From Methanotrichaceae archaeon (GTDB taxonomy: Archaea > Halobacteriota > Methanosarcinia > Methanotrichales > Methanotrichaceae): a DNA stretch of 64,000 nt. The notes under the pieces are model-generated. The model searched no databases. It was not told the origin of the DNA and was given only the letters and a program-made list of their open reading frames with translations. Position 1 is the stretch's first letter; each line of letters begins with the position of its first letter. The translations under genes and the position numbers were made by a program. The stretch covers positions 62,001 through 126,000 of the forward strand of contig JABLXE010000010.1 in the NCBI GenBank assembly GCA_013178225.1. The letters are read 5' to 3'. Below are positions 1 through 64,000 of the stretch, in pieces.

Positions 1-1259
1 TGGATCTGTTGGAGCTTGACAGATCCATTCAAATAGCCACAGAGGCTGTTGCAGGGGGTGCCGACTGGATAGAAGCTGGAACTCCTCTCATTAAGAGCGA
101 AGGCATGGATGCTGTGCGCGAGATGAAGAAGGCCCTTCCGGGCGTAAAGATCGTGGCCGACATGAAGACCGTCGACACCGGAGCCATGGAGGTGGAGATG
201 GCTGCCAAGGCCGGAGCTGACATCGTGGCCATGCTTGCCGCAGCAGACAATTCCACCATCGAAGATGCCATCCGTGCGGCAAGAAAGTATGGCGTAGCTA
301 TTATGATGGATCTGCTGACAACTGAGGACCCTGTAGCTCGCGCGCGGGAGCTTGACCGTCTCGGTGTCGACTACATATGCGTTCATGTGGGCATCGATCA
401 GCAGATGACCGGCGGGGATACCATCGATCTGCTTAAGCAAATAGTAAAAGAGGTCAACACGCCGGTTGCAGCAGCAGGCGGAATTGGCGTCGAAACCGGG
501 CGGGAGGCCGTGGCCAACGGAGCGGCCATCGTGATCGTGGGTGGAAACATCGTCCGCAGCGCGGATGTAACCGGCTCGGCCAGGAAGATCAGGGATGCAA
601 TCGATCATGCCGGAGCTGCCGGAGCCCTGAAGCGGAAGAGCCTGCATGACGAGATGGTGGAAATATTTAAGGAGGTCTCCTGCCCCAATATTTCCGACGC
701 CATGCACCGTAAAGGAGCTATGCGCGAGATCTTCTCCGTCAACCGCGGCAAGAAGATCGTGGGGACTGCAGTAACCGTTCAGACTTTTGCCGGCGATTGG
801 GCCAAGACCGTTGAGGCCATCGACCTTGCCGGGCCGGGAAATGTAATCGTGATCTATAACGGCAGCAAGCATATTGCACCCTGGGGCGGCCTGGCCACGA
901 TGAGCTGCAAAGTCAAGGGCATAGAAGGTGTTGTGGTCGATGGTGCGGTTCGAGACATCGACGAGATCCGGAACCTGGATTATCCAATCTTTGCCACAGC
1001 TATGGTTCCAAATGCCGGCGAGCCCAAAGGCATGGGAGAGATAAACTCCGAGATCACCTGCTGCGGGCAGACGGTCCGGCCCGGAGACTACATCGTCGGA
1101 GATGATTCCGGCGTGGTGGTAATTCCCAAGGAGCGGGCCTACGAGATCGCCCGGCGAGCCAAAGAGGTGGCGAAGACCGAGAGCCGGCTGTTCGAGGAAA
1201 TCCGGCGCGGAAAGACGCTTTCCCAGGTGGTCAACCTCAAGAAATGGGAAAAGGTCTGA
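1..1259 (+). CDS. Bifunctional 3-hexulose-6-phosphate synthase / RraA-like protein (5' end outside window)
   Basis: The N-terminal half (about residues 1-200) is a TIM-barrel hexulose-phosphate synthase of the OMP decarboxylase superfamily, with the DMKTVDTG catalytic segment and the phosphate-binding AAGGI and IVGGNI loops. The C-terminal half (about 215-416) is an RraA/demethylmenaquinone-methyltransferase-like fold ([22 protein letters not shown]). This fusion is known in Methanosarcinales-type methanogens, where the synthase links formaldehyde and ribulose 5-phosphate to hexulose 6-phosphate; in archaea it mainly supplies pentoses for biosynthesis. The role of the RraA half is not established. 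The frame is open to the left edge (an in-frame TTG at 9 is unlikely to be the start), so the true start lies outside the window. Confidence 0.9.
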
Positions 1260-1376
1260 TGATAAGCTGTAAATAGATTGAGATAGTTCAAATTCCGAAT
1301 CAAGCAATAGAGGATCGAACGATATTAGTGACACTAACCGGTGGGTTACCCAAGTGGCGAGTTCGAGGAGACTTGT

Positions 1377-2267
1377 ATGGAATTAGAGGACATTATTACT
1401 AAATACCCACCCAGGCAGATAATGCTGATTCCACTGGCTGTTATAGCTCTGGCAATTATCATCCTGGGCGCGACTTATCTCAGCACGGGCTCACCCGTCA
1501 GGCTGGGAGTCGAGTTCACAGGAGGCACTCTTGTAACTGTGCCCACGACCGAATCACAAGGAGTTTTGGAAGAGAAGTTCTCCAGCTATCCCCTCTTGGA
1601 AGTGAGAAACATCGGCTCGAGATATATGATTCAATTCGGGCCCATGGATGACGCCCAGTATGAGGGGCTGGCGGAGTCGATCAACTCCGAGTACAATGAT
1701 GCGGAGATCCGGTACATGGGACCGATTTACAGCCAGGCACTTCAGCAGGAGGCTCTGAGATATATTCCACTATCCTTCTTGTTGATGGCAATTGTCGTAT
1801 TCGTGATATTTCGAGAGCCTTTTGTATCCGGCCTGGTAGTTCTCTGCGCTCTGGCCGATATCTTGATAGCTGCAGCCGCCATGAATGTGGTCGGAATCAC
1901 CCTATCGCTGGGAACCGTGGCCGCTCTGTTAATGCTAATCGGTTATTCGGTGGACACGGACATCCTGCTGTCCATGAGAGTTTTTAGGCGGAAGGGAGAT
2001 GTGGATGAAAAGATAATCGGGGCCATGGGCACCGGCATCATGATGACTACCACTACCGGGGCCGCGGTTCTGGCCTTATTCCTGGTTTCAAATCTTCTCT
2101 ACCTGGTGATACCGTCTTTCACCCGCATGTCAATCATCGCCGACATATCAACCGTCCTTCTGTTCGGCCTGCTGGCGGACATGATGAACACCTGGATCAC
2201 CAATGCCCAGGGATTGAGATGGTACGTTAGCCGGCCGGCAAAGAGCGCCAGGAGGCAGAGAAGATGA
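1377..2267 (+). CDS. secF: Protein-export membrane protein SecF
   Basis: SecF with SecD forms the RND-type membrane complex that assists Sec-dependent protein export. The protein has one N-terminal membrane helix, a periplasmic-type P1 domain beginning GVEFTGGT, then five C-terminal helices including the LIGYSVDTDILL motif diagnostic of SecD/SecF. The ATG at 1377 is preferred over a GTG at 1341 because GAGGAG lies 7 bases upstream and because MELEDIITKYPPRQ is a normal archaeal SecF start. The stop overlaps the secD start by 4 bases, giving the archaeal secF-secD order and likely translational coupling. Confidence 0.95.
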   Translation: MELEDIITKYPPRQIMLIPLAVIALAIIILGATYLSTGSPVRLGVEFTGGTLVTVPTTESQGVLEEKFSSYPLLEVRNIGSRYMIQFGPMDDAQYEGLAESINSEYNDAEIRYMGPIYSQALQQEALRYIPLSFLLMAIVVFVIFREPFVSGLVVLCALADILIAAAAMNVVGITLSLGTVAALLMLIGYSVDTDILLSMRVFRRKGDVDEKIIGAMGTGIMMTTTTGAAVLALFLVSNLLYLVIPSFTRMSIIADISTVLLFGLLADMMNTWITNAQGLRWYVSRPAKSARRQRR

Positions 2268-3973
2268 GCCTTTCAAGAGAAGCCTTAAGAGATCCAAGAA
2301 TCGTGATCTACATCGTTGCCGTGCTCCTGGCTCTGCTGTTTCTGACGCCTATTCCTAGCTACTTTGGACTGAACTCCGGGTTGAAGTACGGCCTGGACCT
2401 GGAAGGCGGATCATACCTGCAGCTTCAGCTGGAGGGAGCTGTTGTCCAGCTTGATGCCAATGCAGAGAGAATCTTGATGCAGCAGTTCAACGCTAGCTCC
2501 GTCGAGCAGCAGGGCGACAGCTACATCATCACGGTGCCCGGCGTGGTTTCCGAGAGCGTGCCTGACGGTATGGGCTATCCAGGGGCAAAAGTGGTGACCC
2601 GGGGTAACACTTCCAGAGTTACCATCATATCCTTACCGGAGTCGATAATCTCCAATTATCTGCAGAAGGCTCTGGACGCAGACGTAAAAGTTGTGAGCGT
2701 GGCACCGGTCTCCTATGAAATTAGGACTGCTGTCACCAGAGAGTCTCTCAACGATCTCCTGGCACCGGTCGGGGGCTCAGTCTTGCCCGGCGAGGATTCT
2801 TTCCAGGAAGGGGTCACCGCCGATACGGTAGACGAAACCAAGCGTGTCCTGGACTCCAAGCTCAACCGCCTGGGGCTGCAGGATATCAAGGTCCGGATCG
2901 TGGGCAACAATTTCGTACTCATCGATCTGGCAGGAGTGGATGTGGATACAGCTCAGGAGATTGTCGGCAAACCCGGCAAGTTCGAGATCCGCATCCAGAC
3001 TGAGGGAAATGAGACCATGCATGTCCTGTATGGTGATGCCATCGACTCAGTGGAAATACCCAGAGGCGATCAGAGCAGCATGTGGGGCGTTCCGTTTACC
3101 CTCTCTGAGGAGGGTGCCCAGCTGTTCAGAAAGATGGCCATCGATACGGGTGCGACCAAGGATCCAAAGGCTCACGAAATATCCATGGTTCTGGACAAGG
3201 ACGTAATCTTCAGCGCTCCGCTGGCCACAGATCTTGCAGCCAGCCTGGAGAAGGCTCCTACCAGAAACATGGTTGCAGAGGTGGGATCAGGTGATGCCGG
3301 ATCTGAGAAAGCCAGGGAGCTGTACATCCATCTGCGGGAAGGGGCTCTGCCGGTCAACGTCATGGTGATCGGCTCCGGCCAGGTGACTGCCGCCCTCGGC
3401 CAGCAGTTCAAGTTCCAGATAATTATAGCTGGAATACTGGCGCTTTTAGCAGTGGCGTTCATGGTTTACCGCCGCTATCATGAGGGCAGGATAGTGCTCC
3501 CCATGCTGACCACTTCTTTCTCTGAAGTGATCATGATGCTGGGAATCTGGGCCGCCATGGGATGGCAGCTCGATCTGGCATCAATTGCCGGCATAATCAT
3601 GGTGATCGGTACCGGAGTGGATCATCTGGTGATCATCACCGATGAGCTGCTTCGAAGCGGTGAGGCCGCAGCGTCAAGCGCCTCGCGGAGCATAAAGGAG
3701 CGTGCAGATTCAGTGGCCGAAAAGGCCCAAGAGAAGGCTGCCAAGGGAGCAGGTCCGAGCGGCAAGGTCTATCTGACCAGGCTTTCCAGGGCCTTCACCA
3801 TCATCCTGGGTGCGGCTGCAACGACCATAGCGGCAATGGCTCCGCTGCTGGTGATGGGCTTTGGAGCGCTGCAGGGCTTCGCCTTGATCATCATAATAGG
3901 CGTGCTAATTGGCGTGCTGATCGCCCGGCCGGCCTATGGAAGGATAATCGGCTACATCATGGCTGAGAATTGA
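2264..3973 (+). CDS. secD: Protein-export membrane protein SecD
   Basis: Partner of SecF in the proton-motive-force-driven export auxiliary complex. The N-terminal helix is followed by YGLDLEGGSYLQLQ, the P1 head domain, and a C-terminal bundle of membrane helices carrying IMVIGTGVDHLVIITDE, the archaeal version of the SecD TM4 motif. A hydrophilic insertion of about 40 residues rich in Ala, Ser, Lys and Glu (near 468-503) separates two of the last helices, as in other euryarchaeal SecD proteins. It ends just before a strong intrinsic terminator and so closes the two-gene operon. Confidence 0.95.
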   Translation: MSLSREALRDPRIVIYIVAVLLALLFLTPIPSYFGLNSGLKYGLDLEGGSYLQLQLEGAVVQLDANAERILMQQFNASSVEQQGDSYIITVPGVVSESVPDGMGYPGAKVVTRGNTSRVTIISLPESIISNYLQKALDADVKVVSVAPVSYEIRTAVTRESLNDLLAPVGGSVLPGEDSFQEGVTADTVDETKRVLDSKLNRLGLQDIKVRIVGNNFVLIDLAGVDVDTAQEIVGKPGKFEIRIQTEGNETMHVLYGDAIDSVEIPRGDQSSMWGVPFTLSEEGAQLFRKMAIDTGATKDPKAHEISMVLDKDVIFSAPLATDLAASLEKAPTRNMVAEVGSGDAGSEKARELYIHLREGALPVNVMVIGSGQVTAALGQQFKFQIIIAGILALLAVAFMVYRRYHEGRIVLPMLTTSFSEVIMMLGIWAAMGWQLDLASIAGIIMVIGTGVDHLVIITDELLRSGEAAASSASRSIKERADSVAEKAQEKAAKGAGPSGKVYLTRLSRAFTIILGAAATTIAAMAPLLVMGFGALQGFALIIIIGVLIGVLIARPAYGRIIGYIMAEN

Positions 3974-3983
3974 GAATTTAGCA

Positions 3984-4018
3984 GCAGGTCCATTCGGGCC
4001 TGCAGTTTCCATTTTTTT
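3984..4018 (+). terminator. Intrinsic terminator after secFD
   Basis: The 8-bp stem GCAGGTCC/GGGCCTGC (one T-G wobble) with an ATTC loop lies at 3984-4003 and is followed by a run of seven T at 4012-4018. It begins 10 bases after the secD stop. Confidence 0.75.
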
Positions 4019-4190
4019 GTGCAATTGATTCGTTAAACCAGGTGGCTTTCCAAGTATAGCAAAATTTTTGGTATAATTTAAAAAGTTGAATGCCGAAATA
4101 ATGTTAGTCCATATTTTCCATTTTTTCAGGATAGTTTATCTAGCTCGATCATCTCTTAGTTTCAATCTTCTTGGAAATGAGGAAACAGCT

Positions 4191-4220
4191 CAATAGCCCA
4201 CATCCCGCAGGTAGCCCTTC
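4191..4220. repeat. Left target duplication and left inverted repeat of the IS1634-type element
   Basis: CAATAG at 4191-4196 is the putative 6-bp target duplication; the same word recurs at 5905-5910. The inverted repeat starts CCCACATCCCGCA at 4197 and extends to 4220; it matches the reverse complement of 5881-5904 at 21 of 24 positions. Confidence 0.85.
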
Positions 4221-5904
4221 GACCATGAAACATTTTTATCCTGAAATGCTTTTCTAAAACCGAAAGGGAATAGGAAAGGGGCATGGGATGAAGGTATCGA
4301 CGTTATCGCTAGATCACTTAGGGTTAGTAGCTGGGATCTTCGATGAGTTAGGCATTTCAAAAGTCATCGATGAGGCAATGCCCAAAACCCGCAACTGCAA
4401 ACTTCAGCATTCAGCGATAATCAAGGGTTTGGTTATCAATGGTTTAGGTTTCACAGATCGCAGACTGTACATTTTCCCCAGCTATTTTGAGGATCTGGCA
4501 TTGGAAAAGCTCTTTGGCCCTGGCGTAGCCCCGGAAGACTTTAACGAAGATACAGTTGGCAGAACCCTTGATCGAATCAACCGATTTGGCTCGACAAAGC
4601 TCTTCAACTTGATAGCAATGAATTGCATGCAAAAATTGGCCTTCGGCACGCATCTACTTCATGTAGACACTACAAGCTTTAGCGTTCATGGTCAATATGA
4701 AGGAGATGATTGCCGACCTGCGATTGAATTAACCCTCGGCCATCCCAAAGATGGTCGATGGGATCTGAAGCAATTCGTTCTGAGCATGGTTACCAACCAG
4801 TGTGGCATTCCTCTTTTTGTACAGGCGCATTCCGGAAATAAATCCGATAAGAAGACTCTTGTCGAGACCATCGAACAACTCAAATCCAATCTGAACTTCA
4901 GCGATAAGATCTACTTCGTGGCAGATAGCGCATTCTTCAGTTCAGAAAACATCAACCTTTTAGGCGACAACACATTGTGGATCACTCGCGTTCCTTCGAC
5001 CGTCGGCGAGGCTAAGGATCTATTAAACCAAGACTTGGAGATGAAGACATGCTCAGATGATCGTTACAGCATCTTCGAGACTTCAGTAAACTATGGCAAT
5101 ATAGATCAAAGGTGGATTGTTGTTGATTCCAGAGATATGCATGCCAGAAAGGCAAAGACATTCGACCGACAAACCGCAAAAGGTCTTGTCCTAGCTCGAA
5201 AGTCCGTCAAAAAATTAGGGAACATCGTTTTCGCATGTGAAGCTGATGCGAGAAAGGCAGCAGATCGATGGCTATCGGAAAATCCTCGTTTTCTTCTCAG
5301 AAACGTGCGAACATCTATGATTTCCAGACGCATCGGCGCAAAGAGAGGCCGCCCTAAAAAGGACGAATCACTCGATATAGGTTATCTCATTGAAGCCGAT
5401 GTCGAGCTAAATGAACAGGTAATCGCAAGCCAGAGAGCTAGGCTCGGCAGGTTTGTACTGGCAAGCAATGATAAGAACATTGGCGGAGAGTTGATGCTCC
5501 AATATTATAAGGGACAAAGCGCTGTTGAAAAAGGATTCAGATTCTTGAAAGATAAGAGCTTTCGGGTGGCGGAGGTGTATCTCAAGAAGGAAGAAAGGAT
5601 TGAAGCCCTGTCTATGATTATGGTACTCTCCCTTTTGATTTACTCTATTGCAGAATGGATGCTCAGAAATCGGTTGAAAGAGACTGGTGAGACGGTGTTA
5701 AATCAGATTGGAAAGCCTACCAAAAGGCCTACTTTAAAATGGGTGTTCCAAAAGTTCAGAAATATAAACGAAGCTATTTCGAGTTGAAGAAATCGATTCA
5801 TCGCGAGATTATTAATATCGATGACGAGCAAAAGAAAATAGTAAAGCTCTTTGGCCAAGAATGTGAAAAATACTACTTCTGAAGGGAGACGTGCGGGATG
5901 TGGG
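4197..5904 (+). mobile_element. Insertion sequence, IS1634 family (about 1.7 kb)
   Basis: A 1708-bp element is bounded by 24-bp imperfect inverted repeats and a directly repeated CAATAG outside both ends. It carries one transposase reading frame on the plus strand occupying nearly the full length. Repeat length, duplication size and transposase type agree with IS1634-family elements common in methanogens. The intact target duplication shows insertion into former intergenic DNA between secD and the secreted-protein gene at 6462, without later end rearrangement. Confidence 0.85.
4288..5882 (+). pseudogene. IS1634-family transposase, frameshifted near its C terminus
   Basis: The N-terminal region resembles the DUF4277 segment of IS1634 transposases (DHLGLVAGIFDELGISKVID), followed by an RNase H-like DDE domain: first Asp in LLHVDTTSFS, second Asp in YFVADSAFF, and the Glu in SAVEKGFRFLKD. 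The first frame stops at 5785-5787 after 499 codons. The expected C-terminal ending (KIVKLFGQECEKYYF) continues in the -1 frame from about 5760 to the stop at 5880-5882. A one-base indel, or less likely a frameshifting site near CCAAAAG, therefore splits the last 35-40 residues. All three catalytic acids lie before the break, so residual activity cannot be excluded. Confidence 0.85.
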
Positions 5905-5910
5905 CAATAG
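5881..5910. repeat. Right inverted repeat and right target duplication of the IS1634-type element
   Basis: The right terminal repeat (5881-5904) ends in TGCGGGATGTGGG and is followed by CAATAG at 5905-5910, matching the word just outside the left end. The transposase stop codon overlaps the inner edge of this repeat. Confidence 0.85.
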
Positions 5911-6441
5911 GGAGGTTAGATTTAGATCTGGCAAGAGAAAGGCACTGGTTCCTTCCTATGCAAATGTCGCTTGAAGCTTCGATGCTTCGACGAAAAAGCT
6001 GCCTCGCAATTGGTTAGGTCCATATCGCGGTTCATTTTTGATATTTAGCGGGTTGAAATGCGTGTTCGTTGCAGTATGATGCATATTGTTAATTGAATTA
6101 TAATCTACTTTAATGAGAGTGGTGTAAGTTCTCATTAAATTCGATCTTTCTGCATTTATACCTCTGAAAATTTCTATTAGAATTTATACAGGTTGTTATG
6201 CAGGCTTCAATAAATCAATTATTTCACTATTGTGAGTATATATTGTCAATATTATCTCTATGATAAAAGATAAACCATCATCAGTTGATGAGAACTAATT
6301 TTTTTTGGAATTTTAACTTTTAGTGGTTTCTCTATCTGAGTATTATTCCGTATTTCGGGTACGCTGATCTATATCTACTGAATTAAATCGACCTCTTGCT
6401 TGGGTAGTGGCCGTACCTCGTTTGAATTGATATAGGCCGAT
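5911..6441. other. AT-rich intergenic region upstream of surface-protein copy A
   Basis: About 530 bases without a convincing reading frame. The AT-rich core (about 6040-6330) contains several TATA-like stretches and probably holds the promoter of the gene at 6462. A strong Shine-Dalgarno run, AGGAGGAGGT, follows at 6442-6451. Confidence 0.5.
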
Positions 6442-6461
6442 TAGGAGGAGGTAAGTCAACA

Positions 6462-7421
6462 ATGAATAAGGGATTGATGGCCCTTATTGCAGCTTTAGCT
6501 TTGTTAATTGGCGCAGCGTGTGCTGCCAATTACATGTACGAGAAGGCTTCAGTCAAGGGCGTAGGATACAAAAATGTAGAGATGATAGTCTCTACTCAGT
6601 ACGGCTTTTCCGGAGCCAAGCTGGTAGAAAAGGAATCAGGTTCCGGCAATGTGATCACTGAGAGAACCGAGCTAGAAGCGGAGAGACAGCTTGATCATGA
6701 TTACTCAAGACTTCCTTACGATTGCGACTATCCGACCGGCGGATGTCCCATGGATTACATCAACTTCACCAAGGAAGCAGAGTTCGAGTACATGCCTGTC
6801 TCCTACCAGACCGGCACCTATGATCAGAAGTGGATTGAGAAGCTGTGCGTTCAGAATTACCGCATCGGTGCAGTCCTGACCGAGATGTACACCCATGCTG
6901 AGCACCTGCAGAAGACAACTGAGGTCAAGACCAGGCTCTATGGATGGGACCCTGCTGAGACCATAAAGGATGTCGGCGACGTGTTCTTTGCTCCTGCTCC
7001 AATTAATAACGGTGGGACATTCGATCCGTCGAATCCGGATTCCAGCATGATATCCGAGACCTATAAAACGGGTTACTGGAAATATAAGGTGACTGAAAGC
7101 GGAGGATATGATGATTCTCTAAAGCCGCCAAACGGAAATTATGAGACCCCTTCGAAATCGGTAGTAGATCCCTCGGAGGAATGTAACGGTTGTTGCACCG
7201 GCGTTCTGGAGGCCAATCTCAACAGCAACGTGATCGGCGTTGCCCATATCGGCTGGCTGTCCAGAGATCCCATGGCTGAGAAGAACCTGAAGGGCAGGCA
7301 CGCCGAATACGGCCGATCGGTCGAGGATCTGACCGGCGTCTTCTCCATTGAGAAGTTCATTCAGCTCTGGGGCAACTCCACCTGCGGCGCAATCAGCGTT
7401 GACTGGCTTCCCTGCTTGTGA
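6462..7421 (+). CDS. Secreted conserved protein, variable-family copy A (possible envelope or sheath protein)
   Basis: This 319-residue protein has a clear Sec signal peptide (MNKGLMALIAALALLIGAACA). The mature part starts NYMYEKASVKGVGYKNVEM. It shares long near-identical blocks with the gene at 22082-22885: the first 60 mature residues, CPMDYINF to TEVKTR, and a C-terminal block from CCTGVLEANLNSNVIG to WLPCL. Two segments between these blocks differ in sequence and length; copy A carries about 60 extra residues rich in Gly, Pro and Asn. Several conserved Cys suggest disulfides. I do not recognise a named family. A constant frame with variable insertions, a signal peptide and a very strong ribosome site suggest an abundant envelope protein, and Methanothrix filaments have a protein sheath, but that link is speculative. 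Confidence 0.8.
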   Translation: MNKGLMALIAALALLIGAACAANYMYEKASVKGVGYKNVEMIVSTQYGFSGAKLVEKESGSGNVITERTELEAERQLDHDYSRLPYDCDYPTGGCPMDYINFTKEAEFEYMPVSYQTGTYDQKWIEKLCVQNYRIGAVLTEMYTHAEHLQKTTEVKTRLYGWDPAETIKDVGDVFFAPAPINNGGTFDPSNPDSSMISETYKTGYWKYKVTESGGYDDSLKPPNGNYETPSKSVVDPSEECNGCCTGVLEANLNSNVIGVAHIGWLSRDPMAEKNLKGRHAEYGRSVEDLTGVFSIEKFIQLWGNSTCGAISVDWLPCL

Positions 7422-7531
7422 ATGCAGGCTCCAGAGATATATTCGAAAAGGAGATCGCCCGGCGACAATCTGGGCCTCCCACCTCTTTTCTCAGGGATAT
7501 CGGGCCGGCAAATCTTATATGATCGTAGGGA

Positions 7532-7912
7532 TTGCTGGATCAACGTGATTTGGAGATGAGCCGCAAGTTCAAAGACCTCAGCACTCAGGATTTCAAAAAG
7601 CTGCCTAAGCTCTCCAGCGATCATGTGATGATCGGAGAAGAGAGGATCTTTTTGCATCTTTACAACCGAAAGAACATGAACTGGTATCTGGCTGAGTACG
7701 GGCCCATAAGCCAGAAGTTCTTCGGCTTCTTTGAAGATAAGGCAAACGGCCTTTTCTCCGGAAACTGCACGAAGGAAGACATTTTAAAGTACAGCGGGCG
7801 GGGTGACCAATGGGAGCCGATGGTGGACGAGAGCTGGCAACCGGTGGAGGCCAAGGAGATCGAGAAGCTAAAAGCCTACATAGCCATAATGAAGTGTCCA
7901 CCTGATTGGTGA
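7532..7912 (+). CDS. Hypothetical protein with DUF2958-like features
   Basis: A soluble protein of about 118-126 residues. The segment KKLPKL followed by FLHLYNRKNMNWYLAEY and KFFGFFEDK resembles the layout of DUF2958 proteins (LPKL, then WYxxEY, then FFGxF), which are often found on mobile DNA. The similarity is judged by eye and weak. The start is uncertain: TTG at 7532 follows GTAGGG, while ATG at 7556 has GGAG only one base upstream. It follows the secreted protein by about 110 bases in the same direction. Confidence 0.6.
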   Translation: MLDQRDLEMSRKFKDLSTQDFKKLPKLSSDHVMIGEERIFLHLYNRKNMNWYLAEYGPISQKFFGFFEDKANGLFSGNCTKEDILKYSGRGDQWEPMVDESWQPVEAKEIEKLKAYIAIMKCPPDW

Positions 7913-8249
7913 CCTGCCTATTCATCTTAAAGAATAATTAGGATGTTAGCTTAGAAACTGTGTTACTGAAATACGTGACGTACTCGCGCAATTTGCGGAT
8001 TGGCGTTCTCTGGGGAAATTTTTTGTATATCGGGGAATAGACCTGGCAGTTTGGCTGCATGCTTCTGTCATCCCTGATTATCTATGAGATATTATCATAA
8101 TGGTATAATAGACAAGCGCTAAGTGGCCTAGAAACCCAAAATTTTTAAATATGTAAATTGGCAGATCCATCTTTTATAAGCTCCTGAGCCTATGGGGGTT
8201 TTCCTAGGATATTGGTGGGGGGCCGGGAGCCGGAAGCTGGAGGATTGAA
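7913..8249. other. Intergenic region with likely promoter for 8250
   Basis: No supported gene. An AT-rich stretch near 8137-8160 (TTTTTAAATATG) is a candidate TATA region for the small gene at 8250, which is preceded by GGAGG. Confidence 0.4.
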
Positions 8250-8519
8250 ATGACGAAGTCCCGTAGCAAAAAAGAGAACAAACAGGGGGCATCCCAAGTG
8301 CCTGTTCCGGAGGAGGCCGAAGGAGCGTCCCTACATGCGGGACGGCCGATGGTTCGATCTGAGTCTGCTGGCTTTAAGGATGAATGGTTGGTTAGATACG
8401 AAGTCAATGATAAAGGAGTGGGCCATATTCTCCTTCCGCCCAGCCTGTCCGTCCTTTTGCAATCAGACCGAGTGTCTATAACGCCGTCTGCAGGAGGAAT
8501 CTTCATCCGGTCGGTTTAG
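8250..8519 (+). CDS. Small hypothetical protein, basic N terminus
   Basis: An 89-residue protein with a Lys/Glu-rich disordered start followed by a compact C-terminal region (EWLVRYEVNDKGVGHILLPPSL to GGIFIRSV) that could form a small beta-rich fold. The start is supported by GGAGG eight bases upstream. No signal peptide, no membrane segment and no recognised family. It stands alone between two promoter-bearing gaps. Confidence 0.55.
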   Translation: MTKSRSKKENKQGASQVPVPEEAEGASLHAGRPMVRSESAGFKDEWLVRYEVNDKGVGHILLPPSLSVLLQSDRVSITPSAGGIFIRSV

Positions 8520-8635
8520 CTGCCGGCCAAAGAGCACAACTGCCGGGGAAGACTTGCTAGGCCTTCCCTGCAACTCTATTCAGAGTACTTTTTTCAAAAA
8601 AGCCTCAGGGACGCTCTTTCCTGTGTCTGGGTGCC

Positions 8636-8643
8636 TATATATA
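8636..8643 (+). promoter_or_regulatory. TATA box for the pspA operon
   Basis: TATATATA lies 50 bases upstream of the pspA start, and a good AAGGAG site lies at 8679-8684. The spacing predicts transcription start around 8665-8670. Confidence 0.5.
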
Positions 8644-8692
8644 CGGTTAAAATAAAATACATACTTCAATTGAGTTTCAAGGAGTTGATGAG

Positions 8693-9388
8693 ATGGGCTT
8701 GCTCGATCGAATGGGCACCGTTGTCAAAGCCAAGATGAACAAGATCATGGATAAGATCGAAGACCCCAGGGAGACCCTGGATTATTCTTACGAAAAGCAG
8801 CTTGAGCTTTTGCAGAACGTGAAGCGTGGGGTAGCCGAGGTCACGACCTCCAAGAAGCGGCTGGAGCTTCAGAAGGCCCGGCTTCAGGTAAGCATAGATA
8901 AGGTGGACGGACAGGCCAAAGAGGCCATGAAGTCGGGAAGGGAGGACCTGGCCCGCATGGCTCTGGAGAGGAAAGTGGCCCTGCAGGCCCAGGCCGAGTC
9001 TCTGGATCAGCAGATCGTCGATCTGAACAACGAGCAGCAGAAGCTGATGGCTGCAGAGAGCCGTCTGGCCACCAAGGTGGAGTCCTTCCGGGCCAAAAAG
9101 GAGACCATCAAGGCCCAGTATTCGGCTGCAGAGGCCCAGGTCAAGGTTACTGAGTCGGTCACCGGCATCAGCGAAGAGATGGCCGACATAGGCATGGCTA
9201 TAGAGAGAGCTGAAGACAAGACCGAGAACATGAAGGCTCGCTCTGCCGCTCTGGACGAGCTGCTGGAGTCCGGCGTCCTGGAGGACTATTCCGGAGGAGA
9301 CCAGGTAGAAAAGGAGCTGGCAAAAATCAAGGCCAAGGGAACTGTGGATGAGGAGCTGTCGCGCCTCAAGGCCGAGGTGGGAAAATGA
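8693..9388 (+). CDS. pspA: PspA/IM30 family envelope-stress protein
   Basis: A 231-residue protein of the ESCRT-III-like PspA/Vipp1 family, which binds and stabilises stressed membranes. It shows the typical start MGLLDRMGTVVKAKMNKIMDKIEDPRE with the amphipathic N-terminal helix, then long heptad-rich helices (about 25-185). AAGGAG precedes the start by eight bases. The stop overlaps the next gene by 4 bases; the following protein is the PspA-associated PspAA, so the pair forms a translationally coupled operon. Confidence 0.92.
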   Translation: MGLLDRMGTVVKAKMNKIMDKIEDPRETLDYSYEKQLELLQNVKRGVAEVTTSKKRLELQKARLQVSIDKVDGQAKEAMKSGREDLARMALERKVALQAQAESLDQQIVDLNNEQQKLMAAESRLATKVESFRAKKETIKAQYSAAEAQVKVTESVTGISEEMADIGMAIERAEDKTENMKARSAALDELLESGVLEDYSGGDQVEKELAKIKAKGTVDEELSRLKAEVGK

Positions 9389-9663
9389 TCATCAGAATCA
9401 TGGGAGAAGGGCAGTATCGCATTGATAGCTGCTTCCTGGATCAGCTCAATGTAATAGACAACCGCATAGTCGAGCATGTGAGCAAAGGCGATCAGAAGGC
9501 GTATAGAGACGACCTGATGAGCCTGATTTCGACCATCAAGGAGAATGGAAAGCCGATAAATCCCGAGGATATCGTCTCCTCCAATCTGATCGTTCCCCCG
9601 CAGGACCTGACCTTCGATGAAGCTCAAAAGATCTTCAGCGGGCACGGGCTGATCGAAGACTGA
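9385..9663 (+). CDS. pspAA: PspA-associated protein PspAA
   Basis: A 92-residue PspAA-domain protein beginning MIIRIMGEGQYRI, with LDQLNVIDNRIVEHV and a conserved VPPQDLTFDEAQ segment near the C terminus. PspAA domains are known as partners of PspA in archaea and actinobacteria; their biochemical role is not settled. Coupling to pspA through ATGA and the terminator after it define a two-gene stress operon. Confidence 0.85.
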   Translation: MIIRIMGEGQYRIDSCFLDQLNVIDNRIVEHVSKGDQKAYRDDLMSLISTIKENGKPINPEDIVSSNLIVPPQDLTFDEAQKIFSGHGLIED

Positions 9664-9682
9664 AATGCTTCCCGGCGGATTT

Positions 9683-9764
9683 TGCTCCGGGCTACAGGCC
9701 AAATGTTCCAGCTACAAGCTATATGCTCCAGCTACAAGCTATATGTTCCGGGCTACAGGCTAAA
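9683..9764. repeat. Four tandem 20-21-bp imperfect repeats
   Basis: Units start at 9683, 9704, 9724 and 9744. The two central units share CCAGCTACAAGCTATA and the outer two share CCGGGCTACAGGC, giving an ABBA order. They lie between the pspAA stop and its terminator, so they would be transcribed into the 3' untranslated region. Confidence 0.8.
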
Positions 9765-9784
9765 TGCTTCGCATGCATGAGAAG

Positions 9785-9819
9785 GCCTTTGCCATAGGCT
9801 TTTTTTGGGCATTTTTTTT
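9785..9819 (+). terminator. Candidate terminator of the pspA operon
   Basis: A short stem GCCT/AGGC (9785-9788, 9796-9799) is followed by T7 (9800-9806) and, after GGGCA, T8 (9812-9819). The T-tracts are the main evidence, since archaeal termination relies on oligo-T. The following 9820-10086 is pyrimidine-rich and holds no gene. Confidence 0.55.
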
Positions 9820-10086
9820 GCCTTTAGCCGTCTTCTCAAAATTTTACCTCCTCCTGCCGTCTTTTCCTAAACCATCTTTTCTGTCACCATCTCAAAAAAC
9901 CGCCTTCCAACCGTCCTTCGTGTTGGCCGCGATAGAAGCCCCGTTCCTCTGTCGTTGGAAGCTTTTCGCTTTTCCTCCCGGCTTTCCCCGGTCAAAGAAG
10001 CAGATACATAAAGCCTGAGATCCTATATTCTTACTGGCAAAATGCAAATTGATGGAGACGGAAAAAGTATCCTGAGAGTGGTTCCT

Positions 10087-10821
10087 ATGGCGGACGAAAG
10101 GGAAAAACAGAGGATTAAGGTAATAAAAGACGGGCCGTATCGAGTTACCGGTGGACTGCCGCTCTACGAGCAGGTGATAGTCACCGATGAAGATGGTCAC
10201 AGCAAGGAACTGGTGGATATCAAGGAATTTCCACGTCGCGAGACCTATATTTTGTGCCGGTGCGGAGCATCCAAAAATAAGCCCTTCTGTGATGGAAGTC
10301 ACCGGGAGATCCACTTCGATGGCAGCGAAACGGCCAGCAGAAAACCCTACATCGAAAAAGCAGAGGTATTCGAAGGTCCGGACCTGAAATTGACCGATGC
10401 CCCTGAGTTCTGTGATCACTCACGCTTCTGTCTCCGGGCTGGCGGCATCTGGAAATTGATACAGAAATCGGACGACCCGGAAGCCAGGCAGGCTGCCATC
10501 GAAGAGGCCATGACCTGCCCTTCAGGAAGACTGGTGCTGTGGGATAAGAAGACTGGCAAACCTTTCGAGAACGAATTTGAGCCCTCGCTGGTGCTTGTTC
10601 GCGATAAGCAGAAGAGCTGTGAGGGCCCGATATGGGTTCGGGGCGGAGTGGCCATCGAATCTGCAGACGGCAGCATGTATGAATCCCGGAATAGAGTCAC
10701 CCTCTGTCGCTGCGGGAAATCGGAGAACAAACCCTACTGTGACGGCAGCCATTGGATGAACAGCGAGCAGAAGCTGCAGTTTCAGAAGAAATGGGGGCTG
10801 GATCCGAACAAAAGACAGTAA
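10087..10821 (+). CDS. Double CDGSH-type iron-sulfur protein
   Basis: Two CDGSH signatures are visible, CRCGASKNKPFCDGSH in the N-terminal third and CRCGKSENKPYCDGSH near the C terminus, each able to hold a 2Fe-2S cluster with 3 Cys and 1 His. Between them is a divergent mono-cluster region (FCDHSRFCLRAGG, MTCPSGRLVLWD) of the DUF1271/Fer4_19 type. The product probably carries electrons or senses redox state, but its partner is unknown. ATG at 10087 (MADEREKQRIKV) is preferred over ATG at 10042 because relatives begin at this point; no strong ribosome site decides it. Confidence 0.85.
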   Translation: MADEREKQRIKVIKDGPYRVTGGLPLYEQVIVTDEDGHSKELVDIKEFPRRETYILCRCGASKNKPFCDGSHREIHFDGSETASRKPYIEKAEVFEGPDLKLTDAPEFCDHSRFCLRAGGIWKLIQKSDDPEARQAAIEEAMTCPSGRLVLWDKKTGKPFENEFEPSLVLVRDKQKSCEGPIWVRGGVAIESADGSMYESRNRVTLCRCGKSENKPYCDGSHWMNSEQKLQFQKKWGLDPNKRQ

Positions 10822-10883
10822 AAGACTGTAGCCCCAGCCCCACAAGAAACTATAAGTATCCTGCCCCACGAGAAGCCATTCTG

Positions 10884-11135
10884 ATGATCATATCCATCCC
10901 GCTCTTCTCGACAGAGCTTCTCATAGCCGCGGCCCTGATTGGTATCGGAATGCTTCTGGTTCCTCTATCGCACCGGGCGGGAGTGGTGCTGATTGGCGCA
11001 GGCAGCGCTCTGATGGCGGGCGTGGTCATATTCACCATGCCTCACGGGCTGGAGGCACCATCGCTGATCCTGTTCGGGATTTCGCTGGTGGTGGGGGCCT
11101 GGATGGTGATGATCGGCCTCAGAAAGCCCAGCTGA
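10884..11135 (+). CDS. Small three-helix membrane protein
   Basis: About 83 residues, almost entirely hydrophobic, with three predicted membrane helices (ELLIAAALIGIGMLLV, AGVVLIGAGSALMAGVV, SLILFGISLVVGAWMVMIG). Frame-open sequence continues upstream into the CDGSH gene but looks non-coding, so the ATG at 10884 is chosen. No family recognised. Confidence 0.6.
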   Translation: MIISIPLFSTELLIAAALIGIGMLLVPLSHRAGVVLIGAGSALMAGVVIFTMPHGLEAPSLILFGISLVVGAWMVMIGLRKPS

Positions 11136-11278
11136 ATAGAAAAAGCGCAAATAAGGATAGACAGTTCGACCGCAGAGCGGCAAATATCTCATTTTACGAG
11201 CGGCTTTTTTGCCGGGAAGGAACTCAATTCCAATGGCAAGCCTTATATCTATCATCTGCATCTTTGCTTTTCGCCAGC

Positions 11279-11354
11279 GGGGCCATAGGGTAGCCTGGTA
11301 TCCTACAGGACTGGGGGTCCTGTGACCTGCGTTCAAATCGCAGTGGCCCCACCA
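11279..11354 (+). tRNA. tRNA-Pro (anticodon GGG), CCA encoded
   Basis: The acceptor stem GGGGCCA/TGGCCCC, D arm region, anticodon stem CAGGA/TCCTG around loop CTGGGGG (anticodon GGG), variable TGAC, and T arm CTGCG-TTCAAAT-CGCAG are all present, followed by discriminator A (11351) and genomic CCA (11352-11354). The 3' part from the anticodon stem onward is repeated at 21593, and this tRNA is the integration site of the element to its right. Its 3' half has therefore been supplied by the element while function is retained. Confidence 0.93.
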
Positions 11355-11369
11355 CTTGATTTTGCTGAT
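11306..11369. repeat. attL core (64 bp) of the tRNA-Pro element
   Basis: Starts CAGGACTGGGGG in the tRNA anticodon stem and ends TTTTGCTGAT beyond the CCA. It is identical to 21593-21656. After one mismatch (G here, A at attR) a further 8 bases, GCGATTTT, also match. Confidence 0.92.
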
Positions 11370-11507
11370 GGCGATTTTCACATTTACTACTGCCCATTCC
11401 AACATGAAATCCACCTTTTGGCCATTTATTCTTTTTCGCCACTTGATTCTTAATCCTGTAACCGATCCCTGCTAGAATTTCGGGGAGTATCTAATTGAAG
11501 TCCATTG

Positions 11508-12963
11508 GTCATCGGTTAAGGTTTGATTTAAATACTCTCCCTGTCCCATTGGTGTCATCTCATTATACCTCTATTGGATAACTCTATTAATAACATATAA
11601 ATAATATAGATTTCTTTCTAACCTCGAAGGGCCGATGAAAGTGTTTTAAAAGCTACTCATTCGAGGAAAAGAGAATCTGATCGAAAGGGAGCTATGTGAG
11701 CTGTTTCCAGCCGAATGGCTGAGAAACAAGGCAAGAGAGACTGGTTTGATCAAGCGTGAGCGCAAGATCGATCCAGTGATTATCTTCTGGGTCTTAGCTA
11801 TTGGCTACGGAACTTTTTTTCAGCGAACTCTTGCTGGTCTGAAGCGCAATTATGAGAGAGCTTCGAAACAGATTTTGAGCGATAGCAGTTGGTATTATCG
11901 GTTCACTCCTGAGCTTGTCGCTTTTCTGCACGAGTGCGTAGCAAGAGGTATGGAAACATGTCTCAAGAACCGAGCCGAACCTTAAGTGATCGCCTCTCGC
12001 CGTTCAAAGATGTCCTGATCCAGGACAATACTATCGTTAGGCTACACGAAAAGCTATCCCAAGTCTGGCCAGCCACAAGATCGCGCAAAGTAGCAGCAGG
12101 CGTCAAGGTTGCCGTCCTGACCAGCGCCATAGCTAACGGTCCGAAGAGCGTGGCTCTGTTTGCTGAGAGCACCAATGACCTAAAGACTCTGAAGATTGGA
12201 TCCTGGGTAAAAGACCGCATTCTGCTAATAGATCTAGGGTTCTACAAGTATCACGCTTTCACCCGCATCAAGGAGAATGGTGGATCCTTCGTGTCCAGGC
12301 TGAAGAGCAATGCCAATCCGCAAATAATCGATACCAATCGGGCCTATCGAGGCAGGAGCATCGATATAAGAGGCAAGTACCTCCAAGATGTCTTGAAGAA
12401 TTTAAAAAGGCAGGTGCTGGACGCAGAAGTGGAGATAGAATTCAATCGTCGAGCTTACCGCGGCAAAGAGAAAAAGGATAGCGAGCGGTTCAGGTTGGTT
12501 GCAGCTTACAACGAAGATGAGGACAAGTATCATCTGTACATAACCAATCTCTCACCAGACCTGCTGGAGCCTGAAGAGGTAGCCAGGCTATATGCAGCTC
12601 GATGGGAAGTGGAGATATTGTTCAAAGAACTCAAGAGCAAGTATGCGCTGGATATAATTCCTACCTCTAATCCGCAAGTGATTGAGGCCTTCATCTGTAT
12701 CTCCATTCTCACATTGATTATCAGCAGGAGAATCTATACAATCATACGCCGACGCAATCCCGAGCCAAAGATGTAAGGTTTACTCAGCTCAGGTGGAGCA
12801 ACTTCTTCTTGGAGAATGCCAGTCAGATACTGAATGCCGTTCTGTCTTATCTCGGAGCGAGCATATCCTTAATGACTTCATTTGAAATTAGCCTAAGTGA
12901 GGCACTCGACCCGCATGTGAACAGAAGGCGATTTACTGAGGAATGGTGGACTTAACCGATGAC
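11508..12963 (+). mobile_element. Decayed IS4-family-like insertion sequence inside the element
   Basis: GTCATCGGTTAAG at 11508-11520 is repeated inverted as CTTAACCGATGAC at 12951-12963, enclosing a transposase pseudogene. No convincing target duplication is visible. The right end lies inside the 3' end of a minus-strand wHTH reading frame, so the insertion truncated or extended that gene. Confidence 0.7.
11635..12955 (+). pseudogene. IS4-family-like transposase pseudogene
   Basis: The DDE-type core is recognisable: DRILLIDLGFYKYHAF with a catalytic Asp, the YxxRWEVEILFKELKS-type Glu motif (ARWEVEILFKELKS), and a C-terminal helix region. The reading is broken three times: a TAA at codon 5 (11647), a frame change around 11943-11985, and another near 12767-12776, after which the ending (WSNFFLENASQILNAVLS to RFTEEWWT) lies in the third frame and stops at 12953-12955. 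Without all three repairs no full-length product is possible. Confidence 0.75.
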
Positions 12964-13199
12964 ACATGAATTGAATTAATATTAGAGATGCTGGATAATA
13001 ACGCGACACCTGACGGTGTTATCTTATAGACTTTCCCCTCCAATGCTAGATATCCGTGGCCAATGAGCCATTCTAGATAGGTACCTGCCGTCTTGGAGTT
13101 AAGATTGGCCTCACGGATTAGGCGAGTCTTGGTCGCGCCTCCTGACTTACATTTATTCAGTATGCATGCTACTATCTGTAGTTTCTCTCGCCTCGCTAT
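12933..13199 (-). CDS. Winged-helix transcriptional regulator with ATA in place of the start codon
   Basis: The frame encodes about 88 residues beginning ARREKLQIVACILNKC, then TKTRLIREANLNSKTAGTYLEWLIGHGYL and VYKITPSGVALL. This is the pattern of small archaeal wHTH proteins (HTH_45 type) that bind DNA near their own genes. AGGAGGC lies at 13206-13212 with a 6-base spacer, yet the codon in the normal start position is ATA, so this is either a rare start or an inactivated ATG. The last few residues and the stop lie in the terminal repeat of the adjacent insertion sequence. It is the best candidate regulator of the element. Confidence 0.6.
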   Translation of the reverse strand: MARREKLQIVACILNKCKSGGATKTRLIREANLNSKTAGTYLEWLIGHGYLALEGKVYKITPSGVALLSSISNINSIHVSSVKSTIPQ

Positions 13200-13212
13200 A
13201 TTGATGCCTCCT

Positions 13213-13526
13213 AGGAAATCCAGAAAGACAACTATCGTCGCCTAAACTGAAAAACTTTGGGGAAGTAAAATACGGATGTAAAATAAGGATGATTAAAGCG
13301 TCATCGCCAAAGATAGCGTCGTCGTCCTCGCCGCGCCTGAGCCAGGTTTCTGGATTGTGGCAACACCATAAAGGGATTAGATGAAGGCCATCCCCCACTG
13401 CGGCTACGACGCCGTCGATCGACAAGAGCTTTGTAGGAACCAGGTACTTCTCTGTCCTGACCCTGCGGTCGGACTACATAAAGCCTAAGGGGACTGAAGA
13501 TTCTCTTCATTTTATTCTTCCTTTGA
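13213..13526. other. Region without supported gene
   Basis: About 310 bases between the wHTH gene and a minus-strand small frame. Overlapping frames on both strands look random. I see no clear promoter or repeat. Confidence 0.4.
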
Positions 13527-13772
13527 TTAAAGGAGGCGAAGGTCGAGAATGGAGAGGTCTCGGGGAGCCGGATCGAGGCGGTTTGCGAGAATACGGTCGC
13601 TCAGCAGCATTCTCATCACTGATCTGCATTGGTCTTGACCTATTTCTCCGATCATAAGTCCCCGATAGATTGCCGCTTTTATGCTTGAGTCGCGGCCGTT
13701 GGAGGCTTTGGCTATGAGTTCGGCCGGATTGACGGATAAAGCCGAATCGTTAGCCAGGAATGCGTTAGCCAA
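13527..13772 (-). CDS. Hypothetical protein, possible remnant
   Basis: An 81-residue frame with coding-like composition (ELIAKASNGRDSSIKAAIYR, then QCRSVMRMLLSDRILANRL). The frame is open back to a stop near 13810 but has only TTG at 13772 as a start and no ribosome site. Its beginning (DSLANAF, FLANDS) is formed by copies of the TTAGCCA-type motif read on the minus strand, and a decayed relative can be read at 18790-18840. No family recognised; it may be part of a broken gene together with 13882-14176. Confidence 0.3.
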   Translation of the reverse strand: MANAFLANDSALSVNPAELIAKASNGRDSSIKAAIYRGLMIGEIGQDQCRSVMRMLLSDRILANRLDPAPRDLSILDLRLL

Positions 13773-14060
13773 AGAATCAGCTGCTAGAGACGTGGTGGAG
13801 CCATTTAGCTAGCTTTAGCTAGAATCTGTGTTTGGCTAAATATAGAGTCTAAGAATGGTCCTTTTCGTCTGAAACTCCGTATTAATGGTTATTGAAGGAT
13901 TTAGCTAAGGTGCGAGTATGAGGATGGCACGAGTGTGAGGATCGATGCTCGATTAGAGGCTCACGCTGGAATATCTCGGCCAATTGAAGGAATGCGCCTA
14001 TGGATTGCGGTTCTTTCGCCAAAACCCGAGTTAGCCAAATGAAGCTAAATGTAGCTAAAT
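13749..14060. repeat. Left cluster of TTAGCTA-type motifs (about nine copies)
   Basis: Copies of TTAGC(T/C)A or its complement are found near 13749, 13764, 13804, 13813, 13831, 13899, 14031, 14043 and 14052. The core TTAGCTAA is palindromic. A segment from about 13765 to 13910 is an imperfect direct repeat of about 18792 to 18936: both contain TTAGCCAAAGAATC, then TTTAGCTAGCTTTAGC, then GTCTGAAAC, in the same order and spacing. The two clusters flank the kinase genes. Confidence 0.7.
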
Positions 14061-14176
14061 TCCTCCTGATAGAGTCTTCAACCCTTGCAATGGTGCTGGC
14101 TACATCTTCCACAGGCGGCAAAGATAAATCCCAATGGATAGCTGTATAAACTATAACGATATAATTAGAACGTCCT
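13882..14176 (-). pseudogene. Minus-strand coding remnant of unknown family
   Basis: An open frame reads YTAIHWDLSLPPVEDVAS, then RRNLATFSFIWLTRVLAKEP and SIGAFLQLAEIFQREPL, with amphipathic helical character. It is open to about 14176 without ATG or ribosome site; TTG at 14121 is the first conventional start. Probably part of a degraded gene. I do not recognise it. Confidence 0.35.
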
Positions 14177-14245
14177 TAAGAGCTAAACATATAAAGCGAA
14201 ACTTATAATAATAGGAACCAAAATTTCCTAGGCAGGAGACGTACA

Positions 14246-14540
14246 ATGGAATGCAGCCCCTCCTGCATGAAGATCGTGAAGTTTTGCTGGAAATAAAGAT
14301 GCAGAAATCCTGTAGCATAAAGGACCATCAAGAGCTGTTCTTAAGGATCTTTGACTATCTAAGGAATTGTTTGACAGATTTTACCAAGAATATGAGCTGC
14401 TCCAGAAAAATCGAATGAATAGGCCCTGCAAGATGGAAAAAAGATACACCAGATCGTCGAACCTACATAGGAGTGTACTTGGGACCATCGATTCTAAGGG
14501 AACACCGAACTGCGATAATTCAAAGGCGGCAGATGTAGGG
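14246..14540 (+). pseudogene. Possible twice-frameshifted small gene
   Basis: A TATA-like CATATAAAG near 14188, GGAG at 14234 and ATG at 14246 look like a real gene start, but the frame stops after 16 codons (MECSPSCMKIVKFCWK). Coding-like sequence continues in the other two frames: MQKSCSIKDHQELFLRIFDYL from 14299, then KELFDRFYQEYELLQKNRM and MEKRYTRSSN up to a stop near 14540. Two indels would join them. The alternative is that the 16-residue Cys-containing peptide is itself made. Confidence 0.35.
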
Positions 14541-14664
14541 TAAATGGCAAAAGACATGCGCAACAACTTGTCCCTCGCTTTCACGGACCATCAGGGAGAG
14601 GAGAAGCCCGACGATATTTCGAACGGTGCTGAGCAGTGCATTTAAGAAGGTGGTGTCGACCTAG

Positions 14665-15123
14665 ATGGAAAATGCAGCTATTAAAACAACAAGATTTGCA
14701 AACCTTGTAATGAGTCATGAGGATTGGCTGGTTCAAAGAGTTCTCTCTTATGCAAAGGAAAACGGTTACACGAGGTACACCTCTACATTAGCCGATGCCT
14801 GGAAGACCTCCATGTCCGATCTATCCCAATCTCTTCTGGAGTGCCTGAAGGAGCAATTAGTCGTGCCGGAGCTTCTGGCAGATGAAGATTATAAAATAGA
14901 CCTTATTGCCAAGTTCAGCATATTCGAGGCAAAAAGACACCGTAAACGTAGCGTAAGCTTGGGCATGTTTTTGGGCCTTATGAAATATTATCGCCAAAGC
15001 TACATCGATCTCGTCATGCGGGCAGCCTTTGAGATCGAAGAGGGGAGGAGCTATACCGATTGTTTATCGATCGGTTCTTTGATCGAATCGAACTCGGATT
15101 CTGTATGGAGTGAAACAGCTTGA
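14665..15123 (+). CDS. N-terminal helical sensor domain of a split histidine kinase
   Basis: A 152-residue soluble all-helical protein. WLVQRVLSYAKENGYTRYTSTLADAWK and HRKRSVSLGMFLGLMKYYRQSYIDL match the N-terminal domain that in bacterial (deltaproteobacterial-type) sensor kinases is fused directly to PAS domains; this is from memory of the family. Here the stop (15121-15123) overlaps the kinase TTG start by 4 bases and the two frames differ by -1. The products therefore are either coupled separate subunits or the result of an indel in one original gene. Confidence 0.65.
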   Translation: MENAAIKTTRFANLVMSHEDWLVQRVLSYAKENGYTRYTSTLADAWKTSMSDLSQSLLECLKEQLVVPELLADEDYKIDLIAKFSIFEAKRHRKRSVSLGMFLGLMKYYRQSYIDLVMRAAFEIEEGRSYTDCLSIGSLIESNSDSVWSETA

Positions 15124-18100
15124 CCGAGAATCAGGCTCTAGCAGAGCTGCAATCCGCCAATCGTTGCATGACCAACGAGAAGAACAAGTATCTAACCATC
15201 TTCGAGAGCTTCACGGATCCGGTCTTCTTATTTGATAAAGAGAATCGTATTGAGAATATGAATAATGCTGCCTCGGAGCTTTTTTTTGGTATCAGCGTCC
15301 CAGGATCCGCATACTACGATGAACAGAAGTTTAGAGAGGTCCTTCCCTGGATTGAAGGCGAACTAGCCGCATTGGATGAAAATGGCCAAAGGGAAGTTGT
15401 TTTTGAAAAGAAGGTAATGACTTGCAAGGGCACCCTCCAATTCCAAGTCAAAATCAAGCAGATGCTCGATGTCAGCGAGAAGTTCTGCGGCAAGGTCGTC
15501 ATACTCGACGATGTCACCGAGCGCAAGCGAGCAGAGGACCTTCTGGAACAGGAAAAGGCCCTCTTACGCTGCTTAATCGACTCCATACCTGATCTCATAT
15601 TCCTTAAAGATCCTGATAGCGTCTATCTTGGTTGCAATAAGGCTTTCGAGAAATATGTTGGACGCCCTGAGAGAGAGCAGATAGGCAAAACTGATTTTGA
15701 TTTCTTCGATGCTGAGACCGCAGAATTCTATCGAGAAAAAGATCGGCTGATGCTTGATGCCGGAGAGTCACGCCGCAACGAAGAATGGGTAACCTACCCG
15801 GATGGAAGAAGGGTTTTGCTTGATACCCTCAAAACACCTTTCTACGGCCCTAATGGAGAAATACTGGGTCTTGTGGGAATCAGCCGTGACATTACTCAGA
15901 GAAAGCTAGCAGAGCAAGCACTGAAGGATTCCGAGAGCAAACTGGCAGCCATTATTGAGTTCCTCCCAGATGCAACTTTTGTCTTAGACAATAATAAGGT
16001 AGTGATAGCTTGGAATCGCGCTATGGAAGAGATGACTGGTGTCAACAAGGAGAGTATCATCGGACAGGGGGACTATGCTTACGCCGTTCCCTTCTATGGC
16101 GAACGAAGGAAACAGTTGCTGGATCTCATAGATGTAGACGACAAGGACATTGTGTCCAATTATCAATATGTAAAAAGAAAAGGAAATACACTTTTTGCGG
16201 AGACATATGCACCTGCATTGAATGGAGGTAAAGGGGCCTATGTGTGGGCAACTGGAGCACCTCTCTTTGATAATGAAGGCAACCGTGTAGGCGTTATAGA
16301 ATCCATCCGCGATATAACTGAACGTAAAAGAGCAGATGGAACTCTACGAGAGCAGTTCAATTTTCTTCAGCAGTTAATGGATTCAATACCAAACCCTATC
16401 TTTTACAAAGACGCCAATGGTGTTTATCTTGGCTGCAATGCGGCCTTTGAGACTCTTATGGGCTTTCCCAAAGATGAGATAGTAGGTCATACCGTCTATG
16501 AGCTATATCCTAAAGACCTGGCTGATATTTATTTTGAGGCCGATAGCAAACTCTTCCAGAATCCTGGGTCGCAGGTATACGAGACTGAAATAGTCCATGC
16601 GGATGGAAGCAGGCACGACGTCATGTTGAGCAAAGCCACCTATTTCGACATCGAGGGTCGATTGGCAGGTCTTGTGGGCGTTATTCTGGACATAACTGAA
16701 AGGAAGCTTATTGAGAATTCCCTGAGGGAGTCTGAAAGACGCCTGGTGGATATTGTCAATTTCTTGCCTGATGCCACCCTGGTCATCGATCGGGAAGGCA
16801 AAGTGATTGCCTGGAACCGTGCCATTGAGTCGATGACCGGAATAAAGGCTGCGGAAATCCTGGGCAAGGGCAATTATGAATATGCTTTGCCCTTTTATGG
16901 CTATAGAAGGCCGATTCTAATCGATCTAGTACTCAAGTCCCAAGAAGAACTCGAAAGAGGGTACACCGATCTGAGAAAACAGGATGGAACACTGATTGGC
17001 GGAGCATACATGCCGACTCTTAAGGGAGGAGGAATTTTTCTTGTCGGCAGTGCAGCAGCACTTTACGATTCTGAAGGTAATGTCTCAGGAGCCATAGAGT
17101 CGATCCGAGACATAACTGAGAATAAGCTCGCTGAGGAGGAACTGAAAAGGGCTAAGGATGAAGCCGAGTTGGCCATGCGGGCTAAGTCCGAGTTCCTGGC
17201 CAACATGTCCCACGAGCTTCGCACACCGATGAATGCAGTAATAGGCATGACCAGCCTGCTGCTGATGGAAGATCTGACGGAGGAGCAGAAGGACTACGTG
17301 GAGACCATACGCAGCGGGGGCGAAGCGATGATGACGCTCATTAACGAGGTTCTGGACTTTTCACGGATGGAACGTGAGAAGCTGGAGTTGGAAGTCCATC
17401 CCTTCGACCTGCGCCAGCTGGTTGAAGAGGCATTGGATGTGGTTGCTGTGGAGGCCGCCAAGAAGGGTCTGGAGCTGGCCTACGTTTTTGAAAAATCTGC
17501 TCCTGAGGCTGTGGTAAGCGATCCGGCCAGGCTGCGACAGGTGCTCAGCAACCTGCTTGGCAATGCCGTGAAGTTCACGGATCATGGTAGCGTGATGCTA
17601 TCCGTATCTCACAAGGATGAAGAAGTCCACTTCGCCGTTCAAGATACAGGCATAGGCATAGCTGAGGGCCAGATGCACCGGCTCTTCCAGGCCTTCAGCC
17701 AGTTGAACATGTCTCTGACGCGGGGCTATGATGGGGCCGGCCTTGGCTTGGCTATTAGCAAGAAGCTGGTCGAACTGCTGGGCGGCCGGATCTGGGTAAC
17801 CAGTGAGGCTGGCCGGGGAAGCACTTTCCACTTCACTATCAAGGCTCTGGGGGCTCCTGCTCAGCTTAAATTGTTCATGGAAGAATCGCAGCCGCTTCTG
17901 CAGGGCAAGATCGTGCTGATCGTGGCCGGCAACCTTACCCTCAGACGAATATTGGGTCATCAGGTCCATAAATGGGGGATGACGCCACGGCTTGCGGAAT
18001 CCGTTCAGGAAGCTTATCGGGTTCTCCTGTCTTCCCAGTCATTCGACCTGGTTATAGTAGACCTGGCAACTCCCGATGCAGTGTCCGTGTTGACAGAGAT

Positions 18101-18698
18101 CCACGAATATTATGAACATCTTCCACAAGTTGTTCTGGTACCGATAGGCCAAAAGGTACCTTCCAGCCCCCAGGCCAAAGCAGTAACAAAGCCTATTAAG
18201 CTGGCTGATTTGCATGAGTCTTTGATCAAAGCGCTTTCAGAGCCCGAGCAGGAACCTGCAGAAATAAACACTGTCAATCAAGAGAGCGAATATAGACCTC
18301 TGCGCATCCTGCTAGCGGAAGACAGCATCTCCAACCAGAAGATGACCCTACTGATGCTTAAAAAGCTGGGTTACCGTGCCGACGTCGTGGCCAACGGTCA
18401 GGAAGCACTGCAGGCTCTGGAAAGGCAGCCTTACGATATAATTTTGATGGATGTGAAGATGCCGGTGATGAACGGCCTGGAAGCCACCAGAGCCATCCGG
18501 GAGAGATGGTCGAAGGAGGGTCCGAAAATCGTGGCCCTGACTGCTTATGCACTACCGGGGGACGAAAAGAGATGTCTCGCGGCGGGCATGGATGCCTACC
18601 TCAGTAAGCCGGTGCAGATGGACGATCTAGCGGAGATGCTGGATCGATACAATCCTGATAAAAGGGCGGCGATCGATGAATCATGCGATCTCTGCTGA
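15120..18698 (+). CDS. Hybrid sensor histidine kinase with five PAS domains and two receiver-like domains
   Basis: Domains by residue: PAS1 about 23-138, PAS2 148-265, PAS3 272-403, PAS4 412-530, PAS5 537-668, HisKA with the phospho-His in MSHELRTPMN (H698), HATPase 795-910 (NLLGNAVKF, DTGIGI, GAGLGLAI), a degenerate receiver about 930-1040, and a true receiver 1062-1178 (acidic pair E1067-D1068, phospho-acceptor D1111, K1163). The degenerate receiver keeps D991 and K1024 but lacks the acidic pair. PAS2-PAS3 and PAS4-PAS5 look like a duplicated two-domain unit. No membrane helix, so it senses a cytoplasmic signal. It starts at TTG overlapping the upstream gene. No separate output regulator is adjacent. 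The type is bacterial, suggesting transfer. Confidence 0.9.
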   Translation: MTENQALAELQSANRCMTNEKNKYLTIFESFTDPVFLFDKENRIENMNNAASELFFGISVPGSAYYDEQKFREVLPWIEGELAALDENGQREVVFEKKVMTCKGTLQFQVKIKQMLDVSEKFCGKVVILDDVTERKRAEDLLEQEKALLRCLIDSIPDLIFLKDPDSVYLGCNKAFEKYVGRPEREQIGKTDFDFFDAETAEFYREKDRLMLDAGESRRNEEWVTYPDGRRVLLDTLKTPFYGPNGEILGLVGISRDITQRKLAEQALKDSESKLAAIIEFLPDATFVLDNNKVVIAWNRAMEEMTGVNKESIIGQGDYAYAVPFYGERRKQLLDLIDVDDKDIVSNYQYVKRKGNTLFAETYAPALNGGKGAYVWATGAPLFDNEGNRVGVIESIRDITERKRADGTLREQFNFLQQLMDSIPNPIFYKDANGVYLGCNAAFETLMGFPKDEIVGHTVYELYPKDLADIYFEADSKLFQNPGSQVYETEIVHADGSRHDVMLSKATYFDIEGRLAGLVGVILDITERKLIENSLRESERRLVDIVNFLPDATLVIDREGKVIAWNRAIESMTGIKAAEILGKGNYEYALPFYGYRRPILIDLVLKSQEELERGYTDLRKQDGTLIGGAYMPTLKGGGIFLVGSAAALYDSEGNVSGAIESIRDITENKLAEEELKRAKDEAELAMRAKSEFLANMSHELRTPMNAVIGMTSLLLMEDLTEEQKDYVETIRSGGEAMMTLINEVLDFSRMEREKLELEVHPFDLRQLVEEALDVVAVEAAKKGLELAYVFEKSAPEAVVSDPARLRQVLSNLLGNAVKFTDHGSVMLSVSHKDEEVHFAVQDTGIGIAEGQMHRLFQAFSQLNMSLTRGYDGAGLGLAISKKLVELLGGRIWVTSEAGRGSTFHFTIKALGAPAQLKLFMEESQPLLQGKIVLIVAGNLTLRRILGHQVHKWGMTPRLAESVQEAYRVLLSSQSFDLVIVDLATPDAVSVLTEIHEYYEHLPQVVLVPIGQKVPSSPQAKAVTKPIKLADLHESLIKALSEPEQEPAEINTVNQESEYRPLRILLAEDSISNQKMTLLMLKKLGYRADVVANGQEALQALERQPYDIILMDVKMPVMNGLEATRAIRERWSKEGPKIVALTAYALPGDEKRCLAAGMDAYLSKPVQMDDLAEMLDRYNPDKRAAIDESCDLC

Positions 18699-18775
18699 AC
18701 GCCAAAACCCATCCGATTTCGGGACCGTTTCGGCCCCACGTGATGCTAGCCTGCGGAACTTGGCTGATCGGACAT

Positions 18776-19139
18776 TTAGCCAGAACGACTATTAGCCAAA
18801 GAATCGATAGCTTGCAGCTCAGGGGGGCCGTTTAGCTAGCTTTAGCCAGAACGAGTGTCTAGCTAAATAAGCCGGATTTTATGCGTCTGTTTGGTCTGAA
18901 ACCTAATTATAATGCTCTGTTACAGAATTAGCTAATACTTTGAAGAAAAGAGGAGACATAGATGGCGGGGCTAATAGGCATAACGAGAGAAATGGATGAG
19001 GAACAGGTCCTTAGGCTTTCTTCCACATGGGCTAGCTAAAGGCTGTAATTGCGCCTGATGATACGGATTCTTTAGCTAAGGCCGGATCTAGCTAAATATA
19101 TCGAAATGCCGCCGGATCGCGTTTTCGGATTCTAGCCAA
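18776..19139. repeat. Right cluster of TTAGCTA-type motifs (about ten copies)
   Basis: Copies near 18776, 18792, 18832, 18841, 18860, 18929, 19031, 19071, 19087 and 19132. The block begins about 80 bases after the kinase stop. No supported gene lies between 18699 and 19434. A promoter-like AT-rich stretch (TTAGTATATTATACACC and following) is at about 19350-19390. Confidence 0.7.
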
Positions 19140-19434
19140 TACTGGTTCGAGATTTGCTTCCGAAAATAGCATGTAATCCCTGAGATTACAGCTAATGCTG
19201 CCTTCAGACAGAACAGACTAAAGACGGGGGACCTTCCGCTATGATGTTATGCCGTCCGTATAGTGTATGGTCCTCAACCTTTGAAACCTATTCTGCTTGT
19301 CCAATGGTCTGTCAACTATGTCCACGGATATTGCAAATTTGACATGTTTAATTAGTATATTATACACCAAATATTACTTATACTATTATCTCGGTAAGTA
19401 TGGCAAAGGTATCATTCGAGCATTCAGGCCAAGC

Positions 19435-19854
19435 ATGTCAAAAACTACCCGCACCCAGGTCCAATCACAGCTATTTGTGGAGGAAGATCCTTTGTTCCAT
19501 AATGACCGGCGATATTGTGTCAAGCACTGTTCCGCAGTAGACGAACTCGTGGCCGATATTGTGAGAGAGAAATGCATTCTATGCCGGGGATGGGAGGTAG
19601 ATGGCTACCTTTTCCTTAACGACAGCTTTGATGAAAGTGGCATTTTCGATATTGCCGTATTGCGCATCAAAGATAGAATTGGCAATCAGTACGTCTGCGA
19701 TCAGATTGATTCCATTGCGATTGACCTTTATGACGCTAACCAGCTGCGAGAATATATCAATGCGGCAATGAAGCCCGATGTTCTTGCCCATGGAGAACAG
19801 ACTGTAACAATAGAAACACCTAGGGCGCACCAAGGTTGCGTTTGGTGCGCGTAG
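19435..19854 (+). CDS. Hypothetical protein of the element, Cys-containing
   Basis: About 139 residues from ATG at 19435 (MSKTTRTQVQSQLFVEED). The frame is open upstream to 19297, but that part overlaps a likely promoter. It contains RRYCVKHCSAVDELVADIV and KCILCRGWEVDGYLF, giving four Cys that could bind metal, and ends HQGCVWCA. Soluble, acidic, family unknown. No good ribosome site is visible, so the start is uncertain. Confidence 0.5.
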   Translation: MSKTTRTQVQSQLFVEEDPLFHNDRRYCVKHCSAVDELVADIVREKCILCRGWEVDGYLFLNDSFDESGIFDIAVLRIKDRIGNQYVCDQIDSIAIDLYDANQLREYINAAMKPDVLAHGEQTVTIETPRAHQGCVWCA

Positions 19855-19901
19855 AGGCTCGATCGAGCAGATTAGGGCAGATACTAAACCGGGGTACTGA
19901 C

Positions 19902-20249
19902 ATGGAGACAAATCTGGAGAACTATATGCCGTTGTCCGAAATATCAAAGTTCCTAGTATCGACAAGCAACGACCCAGTAACAAAATGGGCTGACGACACT
20001 GCAAAGATTGAATTTCTGACCAGGATTCTGGATTCCCTGAGACGGGACACTAAGCAACAATCGTATGCGATCGAACGCATCACCGAGCTTTTGGAGGTAT
20101 TGCAATGGAAGAGGTGCGATCTTGGAAGGTTGCTTCTGCATAGCGGAATGGTGGAAGGTGGCAACGGTCAACATACAAGTGCTGACCGAACTGTGATAAT
20201 TGCTTCTGCAGGATATGCAACTGGAACGCCTGCGGAGAAGTCCTGCTGA
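19902..20249 (+). CDS. Hypothetical protein of the element
   Basis: About 115 residues from ATG at 19902 (METNLENYMPLSEISKFL). A central helical segment (KIEFLTRILDSLRRDTKQQSYAIERITELLEVLQW) could form a coiled coil. It follows the previous gene by 47 bases in the same direction and is probably co-transcribed. No family recognised. Confidence 0.45.
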   Translation: METNLENYMPLSEISKFLVSTSNDPVTKWADDTAKIEFLTRILDSLRRDTKQQSYAIERITELLEVLQWKRCDLGRLLLHSGMVEGGNGQHTSADRTVIIASAGYATGTPAEKSC

Positions 20250-20621
20250 AGAAAGCAGCTTCGCACATTTATCCCGTCGGATTTATTTTTCTCCAGAATC
20301 AATGCATTCCCTCTATAGATACTAAAGAGGATTTGTCAGGATTTTGGAGAATTATAATACGCTGTGAATTATATTGACTGATGCGTTCTTCTCTATCAAT
20401 GATTGGAGTCCCGGTCTTGTCCCACGCCCCTGATCCAGAACCTCGTGGCCGTCTCTCAAGTGGCTTCACTATCACCCTGCGGGTAAAATCTAAGGCTGGT
20501 ATCAACGAAAATGCCGTACTCCTGTCTCGCGTTCATGGCAATGAGCCGCAGCGAATTGCTTACCCTAATCCCTCACCTCCCCTATTTAGGAGAGTGTGTC
20601 CAATGGGTGGAGGCGATGAGA
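20250..20621. other. Region without supported gene before the integrase
   Basis: Lies between two genes whose 3' ends converge. Frames on both strands look random. A TATA-like stretch near 20350-20375 is not clearly linked to a gene. Confidence 0.4.
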
Positions 20622-21590
20622 TCACAGGGTCAGGTATTGCGCGTGCTTTTCTCGTTTCACTTGATCGCTGATATGCAGGTAGCGGCTTGTGGTCTTTTTG
20701 TCTCGATGCCGCATTAGCTCCTTGATTGTGAGAATATCGCAGCCGTTCTTTATCATGATTGACGCGGGACTATGCCTTCCGAAGACATGGACACCACCGG
20801 GCTTAGTGATTCCGGCTTTTTTCTTGTAGATGCATAGTACCCGGTGAACCTCAGAGCGATGCCATCGGTTTAAATAATCTGTGATAAAGACCGGGTGTTC
20901 TCCGCTCACTTCTATCGGAGGCCGTATTAAGAGATATTCCTTCAGGATGGCCGCGACTTTGGAATTGAGAGGTACCATGTCTTCTCTGCCACCTTTGTCG
21001 CGAACTCTGAGGGTCATTGCTTCAAAGTCGATATCGTCATCATTCAAGGCGCAAAGCTCAGAGACTCGGAGACATTCGTAAAACATTGTCGTGAGCATTG
21101 CCAGGTGCTTGAGGTTATGGCAGGCGTTGAAAATCCGTGAAACATCCTCTTCGGTGAAATAGTGTGGGATGCAATTGTCCGGCTTGATGAACTTGAATGT
21201 GGCCGGATAACCTATCATTTCGTGGTACTTCCTCGCTGAAAATCCGAAGTTATTCAAAGTAGATCGGGAGAGCTTTTTGCTAATGAGGTGTTCCCGGAAG
21301 CGGGAGTGTTCTTCTGGTGTTGGGTGGTCGGTTTGCGCAAATTCAAGATATTTCCCGGATCGGAATACATAGCCTTCGATAGTCGATTCGCGAAAGCCGT
21401 TTGCCTCAAGGTGACGTCGGAACTTCCGGAGAGCCGGTTGGATGTCGGTCTTCTTTGTGGTTCGGCTCCAGTCTATATTTAATTGTTTCCTCTTAATATT
21501 GATCCCGCCATAGATGGCAGGGAAATGGATTCTTTGGCCCCATAGGACACGCGCAGGCGCTAGCCGAGCATGTCCAAGTGGTGGGGCCAT
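20622..21590 (-). CDS. Tyrosine recombinase (integrase) of the tRNA-Pro element
   Basis: An N-terminal SAM-like core-binding domain (IQPALRKFRRHLEANGFRES) is followed by the catalytic domain, with Arg in CLRVSEL, Lys in RVRDKGGRED, the HVFGRHSPAS box with His and Arg, a His in LMRHRDKKTT, and the Tyr in TSRYLHIS. It is the enzyme expected to recombine the two 64-bp repeats. The only in-frame ATGs upstream of the conserved part lie inside the tRNA-like attR: ATG at 21590 is chosen, another is at 21623. The upstream DNA therefore changes from host flank to element left end on excision, which could alter its expression. Confidence 0.88.
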   Translation of the reverse strand: MAPPLGHARLAPARVLWGQRIHFPAIYGGINIKRKQLNIDWSRTTKKTDIQPALRKFRRHLEANGFRESTIEGYVFRSGKYLEFAQTDHPTPEEHSRFREHLISKKLSRSTLNNFGFSARKYHEMIGYPATFKFIKPDNCIPHYFTEEDVSRIFNACHNLKHLAMLTTMFYECLRVSELCALNDDDIDFEAMTLRVRDKGGREDMVPLNSKVAAILKEYLLIRPPIEVSGEHPVFITDYLNRWHRSEVHRVLCIYKKKAGITKPGGVHVFGRHSPASIMIKNGCDILTIKELMRHRDKKTTSRYLHISDQVKREKHAQYLTL

Positions 21591-21641
21591 AGCAGGACTG
21601 GGGGTCCTGTGACCTGCGTTCAAATCGCAGTGGCCCCACCA
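21583..21641 (+). pseudogene. D-arm-less tRNA-Pro-like sequence at attR
   Basis: GGGGCCA (21583-21589) is followed by only TAG, then the anticodon arm, variable loop, T arm, TGGCCCC and ACCA exactly as in the tRNA at 11279. The 5' acceptor strand is thus present and pairs with the 3' strand, while the 17 bases holding the D arm are missing. It is probably a non-functional attachment-site relic, although it can fold into a three-armed tRNA shape. Confidence 0.75.
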
Positions 21642-21656
21642 CTTGATTTTGCTGAT
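21593..21656. repeat. attR core (64 bp) of the tRNA-Pro element
   Basis: Identical to 11306-11369. Host sequence resumes at about 21657. Confidence 0.92.
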
Positions 21657-21733
21657 AGCGATTTTGAGGTGTGATATCGAACTGCTTTATATACTCTATC
21701 CTCATATCTGACGTAAAAATGTCATCTTGTCAC

Positions 21734-21922
21734 CTAGTCACCTTTGATAATAGACTTAGGTTCTGGTGGTCTTCCTTCAAGACCCAATCTCATAGCGGCT
21801 AATTCTTGGATGAAGCACCAGATATCCCTGTTAGCTATCGACCCTTCATCAAGGTATCTTAACAGCACACACCACACGATGTTCGGCTCTGACACACGAT
21901 CGACGGCCCGCTCACCTGCCAC
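21734..21922 (-). CDS. Small hypothetical protein next to attR
   Basis: A 62-residue frame from GTG at 21922, with NIVWCVLLRYLDEGSIANRD and IWCFIQELAAMRLGLEGRPP. Composition is coding-like and helical, and the ending PEPKSIIKGD is basic. No ribosome site is evident. It may be the remaining C-terminal part of a larger protein cut by the integration event or an older one. Unrecognised. Confidence 0.3.
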   Translation of the reverse strand: MAGERAVDRVSEPNIVWCVLLRYLDEGSIANRDIWCFIQELAAMRLGLEGRPPEPKSIIKGD

Positions 21923-22081
21923 CCTCTATATGCCCAGGGCACAGGTATTTATTTCATTCTGCAATTATTTTTCAATTTATCTCTTTCAATTTGGATAACT
22001 TATCGCCACAAATTTAATAAATTTCAATAAACTTCAAATATCAGTTTGAATTACCAAATTGTTGTCAACGGAGGGAATTGA

Positions 22082-22885
22082 ACGAAGCGACTATTAGTCT
22101 TAGCAGTATTAGCTGTTGCTTTAGTTGGCATGGCAGGTGCGGCCAACTACATGTATGAAAAGGCATCAGTTAAGGGTGTAGGGTACAAGAACGTCGAAAT
22201 GATCATTTCGACCCAGTATGGCTTCGCAGGAGCAAAACTAGTTGAGAAAGAATCCGGGTCAGGTAACGTGATCACCGAAAAGACCGAGCTAGAAGCTGAG
22301 AGACAGCTCAATCACGATAGCAGCCCAATTGGCTCTGTGCCCGATGAATGGGACCAGAACGGCAAGCCAATTCATTTTACTGGCATTTGCCCATTCCCAA
22401 CTGGAACTATATGCCCTATGGATTACATCAACTTCACCAAGGAAGCTGAGTTCGAGTATATGCCCGTCTCTTATCAGACCGGCACCTACGACCAGAAGTG
22501 GGTGGAGAAGCTGTGTGTGCAGAACTACAGGATCGGCGCCGTGTTGACCGAGATGTACACTCATGCCGAGCACCTGCAGAAGACCACTGAAGTCAAGACT
22601 AGGGCTTATAGCTTGCTACACAACCGTGAAACGGGTATTGTTGGATGTACCCCATGCTGTACTGGTGTCCTCGAAGCTAATCTGAATAGCAACGTTATCG
22701 GTGTTGCTCACATTGGATGGCTCTCTAGGGATCCTGAGCCTGAGAATAACTTGAAAGGACGCCACGCTGAGTACGGCCGATCGGTCGAGGATCTGACCGG
22801 CGTCTTCTCCATCGAGAAGTTCATCCAGCTATGGGGCAACTCCACCTGTGGCGCTATCAGCGTTGACTGGCTGCCCTGCCTATAA
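22082..22885 (+). CDS. Secreted conserved protein, variable-family copy B, with ACG at the start position
   Basis: Paralogue of the gene at 6462. From 22082 the frame reads (ACG)-KRLLVLAVLAVALVGMAGA-ANYMYEKASVKG, a perfect signal peptide, with GGAGGG at 22070-22075 and a 6-base spacer. The first in-frame ATG (22130) would remove most of the signal peptide. The start codon is therefore ACG, or an ATG has mutated and the copy is silent. The sequence is 267 residues, lacks most of the copy A insertion after TEVKTR, and has a longer variable part before CPMDYINF. The C-terminal block is almost identical to copy A in DNA as well as protein, suggesting gene conversion or recent duplication. Confidence 0.75.
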   Translation, partial: TKRLLVLAVLAVALVGMAGAANYMYEKASVKGVGYKNVEMIISTQYGFAGAKLVEKESGSGNVITEKTELEAERQLNHDSSPIGSVPDEWDQNGKPIHFTGICPFPTGTICPMDYINFTKEAEFEYMPVSYQTGTYDQKWVEKLCVQNYRIGAVLTEMYTHAEHLQKTTEVKTRAYSLLHNRETGIVGCTPCCTGVLEANLNSNVIGVAHIGWLSRDPEPENNLKGRHAEYGRSVEDLTGVFSIEKFIQLWGNSTCGAISVDWLPCL

Positions 22886-23187
22886 TTGAAGTATATAATC
22901 CCCCATCTCCTCTTTTTTGGCATCTAGCGGTCGATATTAAGAGCACGATTGCAGCAAACAGGCAATTATAAGAAAAACTTGGCTTTTCGGGCCATCTATC
23001 GATGTAGTTAGCGTTCTTGGGCTACCTCAAGAATACCACTTGCTATATCACCTGATTGACGACCCCGCAATATCTGCTTTCTTGGTGCCTGATGAGCAAT
23101 AAGGGGGGAGATAATTCTAGGTGCAAGGATAGCCGAATTCGATTCATTCTCAGCTGACCTGAGCGACTTCTGGAAATCGAGCTATAT
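22886..23187. other. Intergenic region between converging genes
   Basis: About 300 bases with no supported gene. A CCTCTTTTTTGG stretch just after the copy B stop may act as terminator. Confidence 0.4.
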
Positions 23188-23868
23188 TTAAGGTGGCAGC
23201 TTGAGCCGGTAATTCTTCACCAGGATATGAACGCTCAACAGCAGCACCCACATCGGGAAGAGAAGCGCCATCCATTCCCAGTAGGATATGCTCAGGAGCA
23301 GTACAGCCGCCAGAGCATAGCCGAGCCAGACCAGCCATCGGGGCATGACCTCAGTTCGCAGTCCAACCGTGGCGGTAGAGATCATGAAGACACCTGCCAT
23401 CTTCATGGCATAAACATACAGAATTGAGTAGGTCACAGCGCGGCTGAAGGTCAGGAGATCCGAGCTTTGCAGCTGCCCAGGTGAGGCCAAAAAGCTGGAT
23501 ATCAGGCCTCCGCCAACCGCTGCTGAGGCAAAGAGCATGGCCACGAATATCAGCCCGCTTCCCAAGAACACGGTTGAGAAGAACCTGTCTTCGAAGTCTC
23601 CGATCAGGTCCCGGACCACCCCGATGAACCAGAGGAAAGCTATTCCGGCAAAGGGAATTATGTTCAGAGCCAAAACGATTCGGCGGGATAAAATAGGGTC
23701 CGCCATCCATTCTCCGGGAACAGCCGGCTCTGCCGGAACAGATAGCCTGATCAGCATCAGGCTGACCATCAATAGTAGCGAAAAGACGATCCCCGCGATG
23801 GCGGCAGCACGCGGGGTCTTGAGCCTCTTCCTGGTTAAGGGGGTGGTTAAGGTGATATCCCTGTCCAT
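23188..23868 (-). CDS. Integral membrane protein, six predicted helices
   Basis: A 226-residue protein with a basic N terminus (TRKRLKTPR) and six hydrophobic segments, including AAIAGIVFSLLLMVSLML, IVLALNIIPFAGIAFLW and VFLGSGLIFVAMLFASAAV. No family recognised with certainty. It lies about 95 bases downstream of the sulfatase gene in the same direction, so it may be the last gene of that transcription unit. Confidence 0.7.
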   Translation of the reverse strand: MDRDITLTTPLTRKRLKTPRAAAIAGIVFSLLLMVSLMLIRLSVPAEPAVPGEWMADPILSRRIVLALNIIPFAGIAFLWFIGVVRDLIGDFEDRFFSTVFLGSGLIFVAMLFASAAVGGGLISSFLASPGQLQSSDLLTFSRAVTYSILYVYAMKMAGVFMISTATVGLRTEVMPRWLVWLGYALAAVLLLSISYWEWMALLFPMWVLLLSVHILVKNYRLKLPP

Positions 23869-23962
23869 TTTTGTTTGCTCTCCATTTGTCCGTTGATTGC
23901 AGATGAATTCCGCTTCCGAGGGCCGGTTCTATTCTTTCTCCCGGGCAATTTCTGCCGGACAA

Positions 23963-26317
23963 TTACTGCCGGGCCATAACCATGCGCATCTCGGCCTCTT
24001 TGTCCTCAATCAGGTCGCCGCTCACATCCACGGTCACGCTGTGAATCTTGCCCGTGAACCTGAAGGGCGGGTGGTAATCGGGAGTGACCGGCGCGCCATG
24101 GGCTGCTCCGCAGGTGACTCCTCCGGTGAGACCGATGGCCAGCGGAGTTGTCACCGGCACATCGCTCTGTCCCACCAGCTTGCCATCGATGTAGAGCTGG
24201 GCCCTTCCCGGTGCGCCCTTTCCTGCGGGAATATCAGGCTTTCCGGTTACCTCGAACTCAAAGCGCAGCTGGTGACGGCCTTCAGGAACCTTCTCCACCG
24301 ACTCCGCATGGAAGCGAGCTTTGCCCACGTAATTGTGCACCCAGTGCAGCTTTCCACCTTTCATGTAGAAAGAATAGCCCGAATCGATTCCCCCGTGGGC
24401 CAGGAGGATCCCCTCCGCTCCGCCTTTCGGGATGTCCACTTCGGCCGTTATGCTGTGGGAGCGGTTGAGGACTCTGACCGCCGAGTTGGAGGGCACGCCC
24501 TGAGTTCCCGGATAGTAAGTATAGCGCTTTCTGTCCTGGGCGATCTGAGGACGTTCGTCGGCCAGGCGCAGGACTCCGCGACCATCGATTGGGAGCACCT
24601 TGTATTTTCCGGCCTCCACATACCAGGTGGCGATCATCTCGATCAGTCGCGGCCGGTTTGATTGTGCAACGTTGTGGTTCTCGGCAAAGTCCTCGTCCAC
24701 GTGGTATAGCTCCCAGGCGGTGGCGTCCAGCTCGGTTAGGGTCTCTGCGGAGATGGGCTCGCCAAAGGGCTTGCCGGCCTCGGAAAATGACGGCCCCGGC
24801 CAGGGACACACTGCCCGCCAGCCGTCGTGATAGAGCGATCGGTGCCCCATCATCTCGAAATACTGGGTGTGATGTCTGGTCTTGGCCTTCGGGTCATCGA
24901 AGGTATGAGAAAAGCTCACGCCCTCAATTGGCGACTGGGTCACTCCCTTGATCACTGCTGGCGGCTCGATTCCCAGCGCATCGAGAACTGTAGGCACCAT
25001 ATCGATGGCGTGGGCGTACTGAGTGCGTACCTCGCCCCTGGCCTTAATAGCTTTAGGCCAGTGAACTATGAAGGAGTCGCTGATGCCTCCCCGGTAAGTC
25101 TCTCGCTTCCAGCGCCGGAAAGGAGTGTCTCCGGCCCAGGTCCAGCCCCAGGCGTAGTGATTGAAGGTCTCCGGTCCGCCAAGCTTGTCCAGAGCGGCCA
25201 GGTTCTCCTCCAGAGACTCGGGCACATTGTTGAAGAACAGGTTCTCATTCACCGATCCCGTTGGCCCTCCTTCGGAGCTGGCGCCGTTGTCGGAGATGAC
25301 CATGAGCAGGGTGTTGTCGAATTCTCCGATCTCCTTCAGAAACTGCAGCAGCCGCCCGATGTGGTGGTCGGTGTGGGTCAGATACCCGGCGAACACCTCC
25401 ATCATCCTGGAGTAGAGTTTCTTCTCCTGCTGCGAGCACTCTTTCCAGGGCTTTACATCCGGGTCCTGGCGGGACAGCTCCGCATTGGAAGGGACGATTC
25501 CCAGCTCCTTCTGGCGGGCGAAGGTCTTCTCCCGGTAGGCCTCCCATCCGTCATCGAACCGGCCTTTGTACCTGTCCGCCCAGCTCTTGGGAACATGGTG
25601 GGGTGCATGCATGGCTCCGGGGCAGAAGTACATGAAGAACGGTTTGTTCGGAGCTACCTGTTTTGCATCGGCTATGAACTCGATGGCCCTGTCCGCCAGA
25701 TCTTCGTTCAGGGTGTAGCCCTCTTCCGGAGTCCTGGGAGGGTGCACAGAATGATTGTCGTAGACCAGCTCCGGGTAGTACTGGTGAGTCTCGCCTCCCA
25801 GGAAACCGTAAAAGCGCTCGAAGCCTCTTCCCAGCGGCCAGCGGTCGTATGGACCGGCTGACGACATCTGGTCGGCGGGCGTCAAATGCCATTTGCCTAT
25901 GGCATAGGTGTTGTATCCGTGCTGCAACAGCATCTCGGAGAGAAATCCGTTCTCGAAGGGTATGTAGCCGTTGTATCCGGGAAACCCGGTGGAGCCTTCA
26001 GTGATGCAGGCCATGTTGTTCGAGTGGTGGTTTCTGCCGGTCAGAATGCAGGTTCTGGTGGGCGAGCACAGTGCTGTAGTGTGCATGTTGTTGTAGACCA
26101 GGCCGTCTGCTGCCAGGCCATCCAGATTTGGCGTTTCAATGGGGCTTCCGTAGCAGCCCAACTGTCCAAAGCCGGTGTCGTCAAGCACAATGAAAAGGAC
26201 ATTGGGAGACCCCTCTCTGGCTCTGAGAGGCATGGGCCAGGCCGGGCTGGATTTATCCACGGTACGCTCGACAATTCCGGGAAACGAGGTTCCCGGTTTG
26301 TATTCGGGAAGAGACAT
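23963..26317 (-). CDS. Type I sulfatase (arylsulfatase family)
   Basis: A 784-residue member of the alkaline-phosphatase/sulfatase superfamily that would hydrolyse sulfate esters. VLFIVLDDTGFGQLGCYG holds the metal-binding Asp pair (D46, D47) and LCSPTRTCILTGR holds the C-x-P-x-R signature (C84, P86, R88), whose Cys must be oxidised to formylglycine. HTDHHIGRLL and VISDNGASSEG are the later conserved blocks. The C-terminal 200 residues form a beta-rich domain (GIDSGYSFYMKGGKLHWVHN). There is no signal peptide, so it is probably cytoplasmic. Long bacterial-type arylsulfatases are unusual in methanogens. The gene starts 26 bases after the upstream secreted-protein gene. Confidence 0.9.
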   Translation of the reverse strand: MSLPEYKPGTSFPGIVERTVDKSSPAWPMPLRAREGSPNVLFIVLDDTGFGQLGCYGSPIETPNLDGLAADGLVYNNMHTTALCSPTRTCILTGRNHHSNNMACITEGSTGFPGYNGYIPFENGFLSEMLLQHGYNTYAIGKWHLTPADQMSSAGPYDRWPLGRGFERFYGFLGGETHQYYPELVYDNHSVHPPRTPEEGYTLNEDLADRAIEFIADAKQVAPNKPFFMYFCPGAMHAPHHVPKSWADRYKGRFDDGWEAYREKTFARQKELGIVPSNAELSRQDPDVKPWKECSQQEKKLYSRMMEVFAGYLTHTDHHIGRLLQFLKEIGEFDNTLLMVISDNGASSEGGPTGSVNENLFFNNVPESLEENLAALDKLGGPETFNHYAWGWTWAGDTPFRRWKRETYRGGISDSFIVHWPKAIKARGEVRTQYAHAIDMVPTVLDALGIEPPAVIKGVTQSPIEGVSFSHTFDDPKAKTRHHTQYFEMMGHRSLYHDGWRAVCPWPGPSFSEAGKPFGEPISAETLTELDATAWELYHVDEDFAENHNVAQSNRPRLIEMIATWYVEAGKYKVLPIDGRGVLRLADERPQIAQDRKRYTYYPGTQGVPSNSAVRVLNRSHSITAEVDIPKGGAEGILLAHGGIDSGYSFYMKGGKLHWVHNYVGKARFHAESVEKVPEGRHQLRFEFEVTGKPDIPAGKGAPGRAQLYIDGKLVGQSDVPVTTPLAIGLTGGVTCGAAHGAPVTPDYHPPFRFTGKIHSVTVDVSGDLIEDKEAEMRMVMARQ

Positions 26318-26343
26318 TTATTTCACCTTCGAACTCTTTTCGA

Positions 26344-26898
26344 TCATTCTTCCTGGAAAGGCCTATCCGGAGCCGTGACCCAGAGCGTCAGAGTATTGTT
26401 GCCCGTGACCACATTGGTTACTTTGTAGCCTTTGGCTATGGCGTCCTGGTAGGCCTCGGTGGCGGACAGTTCCACCTCGTTCATGGCCGACTTGATAGGT
26501 CCGACCCAGGTCTCCTCGGGCAGGGTCAGGAATCCCACCTTGAGAAGGTTGGGATTGATCTTCAGCGTATCGTTCTCAATGCTCACATTGGCTTCAACGG
26601 ATACCTTTTGATCAACCCCCAGGATATCGCCTCCGATCCTCAACACCGCGTTGACCTCGATGGGCTCGTTCTCTGTCAGCTCAACGTCTACATCCTTCAC
26701 TCCCTGAGGGGCCCTCTCAGCCAGATCAGCTGCAATCACCTGGTTGAGGTAGTCCTCGCTTATGGTCACGATCAGGTCTGGATCAGCGTTCGCATCTGCC
26801 GGTTGGCCTATGACCTCAGACGCTTCGATGAGCAACAGCAGAACGATTGCCAATATATGAAAATATTTAAATTGTATGGGATTTGTCAAGTTCATCAC
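26344..26898 (-). CDS. Secreted protein of unknown function
   Basis: A 184-residue protein with an N-terminal hydrophobic segment (YFHILAIVLLLLIEASEVIG) that is a signal peptide or anchor. The rest alternates beta strands: LIVTISEDYLNQVIAADLAER, VELTENEPIEVNAVLRIGG, KVSVEANVSIENDTLKINP. This pattern recalls DUF2993/LmeA-type lipid-binding proteins, but only weakly. It is the first gene of a minus-strand unit with the sulfatase. Confidence 0.7.
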   Translation of the reverse strand: MMNLTNPIQFKYFHILAIVLLLLIEASEVIGQPADANADPDLIVTISEDYLNQVIAADLAERAPQGVKDVDVELTENEPIEVNAVLRIGGDILGVDQKVSVEANVSIENDTLKINPNLLKVGFLTLPEETWVGPIKSAMNEVELSATEAYQDAIAKGYKVTNVVTGNNTLTLWVTAPDRPFQEE

Positions 26899-27141
26899 CG
26901 CCTAAAAATGATCCAAGAGATCTGTGCGTTCAAGATATTAATAATTGTAGTATCGGTTCGGCAGTCGTAAGATTGGTTTTCCGGAGGATCTCATTTTCGC
27001 CTCTGTAACAATTGCGATTTCATGGAAACCTTGTATCCACAGCAGCCCTTGTGGCGTGTATCCCTCAGGCGGCTAATCGAGCTTAAATATCATAATTGAA
27101 GACTATATGAAGACTATATTAACTGCGGGAAGGAGAGGGCT

Positions 27142-29208
27142 ATGAGGGCTATGAGAGCATTTCCAACTGCATTGTTCATGGTGTTCCTGGCATTTGCCGG
27201 CCAGGCGGCAGCCGGTCCCTGGCAGGATGGTTCCGGATGGTACAGCCCGGAGGAGCCGACGAACCTGGCCTGGCAGACCCTGGAGGCTGCAGATTCCAAG
27301 GGGCAAACGGCTCAACCGGGCCAGAGTCTCCTGGCGGTAACTGACCTGGAAGAGGACAATTTTTCCACCAGCCTGGAGGTTCCCAGGGGCCGGTGGATCA
27401 GGCTGCTGCTTCATCCAGGAAAAAGCGGAGAGCTGAAGCTGTATGTCCGCTATCCCACCGGGACCGTCGACCTGGTCGCGCAGGGCCAGGTCCTGGCCGG
27501 GGAGAACTACAGGACCTGGTATCAGACTGAAGAGACCGGCGACTACCGCCTGTGGTTCACGGTGGATTCTGTTGAGAGCAGCGCCGTCGACCTGGCGGTG
27601 CAGGAGCATGATTTAAGAGAAGGCTTTTCCGGCCCGGGTATGGGCAGATCGGGAGCAGCTTCTCCGGTCTTGTACAGCGTAGCACCTGCAGCAGCCGCCC
27701 CCAGCATTGGTCTATCCACTGGAGGGGCCAAGGACATCAACAACTTCCGCGAGAACATCGAGCAGGGCTATCTGCCACTCCCCACAGACATCACCTACGA
27801 GGGCCTATTCTACGACTACTACTTCCAGACCGGCCAGCAGAAGGAATGCCGGAAGCTCTTCTGCCCCTCCTACAGCATGGCTGTGTCCAGAGATCCTTTC
27901 TCAGGGGAGCCGGAGCATTACCTGTCGGTGGGCCTGAACTCAGGTCTGGCCGACTTTTCCCGGAAGAAGCTGAACCTGGTGGTGGTCCTGGACTATTCGG
28001 GGTCCATGAGCAGTCCGTTTAGCGAATACTACTACGACCGTTTTGGAAACATGGTGTCGCTGAAGAGGCCTGATGAGTCAGAGGAAAGAAGCAAAATGCA
28101 GATCGCCGATCAGGCTGTGGTGGACTTAACAGATCACCTGACGGACCAGGACCGCTTCGGCATGGTGGTCTTCTCCGATGGCGCCTACACCCTGGACCCG
28201 CTCACCTCGATTGGCGACAAAGACCGGGAGCGTCTGAAGGAACGAATCCTGCGGATCGAGGCCACCGACGGCACCAACATGGAGGCCGGAATGAGAAAGG
28301 GCACCACGCTCCTGGAGAAATACAGGCAGGCCAGCGCTTCAGAGTACGAAAACCGCATAATCTTTCTAACCGACGCCATGCCCAACATCGGGGAAACAGG
28401 GGATAGCGAGCTTTTGCAGATGCTGAAGGACAACGCCGAAGAGGGAATTTACACCACCTTCATCGGCATCGGCGTGGATTTCAACACTGAGCTGGTGGAA
28501 AACATCACCAGGATAAAAGGCGCCAGCTATTATTCGGTCAATTCGGCAACTGAGTTTCAGAAGCGCATGGACGAGGAGTTCGACTACATGGTCACTCCTC
28601 TGGTCTTTGATCTGCGGCTGGACCTGGAGGCTCCAGGCTACCGAATCGAGAAGGTTTACGAATCCCCTGAGGCCGACGAGGCCACGGGAGAGATCATGAA
28701 GGTGAACACGCTCTTTCCCTCCCGGGCCGAAGAGGGAGAGGTCAAGGGGGGAATGGTTCTGATAAAGCTCCGAAAGATCTCAGAGCAGGAGAAAATCAGG
28801 CTGAAGGTGAGCTACCAGGACCGCAATGGAACGGCGGACGTCGATTGGGCCGAGCTGGTGATGGAGGACGTCGCACCCGATTATTACCAGAACGACGGCA
28901 TTCGCAAAGCCGTTCTGCTCTCACGTTACGCAGATCTCCTCAAGGACTGGACGCTTGATCAGAGGAAGGCTGCGGCCTTGAACGGCAACGTGGTGCCGAG
29001 GGTGACCTTTGATGGCGGAATAGCTATTCCAATCGAACTGGGCACCTGGGAGCGGCAATCTCTGCCACTACAGGTGGCAAAGCCCTACCAGAAGCTGTTT
29101 GCCGTCTTTGGAAGCTACTTCCAGAAAGAGCGGGAGGCGGTCGGAGACGATAGCCTGATACAGGAGCAGGCGATCCTGGAGAAGCTGTTTGACTTCCAGA
29201 GCGCTTGA
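27142..29208 (+). CDS. Secreted von Willebrand factor A domain protein
   Basis: A 688-residue protein with signal peptide (AFPTALFMVFLAFAGQAAA). Residues about 60-165 look like a beta-sandwich of the pre-peptidase type. A vWA domain starts near 278 with the metal-ion site LDYSGSMSS (D284, S286, S288), the TDGTNMEAGM threonine and the FLTDAMPN aspartate. A C-terminal beta-rich part follows. Such proteins mediate metal-dependent binding outside the cell. AAGGAG precedes the start, and two in-frame ATGs (27142, 27151) are possible. Confidence 0.85.
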   Translation: MRAMRAFPTALFMVFLAFAGQAAAGPWQDGSGWYSPEEPTNLAWQTLEAADSKGQTAQPGQSLLAVTDLEEDNFSTSLEVPRGRWIRLLLHPGKSGELKLYVRYPTGTVDLVAQGQVLAGENYRTWYQTEETGDYRLWFTVDSVESSAVDLAVQEHDLREGFSGPGMGRSGAASPVLYSVAPAAAAPSIGLSTGGAKDINNFRENIEQGYLPLPTDITYEGLFYDYYFQTGQQKECRKLFCPSYSMAVSRDPFSGEPEHYLSVGLNSGLADFSRKKLNLVVVLDYSGSMSSPFSEYYYDRFGNMVSLKRPDESEERSKMQIADQAVVDLTDHLTDQDRFGMVVFSDGAYTLDPLTSIGDKDRERLKERILRIEATDGTNMEAGMRKGTTLLEKYRQASASEYENRIIFLTDAMPNIGETGDSELLQMLKDNAEEGIYTTFIGIGVDFNTELVENITRIKGASYYSVNSATEFQKRMDEEFDYMVTPLVFDLRLDLEAPGYRIEKVYESPEADEATGEIMKVNTLFPSRAEEGEVKGGMVLIKLRKISEQEKIRLKVSYQDRNGTADVDWAELVMEDVAPDYYQNDGIRKAVLLSRYADLLKDWTLDQRKAAALNGNVVPRVTFDGGIAIPIELGTWERQSLPLQVAKPYQKLFAVFGSYFQKEREAVGDDSLIQEQAILEKLFDFQSA

Positions 29209-29440
29209 GGGCCCGGCCCGAATAGACGGAAATAGAGAATCGTAGACAAAATAGACCATTTGAAGGTCGTCCTTCGGGACTAGAGCCCCCCCGCGAAGCT
29301 GCAAGATCCGGCCTTATGCCGGGACCGCTTCGAGGATAGAGATGATGTCGAGCAACTGATATTAGTAATATGAAGAATAGTATTTGAGGAAAACCAAAAA
29401 TTAGAAGGTTGCGTAGATTGGACCTTCGGGTGATGATACC

Positions 29441-29941
29441 ATGAAATTTCGCAGGATAATGCTTTTTATAGCGGTCTTCTTGTTGCTGGCGGCTTCGGGC
29501 TTCTCGCAGGGCACCTCGCATCACGTGGCAACCGACCCGGCAATCAGGGAGATGATAGTGTCGATGGATATTCCTCGAGCTTCCGACCCCAGCAAATTCT
29601 CATATGGCTCCTCCTCGGTTGCTCCGAGCGCAAACCTGGCCGGCAAATGGCATCTTGAACTGGATGAAGGAACGATCATGGACCTCACTCTCCGGCAGTC
29701 CGGAAATGTGCTCTTCGGATCAGGAAGCATAAAGCCGGTAAGGGGCATGATGGATGCTACCGCTGCGGGCTCGATCTCTGATGGCATACTCCATCTCGAT
29801 GTGGTGCCGACAGACGGATCGGAGATGTTTGCGGTATCCCTGAACGTGGGCCTTCTGCCGCTACTGGGCACCTATACCAGATTCGCGTCGGGCATCGATC
29901 CTGAGTCTGGATCTCTCAAGGCCAGCTGGCTGGCAGGCTGA
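29441..29941 (+). CDS. Small secreted protein, paralogue of 31094-31705
   Basis: A 166-residue protein with signal peptide (IMLFIAVFLLLAASGFSQG). The mature part shares with the 31094 gene the block WHLELDEGTIMDLTLRQSG, GSGSI, LHLDVVPTDGSEMFAVSLN and GTYTRF. This repeated-strand arrangement suggests a small beta-barrel or sandwich. No family recognised. The intervening 29942-30117 has no gene. Confidence 0.75.
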   Translation: MKFRRIMLFIAVFLLLAASGFSQGTSHHVATDPAIREMIVSMDIPRASDPSKFSYGSSSVAPSANLAGKWHLELDEGTIMDLTLRQSGNVLFGSGSIKPVRGMMDATAAGSISDGILHLDVVPTDGSEMFAVSLNVGLLPLLGTYTRFASGIDPESGSLKASWLAG

Positions 29942-30117
29942 ACGGGCGGTTGGAAATTGCACTTCTGGGAGAAGATATCTGCACCCGTCCCAAAGTCAGA
30001 TTTAGATACGAAGATTTCCAGTAGATTGAAATACGGTGCCCGACCCTAGAGAGCGGTATCAGAGATGACGGGCAGTAACCGGATTGCTCGATTGAACAAT
30101 GGGATCGCACCTGGTGG

Positions 30118-30864
30118 ATGATGGTCATGAGAGGATTGATGGCGGTAATTTTTCTGCTGTTAAGTGCAGTTGCAGGCCTGGCGATTTTCGTGCCCTCCGA
30201 GGCCGCATCCGCGGGCGAGTCGCGAACAGTTCAAGACGGCATCAACCTGTCCTTCAACAATCTGTCCTTCAACAATTCTACCATCTACTATGGAGCAAGC
30301 AGCAACATCTCCACGGAGCCGGTGATCCTTGCCGCGGGAAACGGCTATTATGCCTCTCATCCCATCAGCTACTCCTCTCAGATCGGTTCAGAGACCTCGA
30401 TTGAGAACGCCCAGGCAGCTGCATCCCTGCAGCAGGAAATAAACTACGCCCACGGGATCAACGGCGAAGTCGAGCTGAAGGCCATGGAGAGCAGCTTTCG
30501 AGCGGGCGGCCATTTCATCCAGCAATCGAATACGGCCAGCATGAGGATCAATGAAGATGTAACTGAGGGCCATGTTCATATCGGGGTTCTCCAGGGCCAG
30601 GCCGGCGGGCAGTCAGATATGAGAACAAGTTCCTCGATCATGGCCCCGGCCTGGAAGAGTCCGAGCCTGGAGATGGAACAGGATTATTTCGGCACTTATC
30701 ACATCGAGATGAATATGAGCATAAATATGCCCCATTTCAGCAGCCAAAGGCTCTATGGCTGGCTTGATTGCTGTGGGTTGGGCAGTGAATACCCGGGCTA
30801 TTTCGATCGCCTTTCGGTCAGCTCAGACCAGGTCTTCGGCTCCCATTTCGCCGGTGGCCGGTGA
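30118..30864 (+). CDS. Secreted protein of unknown function
   Basis: A 248-residue protein with a signal peptide (MAVIFLLLSAVAGLAIFV). Near the mature N terminus, LSFNN is repeated in tandem and several N-glycosylation sequons occur (NNS, NIS, NMS). It contains a Gln/Ala-rich helical segment (ENAQAAASLQQEINYAHG) and ends with CCGLGSEYPGYFDRLS. Start at 30118 or 30127. It lies between the two paralogous small secreted proteins and may belong to the same secreted set. Confidence 0.7.
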   Translation: MMVMRGLMAVIFLLLSAVAGLAIFVPSEAASAGESRTVQDGINLSFNNLSFNNSTIYYGASSNISTEPVILAAGNGYYASHPISYSSQIGSETSIENAQAAASLQQEINYAHGINGEVELKAMESSFRAGGHFIQQSNTASMRINEDVTEGHVHIGVLQGQAGGQSDMRTSSSIMAPAWKSPSLEMEQDYFGTYHIEMNMSINMPHFSSQRLYGWLDCCGLGSEYPGYFDRLSVSSDQVFGSHFAGGR

Positions 30865-31093
30865 TTGTATCCTGGCAGTCTCCATCATCGCAATTAGTCA
30901 ATTCAAGTCGGACTCCCTTCACTCTCCGGTTCTCATTTTTCCTCCTTTAGTTTATCAACCCCCATTTCACTTCCATTCCATATCGCTTCCCATTTTATTT
31001 CCCGTTTCATTCCGGGAAAGATTATTCGTGGATTGGGGTTTTCAGCTTGCAGGGCAATTATCCGGTCAGGGATAGATTTATATTAGATCTAGA

Positions 31094-31705
31094 ATGGTGA
31101 CTCTACGGGGTTCATTCGTGATCAAATCCTGGACAGTTTTGATAATGCTGAGCATGTTGATCACGCTCTCTTCAGCAAGCGATTGGCTTGAGGGCGGTTA
31201 CGTTGGCAGCGGCAATTATGGTGATGTAAGGCAGTATTTCACAGATCCGATATTCTATTCGACTGGCGGCAGTTACACATCGTCCGATCCTGCAGTCAGG
31301 CAGATGCAGGCGTCCATGGACCGCCAGAACACGGTCCCCCTGGGATCATTGGCCAAGACGCCGACTATCGGCAGCCAGGCTGCAACGGTTGTGCAAAGCG
31401 GCGCTGCCGGCAGCTGGAGACTGGAACTTTCTGACGGCCGGGTCATCGACCTGAGCCTGTTTCAGTCCGGATCCAGGGTCTTTGGAGGCGGAAGAATTAC
31501 CTCTGGCCAGTCCGTCACCGGGGCTCTTGCCAGCGGCACCCTGTCCGGCTACCGTCTTCAGCTGGATGTGGTTCCGGCATCAGGCAGCGAGCTTTATGCC
31601 ATAAACATGGACATCTCCAGGCTATATCTGCCGGGAACCTACACCGCCTATGGAGCCTATACGCCTGCAAAAACCGGAACGGTAACGGTCAGCAAAGTGG
31701 CTTGA
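31094..31705 (+). CDS. Small secreted protein, paralogue of 29441-29941
   Basis: A 203-residue protein with signal peptide (LIMLSMLITLSSASDW after a short basic start). It has a Gly/Tyr/Ser-rich region (about 28-70) before the shared domain WRLELSDGRVIDLSLFQSG, GGGRI, LQLDVVPASGSELYAINMD and GTYTAYGAYTP. A strongly pyrimidine-rich stretch of about 70 bases (30940-31012) lies upstream. Confidence 0.75.
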   Translation: MVTLRGSFVIKSWTVLIMLSMLITLSSASDWLEGGYVGSGNYGDVRQYFTDPIFYSTGGSYTSSDPAVRQMQASMDRQNTVPLGSLAKTPTIGSQAATVVQSGAAGSWRLELSDGRVIDLSLFQSGSRVFGGGRITSGQSVTGALASGTLSGYRLQLDVVPASGSELYAINMDISRLYLPGTYTAYGAYTPAKTGTVTVSKVA

Positions 31706-31796
31706 GCAAATTCGGGATGCGACATCAAGCCAATTTTTTCCCTGAAAGACATTCTAAAAATATTTTCGACTTCGACCGCCCGGCCACAGCTGACCT

Positions 31797-32162
31797 CTAT
31801 GCCAGATGATTGTCTCTGATGATCTTGGCCATCCTTGCGTCCCGGACTTCTGATGCGGATGGCGGCCCCGGCGGCTGGCGCGGCACCGATCCCCAGCTCG
31901 ACAGGTTGGTTGAGGCGTTTTCATCTGAACGGCTCATATTCTCCCACCAAACGCTCGCATTCTCGCCGCCGAGCAGAGTCAGATTTGAGCTGGTGGAGAG
32001 GTTTATGGTGGTATTGTTGGCCTCGGTCAGGTTTGAGGAGATGTTGGCCATAGATTCCAGCAATTCAAGCCCATCGTTTCCGCCCAGCTGGGCAATCTTG
32101 GTGCTATCGGCTAAAATAGATATGGCCAGCAGGGCGAATAGAAGCAGTAATAGACGTTCCAT
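31797..32162 (-). CDS. Small secreted sequon-rich protein
   Basis: A 121-residue protein with signal peptide (MERLLLLLFALLAISILADS). Between residues 40 and 90 it has about ten N-x-S/T sequons (NISS, NLTE, NNTT, NLST, NLTL, NASV, NMSR, NAST, NLSS), followed by a Pro-rich tail (PRQPPGPPS) and a charged C terminus. It is expected to be heavily N-glycosylated. Unknown function; it is transcribed opposite to the neighbouring secreted-protein genes. Confidence 0.65.
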   Translation of the reverse strand: MERLLLLLFALLAISILADSTKIAQLGGNDGLELLESMANISSNLTEANNTTINLSTSSNLTLLGGENASVWWENMSRSDENASTNLSSWGSVPRQPPGPPSASEVRDARMAKIIRDNHLA

Positions 32163-32512
32163 GTGTGATCGATGAATCCTTTCCAGGGAATAAATAGGCT
32201 GCGCTGGGTCAAATCCTTATCGTCAGGCTGTGGATGTGTCTTCCTCACATTCCTCTCATATTCTTTCATAAGAACTCCATTCAGAATTGATGCTACTGGA
32301 AATCTCATATAGATAAAACGACTGTTAAAGTTGGACGAAAATTGGCCTTGCCTAGCTATCGATCTCCTGGTTCATGCTTATTGGATTTGAAGATTTGCCC
32401 GAGGTGGCAACGATTGCCTGCAGAAGCTTAATAGCAGATTGAACTGGGAAAAGGCGGCCAGAAGTTTCAGGTCCCAAGTCCTGGGCCGCAATTGGAAAAG
32501 GGGGGAAAGCGT
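32163..32512. other. Divergent intergenic region
   Basis: About 350 bases between the minus-strand sequon-rich gene and the plus-strand META gene. A TATA-like TCATATAGATAAAACG near 32306-32322 is the only visible promoter candidate. GGGGGG at 32500-32505 serves the TTG at 32513. Confidence 0.4.
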
Positions 32513-33577
32513 TTGAGGAGATTATATTGCCTGAGCATTGTATTGCTAATTCTCGTTTCGTTCCTGGCTGCGGGAGATGCAGTCGAAGAGACAGCCTCGA
32601 AATCGGTTGAGAAGATCTGGTACGTAGGACCGGAGAAGGTTTCCTGCGTAGGCGTCTCTCCGCAGATGTGTCTGCAGATAAGGGAGAGCCCTGACCAGAA
32701 TTACTCGCTCTTCTATAGCACAATCGAGGGGTTCTGCTACCAGCCGGGCTATTCCTATGAAATCAGGGTTAGAGAAGAGCCGGTTGAGAACCCGCCGGCA
32801 GATGCCTCATCCTTGAAGTGGACGCTGATCGATGTAATCAGCAAGACTGGCAATGCCACTGCCTCGGAACTGGAAGGAGTGAACTGGCAACTGGATTCGT
32901 ATTTGAATCCGGAGGAAGGGAATTCGTGTCTTCTTCCGGGAACCGAGATCACTGCCCTCTTTGAGGGGGGACGGATCTCAGGAAGCGGCGGGTGCAACAG
33001 ATACAGCGGCCATTATTCGACTGACGGTGAAAATATCGCAATCAGTAGCGTTGCGAGCACCCTGATGTTCTGTGGAGAAGATGTCTCTGGGCAGGAGGCC
33101 GTGTATCTGGCCAACCTGGAAAAGGCGGCTCATTATAACGTTTCGGGAAATCTGCTTAAAATCTACGACTCCAACCGGACCCTGCTCCTGACCTACTCGG
33201 TAATCCAACCGCCATCTTTGACCGGCACTAACTGGCAGGTGCTATCCTACAACAACGGCCGCCAGGCTCTGGTATCGCCTCTGGCCGGCACCAATATCAC
33301 CGCCGCTTTCGGCGAGGATCAAAGTCTGACCGGCTCTGCGGGATGCAACAATTACATGACGAGCTATGCGATTTCCGGCAGTGCCATTGCTATTTTCCCG
33401 GCTGCTACCACTGGAATGCTCTGCTCCCAGCCGGAGGGGATCATGCAGCAGGAGAGCGAATACCTGGCCGCGCTGGAGTCGGCAGCAAGCTTTGAAATCT
33501 CTGACCGGGACCTCACGCTCTTTCAATCCAACCGAACCAGAGCTGTGGTTTACAGGGAGAATATGGAGATCGGGTGA
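32513..33577 (+). CDS. Secreted DUF4377 plus double META-domain protein
   Basis: After a signal peptide (LYCLSIVLLILVSFLAAGDA) comes a DUF4377-like domain (about 35-110; YVGPEKVSCVGVSPQMCLQI and FCYQPGYSYEIRV) and two META (HslJ-like) domains. The first begins LEGVNWQLDSY and has GRISGSGGCNRYSGHY, the second begins LTGTNWQVLSY and has SLTGSAGCNNYMTSY. META proteins are linked to envelope stress and heat resistance in bacteria, but no activity is known. TTG at 32513 is preferred because GGGGGG lies seven bases upstream. Confidence 0.85.
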   Translation: MRRLYCLSIVLLILVSFLAAGDAVEETASKSVEKIWYVGPEKVSCVGVSPQMCLQIRESPDQNYSLFYSTIEGFCYQPGYSYEIRVREEPVENPPADASSLKWTLIDVISKTGNATASELEGVNWQLDSYLNPEEGNSCLLPGTEITALFEGGRISGSGGCNRYSGHYSTDGENIAISSVASTLMFCGEDVSGQEAVYLANLEKAAHYNVSGNLLKIYDSNRTLLLTYSVIQPPSLTGTNWQVLSYNNGRQALVSPLAGTNITAAFGEDQSLTGSAGCNNYMTSYAISGSAIAIFPAATTGMLCSQPEGIMQQESEYLAALESAASFEISDRDLTLFQSNRTRAVVYRENMEIG

Positions 33578-33924
33578 TCAAGCAGATTGATGTTCGAATG
33601 AAGTCCAGGCAATTCCCGGCATTCCCGGCCCGGCAGCCGCTTCCCAGGAACAGCTGCAGTGCGATGGGCAGAGAACGAAAAGCATGAGTCCCGTTCTCTG
33701 TTCATTTTTTTCGGTAGCATGGAGCGTTTGAAACGCAAGAAAAGTGCGATTTATCTCCGATGCATTCAATTTAAGATTTAACAATTCCCGATCGGGGCGC
33801 TGCTATTCACATCGCATTGTTCAGTTAGAGCAAAATGCTTTATACATTGAACTGCACTATGTATTTTAATCAGATAGATTGCTTACATATGTCTGATTAG
33901 AAACTAAATCCGGAGGGGAAATTT
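33578..33924. other. Intergenic region with promoter of the HdeD-like gene
   Basis: No supported gene. The AT-rich run around 33835-33900 (CTTTATACATT and following) is the likely promoter, and GGAGGGG precedes the gene at 33925. Confidence 0.45.
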
Positions 33925-34470
33925 ATGGCAGAATCATATTCTAAAGCCCAACCAAAGATGGATGCTCAGCTACCTCCCTGGTGGCTGGTTCTGTTGGAGG
34001 GATTGGCTGCACTTATTATCGGCATCTATTTGATAATCAGTCCGGTTGCAACAACCATTCTGCTAGTGCAGATCCTGGGAATCTACTGGCTGATTGTCGG
34101 AATACTGACCCTGGTTCATCTGATCTCCGATCGCACAGACATGATCTGGAAGCTTATCAGCGGCATACTGGGAGTCGTGGTAGGCATAATCATACTGGCC
34201 TATCCGTACATGAGCGCAGCGATAGTCCCTGCCACATTCATAATATTAATCGGTGTGCTGGCGATCTGTTACGGCTTTATCAGCCTGTTCTGGGCTCTGA
34301 AGACCGGCTGGGCTGCGGCCATCATGGGAATTCTCAGCATCATCTTCGGTCTGCTGCTGCTGGGATCGCCGTACATTGGAGTGGTGATGCTCATCTACTT
34401 CCTGGCGGGCCTCGGCATCGTCGGAGGAATTGCCACTATGTACTTTGCCTTCAAGCTTCGCACCGCCTGA
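33925..34470 (+). CDS. HdeD/DUF308 family membrane protein
   Basis: A 181-residue protein with six predicted membrane helices in three helix pairs, each pair with the DUF308 pattern (LEGLAALIIGIYLIISP, LISGILGVVVGIIILAYP, IMGILSIIFGLLLLGSP). HdeD-type proteins are associated with acid or envelope stress in bacteria; the role in methanogens is unknown. CCGGAGGGG precedes the ATG. Confidence 0.9.
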   Translation: MAESYSKAQPKMDAQLPPWWLVLLEGLAALIIGIYLIISPVATTILLVQILGIYWLIVGILTLVHLISDRTDMIWKLISGILGVVVGIIILAYPYMSAAIVPATFIILIGVLAICYGFISLFWALKTGWAAAIMGILSIIFGLLLLGSPYIGVVMLIYFLAGLGIVGGIATMYFAFKLRTA

Positions 34471-35120
34471 AGGCTTTTTGGAATTTTTTAGTACTACAAT
34501 CCTGCATTTCGCATTAACGGTCCGCTGTCCAAAGAGATAACTCTAATTTATCGGCAAACTTTTTTAATAATGTCGCCATCTTGAATACGAGAAAGGGATA
34601 GCATTATGGGCGTAGTGCAGAGGTGACGCGTCTGAATCCTTTTGGTCTTGTAGGCGGCATTTTTGATCCGCTTGGCAGTCATATCATAGTCCTGTCGGCG
34701 GCTATCCTGCGAGTATGCCTGTACAGAAGCCGCGCCGAGCTGCTGCCTGAATCAGAGAAGATCCCCGCTTCGGCGCTTCTGCATTCAGCAGTGTCATAGA
34801 CGGCCTGCATCCGCCACCGGATGAGTTTTCAGGAAGCTTAAACCAAGGTGAACGATGGCAATAGCAGCCATCTAGGCGCAGCCCTGTGGTTCCGGTCGGG
34901 CAGACATGAACTTTCCGGATGAGCAGCCCGGGGCCCGGACGGCCCGGCAATTCGCAGCACAATGAACTGCATAAGATACGGGGCTCTATGCGCCTAATGA
35001 TCTAATAATGCCACGGGAAATCAGAAAAGTTCTTAAATATTTTGCAGGGCTCAGAAACTCGCCCTGCTTCTCCTCTGCAGGAGTTTTTTTTCTCAGACTG
35101 ACTCAGGTAATCAGATGGTC
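34471..35120. other. Gene-poor region with a possible degraded small gene
   Basis: About 650 bases. GGG and ATG at 34606 start a six-codon frame that overlaps a GTG (34622) opening a 58-codon frame to about 34798 (TRLNPFGLVGGIFDPLG, then HIIVLSAAILRVCLYRSRAE). This looks like a short membrane-associated protein broken by an indel, but support is weak. A T8 run at 35087-35094 after CTCCTCTGCAGGAG looks like a terminator. I see nothing else. Confidence 0.3.
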
Positions 35121-35300
35121 TTAAAATCTTCTGGGTGGTCTGGCTGGCCTGTGCTTCTGATAGCAGTCGCTGCAATAAACCGGCCTGGACCCATCGGGCT
35201 TGAAGGGAACCTGACATTCTTTTCCGCATTCTGCACAGGTCGCGTTGTGCATCTCTCTGGGGCCTCTGTTGTAGCCGCCCCGGCTTCCATATCTATCCAT
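35121..35300 (-). CDS. Small double-CxxC zinc-ribbon protein
   Basis: A 59-residue frame reads MDRYGSRGGYNRGPREM, then TCAECGKECQVPFKPDG, SRPVYCSDCYQKHR and a Pro/Arg-rich tail. The two CxxC pairs separated by a VPFKPxxxxPVYC core define a zinc-ribbon family widespread in methanogens, with homologues described only as CxxC zinc-ribbon or DNA/RNA-binding-like proteins. Basic ends suggest nucleic-acid binding. It lies between Hef and an intergenic region, on the same strand as hef and 212 bases downstream of it. Confidence 0.8.
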   Translation of the reverse strand: MDRYGSRGGYNRGPREMHNATCAECGKECQVPFKPDGSRPVYCSDCYQKHRPARPPRRF

Positions 35301-35512
35301 TTAAATCCACTTACCTTTGGCGTCGACCCTGTTGAGCCGACCCTGCTACAAAATCATCCCATCAAGTTGCTTGAAGCGACGCAATGCAGCATTCCATAAA
35401 GAGAAGGGCTATGGTCAAATAGGTTTCGGTCAATGACGTAATTGAGACCAGCTGGATTTGGTTCTCATTGGGAAGACATTAGGCTATTGCCTGTCTTTAG
35501 CCGTCCTTCAAG

Positions 35513-37762
35513 TCATCCCTTGTACTCAGTTCCCAGCAGTTCACGGATCCTCTCGGCGGTCTTCTTTCCGACCAGCTCCACCTCTTCCAGCTCCTCTTTG
35601 CTGGCAGAGAACACCTTCTCCACCGACCCGAAGTGCCTCAACAAATTTCGTGCCACTGCCGGCCCCACGCTGGGAACGGCCGATACCAGGTACTCTTGCT
35701 GCTCCTTGAGGGTTCTCGCGGTCTTGTGGCCGTGCATTTTGGGCTCGCGCCCCTCCTTCTGCTCTCTGGCGGCCAGAACAGCCAGCACCTGTGCGGTCTC
35801 ATTTCGGTCTACTGTGGGGATGATGGGAATTCCGTAATCAACGGCAATTGACGCCAGTGCCCCCCTAATCGAAGCCTGGCTGATCTGTCTTTTGTACAGG
35901 TCTCGTCCTTCCAGTATCAGAACCGGCTTTTCATAAGTGCTGGCCAGATCCCGGACCTGCCGGAAGAGGTTTCGCTCGGGATCGATGATCGAAGATGAAA
36001 AGTCCTCTGCCGTCTTGCGCTCCACCGCCAGCCTGTCGCTGATAACATAGTCTCCCACCTCCAGATTCTTCAGCGTGATCTCCAGGCCCTGTGACTCCAG
36101 GAGCTTTCCCATCTCCCTCTCTCTTGGATCGACGATGATCCGGCCTGCCGGGCTGACCTGGTCGTCTTCAATTTCTCCCTCTGAGGAGAGGTCGTCGATC
36201 CTGGTCTGTAGTGGCGGGACGTCTCCGACCTGAGAATCCATCGCACCGCTGAGGCCGCGAATCTGCTTTTGCATGGTCTTTTCCCGTCGATCGGAGATCC
36301 AGTAATAGGCCTCATCCCTGGTTCCGCGGGCGATTAACACCACCACTCTTCCGGCCCTGGCCCTGCCGGTTCGCCCCTTTCTCTGGATGCTTCTGATCTC
36401 GGAGGGAACGGGCTCGTAAAAGAGGACCATATCTGTGGCCGGAATATCGATTCCCTCCTCTCCCACCGATGTGGCGATCAGCACGTTGTATTCTCCGGCC
36501 CGGAACTTGTTCAGGATCTGCCCCTGCTTCTTCTGGGAGAGTCCCTCGTCGTCCTGCCGGCTGGACTGGCCCACGAAGCGAACCGCCCTGATAGCGGGAT
36601 CGTCCTTCAGGTACTGCAGCACCGCCGAGGCGGTGTCGCGGTAGTTGGTGAAGACCATTATCCTGGAGTCCGGCTTGGCCGAAAGCTGGTCTTTTAGGAT
36701 TTCGCGTGCTGCAGCCAGCTTGGGATGTTCAACATCCGATTGCAGCAGGGAGTCCATAGCCTGTCTGAACTTGGGATCTTCCATAATCCGGCGGGAAGCC
36801 TTGGAACCGCTGCGGGAGAGCGCTTCACCCTGCAGCCGCTGGAAATACCTGGCCAGGGCGTCTTTTCCCTGCGTCTCAGCCAGCTCCACGGCGTGATAGA
36901 GCTTGAGCACTTCGGCCATCACCGAGACCGCCTTGAAGCAGGCGGGATTGGGCTGTCTGGCGGCCATCCCCCTGACGAAGGACTGCAGTTCCAGCAGCTC
37001 CTTTTTGGAGGCCCTGACGCTGATTTTCGAGGGAAAGACCCCGAGGTGGTTCAGATCGTCCATCCTGTCCCGGAGCACTTCCTCAATTGCAGCCCTGACC
37101 CTGGCCAGCTCATCCGGGACTTTGACCTTCACCCATTCGATATCTCGATGGTGGACGAAGGGCCGGACATCCGGATCGGCTTCTGTTTTGGTCTCGATCT
37201 TCCCAAATCCCAGATTTGAGCAGATCTCTTCGATCTTCTCGCTCTGGCTTCCGGGGCTGGCGGTGATCCCCAGAACCAAAGGTCTTTCGGCCTCGCGAGA
37301 GTACCGCCCGGCAATGTACACATAGGCGTAGTTTCCAACGCCCCGGTGGGCCTCGTCGAAGATTATCAGCGATACCTCCTTCAGGTCGATCCTGCGGGAT
37401 AAAAGATCGTTCTCGATTACCTGTGGGGTGGCCACTACGATTCGGCTGCGCCTCCAGACTTCGGCCCTCTTCTCTGGCGGGGTATCTCCGGTGACGAAGG
37501 CCACAACCTCCGGGTCGGCGAGGACCCTCTCCAGAAAGGTCGCATGCTGCTCGACCAGGGGCCTGGTTGGGGCCAGGAAGAGAACCCTGCCCCGGTCCAA
37601 CCTGGGGAGAAGCACCATGAGAGCGATAACCGTCTTTCCAAGGCCTGTGGGCACGACCACAAGGGTTGAGGCTTGCAGGGCCTTGGCGGCCAGATCGATC
37701 TGAAATAGACGCTTTTCCACAGCTTGAGCCTTTAGCAAAGGGTGCTCCAGGTATGAGGTCAT
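35513..37762 (-). CDS. hef: Hef-type helicase-nuclease (FANCM/XPF family)
   Basis: A 749-residue archaeal Hef acting on stalled replication forks. The N-terminal SF2 helicase has Walker A PTGLGKT, DEAH (IIFDEAHRG), TASPGS and motif VI QRKGRTGRAR; the Hef-specific insert lies between the two RecA domains. The C-terminal ERCC4-type nuclease has GDYVISDRLAVERKTAEDF with the ERKxxxD core, followed by tandem helix-hairpin-helix motifs (VPSVGPAVARNLL, VELVGKKTAERI). All key residues appear intact. Confidence 0.96.
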   Translation of the reverse strand: MTSYLEHPLLKAQAVEKRLFQIDLAAKALQASTLVVVPTGLGKTVIALMVLLPRLDRGRVLFLAPTRPLVEQHATFLERVLADPEVVAFVTGDTPPEKRAEVWRRSRIVVATPQVIENDLLSRRIDLKEVSLIIFDEAHRGVGNYAYVYIAGRYSREAERPLVLGITASPGSQSEKIEEICSNLGFGKIETKTEADPDVRPFVHHRDIEWVKVKVPDELARVRAAIEEVLRDRMDDLNHLGVFPSKISVRASKKELLELQSFVRGMAARQPNPACFKAVSVMAEVLKLYHAVELAETQGKDALARYFQRLQGEALSRSGSKASRRIMEDPKFRQAMDSLLQSDVEHPKLAAAREILKDQLSAKPDSRIMVFTNYRDTASAVLQYLKDDPAIRAVRFVGQSSRQDDEGLSQKKQGQILNKFRAGEYNVLIATSVGEEGIDIPATDMVLFYEPVPSEIRSIQRKGRTGRARAGRVVVLIARGTRDEAYYWISDRREKTMQKQIRGLSGAMDSQVGDVPPLQTRIDDLSSEGEIEDDQVSPAGRIIVDPREREMGKLLESQGLEITLKNLEVGDYVISDRLAVERKTAEDFSSSIIDPERNLFRQVRDLASTYEKPVLILEGRDLYKRQISQASIRGALASIAVDYGIPIIPTVDRNETAQVLAVLAAREQKEGREPKMHGHKTARTLKEQQEYLVSAVPSVGPAVARNLLRHFGSVEKVFSASKEELEEVELVGKKTAERIRELLGTEYKG

Positions 37763-37836
37763 CCTGAGATCATCTGATACCTGCTATTATTTCAGATCTA
37801 TCCCCATGAGGAGGCAGCCTCTGCGGCCTTCTTTTC

Positions 37837-38148
37837 TCATTTCCATCCCCACTGAAATCCCAGCTCATCCAGCAAGGGCAAAATTCCCAATGTGAGGCCG
37901 ATTAATATGTAAGCAACCAGCGAGAATTTTCTAAAGATCCTGACTTTTCTTTGAAATGGAACGTAATCGTGGTTCCTGCCCATCTCTTTGTCCCCGCAGC
38001 TACCGGAAGCATTAGGCATCAGCTGTTTCTCCTTGCGGTCCAGATCGAAGCCTATGGTGATGATCAGAGCTGCCAGGGGGAGAAGAATGATACACGATCC
38101 GAGGGCAAAGTCCAGCCAAAAGTTCGCATCCATGAGGTCACCCTTCAT
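37837..38148 (-). CDS. Small membrane protein with two helices
   Basis: A 103-residue protein with helices at about 10-35 (WLDFALGSCIILLPLAALII) and 75-95 (FSLVAYILIGLTLGILPLL) separated by a charged loop. Its start overlaps the end of the upstream membrane-protein gene by 4 bases, so the two are coupled. ATG at 38133 (MDANFW) is an alternative start. Unrecognised. Confidence 0.65.
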   Translation of the reverse strand: MKGDLMDANFWLDFALGSCIILLPLAALIITIGFDLDRKEKQLMPNASGSCGDKEMGRNHDYVPFQRKVRIFRKFSLVAYILIGLTLGILPLLDELGFQWGWK

Positions 38149-38963
38149 TCAATTTTTGCACACGAGCTGCATTCCTCGCCTGAGGCTCTAAACGCGGCTC
38201 TTTTCTTGCCGTCGTTGCACAATGATTTTCCATCAGATCGGCCCAGCCCAAGGGTTTCAGATGGAGGAAGAACCTCCCACCTCATTCTGTAATGACCTCT
38301 TTTTTCCGGTCTGATGAAGTCTCCCGCGATTTCCTTCCAGGTCCTGGCCTTTAGATACCTGTTTACATCCCAGGCCACGAGGACCGCACCACAGAAGTTG
38401 ACTATCGTATCCCCAAATCCGTCCAGTCCATCCCAAAAAAATTTCGATCCGAAATAGGCATCAGAGAAGAGCTCCCACCATTCCCAAAAGAAGGCAAAGG
38501 CCATAGTCAAGAGTATAATAAAAAATATAGTTTTGCCTGTCGACCACTGCAGACCGTAATAAAGTCCAATTAATATTATGAATAAGAAAACTAAATATCC
38601 AATGGCTACCGAGGATATGAAGTGGGAGATCTTGTCGTAGTTAGGAAAGTTGTAGTACCATCTATGAACCTCACCGACGGTGTGAAATAGCAGAGACAAA
38701 ACGATAATATTTTTAATCTTCCAAGGGACATACATGCCGGAGGCGCTCTCGAATAAGAAGGGCAGTGCGGTCAGCAATATGGCAAACATGGTCCAAAGGG
38801 AACGGGAATCCAAAAAAAAGATATCATAAAAGAAATAGAGAAAATATATCAGGAGCAGAGCGCAAAAGGTCCGCTGCAAGTTGGCTGTATTGCCGTCGAA
38901 GCTGCAGTGATTCATGTTAATCTCAATCTCCTTGTCCTGGCCCGTGAATTGATGAAATTTCAA
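38145..38963 (-). CDS. DUF2238/YjdF-like integral membrane protein
   Basis: About 255-272 residues with six or seven membrane helices. YDKISHFISSVAIGYL, then FFWEWWELFSD and DGLDGFGDTIVNFCGAVLV recall the DUF2238 (YjdF) family, whose conserved Asp, His and Glu could form a membrane active site; function unknown. The C-terminal 60 residues are soluble and end with a Cys pair (ECSSCAKIE). The start is probably at one of the first two ATGs. It is the first gene of a two-gene unit with 37837-38148. Confidence 0.65.
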   Translation of the reverse strand: MKFHQFTGQDKEIEINMNHCSFDGNTANLQRTFCALLLIYFLYFFYDIFFLDSRSLWTMFAILLTALPFLFESASGMYVPWKIKNIIVLSLLFHTVGEVHRWYYNFPNYDKISHFISSVAIGYLVFLFIILIGLYYGLQWSTGKTIFFIILLTMAFAFFWEWWELFSDAYFGSKFFWDGLDGFGDTIVNFCGAVLVAWDVNRYLKARTWKEIAGDFIRPEKRGHYRMRWEVLPPSETLGLGRSDGKSLCNDGKKRAAFRASGEECSSCAKIE

Positions 38964-39316
38964 ATCTGTCCAACTTAGAGACTATCTGTAAAATTGGAGG
39001 TTCTGACCGGCACTCGGATTCCCAACTAATTAAGGGACTTATCCGTATAAAATACTATGTCTTTCGCTATCTAAAATATCTATTTTAAATTAATATTTAA
39101 ATGTCAATATCTAAAGATGAATAGGGTCTGTTGCATTACGATCATAATACAATCATAATACCTGGCCGGTTAAGTGGGCAACTGCCGGCATGCCGCAGCC
39201 ATCAATGTGGTAAACAATATGGCGAACTATTCAGGTTCGGGAAAGTGCCGACAATCTTATCTTCCCTTTTGACCCAATAATTGGATTCAGATTAAAAACA
39301 TCTCTATGGAATCATT
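38964..39316. other. AT-rich divergent intergenic region
   Basis: No gene. The segment 39040-39115 is very AT-rich (AAATTAATATTTAAATG) and is the likely promoter area for the genes diverging on either side. AATCATAATAC-type words recur near 39140-39165. Confidence 0.45.
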
Positions 39317-40570
39317 ATGAAAGTTATATGCGCCTACCCTGTCAACGTGGATGCCTTGCACAACCTATCAGGCAGTGAGTTGGAGGGTCTGTGCTCTGGA
39401 TCACGACCTGAGTTCAAGGACGGCATCTGCAGCCTTGATGACTTCTGTTCCTCTCTTCTCCATTGTATGAAAGAGGGCTCTGGAGGTGAGCTGTTGATTG
39501 AGAGCCCGGAGGTTGCCAGCAGGATAGATGCCTCCTTCAGCTGGCAGTATCGCCTGGGAGGTAACGCAGGGATTATGGCCAACGTGCTGGCGGCCCTGGG
39601 AGCCTCGCCGGTTTTGAATGCACCCTGCCTGAGCAAACGGCTGGCGGGAATGCTCGACCAGCGGGTGGGAATTCCGGTAAAAGGCGTTCTGGCTCTGCCC
39701 GATTGCGCGGCCGCCGGCGAGCACATCGGCGAGGATATGATACACTTCGTGCTGCAGTTTTCCAGGGGAGAGGCAGTGGGGACCGGGTCGGAGGAGATCG
39801 TGGCTCCTAACGATAACCGGTTCATAGCCTCATTTGATCCTCAGAACTCCAAAATGGCATCGACTCAGGATTTCGACAGTTATTGCCAAAGAGAGATTAA
39901 AAGCTTCGATGGAGCGCTGGTCTCGGGTTTTCATCTGGCAAAATTTTCTCGGCACAAAGAGATTTTCCAGGGCCGAATCGAGCAGATTGAATCCTGGAAA
40001 GCTGAGCATCCCGGCCTGTACGTTCATGCAGAGATGGGAAGCTTTCAACGGCCGGAGATGATGAAATATCTGCTTTCGGTCCTTCCTGTGGACAGCATAG
40101 GGATGAATGAAGACGAACTGGCCATGCTGAAGAGGCCGGATCACCCGGGCGGATGGAAGGGCATTCACGATGCGGTGATGAATATCATGGGAGGGTGTGC
40201 CGTTTCACGCCTGGCGGTTCACACCAGAGATTTCATCATCAGCGCCAGCGAGGGCCTTTTTTCTCCTGAAGAGGAGATAAGGGCTCTCTTCAGAGGAACG
40301 CAGGCTGCCGGAGCCCTGGCCGCCACTGGAAAGGTCGGCAGCCAGATCACTCTGGATGTCAATCCGGGTGGCCTGGAGGCCTGGAGGGAGTTTTGTGAAG
40401 CAGGAGCCTCTTCCCTGGATAAAGGAGCCTACAAGCTAAGCAATGGGACTCTGATCTGCCTGGTACCGGCGCTCAGGGCAGCAAAGCCGAAGATCACGGT
40501 GGGTCTGGGGGATACCACCACTGCCGCCATCTTTTATGAGGAGGCGAGAGCCTTAAAGGGGATCAAATGA
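39317..40570 (+). CDS. ADP-dependent sugar kinase (ADP-PFK/glucokinase family)
   Basis: A 417-residue member of the ribokinase-like ADP-dependent kinase family used in the modified Embden-Meyerhof pathway of euryarchaea. It begins VICAYPVNVDAL, has RLGGNAGIMANVLAALGASP for substrate binding, a GMNEDELAML segment and the catalytic GLGDTTTAAIF with its Asp. In methanogens this enzyme usually phosphorylates fructose 6-phosphate (pfkC), often with glucose side activity; the sequence alone does not decide. It stands alone. Confidence 0.88.
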   Translation: MKVICAYPVNVDALHNLSGSELEGLCSGSRPEFKDGICSLDDFCSSLLHCMKEGSGGELLIESPEVASRIDASFSWQYRLGGNAGIMANVLAALGASPVLNAPCLSKRLAGMLDQRVGIPVKGVLALPDCAAAGEHIGEDMIHFVLQFSRGEAVGTGSEEIVAPNDNRFIASFDPQNSKMASTQDFDSYCQREIKSFDGALVSGFHLAKFSRHKEIFQGRIEQIESWKAEHPGLYVHAEMGSFQRPEMMKYLLSVLPVDSIGMNEDELAMLKRPDHPGGWKGIHDAVMNIMGGCAVSRLAVHTRDFIISASEGLFSPEEEIRALFRGTQAAGALAATGKVGSQITLDVNPGGLEAWREFCEAGASSLDKGAYKLSNGTLICLVPALRAAKPKITVGLGDTTTAAIFYEEARALKGIK

Positions 40571-40651
40571 AGTTATTTAAGGCCTCTTGGGCCTTGTGAT
40601 CTGGCGCAATCCCGGCAGTCCGGTGCTCAGGCAGGGGTTAATACGGCCTGG

Positions 40652-41278
40652 CTATTGGGGCGATAGGTCCAGTTCGTAAGTCCAGGCACGTCGAAGCTGA
40701 ACCAGGAGTCCGACGGCGGCCAGGGCAGTCCAGGCCAGGAGCCAGGTAGCCGGTGCCTGAACCAGATGAGCTGGCCATTCCTGCTCCAGCCCTTGCAGTG
40801 AGACCTCGCCAATCAGAAGCAGTATGCCCATGATCATGGCGATGGATCCCAGTATGGCTGTAGCTACTATTATGACGTATTTGGGCAGGTGGTGGCGCAC
40901 AGCCAGTACGGCCAGGGCAACAGCGCTGGCAATACCGATGGCCGCAGGAATCCATCCAGGGGAAAATCCTAGATAGGTCATGGTCGTCCATCCGGCCGAG
41001 TATCCAATGGATGCGCCCAGAAGGATTACCGCCACCGGAAACAGCAGATAGACAAGTACCGCAAATATCAGGCCGAGGATAACACCGGCGGCCACAATTG
41101 TCGCAATCGACAGCAGGCTCTGGCCATAGACCCCTGAGACGGAGTAGGCTCCTGCGGAAAAGCCGGTCAGAAATCCCCATACAGGCAGCAGTATCATGAA
41201 CCATTTATAGCCTCCAAAGCAGAAGGCTGCCCCGATTATCAGCGCCAGAAAGGCTACGGCTATGGTGGCAAATGCCAT
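40652..41278 (-). CDS. DUF4203-like multi-helix membrane protein
   Basis: A 208-residue protein with seven predicted helices. It resembles the DUF4203/TMEM198 type (ALIIGAAFCFGGYKWF, LLPVWGFLTGFSAGA, GVILGLIFAVLVYLL, VILLGASIGYSAGW), with repeated small-residue helix pairs. Substrate unknown. Same strand as the Vps62-like gene upstream, 59 bases away. Confidence 0.75.
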   Translation of the reverse strand: MAFATIAVAFLALIIGAAFCFGGYKWFMILLPVWGFLTGFSAGAYSVSGVYGQSLLSIATIVAAGVILGLIFAVLVYLLFPVAVILLGASIGYSAGWTTMTYLGFSPGWIPAAIGIASAVALAVLAVRHHLPKYVIIVATAILGSIAMIMGILLLIGEVSLQGLEQEWPAHLVQAPATWLLAWTALAAVGLLVQLRRAWTYELDLSPQ

Positions 41279-41337
41279 TTTAAATTCTCCCGGTTGACTG
41301 ATCGCTCAATCGATAGCATCATAATCGATAGCATCGT

Positions 41338-43143
41338 TTATCTTCCAGCCAGTTCTCTTAAATTTCTAACGAGAGACAGCATCACTATAACTATCAAACC
41401 CAGCAAGATCATCTGCCACAGGAAATCTTTAATCAGGATCAGCCCGGTGACGATGGCCAAAGTCACAGTGATGCTGAGCAGGAATTTGGTGAGACGTTTC
41501 CAAATAGCTGATTCTATTGCCAGAAAGATCGCTACCACCGTGAATATCCAGAATATCAGGGTGGATGGACGGAATAGGAAGAGAATGGCAAAGGCGAAGA
41601 GCAGCAGCGCTCCGCTGATTGCAGCCCAGTAGGCGCTGAATTTTCCCAGAGGGCTCAGCGGCGGCTCAGGATAGCGCAGGGTTTGAATGTGAGAATGAGG
41701 GTTTCCCAGATCTCCGCTTTTCAGGGACTTCTGGTAGGATCTGGTCGCTGCCAGCAGCTCAGCTAATTCGGTGTGCTTGGCGGTCATCGACCTGAGATCT
41801 TTTTCGGATTCCTCCAGCAGTTTCTGGTAGGATTTATGAAGCTTATCGAGGTAATACGTCCTCCTCAGAGACTGAACCTCCATCTCCAGATGCCTCAGAT
41901 CGTTTCTCTTCTTGGAGATCCCTATGTCCAGCTCCGCTATCTCCTTTTCCAGTGATTCTATGTCGTCATTCAGCTGCTGGATCGATTGGGTCGGGGGAGG
42001 GACCTTGTCCAGGCCGGCCCAGCCCAGAGGATCGTACCAGGATATCCTTATGGTTCCGTCGCGATTGAACTTTGGGCCGGCGGGCCCGCGTTCGCCTCCG
42101 AAGCGATCCCTGGTGTCAAGCCCCCACAGCCCGCGGTAATTCTCTGCCCATCCCATATCCTCGGAGAGTACTATGGGCTTCCAGCTCTCTCTCTGCCCCG
42201 GACCTATGGAAAGGCCGTCTCCGCGGGCGTAGTCGATATAGGGCATGACAAAACGAGCTTCGGCCACTTCGGATGAATAGAGCCCCTGACCCAAAGTTTC
42301 GGTCCAGAACAACTTCAGTGCGCCGACTGCAGTGTTGATTATCTTTAAAAATTTAGGCTCTATGCTGATTAAGTAGTCTCCGGGCAGGAAATAGCTGGAG
42401 TGAGACCCTCCGCCGGCAAAGATCACCGGGTGGGTGCCGTCGACCTTATGCAGATCGGGATCATCCCAGCGGCGGCGCAGGTCGTCTCCGGAAAAGTCGT
42501 GAGAAGCATAGGCTACCCATGCAGGTTGAGGTTTTTCCTCGTCGGTCAGATAGACGAAGATCTGTTCCCAGTCCGATTCGTGGTCGTTTATGCCGTCGAA
42601 GGTGGAGCGATAGTCGTTCATGACATAGAAAAATATGTAATGCAGAATCAGATAGCCGCCTTCCCGCAACACCCGCGAATAGTAGACGTAGCCCGGATCT
42701 TCAGCCTCGATCTCCTTATACCTTACCTCTGCGGCTGCGGTGGTGCCTCCTGGAACGACCCCCCGGACCATCAGCGATGCGTCAACAAAAGAGTCCAGAA
42801 TGCGCGAGAACAGGCCCACCCGGGCCATTCTTCCCAGGGTTTGGAAGGAAGGCCGGTCTGAACGAAGCCTCCAGCTCTGGTATTGCAGAACATCCATGGG
42901 GCGGTCCACAAAGCGCAAAAAAAGCACGTGCTTAGGCGGAACTTCCCGGAACTCGGCTAGCCTTTCTGCAGAGAGTTCGCCTTCTTCTGCCAGCTGCTTC
43001 TCCTGCCCTCGCGGATCCCTGATCCACAGGCTGCAGCGCCGCAAATACCCGTCCACAGCGGAAGGATAGAAGAGCTCCCCTCTGGTGAAGTGAACCACCG
43101 GCTCGAACTTTTGCAGCAGCTCTAGATCGCTCGTGGTGCCCAC
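41338..43143 (-). CDS. Vps62-like domain membrane protein
   Basis: A 601-residue protein. About residues 150-270 resemble the Vps62 domain of fungal and plant proteins: ILHYIFFYVMNDYRS, then NDHESDWEQIFVYL, WVAYASHDF and HPVIFAGGGSHSSYF. A coiled coil spans about 385-465 (QQLNDDIESLEKEIAELDIG and following) and is followed by four C-terminal membrane helices in two pairs. The function of this architecture is unknown. Its start overlaps the end of the upstream membrane gene by 22 bases. Confidence 0.75.
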   Translation of the reverse strand: MGTTSDLELLQKFEPVVHFTRGELFYPSAVDGYLRRCSLWIRDPRGQEKQLAEEGELSAERLAEFREVPPKHVLFLRFVDRPMDVLQYQSWRLRSDRPSFQTLGRMARVGLFSRILDSFVDASLMVRGVVPGGTTAAAEVRYKEIEAEDPGYVYYSRVLREGGYLILHYIFFYVMNDYRSTFDGINDHESDWEQIFVYLTDEEKPQPAWVAYASHDFSGDDLRRRWDDPDLHKVDGTHPVIFAGGGSHSSYFLPGDYLISIEPKFLKIINTAVGALKLFWTETLGQGLYSSEVAEARFVMPYIDYARGDGLSIGPGQRESWKPIVLSEDMGWAENYRGLWGLDTRDRFGGERGPAGPKFNRDGTIRISWYDPLGWAGLDKVPPPTQSIQQLNDDIESLEKEIAELDIGISKKRNDLRHLEMEVQSLRRTYYLDKLHKSYQKLLEESEKDLRSMTAKHTELAELLAATRSYQKSLKSGDLGNPHSHIQTLRYPEPPLSPLGKFSAYWAAISGALLLFAFAILFLFRPSTLIFWIFTVVAIFLAIESAIWKRLTKFLLSITVTLAIVTGLILIKDFLWQMILLGLIVIVMLSLVRNLRELAGR

Positions 43144-43580
43144 CTGCTTTCTTTCTCATATTCGAATATGCTCTGGACCTCGCGCTGGTTCAGATAGAAG
43201 ACCAGCACTATATCCATGAGCATGGTGAAGTAAGACGGGTTGCCCTGCAGGTAAGACCACAAATCTCCGATCATGCTGAGCCCGACCTGGACCATCAGCA
43301 GCACCCAGGCCCATCGTTGCAGCCTCCAGAGACCGAAAGCAATTGCCATCTCCAGAACTATGAACGCAGGCAGCAAACCATAAATCAACAAGGTGTTCAG
43401 GATTCGGTTATCCTCCAAATCAAGCCTATCAATAGCGGAGTCTCCCAGTTTGATTTCTATCCCCAGTGTAACGCCGAAGACCAGGATCAGGGCCAGTATG
43501 TATAGAATTAGAACCAGGATGATTACCGAAACTCCGAAAGGGCGCTTGCGAGTGGACTTACGGATGGATTCGCTGCTCAT
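43122..43580 (-). CDS. Membrane protein, four predicted helices
   Basis: A 152-residue protein with basic N terminus (RKSTRKRPFG) and helices such as VSVIILVLILYILALILVFG and LLIYGLLPAFIVLEMAIAFG, then LQRWAWVLLMVQVGLSMIGD. It is co-transcribed with the Vps62-like gene through a 22-base overlap. No family assigned. Confidence 0.7.
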   Translation of the reverse strand: MSSESIRKSTRKRPFGVSVIILVLILYILALILVFGVTLGIEIKLGDSAIDRLDLEDNRILNTLLIYGLLPAFIVLEMAIAFGLWRLQRWAWVLLMVQVGLSMIGDLWSYLQGNPSYFTMLMDIVLVFYLNQREVQSIFEYEKESRWAPRAI

Positions 43581-43908
43581 GATTCCTCAGGGAAACCGTT
43601 TAAACGTCTCATTCCTGCAATTTATAGTCACTACTCAATTGTATTTCAAACATAAATAAGTTTCATCTGTGGGGTCTGCGGATCGGTTGATATGCTAGCG
43701 AGAGGAGACGAATGAATTGGTTATGAGACAAAAGAGCCCGAAAGCCGGAATTCTTTGTCCCCTAATTTGCATCCTGCTGGGATTTCGCTGTCTCCCGCAG
43801 CCCTATCAAAATTTCCAGCCCTCTCTGGGAAAGTGCTGATTGAGCTGAAGCTGATGGACGGGCTTACACACCCCTTCTCCTTTGCGATATTTCCATTTCT
43901 GTGCTATG
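43581..43908. other. Intergenic region
   Basis: About 330 bases with no supported gene. The AT-rich part 43600-43660 is the probable promoter of the minus-strand unit starting at 43580. Confidence 0.4.
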
Positions 43909-44433
43909 CTATGCTTCAATAGTTTCTCCTGTAACGTTTCCAGTCCTGCCGCGATTCAATTTCCAGATAGAGTAGTTGAGATATCCGGCTATGCTCACCC
44001 AGATCAGGTAAGGTACCAGAAGAAGAGCGGCAGCTCCTGATAGTCTCTTAAATTTCATGATGGTAGACAATATGGAAATCCATAGGGCACCGATTACGGC
44101 AAGACCTGCAATTGGAGACCGGAGGTAAAAGAAGGCCCAGGACCACAGGACATTGATTGAGAGCTGAGCCATAAAGGTTCCTACGGCTACTTTTACCCCC
44201 GGCTGGCTCCATCCCTTTCGGCTGATGAGGTAGAGGGATATCCCCATAAGAGTATACAGAATAATCCAGATTGTGGCGATGAAACGGCCTCCGGGAGCAA
44301 AGGCCGGCTTTTCTAAGTATCTGTACCAGGTTGTTACGGACTTCCTGGTAAATATTGCTCCAATAGCGCCTGCGGACTGACATAACAGGATGCTGAAAGC
44401 AAATTTTAAGATCTCAAATAGAAACGACGTCAT
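43909..44433 (-). CDS. tspO: TspO/MBR family tryptophan-rich sensory protein
   Basis: A 174-residue protein with five membrane helices and the family pattern: GAIFTRKSVTTWYRYLEKPAFAP near the N terminus, WIILYTLMGISLYL in helix 2, LSINVLWSWAFFYLRSP in helix 3 and a C-terminal WVSIAGYLNYSIWKLN. TspO proteins bind tetrapyrroles and steroids and act in porphyrin or oxidative-stress responses. Single-gene unit. Confidence 0.93.
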   Translation of the reverse strand: MTSFLFEILKFAFSILLCQSAGAIGAIFTRKSVTTWYRYLEKPAFAPGGRFIATIWIILYTLMGISLYLISRKGWSQPGVKVAVGTFMAQLSINVLWSWAFFYLRSPIAGLAVIGALWISILSTIMKFKRLSGAAALLLVPYLIWVSIAGYLNYSIWKLNRGRTGNVTGETIEA

Positions 44434-44904
44434 GGATATGGCCCTCGCTTTATATTATATGTCATAGAGGTAATCTATTGTAAATAATTTCTTCGGTAGG
44501 TAGAATGCAAGGTGCAGGTCTAAACGGGATGATAGTTGGCTGGATGTATCATTTATTCAGGCATTCAATAGATCAGCGATCTTCCCGATTTTCGGCTTGG
44601 GGCCCGGCCGGGATATCGAGACTCTTGGGCCTCAGCGGGGACACAGGCCTTCGATTGCTCCCCTTCCCGATCTAGGAGGCCTCCAACGATGCAGGAGGCC
44701 TCCAATAATCTTTGACTCAATTGCCAACCTCGGGCCACTTCATAACAATTGAGCCCCAAGTTTCAGTTCCGGCCTCAAATCCGGACAGTCATAGCTGCTG
44801 CTTATTAAGCTCAGGAAATTATATATACATCCTATAAACTATTTACTGATAATAATACGGACCGCTTGTACTTCTTTGATTCGATTATTTGAGATAGGTT
44901 GATC
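44434..44904. other. Intergenic region with two identical palindromes and a promoter
   Basis: No supported gene in about 470 bases. AGGAGGCCTCCAA occurs twice, at 44674-44686 and 44693-44705, each containing the perfect palindrome GGAGGCCTCC, with centres 19 bases apart. A TATA-like ATTATATATACATCC at about 44819-44833 is the likely promoter of the kinase gene at 44905. Confidence 0.6.
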
Positions 44905-45861
44905 ATGAGCTTAGAGACTTACGTTGATACTTTGGGTCCCGGCGATATATTTCGGGACTGGCTGGTGGAGGTAATAGGCGACAGAGCCCATGACTTAAGG
45001 GGCAAAGTCAGGGTCTACAAGATTACTCCCTCTTCCCACAACGTATTCCGGTACGAATTCGAGAGATGCAGCTACAGCGCTGTGGCCAAGTTCTATGCTG
45101 AGCCGACGGGACAGCTCAGGGACTACAATCCGGTCCAGAGCCTGGAGAGAGAGTACATGATGCTTCAGAGGGCGGAGAAGATCATCGACATTCCTCCCCT
45201 CCTGGGCATGAGGCGGAGATTTAACTGTGTTCTACTGACTGAATATGTGCGCGGTGAGCCGCTGTACAAATACATCAAGAAAGAGAAACGGCTGTTCGAC
45301 AGGCTGACTGCAGTGGCGCACACCCTTAGGCGGCTTCACGATCAGACCAGGACTGATTACAGGAAGGAGTATGAGTTCATCCACTTCCACAGATTGCTGG
45401 ATCAGCTTAACCTGGACAGATCGAGGCGCGAGATGTACAACTACCTCCTGGGGGACTGGTGGCACAGCAGCCTGCTGGACGTGGATCGCGGCTGCATGAT
45501 CCACAACGATGCCAACCCGGTAAACTATCTTTTTAACAGCGATAAGCTATATGCCCTGGACTTCGAATCTGCCTGGGACCATGCTCACCCGGTGCACGAC
45601 CTGGGGATCGTCACGGCTGAACTCAAGAATTATTTCGGGTGGAAGAAGGGTGATCCCTCCAGGGCCGAGCCTTACATCGGTCACTTTCTGTGGCAGTACA
45701 GCCGAACTGAAGACGACTTTCGTCGCATAACCAGAGCGCTGCCATTTTTCATGAGCCTGGGGCTGCTCAGGATGGCTCGGCTTCGGCTGGGACGCGAGCA
45801 CAAATCGTACATCTTCAGGGAATCCGCAGCCTGTCTGAACTCGGTTGGACGGCTCAATTGA
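44905..45861 (+). CDS. APH-fold kinase-like protein, copy 1
   Basis: A 318-residue protein of the aminoglycoside-phosphotransferase/choline-kinase-like fold. AVAKFYAEP supplies the Lys, LTEYVRGEPLYKYI the hinge, MIHNDANPVNYLF the catalytic HxDxxxxN loop, and ALDFESAWDHAHPVHDLG the metal-binding segment with DFE in place of DFD. Substrate unknown. ATG at 44905 is chosen over TTG at 44899. It is followed 32 bases later by a close paralogue. Confidence 0.82.
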   Translation: MSLETYVDTLGPGDIFRDWLVEVIGDRAHDLRGKVRVYKITPSSHNVFRYEFERCSYSAVAKFYAEPTGQLRDYNPVQSLEREYMMLQRAEKIIDIPPLLGMRRRFNCVLLTEYVRGEPLYKYIKKEKRLFDRLTAVAHTLRRLHDQTRTDYRKEYEFIHFHRLLDQLNLDRSRREMYNYLLGDWWHSSLLDVDRGCMIHNDANPVNYLFNSDKLYALDFESAWDHAHPVHDLGIVTAELKNYFGWKKGDPSRAEPYIGHFLWQYSRTEDDFRRITRALPFFMSLGLLRMARLRLGREHKSYIFRESAACLNSVGRLN

Positions 45862-45893
45862 AGGACCGGGATTTCAAGCCTTGAGGGCATAAT

Positions 45894-46841
45894 ATGGCCA
45901 GAGCGGAACTGGTGAACGAGTTGAAGCCCGGAGATGTCTTCCGGGATTGGCTGGCAGACCTGGCGGGAGACCGTCTGGGCGACAGGAAGTGCAGGGTTAA
46001 GGTCTACAGGGTGCTGGCCTCGCATACAGTCTGCAGGTACGATTTTTGCGGACAGGATTACGCCGTCTTTGCCAAGTTCTATGCCGAGCCCAGAGGGGGG
46101 AACCGGAACTACAACGCTGCCAGGGCAATGGATAACGAATTCCGCAAGCTGAAGCAGGTCGAGAAGCTGATAGATATCCCCCGCCCTCTGGCCAAGAGAA
46201 AGCGTTTCAACTGCGTTCTGGTGACCGAGTGCGTGCAGGGAAAGCCTTTATCCAGGTATATCAGAAGCGAGGACCGGCTGTATGATCGATTGACCAGCTT
46301 GGCCGGGGCTCTGCGAAGGCTGCATGACGGCACCAGATCCGAATACCGAATGAAGAGGGAGTTTGCCAACTACCATAAGGTTCTGGGTCAGGCCGGCATG
46401 AGCCGGGAGTGGAGATCCGAGTTCTTCAGGCTTTTAGGCCGGTGGTGGCATCAGGACCTCTGCCGCTGGCCGTATGGCTGCATGATCCACAACGATGCCA
46501 ATCCGGCCAACTACCTCTTCTTCCGGGATCAGGTGTTCGCCCTGGACTTTGAGTCCTCCTGGGAGCATGCCCATCCGGTGCACGACCTGGGTATTGTGGC
46601 CGCAGAGCTCAAGAAGTTCTTCGGATACAACCGGCGGGATCCGGCCAGAGCCGAGCCCTACATCGGACATTTCCTCTGGCAGTACAGCCGGGGAGAAGAG
46701 GACTTCTTCCGGATAACCGGGGCCCTGCCGTTTTTCATGAGCCTGGGGCTGGTCCGCATGGCACGGTGGGGCGGGAGCAGCGATCAGCGTGCCTATCTGT
46801 TGAGAGAGGCAGAGGCGTGCCTGAGGTTTGGGCTGAGATGA
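45894..46841 (+). CDS. APH-fold kinase-like protein, copy 2
   Basis: A 315-residue tandem paralogue of the preceding gene. All catalytic blocks are kept: FAKFYAEP, LVTECVQGKPLSRYI, MIHNDANPANYLFF and ALDFESSWEHAHPVHDLG. The whole C-terminal part (SRAEPYIGHFLWQYSR in copy 1) is also nearly the same. The pair arose by local duplication and may act on related substrates or as a heterodimer. Confidence 0.82.
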   Translation: MARAELVNELKPGDVFRDWLADLAGDRLGDRKCRVKVYRVLASHTVCRYDFCGQDYAVFAKFYAEPRGGNRNYNAARAMDNEFRKLKQVEKLIDIPRPLAKRKRFNCVLVTECVQGKPLSRYIRSEDRLYDRLTSLAGALRRLHDGTRSEYRMKREFANYHKVLGQAGMSREWRSEFFRLLGRWWHQDLCRWPYGCMIHNDANPANYLFFRDQVFALDFESSWEHAHPVHDLGIVAAELKKFFGYNRRDPARAEPYIGHFLWQYSRGEEDFFRITGALPFFMSLGLVRMARWGGSSDQRAYLLREAEACLRFGLR

Positions 46842-46863
46842 GCGCAAAAATCGATTCGGTGCC

Positions 46864-48057
46864 TCATTTCCATCGCTTCGCAAGCATTCTATGCAGGTCA
46901 TTCGAACCGTACAGATCTGCAAAATCTTTGCCAATGATATAGGCCTGATCGCAATCTACCCTAACTTTGAGGCAAGAGCTCTGTTTGAACCTCTCCCTCA
47001 TCCAAACAGGGGCTTTCACCATGCCTGCCCTTCCCACCGGATCGTAATACTCGATGATCCACGATCCATTGTTCCGGGAGGCATTTACGGCTACATCGCA
47101 GGCCCTCCAGCGAAAGAGCACCACCTTGGGCTGAGAATTAGCAAGGCTCAAGGCCTCTTCCAGATCAGGCAGCTCATCCGGGCCAGTGGAGTCTCCTGGG
47201 TCCTTATCGGATCTCGGATAACCGTCCGAATTCAGATCCGGCATCAGGTCAGGATCGCCTGTTTCCAGCTCTACATTTTCCAGCTCAACATGTAACTTCG
47301 GGTACGAATCGAGATATACCGTCCTACTGTTAAGAAAGTCGTAGCTGTAGACCTGAAACCCGCTTTCGTTCTTTTCCAGTATGTTCCACTGAAAAAGGCC
47401 CCAATCGGGAAAGACCTCGAAGTCTCCGTCCGGGCCCTCTGCTAAACGGCCGTGGTTTTCAAGGGAAATAGCACTCTCTTTTCCTTCCACCCTCAGGCCG
47501 CTGGATATCAATAGCACCAATAGAAACAGCGCCAATAGTCTGTTATTGGCATTTTGGGAAATAGGCTTTCGGGCATGAATGTTTCGCAAAAGCCACAGCC
47601 CTGCGCCTGCGCTGAATAGCAGGATAGTGACCTCATAATGAAAGAGAAGCTCCGCTGAGAATCTCGCGGTACTGAGGGGATAGAATAGGGGAACTCCTTT
47701 GGTGGTGAGATAATCCAGAAATAGATGCAAAATGACTCCAGCCAGGGCCATCAGCAGCACAGGCCAGGAGAGGCTGAGCTCAACTGCTGTCCATCGCCTG
47801 AAAATGTCTCTTCCCGGCGGCCGGGAGATCAGGAGCACAGCCAACAAGGCCATTAAGGAGCCGAATATCAGTGAGTGAGTGATTCCCCGGTGCACCAGCA
47901 AGAGATCCGGCGATGGAAAGATCTGAGCGAGCCAGATAATGATGACATCCAGATCCGGTGCCACGCCTCCGATCACAAAGGCTGCCAGCAGCGTTCTGTC
48001 CATCCTGAGGAACCTTCCCAGCAGATAGGGCAGCACGGCATGAGAAATTATGTCCAT
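46864..48057 (-). CDS. YdjM/DUF457-type membrane-bound metal-dependent hydrolase
   Basis: The N-terminal half carries the family's histidine/aspartate signatures: MDIISHAVLPYLLG, GGVAPDLDVIII, LVHRGITHSLIFG and VILHLFLDYLTTKG, spread over five or six membrane helices. The C-terminal half (about 190-397) is soluble with ENVELETGDPDLMPDLNSDG, a calcium-loop-like acidic region, and no recognised domain; it may be extracytoplasmic. ATG at 48057 is preferred over the upstream ATG at 48090, because homologues begin MDxxSH. Confidence 0.82.
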   Translation of the reverse strand: MDIISHAVLPYLLGRFLRMDRTLLAAFVIGGVAPDLDVIIIWLAQIFPSPDLLLVHRGITHSLIFGSLMALLAVLLISRPPGRDIFRRWTAVELSLSWPVLLMALAGVILHLFLDYLTTKGVPLFYPLSTARFSAELLFHYEVTILLFSAGAGLWLLRNIHARKPISQNANNRLLALFLLVLLISSGLRVEGKESAISLENHGRLAEGPDGDFEVFPDWGLFQWNILEKNESGFQVYSYDFLNSRTVYLDSYPKLHVELENVELETGDPDLMPDLNSDGYPRSDKDPGDSTGPDELPDLEEALSLANSQPKVVLFRWRACDVAVNASRNNGSWIIEYYDPVGRAGMVKAPVWMRERFKQSSCLKVRVDCDQAYIIGKDFADLYGSNDLHRMLAKRWK

Positions 48058-48677
48058 TTCAATCCCCGGAACAGGAACTAAAAGGTGCAATCTTTATCCG
48101 ATCTAACATCAAATTCTTCTTGAATCCTGTGATAGCCGTTTCGCAATACGCAAAACTCGTTTCCGTCTCCTGGCCATTGGCAACTATTCCTTCAAACCCT
48201 GAGCACTTCAGCCTTCGAGGAGCGTACTTTTAAGGATCTATCAACTAATCCGATCCTTGAACTTTGCCTCGATTGAGGCCCATAACTCAGGATATCTTAT
48301 CAATTCAGATATATATAATGCTTTGTCGGCGGCTGCAAGCAACCTGAAGATATCGACAACGAAGGTACTTTTCGATCTTTGGCCTGGGGTCGCTGCTCGT
48401 GTAGCCTGAACCACCGCTACCTGAGGCATTGACACCCAAGTTCTAATGCTTATTGCAGAAAATTCAGCAGGAAATATTGTTGCCAAAAAGAGGAACGACC
48501 GTCCAGAGCAGGATCTCGAATCCAGTTTTTTGGAAACATTTATTAATCAATAGAGAAGTTATCAATAGAGACGTTATATTCGACATAAGCGCGAGATCGA
48601 CAAAAAGCTGCGCAATTCTGCCGGACTGCTGGAGAAAGATGATTCGAAAGCAGTCTCCATGGACGTGATCGGGAATG
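48058..48677. other. Intergenic region with one doubtful small frame
   Basis: About 600 bases. A minus-strand frame at 48241-48486 has a coding-like C-terminal part (TFVVDIFRLLAAADKALYIS, then RYPELWASIEAKFKDRIS) but lacks a good start and could be a remnant. The rest shows no gene. Probable promoters for the flanking divergent genes lie at both ends. Confidence 0.3.
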
Positions 48678-49754
48678 ATGGCCACATCTGACCAGATGAT
48701 ATTATGGGCGGTGATTGTAAGCCGATTCCTTTTACCGCTGGCTATCCCCCGGTACCCTCTCCCTGCGGTAGTGGCCTGCATGCTCCTCGATGCCGCAGAC
48801 TATCAGATCTTCAACTGGTTCACCAGCCTGCCCATAGAGAGCCTGGAGATATATCAAGGCTATGATAAATCTCTTGATATTTATTATTTGAGCATCGCCT
48901 ATATTTCCACGCTTCGCAATTGGACCAACCCCTTCGCCTTCAAGCTCGACCGGTTCCTCTTCTTTTACCGCCTGGCAGGCGTGGCCCTCTTCGAGCTAAC
49001 TCAGATAAGGGCAATTCTGCTCATCTTTCCCAACACCTTCGAGTACTTCTTCATCGCCTACGAGGCATTTAGAATGAGGCAGGACCCCTTGAAGCTCACC
49101 CGCAGAAAATTGATTATCATTGCTGCGTTCATATGGATCTACATAAAGCTCCCGCAGGAGTCGTGGATTCACATCATCCAGCCCAACTACCCCAATCTGG
49201 TCAAAGATAATCCCTGGACGATCCTGATTGCAGCGGCATGGTTCCTGGGAATTGCCGCCTTTGCCTGGTGGCTGCTCAGGGAAAAGCAGCCCGAAAGGAA
49301 GGTTTCGCTGGCTGCCGATCCGATACCGGCAGACTTTGTGCTGAGAGCCAGGAAAAGAGATATGATCGAGCGGTCCGGACGGTTCTTTGATGCATCGCTC
49401 CTGGAAAAGATAGCCCTGGTATCGCTTCTGAGCGTAATCTTCGCCCAGATTCTAACCGGAATACAGTCCAGCAACATCCAGATTGCAGTTGGCGTGGCAG
49501 TGCTAATTGTGATCAATTCCGCGCTGAGCCAGTGGCTGTCCCGCCGCGGAATAGGCTGGAGGTCAATCCTGCAGGAATTCATGGTCATGACGGCCGTGAA
49601 CTTCGGCCTGATCATCACCGCCCACTTTCTGCTGCCCAGGTACAACGGATCTATAGATCTCGGCAACACCCTCTTTTTCGCCCTGCTCCTGACGCTGATT
49701 GTCACCATCTACGACTGGTACCGCCAGGTGTACCTGTACCGGTTTTCAGGCTGA
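48678..49754 (+). CDS. Polytopic membrane protein of unknown function
   Basis: A 358-residue protein with about nine membrane helices. Helices near the start contain PRYPLPAVVACMLLDAADYQIF and acidic residues within the membrane (DAADYQ, ELTQIR). A cytoplasmic loop (about 205-245) is rich in charged residues. No family recognised. Its 3' end converges with pstA, 40 bases apart. Confidence 0.7.
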   Translation: MATSDQMILWAVIVSRFLLPLAIPRYPLPAVVACMLLDAADYQIFNWFTSLPIESLEIYQGYDKSLDIYYLSIAYISTLRNWTNPFAFKLDRFLFFYRLAGVALFELTQIRAILLIFPNTFEYFFIAYEAFRMRQDPLKLTRRKLIIIAAFIWIYIKLPQESWIHIIQPNYPNLVKDNPWTILIAAAWFLGIAAFAWWLLREKQPERKVSLAADPIPADFVLRARKRDMIERSGRFFDASLLEKIALVSLLSVIFAQILTGIQSSNIQIAVGVAVLIVINSALSQWLSRRGIGWRSILQEFMVMTAVNFGLIITAHFLLPRYNGSIDLGNTLFFALLLTLIVTIYDWYRQVYLYRFSG

Positions 49755-49794
49755 ACCCGGAAGTTCCGAGTCCCTGCCCGGCTCTTTCCCGCCT

Positions 49795-51054
49795 CTACCA
49801 GGATATTTTCCGTCGGTAGTGATTCCTTACCAGTATGGCCAGCATATTTGTGCCCAGAACCAGCGAGATCAGCACCAATGCGGTTCCCCAGGCGTTGGCC
49901 TCCACGTCCCAGGCTCCCAGGAAATATATCAGGTTGAGCAGGTGATAGTCGAGGTTGTTGACCGGCTGAAACACGTTGGGAATGATTCCGTAAACCATCT
50001 GCACCGGAGTTGCGGTGAAGGTGACTGCGGTCCACATGATGGGGGCGGTCTCTCCAGAGGCCTTGGCCACGCCCATGATCAGCCCGGTCAGGATGCCCGG
50101 CATGGCAGAGGGCAGCACAACCCTGCTAATGGTCTGCCATTTGGTCGCTCCCAGGGCCAGGCTTCCCTCTCGCAGAGAGTTGGGCACGCTCTTGAGCGCT
50201 TCCTGGCAGGTGAGAAGTATGGTTGGGATGTTTATCAGCCCCAGGACTATTGATCCGGCCAGCAGCGATACGCCAAACGTGCTCACCAGAAAGGCCAGCC
50301 CGAAAAGCCCGAAGACGACTGAGGGAACGCCGTTTAAACAGCTCACGGCGATGGTTATGGTGCGCTTTAGCCGCGGATTTTTCGAGTACTCGTGCATGTA
50401 AATGGCCGCTCCCAAGCCCAGGGGAGCGGAGACGACTATGGCTCCGAGAACCATCCAGAAGGTGCCGGCAATAACCGTGCTGATCCCGCCCTTCTGGCCC
50501 AGGCTGCGGTGAGGCGTGGTCAGAAACTCCCAGCTGATGGCCCCCATTCCCTTGTAGATGATGATGAAGAGGATCCCGCCCAAGAGGAGCAGCGCCAGGA
50601 CGGCGGAGAACCTGATGGCCAGGAAGACCAGCGCCTCTCTTCCTTTGGCACCCTGGCCGTAGATGAGGTTCACAGAGTCCTTGATGCCGAGCACGCCTGC
50701 TGCTGCTGTAAGCGCGGGCAGCACTATTTCATAGCGGAACGATGCCCCAACTCCGAGAGGCCTCTTGATCACCAGATCCGGACTCAGGAATCCGGCAACT
50801 ATTGCCAGGGCCAAAGCTGCCAGCAGGATCAGGTCAAGGTAGATGTAGAGGCCTGTTTCCTGCCCCTTTCCTCCTCGGGCTGGCCTGCGGGAAATAATCG
50901 AAGCCGCCAGGGCTGCGGCCGCGATTGTCAGCAGCGCAGCCCAGAGTGGCGCTATGAGTTCGAGGGATGGTTGCACTAACAGGCAGATTAACGAGGAGAT
51001 GAAAAGAACAGCACAAGTGCCAAATGCAACCGCTGGCAGTATCTTGAGCGCCAT
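49795..51054 (-). CDS. pstA: Phosphate ABC transporter permease PstA
   Basis: A 419-residue permease. The C-terminal 280 residues are standard PstA, with GFLTTPHRSLGQKGGI-like start (EFLTTPHRSLGQKGGI), the EAA loop EALKSVPNSLREGSLALGA, TKWQT and SGETAPIMWTA. The N-terminal 130 residues add about four extra helices not present in short bacterial PstA but seen in long archaeal and bacterial forms. It starts one base after the pstC stop. Confidence 0.93.
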   Translation of the reverse strand: MALKILPAVAFGTCAVLFISSLICLLVQPSLELIAPLWAALLTIAAAALAASIISRRPARGGKGQETGLYIYLDLILLAALALAIVAGFLSPDLVIKRPLGVGASFRYEIVLPALTAAAGVLGIKDSVNLIYGQGAKGREALVFLAIRFSAVLALLLLGGILFIIIYKGMGAISWEFLTTPHRSLGQKGGISTVIAGTFWMVLGAIVVSAPLGLGAAIYMHEYSKNPRLKRTITIAVSCLNGVPSVVFGLFGLAFLVSTFGVSLLAGSIVLGLINIPTILLTCQEALKSVPNSLREGSLALGATKWQTISRVVLPSAMPGILTGLIMGVAKASGETAPIMWTAVTFTATPVQMVYGIIPNVFQPVNNLDYHLLNLIYFLGAWDVEANAWGTALVLISLVLGTNMLAILVRNHYRRKISW

Positions 51055-51055
51055 T

Positions 51056-51964
51056 CTAGTAGCCCCCGAACTTCTTTCTGATTCGCTCTCGGGTCAGGTC
51101 CGCAACTATGCTGAGGATCGAGACGATGATCAATAAAACGAAGCCCACTGCGAAGAGAACGTGGTAGTGCATGGAGGCCCGGGGCACCTCACCCATCTCT
51201 CCGGCGATGACCGAGGTGAAGGTGGCTCCCTGCGTGAATATGTTGAAGATCGGCGAAGGTATCCGGGCCACGTTTCCGACCACCAGCAGGACGGCCATGG
51301 TCTCTCCGATAATGCTGCCTATATTGAGAATCACGGCCGCGGTAATTCCCGAGGAGGCAGCCGGAATGGTCACGTGCCTTATGGTCTGCCATCTGTTGGC
51401 TCCCAGGGCCAGCGATCCCTCTTTGAACTCGCCCGGAACCGCCCTCAGGGCGTCCTCACAGATGGTGGTCATGTAGGGCACGAACATAATCCCCAGGAGA
51501 ATCGACCCGGCAAGGATCGACCGTCCGGTGAGCATGTCGAACGTGTCCTGGAGATAGGAGACCAGGATGATGATCCCGAGAAAACCGTAGACGATGGAGG
51601 GGACGCCGGCCAGCAGCTCAATGGCCGGCTTTAGAACTGCCTTGCTCCTGGGACCGGCAAGCTCGGCCAGAAAGATGGCCAGAGGCAGACCGACGAGGAT
51701 ATTGATGAAAAGGGCGATGATGGTGATGATGAGCGAATTGGCAATCAAAGGCAGGAGGCCGTAGATATCTCCAGCAGGGTGCCACTTTGCCCCCGTGAGA
51801 AGGGGAATTGCTCCCAGCTCGATAAATGCCTTGAGGCTCTCATGAATCAGGAAATAGAATATCAGGAGCATCACCATAACCGAGGTCACGGCTATGGCCA
51901 GCAGGGTGATCTCTATAAAATGTTCCTTGAACTTCCGCTGCAGCTTAATCTTTTGCAGGCCCAT
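51056..51964 (-). CDS. pstC: Phosphate ABC transporter permease PstC
   Basis: A 302-residue permease with six helices, the EAA loop EDALRAVPGEFKEGSLALGA, NRWQTIRHVTIPAASSG and the GETMAVLLVVGN motif. With PstA it forms the membrane channel of high-affinity phosphate uptake. It is transcribed away from pstS across a shared 229-base promoter region. No pstB or phoU is adjacent. Confidence 0.94.
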   Translation of the reverse strand: MGLQKIKLQRKFKEHFIEITLLAIAVTSVMVMLLIFYFLIHESLKAFIELGAIPLLTGAKWHPAGDIYGLLPLIANSLIITIIALFINILVGLPLAIFLAELAGPRSKAVLKPAIELLAGVPSIVYGFLGIIILVSYLQDTFDMLTGRSILAGSILLGIMFVPYMTTICEDALRAVPGEFKEGSLALGANRWQTIRHVTIPAASSGITAAVILNIGSIIGETMAVLLVVGNVARIPSPIFNIFTQGATFTSVIAGEMGEVPRASMHYHVLFAVGFVLLIIVSILSIVADLTRERIRKKFGGY

Positions 51965-52193
51965 GGCGGAGGGTCATTGCATGATTGAGTAAAAATTTTG
52001 TCTAAATTATCTATATAGATGTAATAATCATCGTTAGCCTATTGTTTGTATAGCTTGCGAATTTGGATATCTGACAGACCCCACTGGAAAGCTGCTGGCG
52101 AAGGAGGGAGAAGCGCCCGGCAGCCGAACCCAGGACCCGTCCATCCGCAGTCGTGGTCGCCTGGAGACCCGCAATAGCTTTATTTAACCTGCT
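51965..52193. promoter_or_regulatory. Divergent pstC/pstS promoter region
   Basis: A 229-base region between oppositely transcribed pst genes. TATA-like sequences lie near the pstC side (ATTATCTATATAGATG, 52006-52021) and near the pstS side (GCTTTATTTAACC, 52177-52189). A phosphate-responsive operator would be expected here; no clear repeated box was identified. Confidence 0.5.
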
Positions 52194-53204
52194 ATGGAAT
52201 TAATCTACGGTGATACCATACACTTAAGAATAATTGCAATTCTTGCTGCTCTGTTGATCGGATCGTCTGCGCCGATATTGGCTGCAGAAACGGTCACTGT
52301 TTCAGGCTCCAGTACGGTGCTTCCTCTGGGCGAGGCCGGGGCCGAGGCCTTTAATGTCCAGCAGCACGATTATCGAATATCGGTAACTGGAGGCGGAACC
52401 GGTGCCGGAATAACCGGAATTGCCGAAGGCAGATCAGACATAGCCATGGCATCAAGGGAGATCACTGCTGACGAGAAAGCCAAGTACGGCGACAGATTCC
52501 AGGAGTTTCTGGTCGGGTATGACGGAATTGTTCTGGTGGTCAGCCCTCAGATTTTCGACGCAGGGGTTAAAGATCTGACCAAAGAGCAGGTCAGACAGAT
52601 CTATGCCGGCCAGATCAATAACTGGAAAGAAGTCGGCGGACCGGATGCCCAGATCTACGTGATCGCCAGAGAACAGGGCTCGGGCACCAGAGATACCTTC
52701 AATGAGGATATAATGGGAGACAAGGCGGTGGAAACGCCCGGGGTCATCACTACCGCTCTTGGCAGTGCAGAGGTCAAGACGGCTGTTGGCGGAAGCGACA
52801 AGGCTATCGGATACCTGGGCTTCAGCTATGCGGAGGGAGGAAATGTGAGACCCATCTCTCTAGACGGCATTGAGGCCACCGCCCAGAGCATAAGGGACGG
52901 AAGCTATGAGCTGGGCCGCGAGCTGTACTTCTACACTTATGGAGATCCCAAACCGGGTGCCAAGGCGTTCATCGACTTCATGATCGGCCCTGCCGGCCAG
53001 ATGATCGCCGAGGAGAACGGATTCATCGCCGCATCCGAAGTATCGGAAATGGCCTCGGAGGCTGCCTCCGGGCCTGCGGAAGCAAAAGAGGCACCTGCCT
53101 CCGAGGCAAGCCCGCAACCGAGCCAGCAGCCGGGATTTGAGGTAATACCGGCCCTGGCAGGACTTCTTGCGGTATCGTACCTGGTTTTGGGGCGCAGAAG
53201 CTGA
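52194..53204 (+). CDS. pstS: Phosphate-binding protein PstS with PGF-type sorting tail
   Basis: A 336-residue extracytoplasmic phosphate receptor. After a signal peptide (LRIIAILAALLIGSSAPILA) come TVSGSSTVLPLGEAGAE, TGGGTGAGITGIAEG, AMASREI and REQGSGTRDTF, the phosphate-ligand segments of PstS. A linker rich in Ala, Glu, Ser and Pro (about 285-312) leads to PGFEVIPALAGLLAVSYLV and a basic end. This matches a PGF-CTERM-type signal recognised by archaeosortase A, so the protein is probably lipid-anchored after cleavage. Confidence 0.93.
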   Translation: MELIYGDTIHLRIIAILAALLIGSSAPILAAETVTVSGSSTVLPLGEAGAEAFNVQQHDYRISVTGGGTGAGITGIAEGRSDIAMASREITADEKAKYGDRFQEFLVGYDGIVLVVSPQIFDAGVKDLTKEQVRQIYAGQINNWKEVGGPDAQIYVIAREQGSGTRDTFNEDIMGDKAVETPGVITTALGSAEVKTAVGGSDKAIGYLGFSYAEGGNVRPISLDGIEATAQSIRDGSYELGRELYFYTYGDPKPGAKAFIDFMIGPAGQMIAEENGFIAASEVSEMASEAASGPAEAKEAPASEASPQPSQQPGFEVIPALAGLLAVSYLVLGRRS

Positions 53205-53377
53205 GCCAGATAATTTTTTATATTTCTTTTATATTTTAAATTGGGGCTGAACCTGCCTATTGATTCTATTCTAATCTATATAGTGAAACCGTCTTTATTG
53301 CTTATTATCCTCAATCTATATTCTATTTCGATCGAAATTTTATATTCTGAAGATGAGAGTGGTCCGGAGGTAACTAT

Positions 53378-54658
53378 ATGAGAAAGTTATCGTCGGCAGC
53401 AGGATCTCTGCTGTTCCTGCTGGCTACCATATCTTCGATTTCCGGAGGCCTGGCAGCAGGTCCTGTCAATCCTGCCAGTGGATCTGATGAGCAAACGATA
53501 AACGTGATCCTTATGATCGGTGATGGGATGGGTTTTTCCCAAACCACCCTGGCCCGAATGGACAAGGCAGACAGGAATCTCGCGCTGTACGAAAATACCA
53601 GTCTCCGCATGGATGAAATGGAGCGGGCAGGCTACGTGAGCACTCATTCTGCCAACTCCCTGGTCACGGATTCGGCTCCGGCATCCACTGCCATGGCCAC
53701 GGGAGAAAAGACCAACAACGGTGTAATCAGCCAGGATTCGCAGGCCGTTCAGGGAATAAGAGACGGCCGGAATCTGACCACAATCCTGGAGATGGCGGAA
53801 AAGGCCGGCCTCTCTACCGGGGTCGTCACCACCACCAGAATCACCCATGCCACTCCTGCCGCTTTTTACGCTCACGTTGACAACCGGGACAATGAGAGCG
53901 AGATTGCCGACCAGCTCCTGACCAGCGGAGTGGAGGTCGCTTTGGGCGGCGGCCTCAGCTACTTCCTGGGAGGGAACTATACCAGTCCAGCCGGCGGCAA
54001 GGGCAAGAGAAGCGATGATCGCAATCTGATCGAAGAAGCGACCTGCAAAGGATATGCTTTCGTCTTTAACGGGACCGCTTTTGAAGAGCTTGATGTCGAA
54101 AATACTACTAAGCTCCTGGGGCTTTTCGAGAATTCGCACATGCTCTACGAGCTGCAGAGGTTGAACTCCTCCAACCGGGAGCCCAGCCTGGCAGATATGA
54201 CCGGGACCTCGATAGATATCCTCTCCAGGAATCCCAAGGGCTTCTTCCTGATGGTCGAGGGAGGACGAATCGATCATGCCTGCCATGAGAGGAGCCTTGA
54301 CAACACGTCAGCCGACACTCTGGCCTTCGATGAGGCCGTCGGGCGGGCGCTGGACTTTGCCAGCTCCAATAACCGGACCCTGGTGATAGTTACCGCCGAT
54401 CATGAGTGCGGCGGCCTGGTGCTCCAGCCTGCGGACCTGGATACCTACGAGGCCGGAGGCGTGAAGCCGGTGTTCGGATCCGGGACGACCAAGACCGAAG
54501 GTCCCAGATACGACTTCATCACCGAGATGGAAGAGGCCACCCATACAGCGGTCGACGTGCCCATAATGGCCAGCGGCCCGGGCTCGGAGCTGGTCGGTCA
54601 GGGCAGAATGGATAATACAGACATATTCCTGGTCATGAAGAAAGCCCTGGGCCTGTAA
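53378..54658 (+). CDS. phoA: Alkaline phosphatase, secreted
   Basis: A 426-residue PhoA-type enzyme that releases phosphate from phosphomonoesters outside the cell. It has a signal peptide (LSSAAGSLLFLLATISSI), metal ligands in ILMIGDGMGFSQ, the nucleophilic Ser in TDSAPASTAMATGEKT, FLMVEGGRIDHACH and VTADHECGGL. CGGAGG precedes the ATG. Its position beside pstS suggests joint induction by phosphate starvation. Confidence 0.95.
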   Translation: MRKLSSAAGSLLFLLATISSISGGLAAGPVNPASGSDEQTINVILMIGDGMGFSQTTLARMDKADRNLALYENTSLRMDEMERAGYVSTHSANSLVTDSAPASTAMATGEKTNNGVISQDSQAVQGIRDGRNLTTILEMAEKAGLSTGVVTTTRITHATPAAFYAHVDNRDNESEIADQLLTSGVEVALGGGLSYFLGGNYTSPAGGKGKRSDDRNLIEEATCKGYAFVFNGTAFEELDVENTTKLLGLFENSHMLYELQRLNSSNREPSLADMTGTSIDILSRNPKGFFLMVEGGRIDHACHERSLDNTSADTLAFDEAVGRALDFASSNNRTLVIVTADHECGGLVLQPADLDTYEAGGVKPVFGSGTTKTEGPRYDFITEMEEATHTAVDVPIMASGPGSELVGQGRMDNTDIFLVMKKALGL

Positions 54659-54767
54659 ACTGGGCCCGGCCATCTTTTTTGAAAAATTGATCAGCCAAAT
54701 CAATCAGCCAAATCGATCAACCAAATTGATCGGGAAAAATCAATTAAACAAGTTGGGGAGTGAAATC

Positions 54768-54968
54768 ATGTCAGACCGAAATTGGAAGATGTATTCGATG
54801 ACCGAGGACGACTATATCGAGTACGCCCGGTGTGTTGAGTCCCTGAAGGCGGCGGGATTCGACCAGGAACTAATCGAACTCCAGGCACTGAAGTGTCACG
54901 CCTGCTGCCTTTCTGGAGGGTGCAGCGTGTCCAGGGAGAGTCCTTTTCTGGGGGCCAGGACATGTTAG
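54768..54968 (+). CDS. Small Cys-containing protein overlapping the RAM-domain gene
   Basis: A 66-residue protein (MSDRNWKMYSMTEDDYIEY) with an amphipathic N-terminal helix and a C-terminal cluster of six Cys (ALKCHACCLSGGCSVS and a terminal Cys) that could bind a metal or Fe-S cluster. GGGGAG lies eight bases upstream. The end overlaps the next start by 7 bases, so expression is coupled. Unrecognised. Confidence 0.6.
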   Translation: MSDRNWKMYSMTEDDYIEYARCVESLKAAGFDQELIELQALKCHACCLSGGCSVSRESPFLGARTC

Positions 54969-55255
54969 CCGCGGGAGAACGGAAGACTATGATCGCCATT
55001 GCTCTGGTGATGTCCGTGCCGGGTTACGAAAAGACGGTGTACAATGCCATCAAGTCATCCCAGGGAGTGGTAAGACTCAACCACATCTTTGGGGACCACG
55101 ATTTTCTGCTGATGCTCAAGGGCGACTCTATATCCTCGCTTTACCGGTATATTGAAGACATTCGAAAAATTGAAGGTATATCCTCCGTTGATCTGGTGCT
55201 GATCGGAGGAGAGGGCTGTCTGGAGGAGGAACGGATGGTGACTGTGCTGGCATAG
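54962..55255 (+). CDS. Stand-alone Lrp/AsnC effector-binding (RAM) domain protein
   Basis: About 88-97 residues with no DNA-binding domain. The RAM fold is visible as IAIALVMSVPGYEKTVYNAI, VVRLNHIFGDHDFLLMLKG and SLYRYIEDIRKIEGISSVD. Such proteins sense amino acids or pair with full-length Lrp regulators. ATG at 54962, overlapping the previous gene, or ATG at 54992 region (MIAIAL) are possible starts. The coupled Cys-rich protein may be a functional partner. Confidence 0.78.
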   Translation: MLAAGERKTMIAIALVMSVPGYEKTVYNAIKSSQGVVRLNHIFGDHDFLLMLKGDSISSLYRYIEDIRKIEGISSVDLVLIGGEGCLEEERMVTVLA

Positions 55256-55387
55256 TAGCAGAATGGATGTACCTCAAATTTTATCAATTGAGCCTTAATT
55301 TATCATAATCAGGGAAAAATCAAGGAAAATAAAGGGTGTCGAGGGGGCTCGGACTGCCTCTTTTTCGGCTAAAAAGATCGCACCGGT

Positions 55388-55702
55388 TCAGCAGGGATAG
55401 ACCATGGGACAGGGCTGGCAGGGATTGACGCAACAGGGAGCACAGCCGCCGAAGGGTGGGACCAGGCAGGGGTTGGATGGCAGGAAACAGGTTGTCTGGC
55501 AGGGATTAATTACACAGCAGTTTGCCGGGAAGACGCAAGGATTTGTACACATGCAGTTCGGAGTGGTGAAGCACTGGCATGAACACTGGACCGGGAACTG
55601 CGCTGGGCCAGGGCAGAATCCGCAACCCATTCCGCTGTTGCAGGTGATGAACAGCATTGACAGGGCCAATAGGCCTAGAACTAATTTATGAGAGTCGATC
55701 AC
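55388..55702 (-). CDS. Very cysteine-rich secreted small protein
   Basis: A 104-residue protein with signal sequence (SHKLVLGLLALSMLFITCNS). The mature part of about 84 residues has 20 Cys, many Pro and Asn, in short units such as NPC, QC, NCC and PCQPC; few charged residues remain. The GTG at 55702 is chosen because GGAGGG lies just upstream and because an upstream ATG (55726) is only about 9 bases from the TATA box, before the expected transcription start. Possible metal-binding or disulfide-cross-linked envelope component; no family recognised. Confidence 0.65.
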   Translation of the reverse strand: MIDSHKLVLGLLALSMLFITCNSGMGCGFCPGPAQFPVQCSCQCFTTPNCMCTNPCVFPANCCVINPCQTTCFLPSNPCLVPPFGGCAPCCVNPCQPCPMVYPC

Positions 55703-55734
55703 GATCCCTCCATATAGCTTTTGCATCTCTAATG

Positions 55735-55743
55735 ATATATAAA
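55735..55743 (-). promoter_or_regulatory. TATA box of the cysteine-rich protein gene
   Basis: Minus-strand TTTATATA, 33 bases upstream of the GTG start, predicting a short leader that includes GGAGGG. A second TATA-like TTTTATAAATC lies further upstream at about 55756-55766. Confidence 0.5.
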
Positions 55744-55891
55744 GATGGTGTCGATTTATAAAAGTTATGAAAAAAACTTCCGATCGCAAATCGTCTAAAA
55801 AAATCAGGGCCGGCCTCCGCGCTCAGGCGGGCTTCAAAAACCGGCCTGGGAGTTGAGGCAGGATATCAGGGCTAATTTGGCCGCACCCGGT

Positions 55892-56719
55892 CTATTCCAG
55901 GTTCTCTTTTACTTCCGGATTGAGCAGGGTCTGGTCTGGAATATCAAGCCCTATATCCAGGCTGACATTTTCCGGCATCTGCAGGGCCAAATTTGAATCT
56001 AAGGTTTGATTTAAATCCAAGGTTTGATTTAAGGCGGATTCGACCGTGGCCGTTTCAGTTTCGTTTGCGGCAGGGATTACCGGCTGAACCTGAATCTGGC
56101 TTTCCTGCAATTCTGCTGGATAGGGCATCACCATCAGGTACGGCCCCTGTCCGGTCTCCCGGGACATGAAAGCCACGCTGTAGGTGTTGTTGCTGATCGC
56201 CATCAGCAGGAATGAAGCAGAGTCTCCGTCCTGCTTTGCGTCCCTCAGCTTTTGCGATACATCGAAGGCCAGCACCCGGTCGCCATCGGTGTTCATGCCC
56301 ATCTGGCCGACATCGTTGTTCTTGACTATGTTCCAGATGGGAAGCAGGTTGAAGACCATCTCCACATAATCGGACTTCTCGGTCCACTGAGAGGCCACTG
56401 GCATGAGGGCGATCATGGCCGAGTCGTTCCCTTTCTCAATCGATGCAGCCTTCAGGACCAAAATGGCGACGTCATCGTCGCTCAGGTTCAGGTTGCTGAT
56501 GTCGAACTGAACCATGGGCACTCCGGTATATGCGGACATGTTGGTGCCGTTTACTAGAGAGACCTGGACCTCACAGCGGAGTACGTCAGAGCCGCCGTGG
56601 ACCATCTCATCCTCCATGGACAGATACACATCCTGTGATGCTGGTATCTGCGTCGTTTGTGCAAAAGCCGTGCCGGCCAGCAGAGCCAGCATGGCTAAAA
56701 AGGTAAGCCATTTGTTCAT
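55892..56719 (-). CDS. Secreted DNRLRE-like protein
   Basis: A 275-residue protein with signal peptide (WLTFLAMLALLAGTAFA). The region about 27-200 has the DNRLRE pattern of extracellular beta-sandwich proteins: SQDVYLSMEDEMVHGGSDVL, VPMVQFDISNLNL, AILVLKA and VLAFDVSQKL. The C-terminal tail has LNQTLD repeated in tandem (near 238-250) and several sequons. It is on the same strand as the cysteine-rich protein gene, 190 bases upstream of it. Confidence 0.72.
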   Translation of the reverse strand: MNKWLTFLAMLALLAGTAFAQTTQIPASQDVYLSMEDEMVHGGSDVLRCEVQVSLVNGTNMSAYTGVPMVQFDISNLNLSDDDVAILVLKAASIEKGNDSAMIALMPVASQWTEKSDYVEMVFNLLPIWNIVKNNDVGQMGMNTDGDRVLAFDVSQKLRDAKQDGDSASFLLMAISNNTYSVAFMSRETGQGPYLMVMPYPAELQESQIQVQPVIPAANETETATVESALNQTLDLNQTLDSNLALQMPENVSLDIGLDIPDQTLLNPEVKENLE

Positions 56720-56976
56720 AGACCATCTCTCCTCAAAGACTTGTTATAATCTAAATGTGGCTTATTATTTAAAACTATAGATCCTGCACCCAGCAGGCGG
56801 CCTGTCTGCTTGAAACATTTTATCCTGAGATGTATTTTTTTAAACTGAGCGGAAGAAAAGGCCGTGATCAGAAGTCAAAGTGAATTAAATGCTCCGAAAA
56901 AGAGAGCCTTATCTGCAGTCCATTGCAGATATCCTCACAAATCCCCAAGGACATTATTTAGCCGGTTGATTCAATC

Positions 56977-57214
56977 ATGGAAAAACTTCGCCTTCAATTC
57001 TTGGCCGAAATCGATGAGGACGGCCTGTATATAGCAAGCTGCCCGCTTCTCAAGGGCGGCCGCTCCTGGGGAGAGACCATCGATGATGCTCATGAGAAAT
57101 ATTAAAGAGGTCGTCGAGATGTGCCTGGCGGAGACGGAGATAGACGACCTCAATGCTTTCGTCGGCGTTAGGGAGCTGGAAGTAGCTAAAGATACAAGGG
57201 CTTCCGGCGATTAA
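56977..57214 (+). pseudogene. HicB-family antitoxin remnant, frameshifted
   Basis: The first frame (56977-57105) reads LRLQFLAEIDEDGLYIASCP and GGRSWGETIDDAHEKY, then stops. The continuation NIKEVVEMCLAETEID with EVAKDTRASGD lies in another frame to the stop at 57212-57214. Together they match the single-domain HicB pattern (beta strands, then GETxxEAxxNIKE). One indel near 57097 disrupts it. No hicA toxin was seen beside it. Confidence 0.65.
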
Positions 57215-57302
57215 TCGCCCAAGAGCTTTCCAAAAGGCAGCTTGAAGGGGGCATCCGGTTCTCCCGCTCCAAGAAGCACCAGCTGCCCCTTTCATGCCTA
57301 TT

Positions 57303-58517
57303 CTAATCCTGGTACCTCACCCTCCTCTCAGGGCTGGTCAGCCAGGCGTGCATATCCGCCAGCACGTTTTCGCCCATCGGCCCCAGGGGCTGAATCCAGT
57401 TTCGGGAGGGATAGAAGCTGTGCCCGAGCCCTGGATAGGTGATCAGGGTATGATCCGGATGGCCTTCCTGCATCAGCTTCTGTTCGAGCAGCAGGGCATT
57501 TTCGACCGGGACCTGAGTGTCGTTCTCTCCGTTGAGGATCAGGATGCTTGCCGGGATGTCTGCGATGAGATCGATGGTGTCGTTCAGGGCGAAGTAGGAC
57601 TGCAGCCATTTGTATCCCGGGATCTGCGGATTGCCGATGAACTGCTGATACTGCTTGACTATCAGAGGCTCCAGGTCTTTTTCAATGCTCACGTTCCCGG
57701 TTGGGTTTTCGCTGATCACCGAGTACCACTGGTACTGGCCGGTGCTGTTGTTCATCTCGATCAGACCGGCAGCCTGAAGGGGTGCGAGCAGCTCTCCGGG
57801 CTGGCCCATGGTGGCCTTCACTTCCTCAATCGACAGCTGGCCGTCGTGGTTCGTATCCATAATCTGCTCGGCGTAGAGGATGCTCCGGTTCACCAGCTGG
57901 AAGTGGATGATTCCCTGCAGATTCCCGGCCGGAGCAGACATGAGGATCAGCTTCTTGATCCCACTATCATCGAGAGCTATCCTGGGGGCAACGATGGCTC
58001 CCTCGCTGTGGCCGAGGAGCGTTATGTCGCTGCCGTCTACCTCCGGCTGGGATCTCAGCACCTGGAGGGCCTTTTGGGAATCCCCCTTGAAATCCTGGTA
58101 GGTGGTGTTGTTGACCACACCTGCATCCAGAATGGTGTCGTTTAAGCCCACGCCTCGCTTGTTGAACCTCAGGACCGCAAAGCCCCTGTAAGAGAGATAC
58201 TCGGCGATCTGCAGAAACGGCCTGGACGGCTGATCCGAGCCGGTAACCATTGGTGGTAGGTACTCGTTCATGTCAATTGGCCCGCTTCCCTGGATCAGAA
58301 GGATTCCGGGAAAGGGGCCCGTCCCCACTGCGGGCAGCGTTAGCTGCGCATCGGTCTGAAGGCCGTCTCCAAGGTCGATAACCAGGTCTCTGTGAGTCAT
58401 AACCTCCTGGGAGGTGCTCGCGGGCAAGAACAGGAGGATGAGAATTACGGACCACAGGAAAGCCAAGAGGCCCCTCCTGAGTGCAGCACGTGGCTGTTTG
58501 CTATCGCAAAGCGACAT
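57303..58517 (-). CDS. Secreted alpha/beta hydrolase with EF-hand-like loop
   Basis: A 404-residue protein with signal anchor (GLLAFLWSVILILLFLPAST). The alpha/beta hydrolase core has the oxyanion GPIDMNEYLPP region, nucleophile elbow LLGHSEGAIVAP, the acid in ILILNGENDTQVP and a late His (YPGLGHSFYP). An insertion about residues 213-230 contains MDTNHDGQLSIEEV, a complete EF-hand calcium loop, in the cap region. This family includes dienelactone-hydrolase-like esterases; the substrate is unknown. Confidence 0.85.
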   Translation of the reverse strand: MSLCDSKQPRAALRRGLLAFLWSVILILLFLPASTSQEVMTHRDLVIDLGDGLQTDAQLTLPAVGTGPFPGILLIQGSGPIDMNEYLPPMVTGSDQPSRPFLQIAEYLSYRGFAVLRFNKRGVGLNDTILDAGVVNNTTYQDFKGDSQKALQVLRSQPEVDGSDITLLGHSEGAIVAPRIALDDSGIKKLILMSAPAGNLQGIIHFQLVNRSILYAEQIMDTNHDGQLSIEEVKATMGQPGELLAPLQAAGLIEMNNSTGQYQWYSVISENPTGNVSIEKDLEPLIVKQYQQFIGNPQIPGYKWLQSYFALNDTIDLIADIPASILILNGENDTQVPVENALLLEQKLMQEGHPDHTLITYPGLGHSFYPSRNWIQPLGPMGENVLADMHAWLTSPERRVRYQD

Positions 58518-58784
58518 ATCAATTGCTCCTATTATTAGTTTTTTTTAGTTTCATCTTTTGACTTTTATGATCAGTTGCTTTTCATCTAGAAAGTTATCCG
58601 GTCCAAGATCGGCCGCAGTCCGGCAAACCGGGACGATTGGCCCCATAATTTGATACGGCAATCGATTTCATCGATCTGCCAGCTCATCTCTTCTGGCCAG
58701 AGATTAAGGCCGCAGAAATGCGGAAATATGGTCAGGCCTGGGCCCCTGGCGCTTCCCTCTCAAAAGCCCGGCCCTAAGACCGGG

Positions 58785-59393
58785 TCACAAGTCCCTGAAC
58801 AGGCTCTGGAACTTCCGGATCTCTGTGCTCACGTCATCTCCGGCCACCACGGCCGATATGGCGCACAGCCCGTCGGCTCCAGCCTCGACCACCTGCGGCG
58901 CGTTGGCCAGGTTTATGCCGCCTATGGCGATTAGCGGAATGTCTACCCGGGCTCTGATCTCCTCGATCAGGGTGATCCCGGCCGGCTTTCCGGCATCGGA
59001 TTTGGTGCTGGTGGCAAAGATTGGCGAGACTCCCAGGTAATCGGCCCCGGCTTCTTCCGCCTTCAGGGCCTCGGCCAGATTGTGCACCGTGATGCCTATT
59101 ACCTTCTCCGGCCCCAGCAGCCTGCGAGCCGCCCGGTAGGGCATGTCCGACTGCCCCAGGTGGACGCCGTCAGCCTGGGCAGCCAGTGCAATGTCGATTC
59201 TGTCGTTGACCAGGAAAAGCGCTTTCCTGCAAATCTCTCTCAGCCTGACCGCTTCCTCATACATGGCCAGGGTATCGGCAGTCTTGTTTCGGTACTGCAC
59301 TATCCTGACCCCGCAGGCCTCAGCCTGGAGGACATCGCTCAGGTTCCCGGCCCGGCTGAGCCCGGAGTCGGTTATGAAGTAGTATCCCTTCAC
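58785..59393 (-). CDS. thiE: Thiamine-phosphate synthase
   Basis: A 202-residue TIM-barrel enzyme joining hydroxymethylpyrimidine diphosphate and hydroxyethylthiazole phosphate. YYFITDSGLSRAG, VRIVQYRNKTAD, FLVNDRIDIALAAQADGVHLGQSD, YLGVSPIFATSTK and IAIGGINLANAPQV are the expected substrate-binding blocks. It lies downstream of thiM on the same strand, separated by a repeat-filled spacer. Confidence 0.95.
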   Translation of the reverse strand: MKGYYFITDSGLSRAGNLSDVLQAEACGVRIVQYRNKTADTLAMYEEAVRLREICRKALFLVNDRIDIALAAQADGVHLGQSDMPYRAARRLLGPEKVIGITVHNLAEALKAEEAGADYLGVSPIFATSTKSDAGKPAGITLIEEIRARVDIPLIAIGGINLANAPQVVEAGADGLCAISAVVAGDDVSTEIRKFQSLFRDL

Positions 59394-59403
59394 TTCTCAG
59401 TCC

Positions 59404-59548
59404 TCTCTGCTCTATTTACTCTGCAAAACACTCTGCAAACTCTACCTGCTTTGCCAGCCTTGGCAGCTCTATCTACGGTATCTGCTCTGTCTGCTCTGTC
59501 CAATTTATCCACTCTATCCACTCTATCCACTCTATCCACTTTACTTCA
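59404..59548. repeat. Nine-base degenerate tandem repeats between thiM and thiE
   Basis: Perfect ATCCACTCT units run from 59517 to about 59540 and reach the thiM stop codon. Upstream towards thiE the same nine-base period continues with mutations (TCTGCTCTG and TTGGCAGCT-like units) back to about 59404. Confidence 0.75.
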
Positions 59549-60341
59549 TCCTCTCTATCTTCTGCATGCGGTCAACGGTTGCGGCGTCGAGGTTGAACGC
59601 GGCATCAAACATCTCCACCTTGAAGCTTCCGGGTCCGCCGGCCTTGCGGGCCGCGATCTCGGCTGCGATCTCATAGCAGGCTAGCCCGGCCGCCGAGGCG
59701 ACAGCCCGGTCTTTTTCGACCGCAGCAAAGGTCCCGATCATCGATGCGGCCATGCAGCCTGTTCCCACGATGTTGGCCATCATGGGGTGGCCGTTCTTGA
59801 CCACAAAGGCCCGGGATTTTTCGGCTACGATATCTTCAACTCCGGTGACGACCACGGTGCAGCTTCTTCTGCCGGCCAGATCGGCAGCCACCTGGACCAG
59901 GTCTTTTTCGACCGTGGCCGCATCAACACCCCTGGTCTGCACGTCTTCTCCGGCAATCCGGGCCACCTCAGAGGCGTTTCCCTTGATGATGTCGACCCTG
60001 GCCTTTTCCAGGATCTCAAAGCACTTCAGGTCCCGGAATTTGGTCGCTCCGGCCCCGCACACGTCCAGGACAACCGGAATGCCCTTGTGGTTGGCGGCCC
60101 CGGCTGCAAGCAACATGGCCTCCACCAGACCGGAGGTGAGGGTGCCGATGTTCAACACCAGGGCTCCGGCAATTCCCGCCATCTCGGCCACCTCCTCCGG
60201 AGCATGGGCCATGACCGGCGAGGCTCCAAATACCTTGACGATGTTCGCGCAATCGTAAATGGTCACCCAGTTGGTCAGGTGGTGTACGAGGGGCTTCTCA
60301 CTTCTGACCTTTTCCAGTATAAGCGAAGAATTGACCGCCAT
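59541..60341 (-). CDS. thiM: Hydroxyethylthiazole kinase
   Basis: A 266-residue ribokinase-like enzyme phosphorylating hydroxyethylthiazole. PLVHHLTNWVTIYDCANIV at the N terminus, GALVLNIGTL, VVLDVCGAGAT, IIKGNASEVARIAG and the catalytic NIVGTGCMAASMIGTFAAV are all present. With thiE it allows thiazole salvage and thiamine phosphate formation. No riboswitch fold was recognised upstream. Confidence 0.95.
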   Translation of the reverse strand: MAVNSSLILEKVRSEKPLVHHLTNWVTIYDCANIVKVFGASPVMAHAPEEVAEMAGIAGALVLNIGTLTSGLVEAMLLAAGAANHKGIPVVLDVCGAGATKFRDLKCFEILEKARVDIIKGNASEVARIAGEDVQTRGVDAATVEKDLVQVAADLAGRRSCTVVVTGVEDIVAEKSRAFVVKNGHPMMANIVGTGCMAASMIGTFAAVEKDRAVASAAGLACYEIAAEIAARKAGGPGSFKVEMFDAAFNLDAATVDRMQKIERMK

Positions 60342-60523
60342 TTGATCTACTACCTTCCAGAGCAGGACGACCTGTATAGACGCAGGAACTAAAGGTAAAG
60401 CTTTCGATTTTACGGGGCTTGAATCCCGGTATCAACCGGAGAAGAATCGAATTAGTGCACCTTGGGTTCGAAAAATCGAAAACCATTCAAAAATGGATGA
60501 AGATTTCCGGATGAAGATTTTCT

Positions 60524-60883
60524 CTAGCTCTCCTCACCCACCCATTTCCAGGCAGCCTGAAGTTCGGATTTATTGAAGTACTTCATCTGGCCGTAGAAGA
60601 GCTTGCCCAGCTTGGTCATCCATTTCTCCCAGGATTTGTCACCGACTATGGCGATGCGACCGAAATTATCTTTGAACTTCCGGAAGGTTTCATAGTCGTC
60701 CCAGGCGGCTTTGGCTTCCCAGCCCTTGAAATCTTCGAACTCCATCAGCACGTTGATCTTTCCCTGATCGGCAACGGCCTTTTCCAGGACTGGAGTGAGG
60801 TTCTTGTAGTCGGCATCTGTTAATTTGCCGCTGACTTCAAAGGCCAGCACCTTTCCGGTGCTCTTATCGGACTTCTTGAACAT
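60524..60883 (-). CDS. SpoIIAA-like (STAS-related) protein
   Basis: A 119-residue soluble protein of the SpoIIAA-like/DUF3478 group: VLAFEVSGKLTDADYKNLTPVLEKAV, NVLMEFEDFKGWEAKAAWDDYE, RIAIVGDKSWEKWMTKLGKLF and a Trp-rich end. These small STAS-like proteins may bind lipids or nucleotides; their role is not defined. Single gene. Confidence 0.85.
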   Translation of the reverse strand: MFKKSDKSTGKVLAFEVSGKLTDADYKNLTPVLEKAVADQGKINVLMEFEDFKGWEAKAAWDDYETFRKFKDNFGRIAIVGDKSWEKWMTKLGKLFYGQMKYFNKSELQAAWKWVGEES

Positions 60884-61135
60884 GAGTAGAGAAGATGGAA
60901 GAGAATTTATTTAAATTTTTTCACTGTTTTCAGCTTAGATGCGGCACCTAAATAGATATTCAGTGTCTTATAAATTTGGGTGTACCTCCAGGAAAGGGAA
61001 CCCCATCAGACCCCAAGCAGAAATATCCTGCCACCGGCCCTAAGCTTTAATTTTAAATAATGCTAACAGATTCATCATTAACTGTGAAAGCCATTGGTCG
61101 ATTATGAATAATGAAAATGAGCACTTCAGAGGAAT

Positions 61136-61810
61136 ATGACTGTAGGAACGTATTTCATCATCCCCACCTTGCTGGTGATCTTCCTGTCGCTCTTGATCGT
61201 CCGCGCCGCCTCTGTGGCCTTGGTTCTGACCGGCCTTGATCAGAGAAGGGCCTGGTTCCAGGCGTTGTCGGCGTTCACGGGAACGGGATTTACCACCAGG
61301 GAAGCGGAGAGCGTGGTCAATCACGTGACCCGCAGGCGCATCATCTCCGCCCTTATGCTGATCGGAAATGTGGGAATCGTGACCGTGATAATCGCTGCCA
61401 CTTCCGTCATCGTCCATAGCGAAGGACCTCTCATAACTCTAAACATCATCCTCTTGATTTTGGGTGCCTATATCATCTACAGGATCGGCAGCTACAAGGG
61501 ATTCAACCAGAAATGGGATCAATTCGCAAGAAGCCATCTGATTCCGCGTTTGTATCCCTATGGAAACGTGGTCGAAGAACTGTTTGAGGTCTCTGCCGAC
61601 TACGGCGTGGTGAAGGCGGACGTCGTTTTCGGCTCAGCTCTGGCCGGTCATCCGATCTCCGATCTGGAGCTGGAAAACGATATGATTGTGCTGGGAATTC
61701 AGCGTGGCAACCGCTGGCTCTCCCGTCCCGGATCTGATGAGGTTGTGATGTCCGGGGATTTGCTGGTGGTCTACGGTCTGCTTGAAGCCCTGCAGCAGAA
61801 GTTTCGTTAG
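61136..61810 (+). CDS. Membrane protein with C-terminal TrkA-C (RCK_C) domain
   Basis: A 224-residue protein. Three helices (YFIIPTLLVIFLSLLIVRAA, IISALMLIGNVGIVTVIIAAT, LITLNIILLILGAYIIYRIG) surround FQALSAFTGTGFTTREAE, a segment resembling a Trk/Ktr selectivity-loop-like TGTGFTT but without a complete channel. The C-terminal TrkA-C domain (about 150-224; LAGHPISDLELENDMIVLGI and MSGDLLVVYG) binds nucleotide-type ligands. It probably regulates or forms part of an ion transporter. Start poorly defined: 61136 lies just after GAGGAAT. Confidence 0.75.
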   Translation: MTVGTYFIIPTLLVIFLSLLIVRAASVALVLTGLDQRRAWFQALSAFTGTGFTTREAESVVNHVTRRRIISALMLIGNVGIVTVIIAATSVIVHSEGPLITLNIILLILGAYIIYRIGSYKGFNQKWDQFARSHLIPRLYPYGNVVEELFEVSADYGVVKADVVFGSALAGHPISDLELENDMIVLGIQRGNRWLSRPGSDEVVMSGDLLVVYGLLEALQQKFR

Positions 61811-62003
61811 CCGGGAGAGAAAATATGTGGAAGATGATCGATTGTGTTCGCCGGAGCGGCATTTGAGCTAATGAAGAAAGCTAATGAAGAACGCAATTGA
61901 AGAAAGAAGAAAGCTAAGGAGAAAGCTAATGGAGAACGCGAATAGAAAATAGGGAAAAAGCAGGGCCGGAGCCTCTGCCGCCATCCGATCGAAAAGACCC
62001 TTG

Positions 62004-62675
62004 CTAGCCTCGTATTTGATCGATTATCGCTCTTCCCGCTTTCTCCAGCTCTTCTGCTAAAAGCTCTCTTAGCTCTCCCAATATTCCGTTGACCGTTCCC
62101 TCCAGCTGTCCCTGGACGGAATCCGAAGGGCTCGCCGTCCACCAGTCCTGGGGATTGAACTCGTTGTCGGTGTAGTTGTCGACCGCTGCGTGTCCGGAGT
62201 CGACCAGCATGCGGTTAAAGCAGGGCACCGGCACTGGTGTGTCGCTCTCGCTGCAGAGATAGACCACCCCCACCAGCCGGTTGTAGTCGTCCCGCCCCTT
62301 CAAGTCATCGAGATCCAGGAAGACCCTCTTTCCCAGCAGCACCGCATAGGCGAAGTCTCTGGCCTCAAGCCCTTCTAAAGTGTTGATCTCCGGAGAGTCC
62401 ACATCCGCCAGCCTGATTCTCTCCACCCCGGAATTGATCCGGTGATCGGCCTTTTCAATCATTACATCAATAGTATCGCCATCTATGGTGTTGGTCACGA
62501 TTCCGTAGGTCTCGTCAGTAGCTGCCGTGGCTGCTGACAGGACGACTCCCAAAAGGATGGACGATAAGATAACGACTGGCACCAGCGATCTGATCTTCAA
62601 ACCGACATCTCCCAGCGGTCGTTGCAGGCTGTCTCGATAATTCCTAAATGCGGTGGTCATATCCGTTGCACTCAC
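62004..62675 (-). CDS. Membrane-anchored thermonuclease (SNase) family protein
   Basis: A 223-residue protein with an N-terminal anchor or signal (LVPVVILSSILLGVVLSAAT) and an OB-fold staphylococcal-nuclease domain: NTIDGDTIDVMIEK, RIRLADVDSPEI, GLEARDFAYAVLLGKRVFLDLD and RLVGVVYL. The catalytic Arg-Asp-Glu positions appear present (RLADVDSPE, GLEARDF) though the later Arg is replaced in part by DRDDYNRLVG. It is probably an exported nuclease. Its start overlaps the next upstream gene by 4 bases. Confidence 0.78.
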   Translation of the reverse strand: MSATDMTTAFRNYRDSLQRPLGDVGLKIRSLVPVVILSSILLGVVLSAATAATDETYGIVTNTIDGDTIDVMIEKADHRINSGVERIRLADVDSPEINTLEGLEARDFAYAVLLGKRVFLDLDDLKGRDDYNRLVGVVYLCSESDTPVPVPCFNRMLVDSGHAAVDNYTDNEFNPQDWWTASPSDSVQGQLEGTVNGILGELRELLAEELEKAGRAIIDQIRG

Positions 62676-63043
62676 GGCTCGTATGCCGGGTCCACCATCA
62701 ATTGGGCCTCTGCAGATCGGTTTCTGCTGCCGTTTACGGCCCAGAGGGTGTAAACCACGGTCTCCGCCGGCGAGACCGTTCTGAATCCCTGAAGTTCCAC
62801 CGGGCCTATGCCGGGGTCGATCTTAACCTCAGAGGCTCCGACCACGCTCCAGCTGAGGTTGGCGGACTCTCCCTTTGAAATGGCTATCGGTGTTACGTCG
62901 AAAGATTCGATCACCGGATAAGGAGTGATGATAAAATTCAGCACCAGCAGGCCTCCTCCCAGGATGGCTACGATCAGCGCCACATGCAGCACCCTGCCGG
63001 CCGGAGTTTTCCAGAACGATTTTTGGCTTTCCCAATAGTTCAT
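62672..63043 (-). CDS. Membrane-anchored small Ig-like protein
   Basis: A 123-residue protein with one N-terminal helix (VLHVALIVAILGGGLLVLNFII) and an extracytoplasmic beta-sandwich (PVIESFDVTPIAISKGESAN, LSWSVVGASEVKIDPG, TVVYTLWAVNGSRNRSAEA) of the type that follows SxPxxxxGxxxxLxW bacterial Ig-like domains. It is translationally coupled to the nuclease gene and may act as its partner or scaffold. Confidence 0.72.
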   Translation of the reverse strand: MNYWESQKSFWKTPAGRVLHVALIVAILGGGLLVLNFIITPYPVIESFDVTPIAISKGESANLSWSVVGASEVKIDPGIGPVELQGFRTVSPAETVVYTLWAVNGSRNRSAEAQLMVDPAYEP

Positions 63044-63217
63044 CTAATTCAGCACCCGGATTTGCTCAATTGCTCTTCAGATAAATATAATCTTTCTCTT
63101 CCAGAGAGGTGCTGGCTCTCCCTTTTCTTCGGGATTCGAGCCCTGTAAGTTCGTAATCCTCCCTCCTTTCAGAGAGTTCTCCGATCAACCGGCGCGATCA
63201 ACCCCCGCATGGCCTCC

Positions 63218-64000
63218 TCAGGGCTGGCAGTTCGTTATGCCTCTCATGGCCGCTCTGGTGTGATCCAGGAATATGGAGCAGACGTCGTCCCTTTCCCCCA
63301 GCCCCTGAAAGATGACCTCAACCTGCGGAAACAGCAATCCCACCCGGCTCTTCCAGGAATCGGGCCCGTCCCCGGCCAGGTCCCTATTGACGTGGGCTCC
63401 CGACACCAGGAAGAGGGGAACGATCATGACCCGCTCTCCCCCGAAAACCGCTAGCTTTCTCAGCACTTCGTCGATTCCCGGATAGCCTTCAAGCGTTCCA
63501 GCAATAACGCATCTGTAACTCTGGCCCAGAATCTGGGATAAAGTCAGATAGAGGCCGTCCGCAGGATGGCCTGAGCCGTGGCCCGCAAGCACAATGGCCT
63601 GCTGGGAGGGCGGGTCGGATTTCCGGTCCTGTTCTCCGGCCTCTTCGATCATGGTGAAGATGATCCTTGAGACTGCCCGGCAATCCTCTATTCCAGAAAG
63701 CAGTGGAAGGCCCAGTTTCAGGCTCTGAAAGGATAGCTTCCCATCGGCCTGGCGAAGTCCCCCAAGAAGCGATGCCAGCTGGTGAAAATCATTTCCCGGA
63801 ACAATCTGCAGGGACTGCGCAACCACCGTTTTTCTTCCACCGTCACGCACCCCGGCCAGGGCGCTCAGGGGGCCGGGAACGAAAATTCTCTCCCTTTCCG
63901 CCAGTTTACGCCTCATCAGGTCTGAAGAAAAAGCCAGACGGATCTCGCACCCCGGAAACTCCTGCCGGTATCGATCTTCGATCCGGCGAAAAGTGGATAG
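63218..64000 (-). CDS. cbiK: Sirohydrochlorin cobaltochelatase CbiK-like (5' end outside window)
   Basis: The partial protein inserts cobalt into sirohydrochlorin in anaerobic cobalamin (and possibly nickel in F430) synthesis. VLAGHGSGHPAD provides the metal-binding His, EGYPGIDEVLRKL and MIVPLFLVSGAHVNRDLAGDG provide the second His and the lower site, and SWKSRVGLL closes the active site. The open frame continues to the right edge with FRRIEDRYRQEFPGCEIRLAFSSD, the normal N-terminal region, so the internal ATG at 63916 is not the start. Confidence 0.9.
   Translation of the reverse strand, partial: LSTFRRIEDRYRQEFPGCEIRLAFSSDLMRRKLAERERIFVPGPLSALAGVRDGGRKTVVAQSLQIVPGNDFHQLASLLGGLRQADGKLSFQSLKLGLPLLSGIEDCRAVSRIIFTMIEEAGEQDRKSDPPSQQAIVLAGHGSGHPADGLYLTLSQILGQSYRCVIAGTLEGYPGIDEVLRKLAVFGGERVMIVPLFLVSGAHVNRDLAGDGPDSWKSRVGLLFPQVEVIFQGLGERDDVCSIFLDHTRAAMRGITNCQP

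Follow-up and report, generated by a model that had tools for sequence, protein, structure and literature searches.

Integration scars made of tRNA fragments are well documented and widespread in archaea, and are often mis-annotated as tRNA genes (PMC9897764). In PYG1, which is integrated in tRNA-Gln of Pyrococcus yayanosii, an intact tRNA lies at one end, a displaced repeat at the other and the integrase inside (PMC9897764), and the element described here has the same layout. Its integrase also resembles the classical non-suicidal XerA/pNOB8-like integrases (PMC8371274) in domain order, in an uninterrupted int gene and in an anticodon-arm crossover that restores the tRNA. Three features set the locus apart: unlike PYG1-type att fragments, a 15-bp palindrome encloses the displaced copy and gives it a 5' acceptor strand again; unlike the classical integrases, this Methanotrichaceae-like set has attP sites in which a 3' half, a 5' half or a whole tRNA may be found; and the int gene of this element lacks the start codon that its relatives have. 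Template switching is reported to create hairpins (PMC8794818) and, between inverted repeats, to cause 'spacer inversion' (PMC8604942). As in those cases, the arms at our locus are perfect beyond a pre-existing short stem, but the event is read here from the present-day sequence only.

The window (the whole stretch of 64,000 nucleotides that was analysed, from a Methanotrichaceae archaeon) contains an integrated element that encodes an IS4-family transposase, a PAS histidine kinase/response regulator, small ORFs and an integrase (Table 1). The tRNA-Pro(GGG) at attL, the only full-length GGG copy found in its own genome, has a TATA-like TTATAT at -36. The two direct repeats differ by one mismatch in 73 bp, with the initial 64 bp identical. 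Repeat identity begins at anticodon-stem base 27, in keeping with a crossover inside the tRNA, and the tRNA at attL is intact. At the other end, the segment 21583-21641 is the same as tRNA-Pro(GGG) minus 17 nt (GGTAGCCTGGTATCCTA) of the D arm, with GGGGCCATAG preceding the 64-bp core, confirming the D-arm-less tRNA-Pro shape described in an earlier note on this DNA. Sites matching GGGGCCATAG occur in the window at 11279 and 21583 only. The 59-mer is predicted to fold into acceptor, anticodon and T arms. Based on the 73-bp repeats shared with an intact tRNA and on the adjoining integrase gene, we are confident in assigning 21583-21641 as the attR of an integrative element, that is, a displaced remnant of tRNA-Pro that lacks a promoter.

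Table 1. Features of the integrated element and its att sites, with the remodelled tRNA-Pro of a second genome. Positions are those of the window except for L087.
Feature	Position	Strand	Evidence or description
Intact tRNA-Pro(GGG), attL of element	11279..11354	+	Encoded CCA; ARAGORN; Rfam tRNA 56.4 bits
Integrated element, ~10.3 kb, bounded by repeats	11306..21665	.	
Direct repeat, left copy, 73 bp	11306..11378	+	Anticodon arm to trailer ...GCGATTTT
Direct repeat, right copy (attR core)	21593..21665	+	72/73 identical to left copy
GGGGCCATAG	21583..21592	+	tRNA-Pro positions 1-10; inner part of inverted-repeat arm plus TAG
Inverted repeat, left arm CAAGTGGTGGGGCCA	21575..21589	+	Perfect, 15 bp
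Inverted repeat, right arm TGGCCCCACCACTTG	21631..21645	+	Acceptor 3' strand, A73, CCA, trailer CTTG
Tyrosine recombinase (int), XerA/XerD-like	20622..21494	-	Phage_integrase 96 bits; NCBIfam; alignment
Remodelled tRNA-Pro in G003:C16	L087, around 1601-1900	complement	

The int gene is transcribed inward, and the attR core begins about 100 bp from its homologous start. Its coordinates in Table 1 are counted from the residue aligned to the start methionine of its relatives, where AAG (21492-21494, minus strand) replaces ATG. An in-frame upstream ATG is present at 21590-21592 (minus strand), in CTATGGCCCC at the edge of the inverted repeat. To judge from these codons, int would be either decayed or abnormally started, and because its start codon is lost the element is probably decaying. 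The conserved catalytic-domain residues H, R-H, H and Y are present. Relatives in the family are 43-58% identical, and NCBIfam classes the protein as XerA-like with weaker similarity to integron integrases. The integrase tree was mostly poorly resolved, with few good pairs, among them the window integrase and that of L053 as sisters (L numbers denote loci, G genomes and C contigs). A search of viral contigs with the integrase and the att junction returned one distant integrase and no junction, and a search of genome contigs with the integrase returned one distant match only. Two hairpin-like repeats of 78 nt (TTAGCCAAA...TTTGGCTAA; 13765-13842 and 18792-18869), 74% identical, bracket the histidine kinase genes in the element.

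The apparent 5' acceptor strand at attR is the inner 7 bp of the 15-bp inverted repeat, which outruns the acceptor stem by 8 bp and pairs the CCA and the trailer; the extension of the left arm past the acceptor strand reads CAAGTGGT. Among perfect inverted repeats whose arms are no more than 100 nt apart, it alone in the 64 kb is 12 bp or longer; shuffled controls averaged 0.2 repeats of 13 bp or longer and 0 of 15 bp or longer. The real tRNA-Pro is preceded by TTTTCGCCAGC, which holds no counterpart of the 8 extra bp; in its place, the sequence left of the acceptor at attR mirrors the 3' end of the tRNA and its trailer. When folded with its flanks, attR was predicted to form a single long hairpin with two side arms, in which the CCA is paired, not free. 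Compared with the antisense of the 3' part that attR retains, the left flank scored 30 (15/15; 0/300 shuffles); compared with the tRNA 5' half, it scored 20 (10/10; p about 0.01). Its likeness to a 5' acceptor comes from an inverted copy, 15 bp long, of the tRNA 3' end with CCA and trailer, whose inner 7 bp it contains. The apparent 5' acceptor of attR is thus the inner half of a 15-bp DNA palindrome, and the copy is an odd but ordinary integration remnant, not a novel type of tRNA. The 10-nt match to the tRNA includes a TAG that the inverted repeat alone does not explain. Among the integrase relatives, the sequence of the inverted repeat was not conserved, and the left flank used as a query gave short matches at chance level only.

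Crossovers fall in the anticodon arm throughout the integrase family. As in the window, int lies 5' of the tRNA core at L036, L041, L042, L044, L047 and L048. The two ends of L036, 9.1 kb apart, each carry a whole tRNA-Leu, and only the far copy has a TATA-like TTTTATATAG. A full-length but decayed tRNA-Leu is found at the int side of L041, a short contig on which the second end is unseen. L042, also on a short contig and seen at one end only, holds a full-length tRNA-Pro(GGG) with no TATA box and with two stem-breaking changes, in the acceptor and anticodon stems. Because whole-tRNA copies lie on the int side at L036 and apparently at L041 and L042, displaced copies with a 5' acceptor are nothing unusual for this family. 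The earlier note had stated that an ordinary displaced 3' fragment would not contain one.

The att copies at L044, L047 and L048 are truncated. At L035, L037, L038, L039, L049 and L051, int lies on the 3' side with an intact tRNA beside it, and L039 and L049 have truncated remnants at the far end. At L045 the other end, with a complete tRNA, was identified, a pattern like the use of the 5' half reported for pTN3-like integrases (PMC8371274). The comparison of att sites that the earlier note had proposed gave a divided answer: the sequence left of the core at the five truncated sites (L039, L044, L047, L048 and L049) did not consistently resemble the tRNA 5' half when set against shuffles, and three sites hold a whole tRNA there. 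The truncated form with a 5' acceptor and no D arm was absent from these five relatives and, allowing up to 3 mismatches, from 199 other genomes of the class, none of the same genus. The idea that the flanks of relatives mimic the missing 5' half was rejected, as they did no better than shuffles except in isolated cases and ARAGORN called the shuffles too. ARAGORN named the L039 remnant tRNA-Ser, a level matched by its shuffled flanks (48/300).

Opposite tRNA halves (3' or 5') lie beside int at L045, L046, L050, L053 and L087 (G003:C16) on the one hand and in the window, L044, L047 and L048 on the other. L053, in tRNA-Gly, has the closest relative of the window integrase and the opposite polarity. 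An archaeal integrase family with 3'-half, 5'-half and whole-tRNA att sites could show how polarity switches and how such sites decay. Many att sites of this integrase family also carry a motif resembling GATATCGATTTT, at both ends and 10-25 bp downstream of the tRNA (11358-11378 and 21645-21665 in the window; L044, L047, L048, L035 and L037), and the direct repeat ends on it. It is possibly an integrase arm site or the footprint of earlier insertions.

In the proposed course of events, the tyrosine integrase would have inserted the element by recombination within the anticodon arm of tRNA-Pro(GGG), and the element core would restore the host tRNA at attL. At attR, the displaced 3' half would be kept and joined on its left to attP sequence borne by the element. 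That attP may once have held a whole or partial copy of tRNA-Pro, from which the D arm was then deleted, and template switching across the acceptor-stem hairpin at replication may have homogenised and lengthened the arms. Deletion and template switching in this order are most likely, and attR is best read as a dead att remnant that template switching has reshaped. The ends of the D-arm deletion showed no clear microhomology, and the searches returned no close relative of this particular attP.

Two routes lead to such a remnant. In the first, to which we give an even chance, attP began with an entire tRNA-Pro(GGG), lost the D arm through a 17-nt deletion and then had its acceptor hairpin lengthened by template switching. 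At L042 the same tRNA, complete in length but with no promoter, is oriented in the same way to a related integrase, and L036 and L041 hold whole tRNA-Leu copies. The 10-nt match is exact, in register with the tRNA start and otherwise absent from the 64 kb. Template switching is reported to extend arm identity in pre-existing imperfect inverted repeats (PMC7202029, PMC3820800). Against this route, two events are required, the L042 integrase is not the closest relative of that in the window, and no intermediate was seen among 200 genomes. The earlier note had offered this history without the palindrome, as an element that began with an entire tRNA-Pro and later shed its D arm; the three whole-tRNA loci make it plausible.

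In the second route, which we regard as credible though short of probable, the left arm was never a tRNA 5' end, and one template switch or fold-back placed a 15-nt inverted copy of the tRNA 3' end and trailer to the left of the core. The left flank scores higher against the antisense 3' part than against the tRNA 5' half, descent from the tRNA does not by itself account for the 8 bp past the acceptor, and the truncated att sites of relatives are without a consistent 5'-half likeness. Under this route, chance must account for TAG agreeing with tRNA positions 8-10 (1 in 64) and for the repeat ending exactly where the acceptor does, and relatives do have whole-tRNA att copies. The two routes are alternatives within a single verdict, and attR is a displaced, promoterless att remnant under either.

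The 15-bp inverted repeat could instead have been selected, as an integrase arm site or as a leader hairpin of int that includes the upstream ATG. No other long inverted repeat occurs in the window; int, whose homologous start codon is lost, shares its frame with the ATG of CTATGGCCCC; and hairpins beside the crossover also occur in the element-side flanks of L047, L053 and L046 (p about 0.02-0.04 per element). We consider this improbable, given that the repeat sequence is not conserved in relatives, that flank hairpins are not universal and that relatives start int outside the att core. The weaker integron-integrase similarity, together with the same three flank hairpins, would also accommodate a folded attC-like site, in which the palindrome brackets an anticodon/T-arm unit and the integrase acts on extruded single-stranded hairpins, but we hold this to be very unlikely.

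The family's intact tRNA-Pro genes with 60 nt of upstream sequence all carried TTATAT at -34 to -42 (19/19, own attL included). No TTATAT was found upstream of the attR copy, of L042 or of the int side of L036. Rfam cmscan assigned the attR copy to no family at E<=1, and ARAGORN in normal mode found the tRNA-Pro at 11279 and did not call the copy. When the flank was shuffled and the same core retained, ARAGORN called a tRNA in 82/300 controls, so the tRNA-likeness is largely carried by the core. ARAGORN calls on the attR copy in mitochondrial and tmRNA modes were treated as artefacts of lax settings and circular wrap-around; a standard-mode rerun alongside them missed the intact attL as well, and these runs were not counted as evidence. 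The earlier note had suggested that a three-armed tRNA-like RNA may be made. In favour of a functional D-arm-less RNA of this kind expressed from attR, the 59-mer has a stable fold (z = -3.2) and mitochondrial-mode ARAGORN proposed a candidate overlapping the site, but the reading can be set aside as extremely improbable given the missing promoter and Rfam match, the silence of standard ARAGORN on a copy whose shuffled-flank controls it does call, a CCA buried in the 15-bp stem, the intact GGG gene at attL and the occurrence of the form in no other of the 200 class genomes.

The attR copy shares with D-arm-less mitochondrial tRNAs the predicted acceptor, anticodon and T arms and the lack of a D arm, but, having no promoter or model match, a paired CCA and an intact gene at attL, it bears a resemblance only. 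We infer that the locus is silent and that its product is DNA only, devoid of tRNA function. An integration scar can be remodelled into a lookalike of a D-arm-less tRNA, which is a trap for tRNA annotation.

A second remodelled tRNA-Pro was found in G003:C16, where a 5' half with a promoter is followed, after the anticodon arm, by an inverted T arm (TGATTTGAACGCCG). The G003 assembly gave no complete tRNA-Pro(GGG) match. This copy parallels the remodelling at attR and is as expected of the spacer inversion between inverted repeats (PMC8604942). In G002, the only full-length tRNA-Pro(GGG) match is the copy at L042 (4425-4497; G002:C287), which lacks a TATA box, and the true gene may be missing from that assembly. 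A full-length degenerate tRNA-Pro(GGG) lies at L085 (6892-6963; G014), 5.2 kb upstream of the intact gene, in a 16-kb stretch from which a related integrase is absent. In the window's own genome, L003 (1483-1546; G000:C7:54857-54920) holds a degenerate tRNA-like sequence whose T arm is partly identical to that of tRNA-Pro, possibly another old att scar. On either side of the tRNA and the element, two paralogous genes with no family matches (6462-7421 and 22130-22885) contain DNA stretches that are 81-87% identical.
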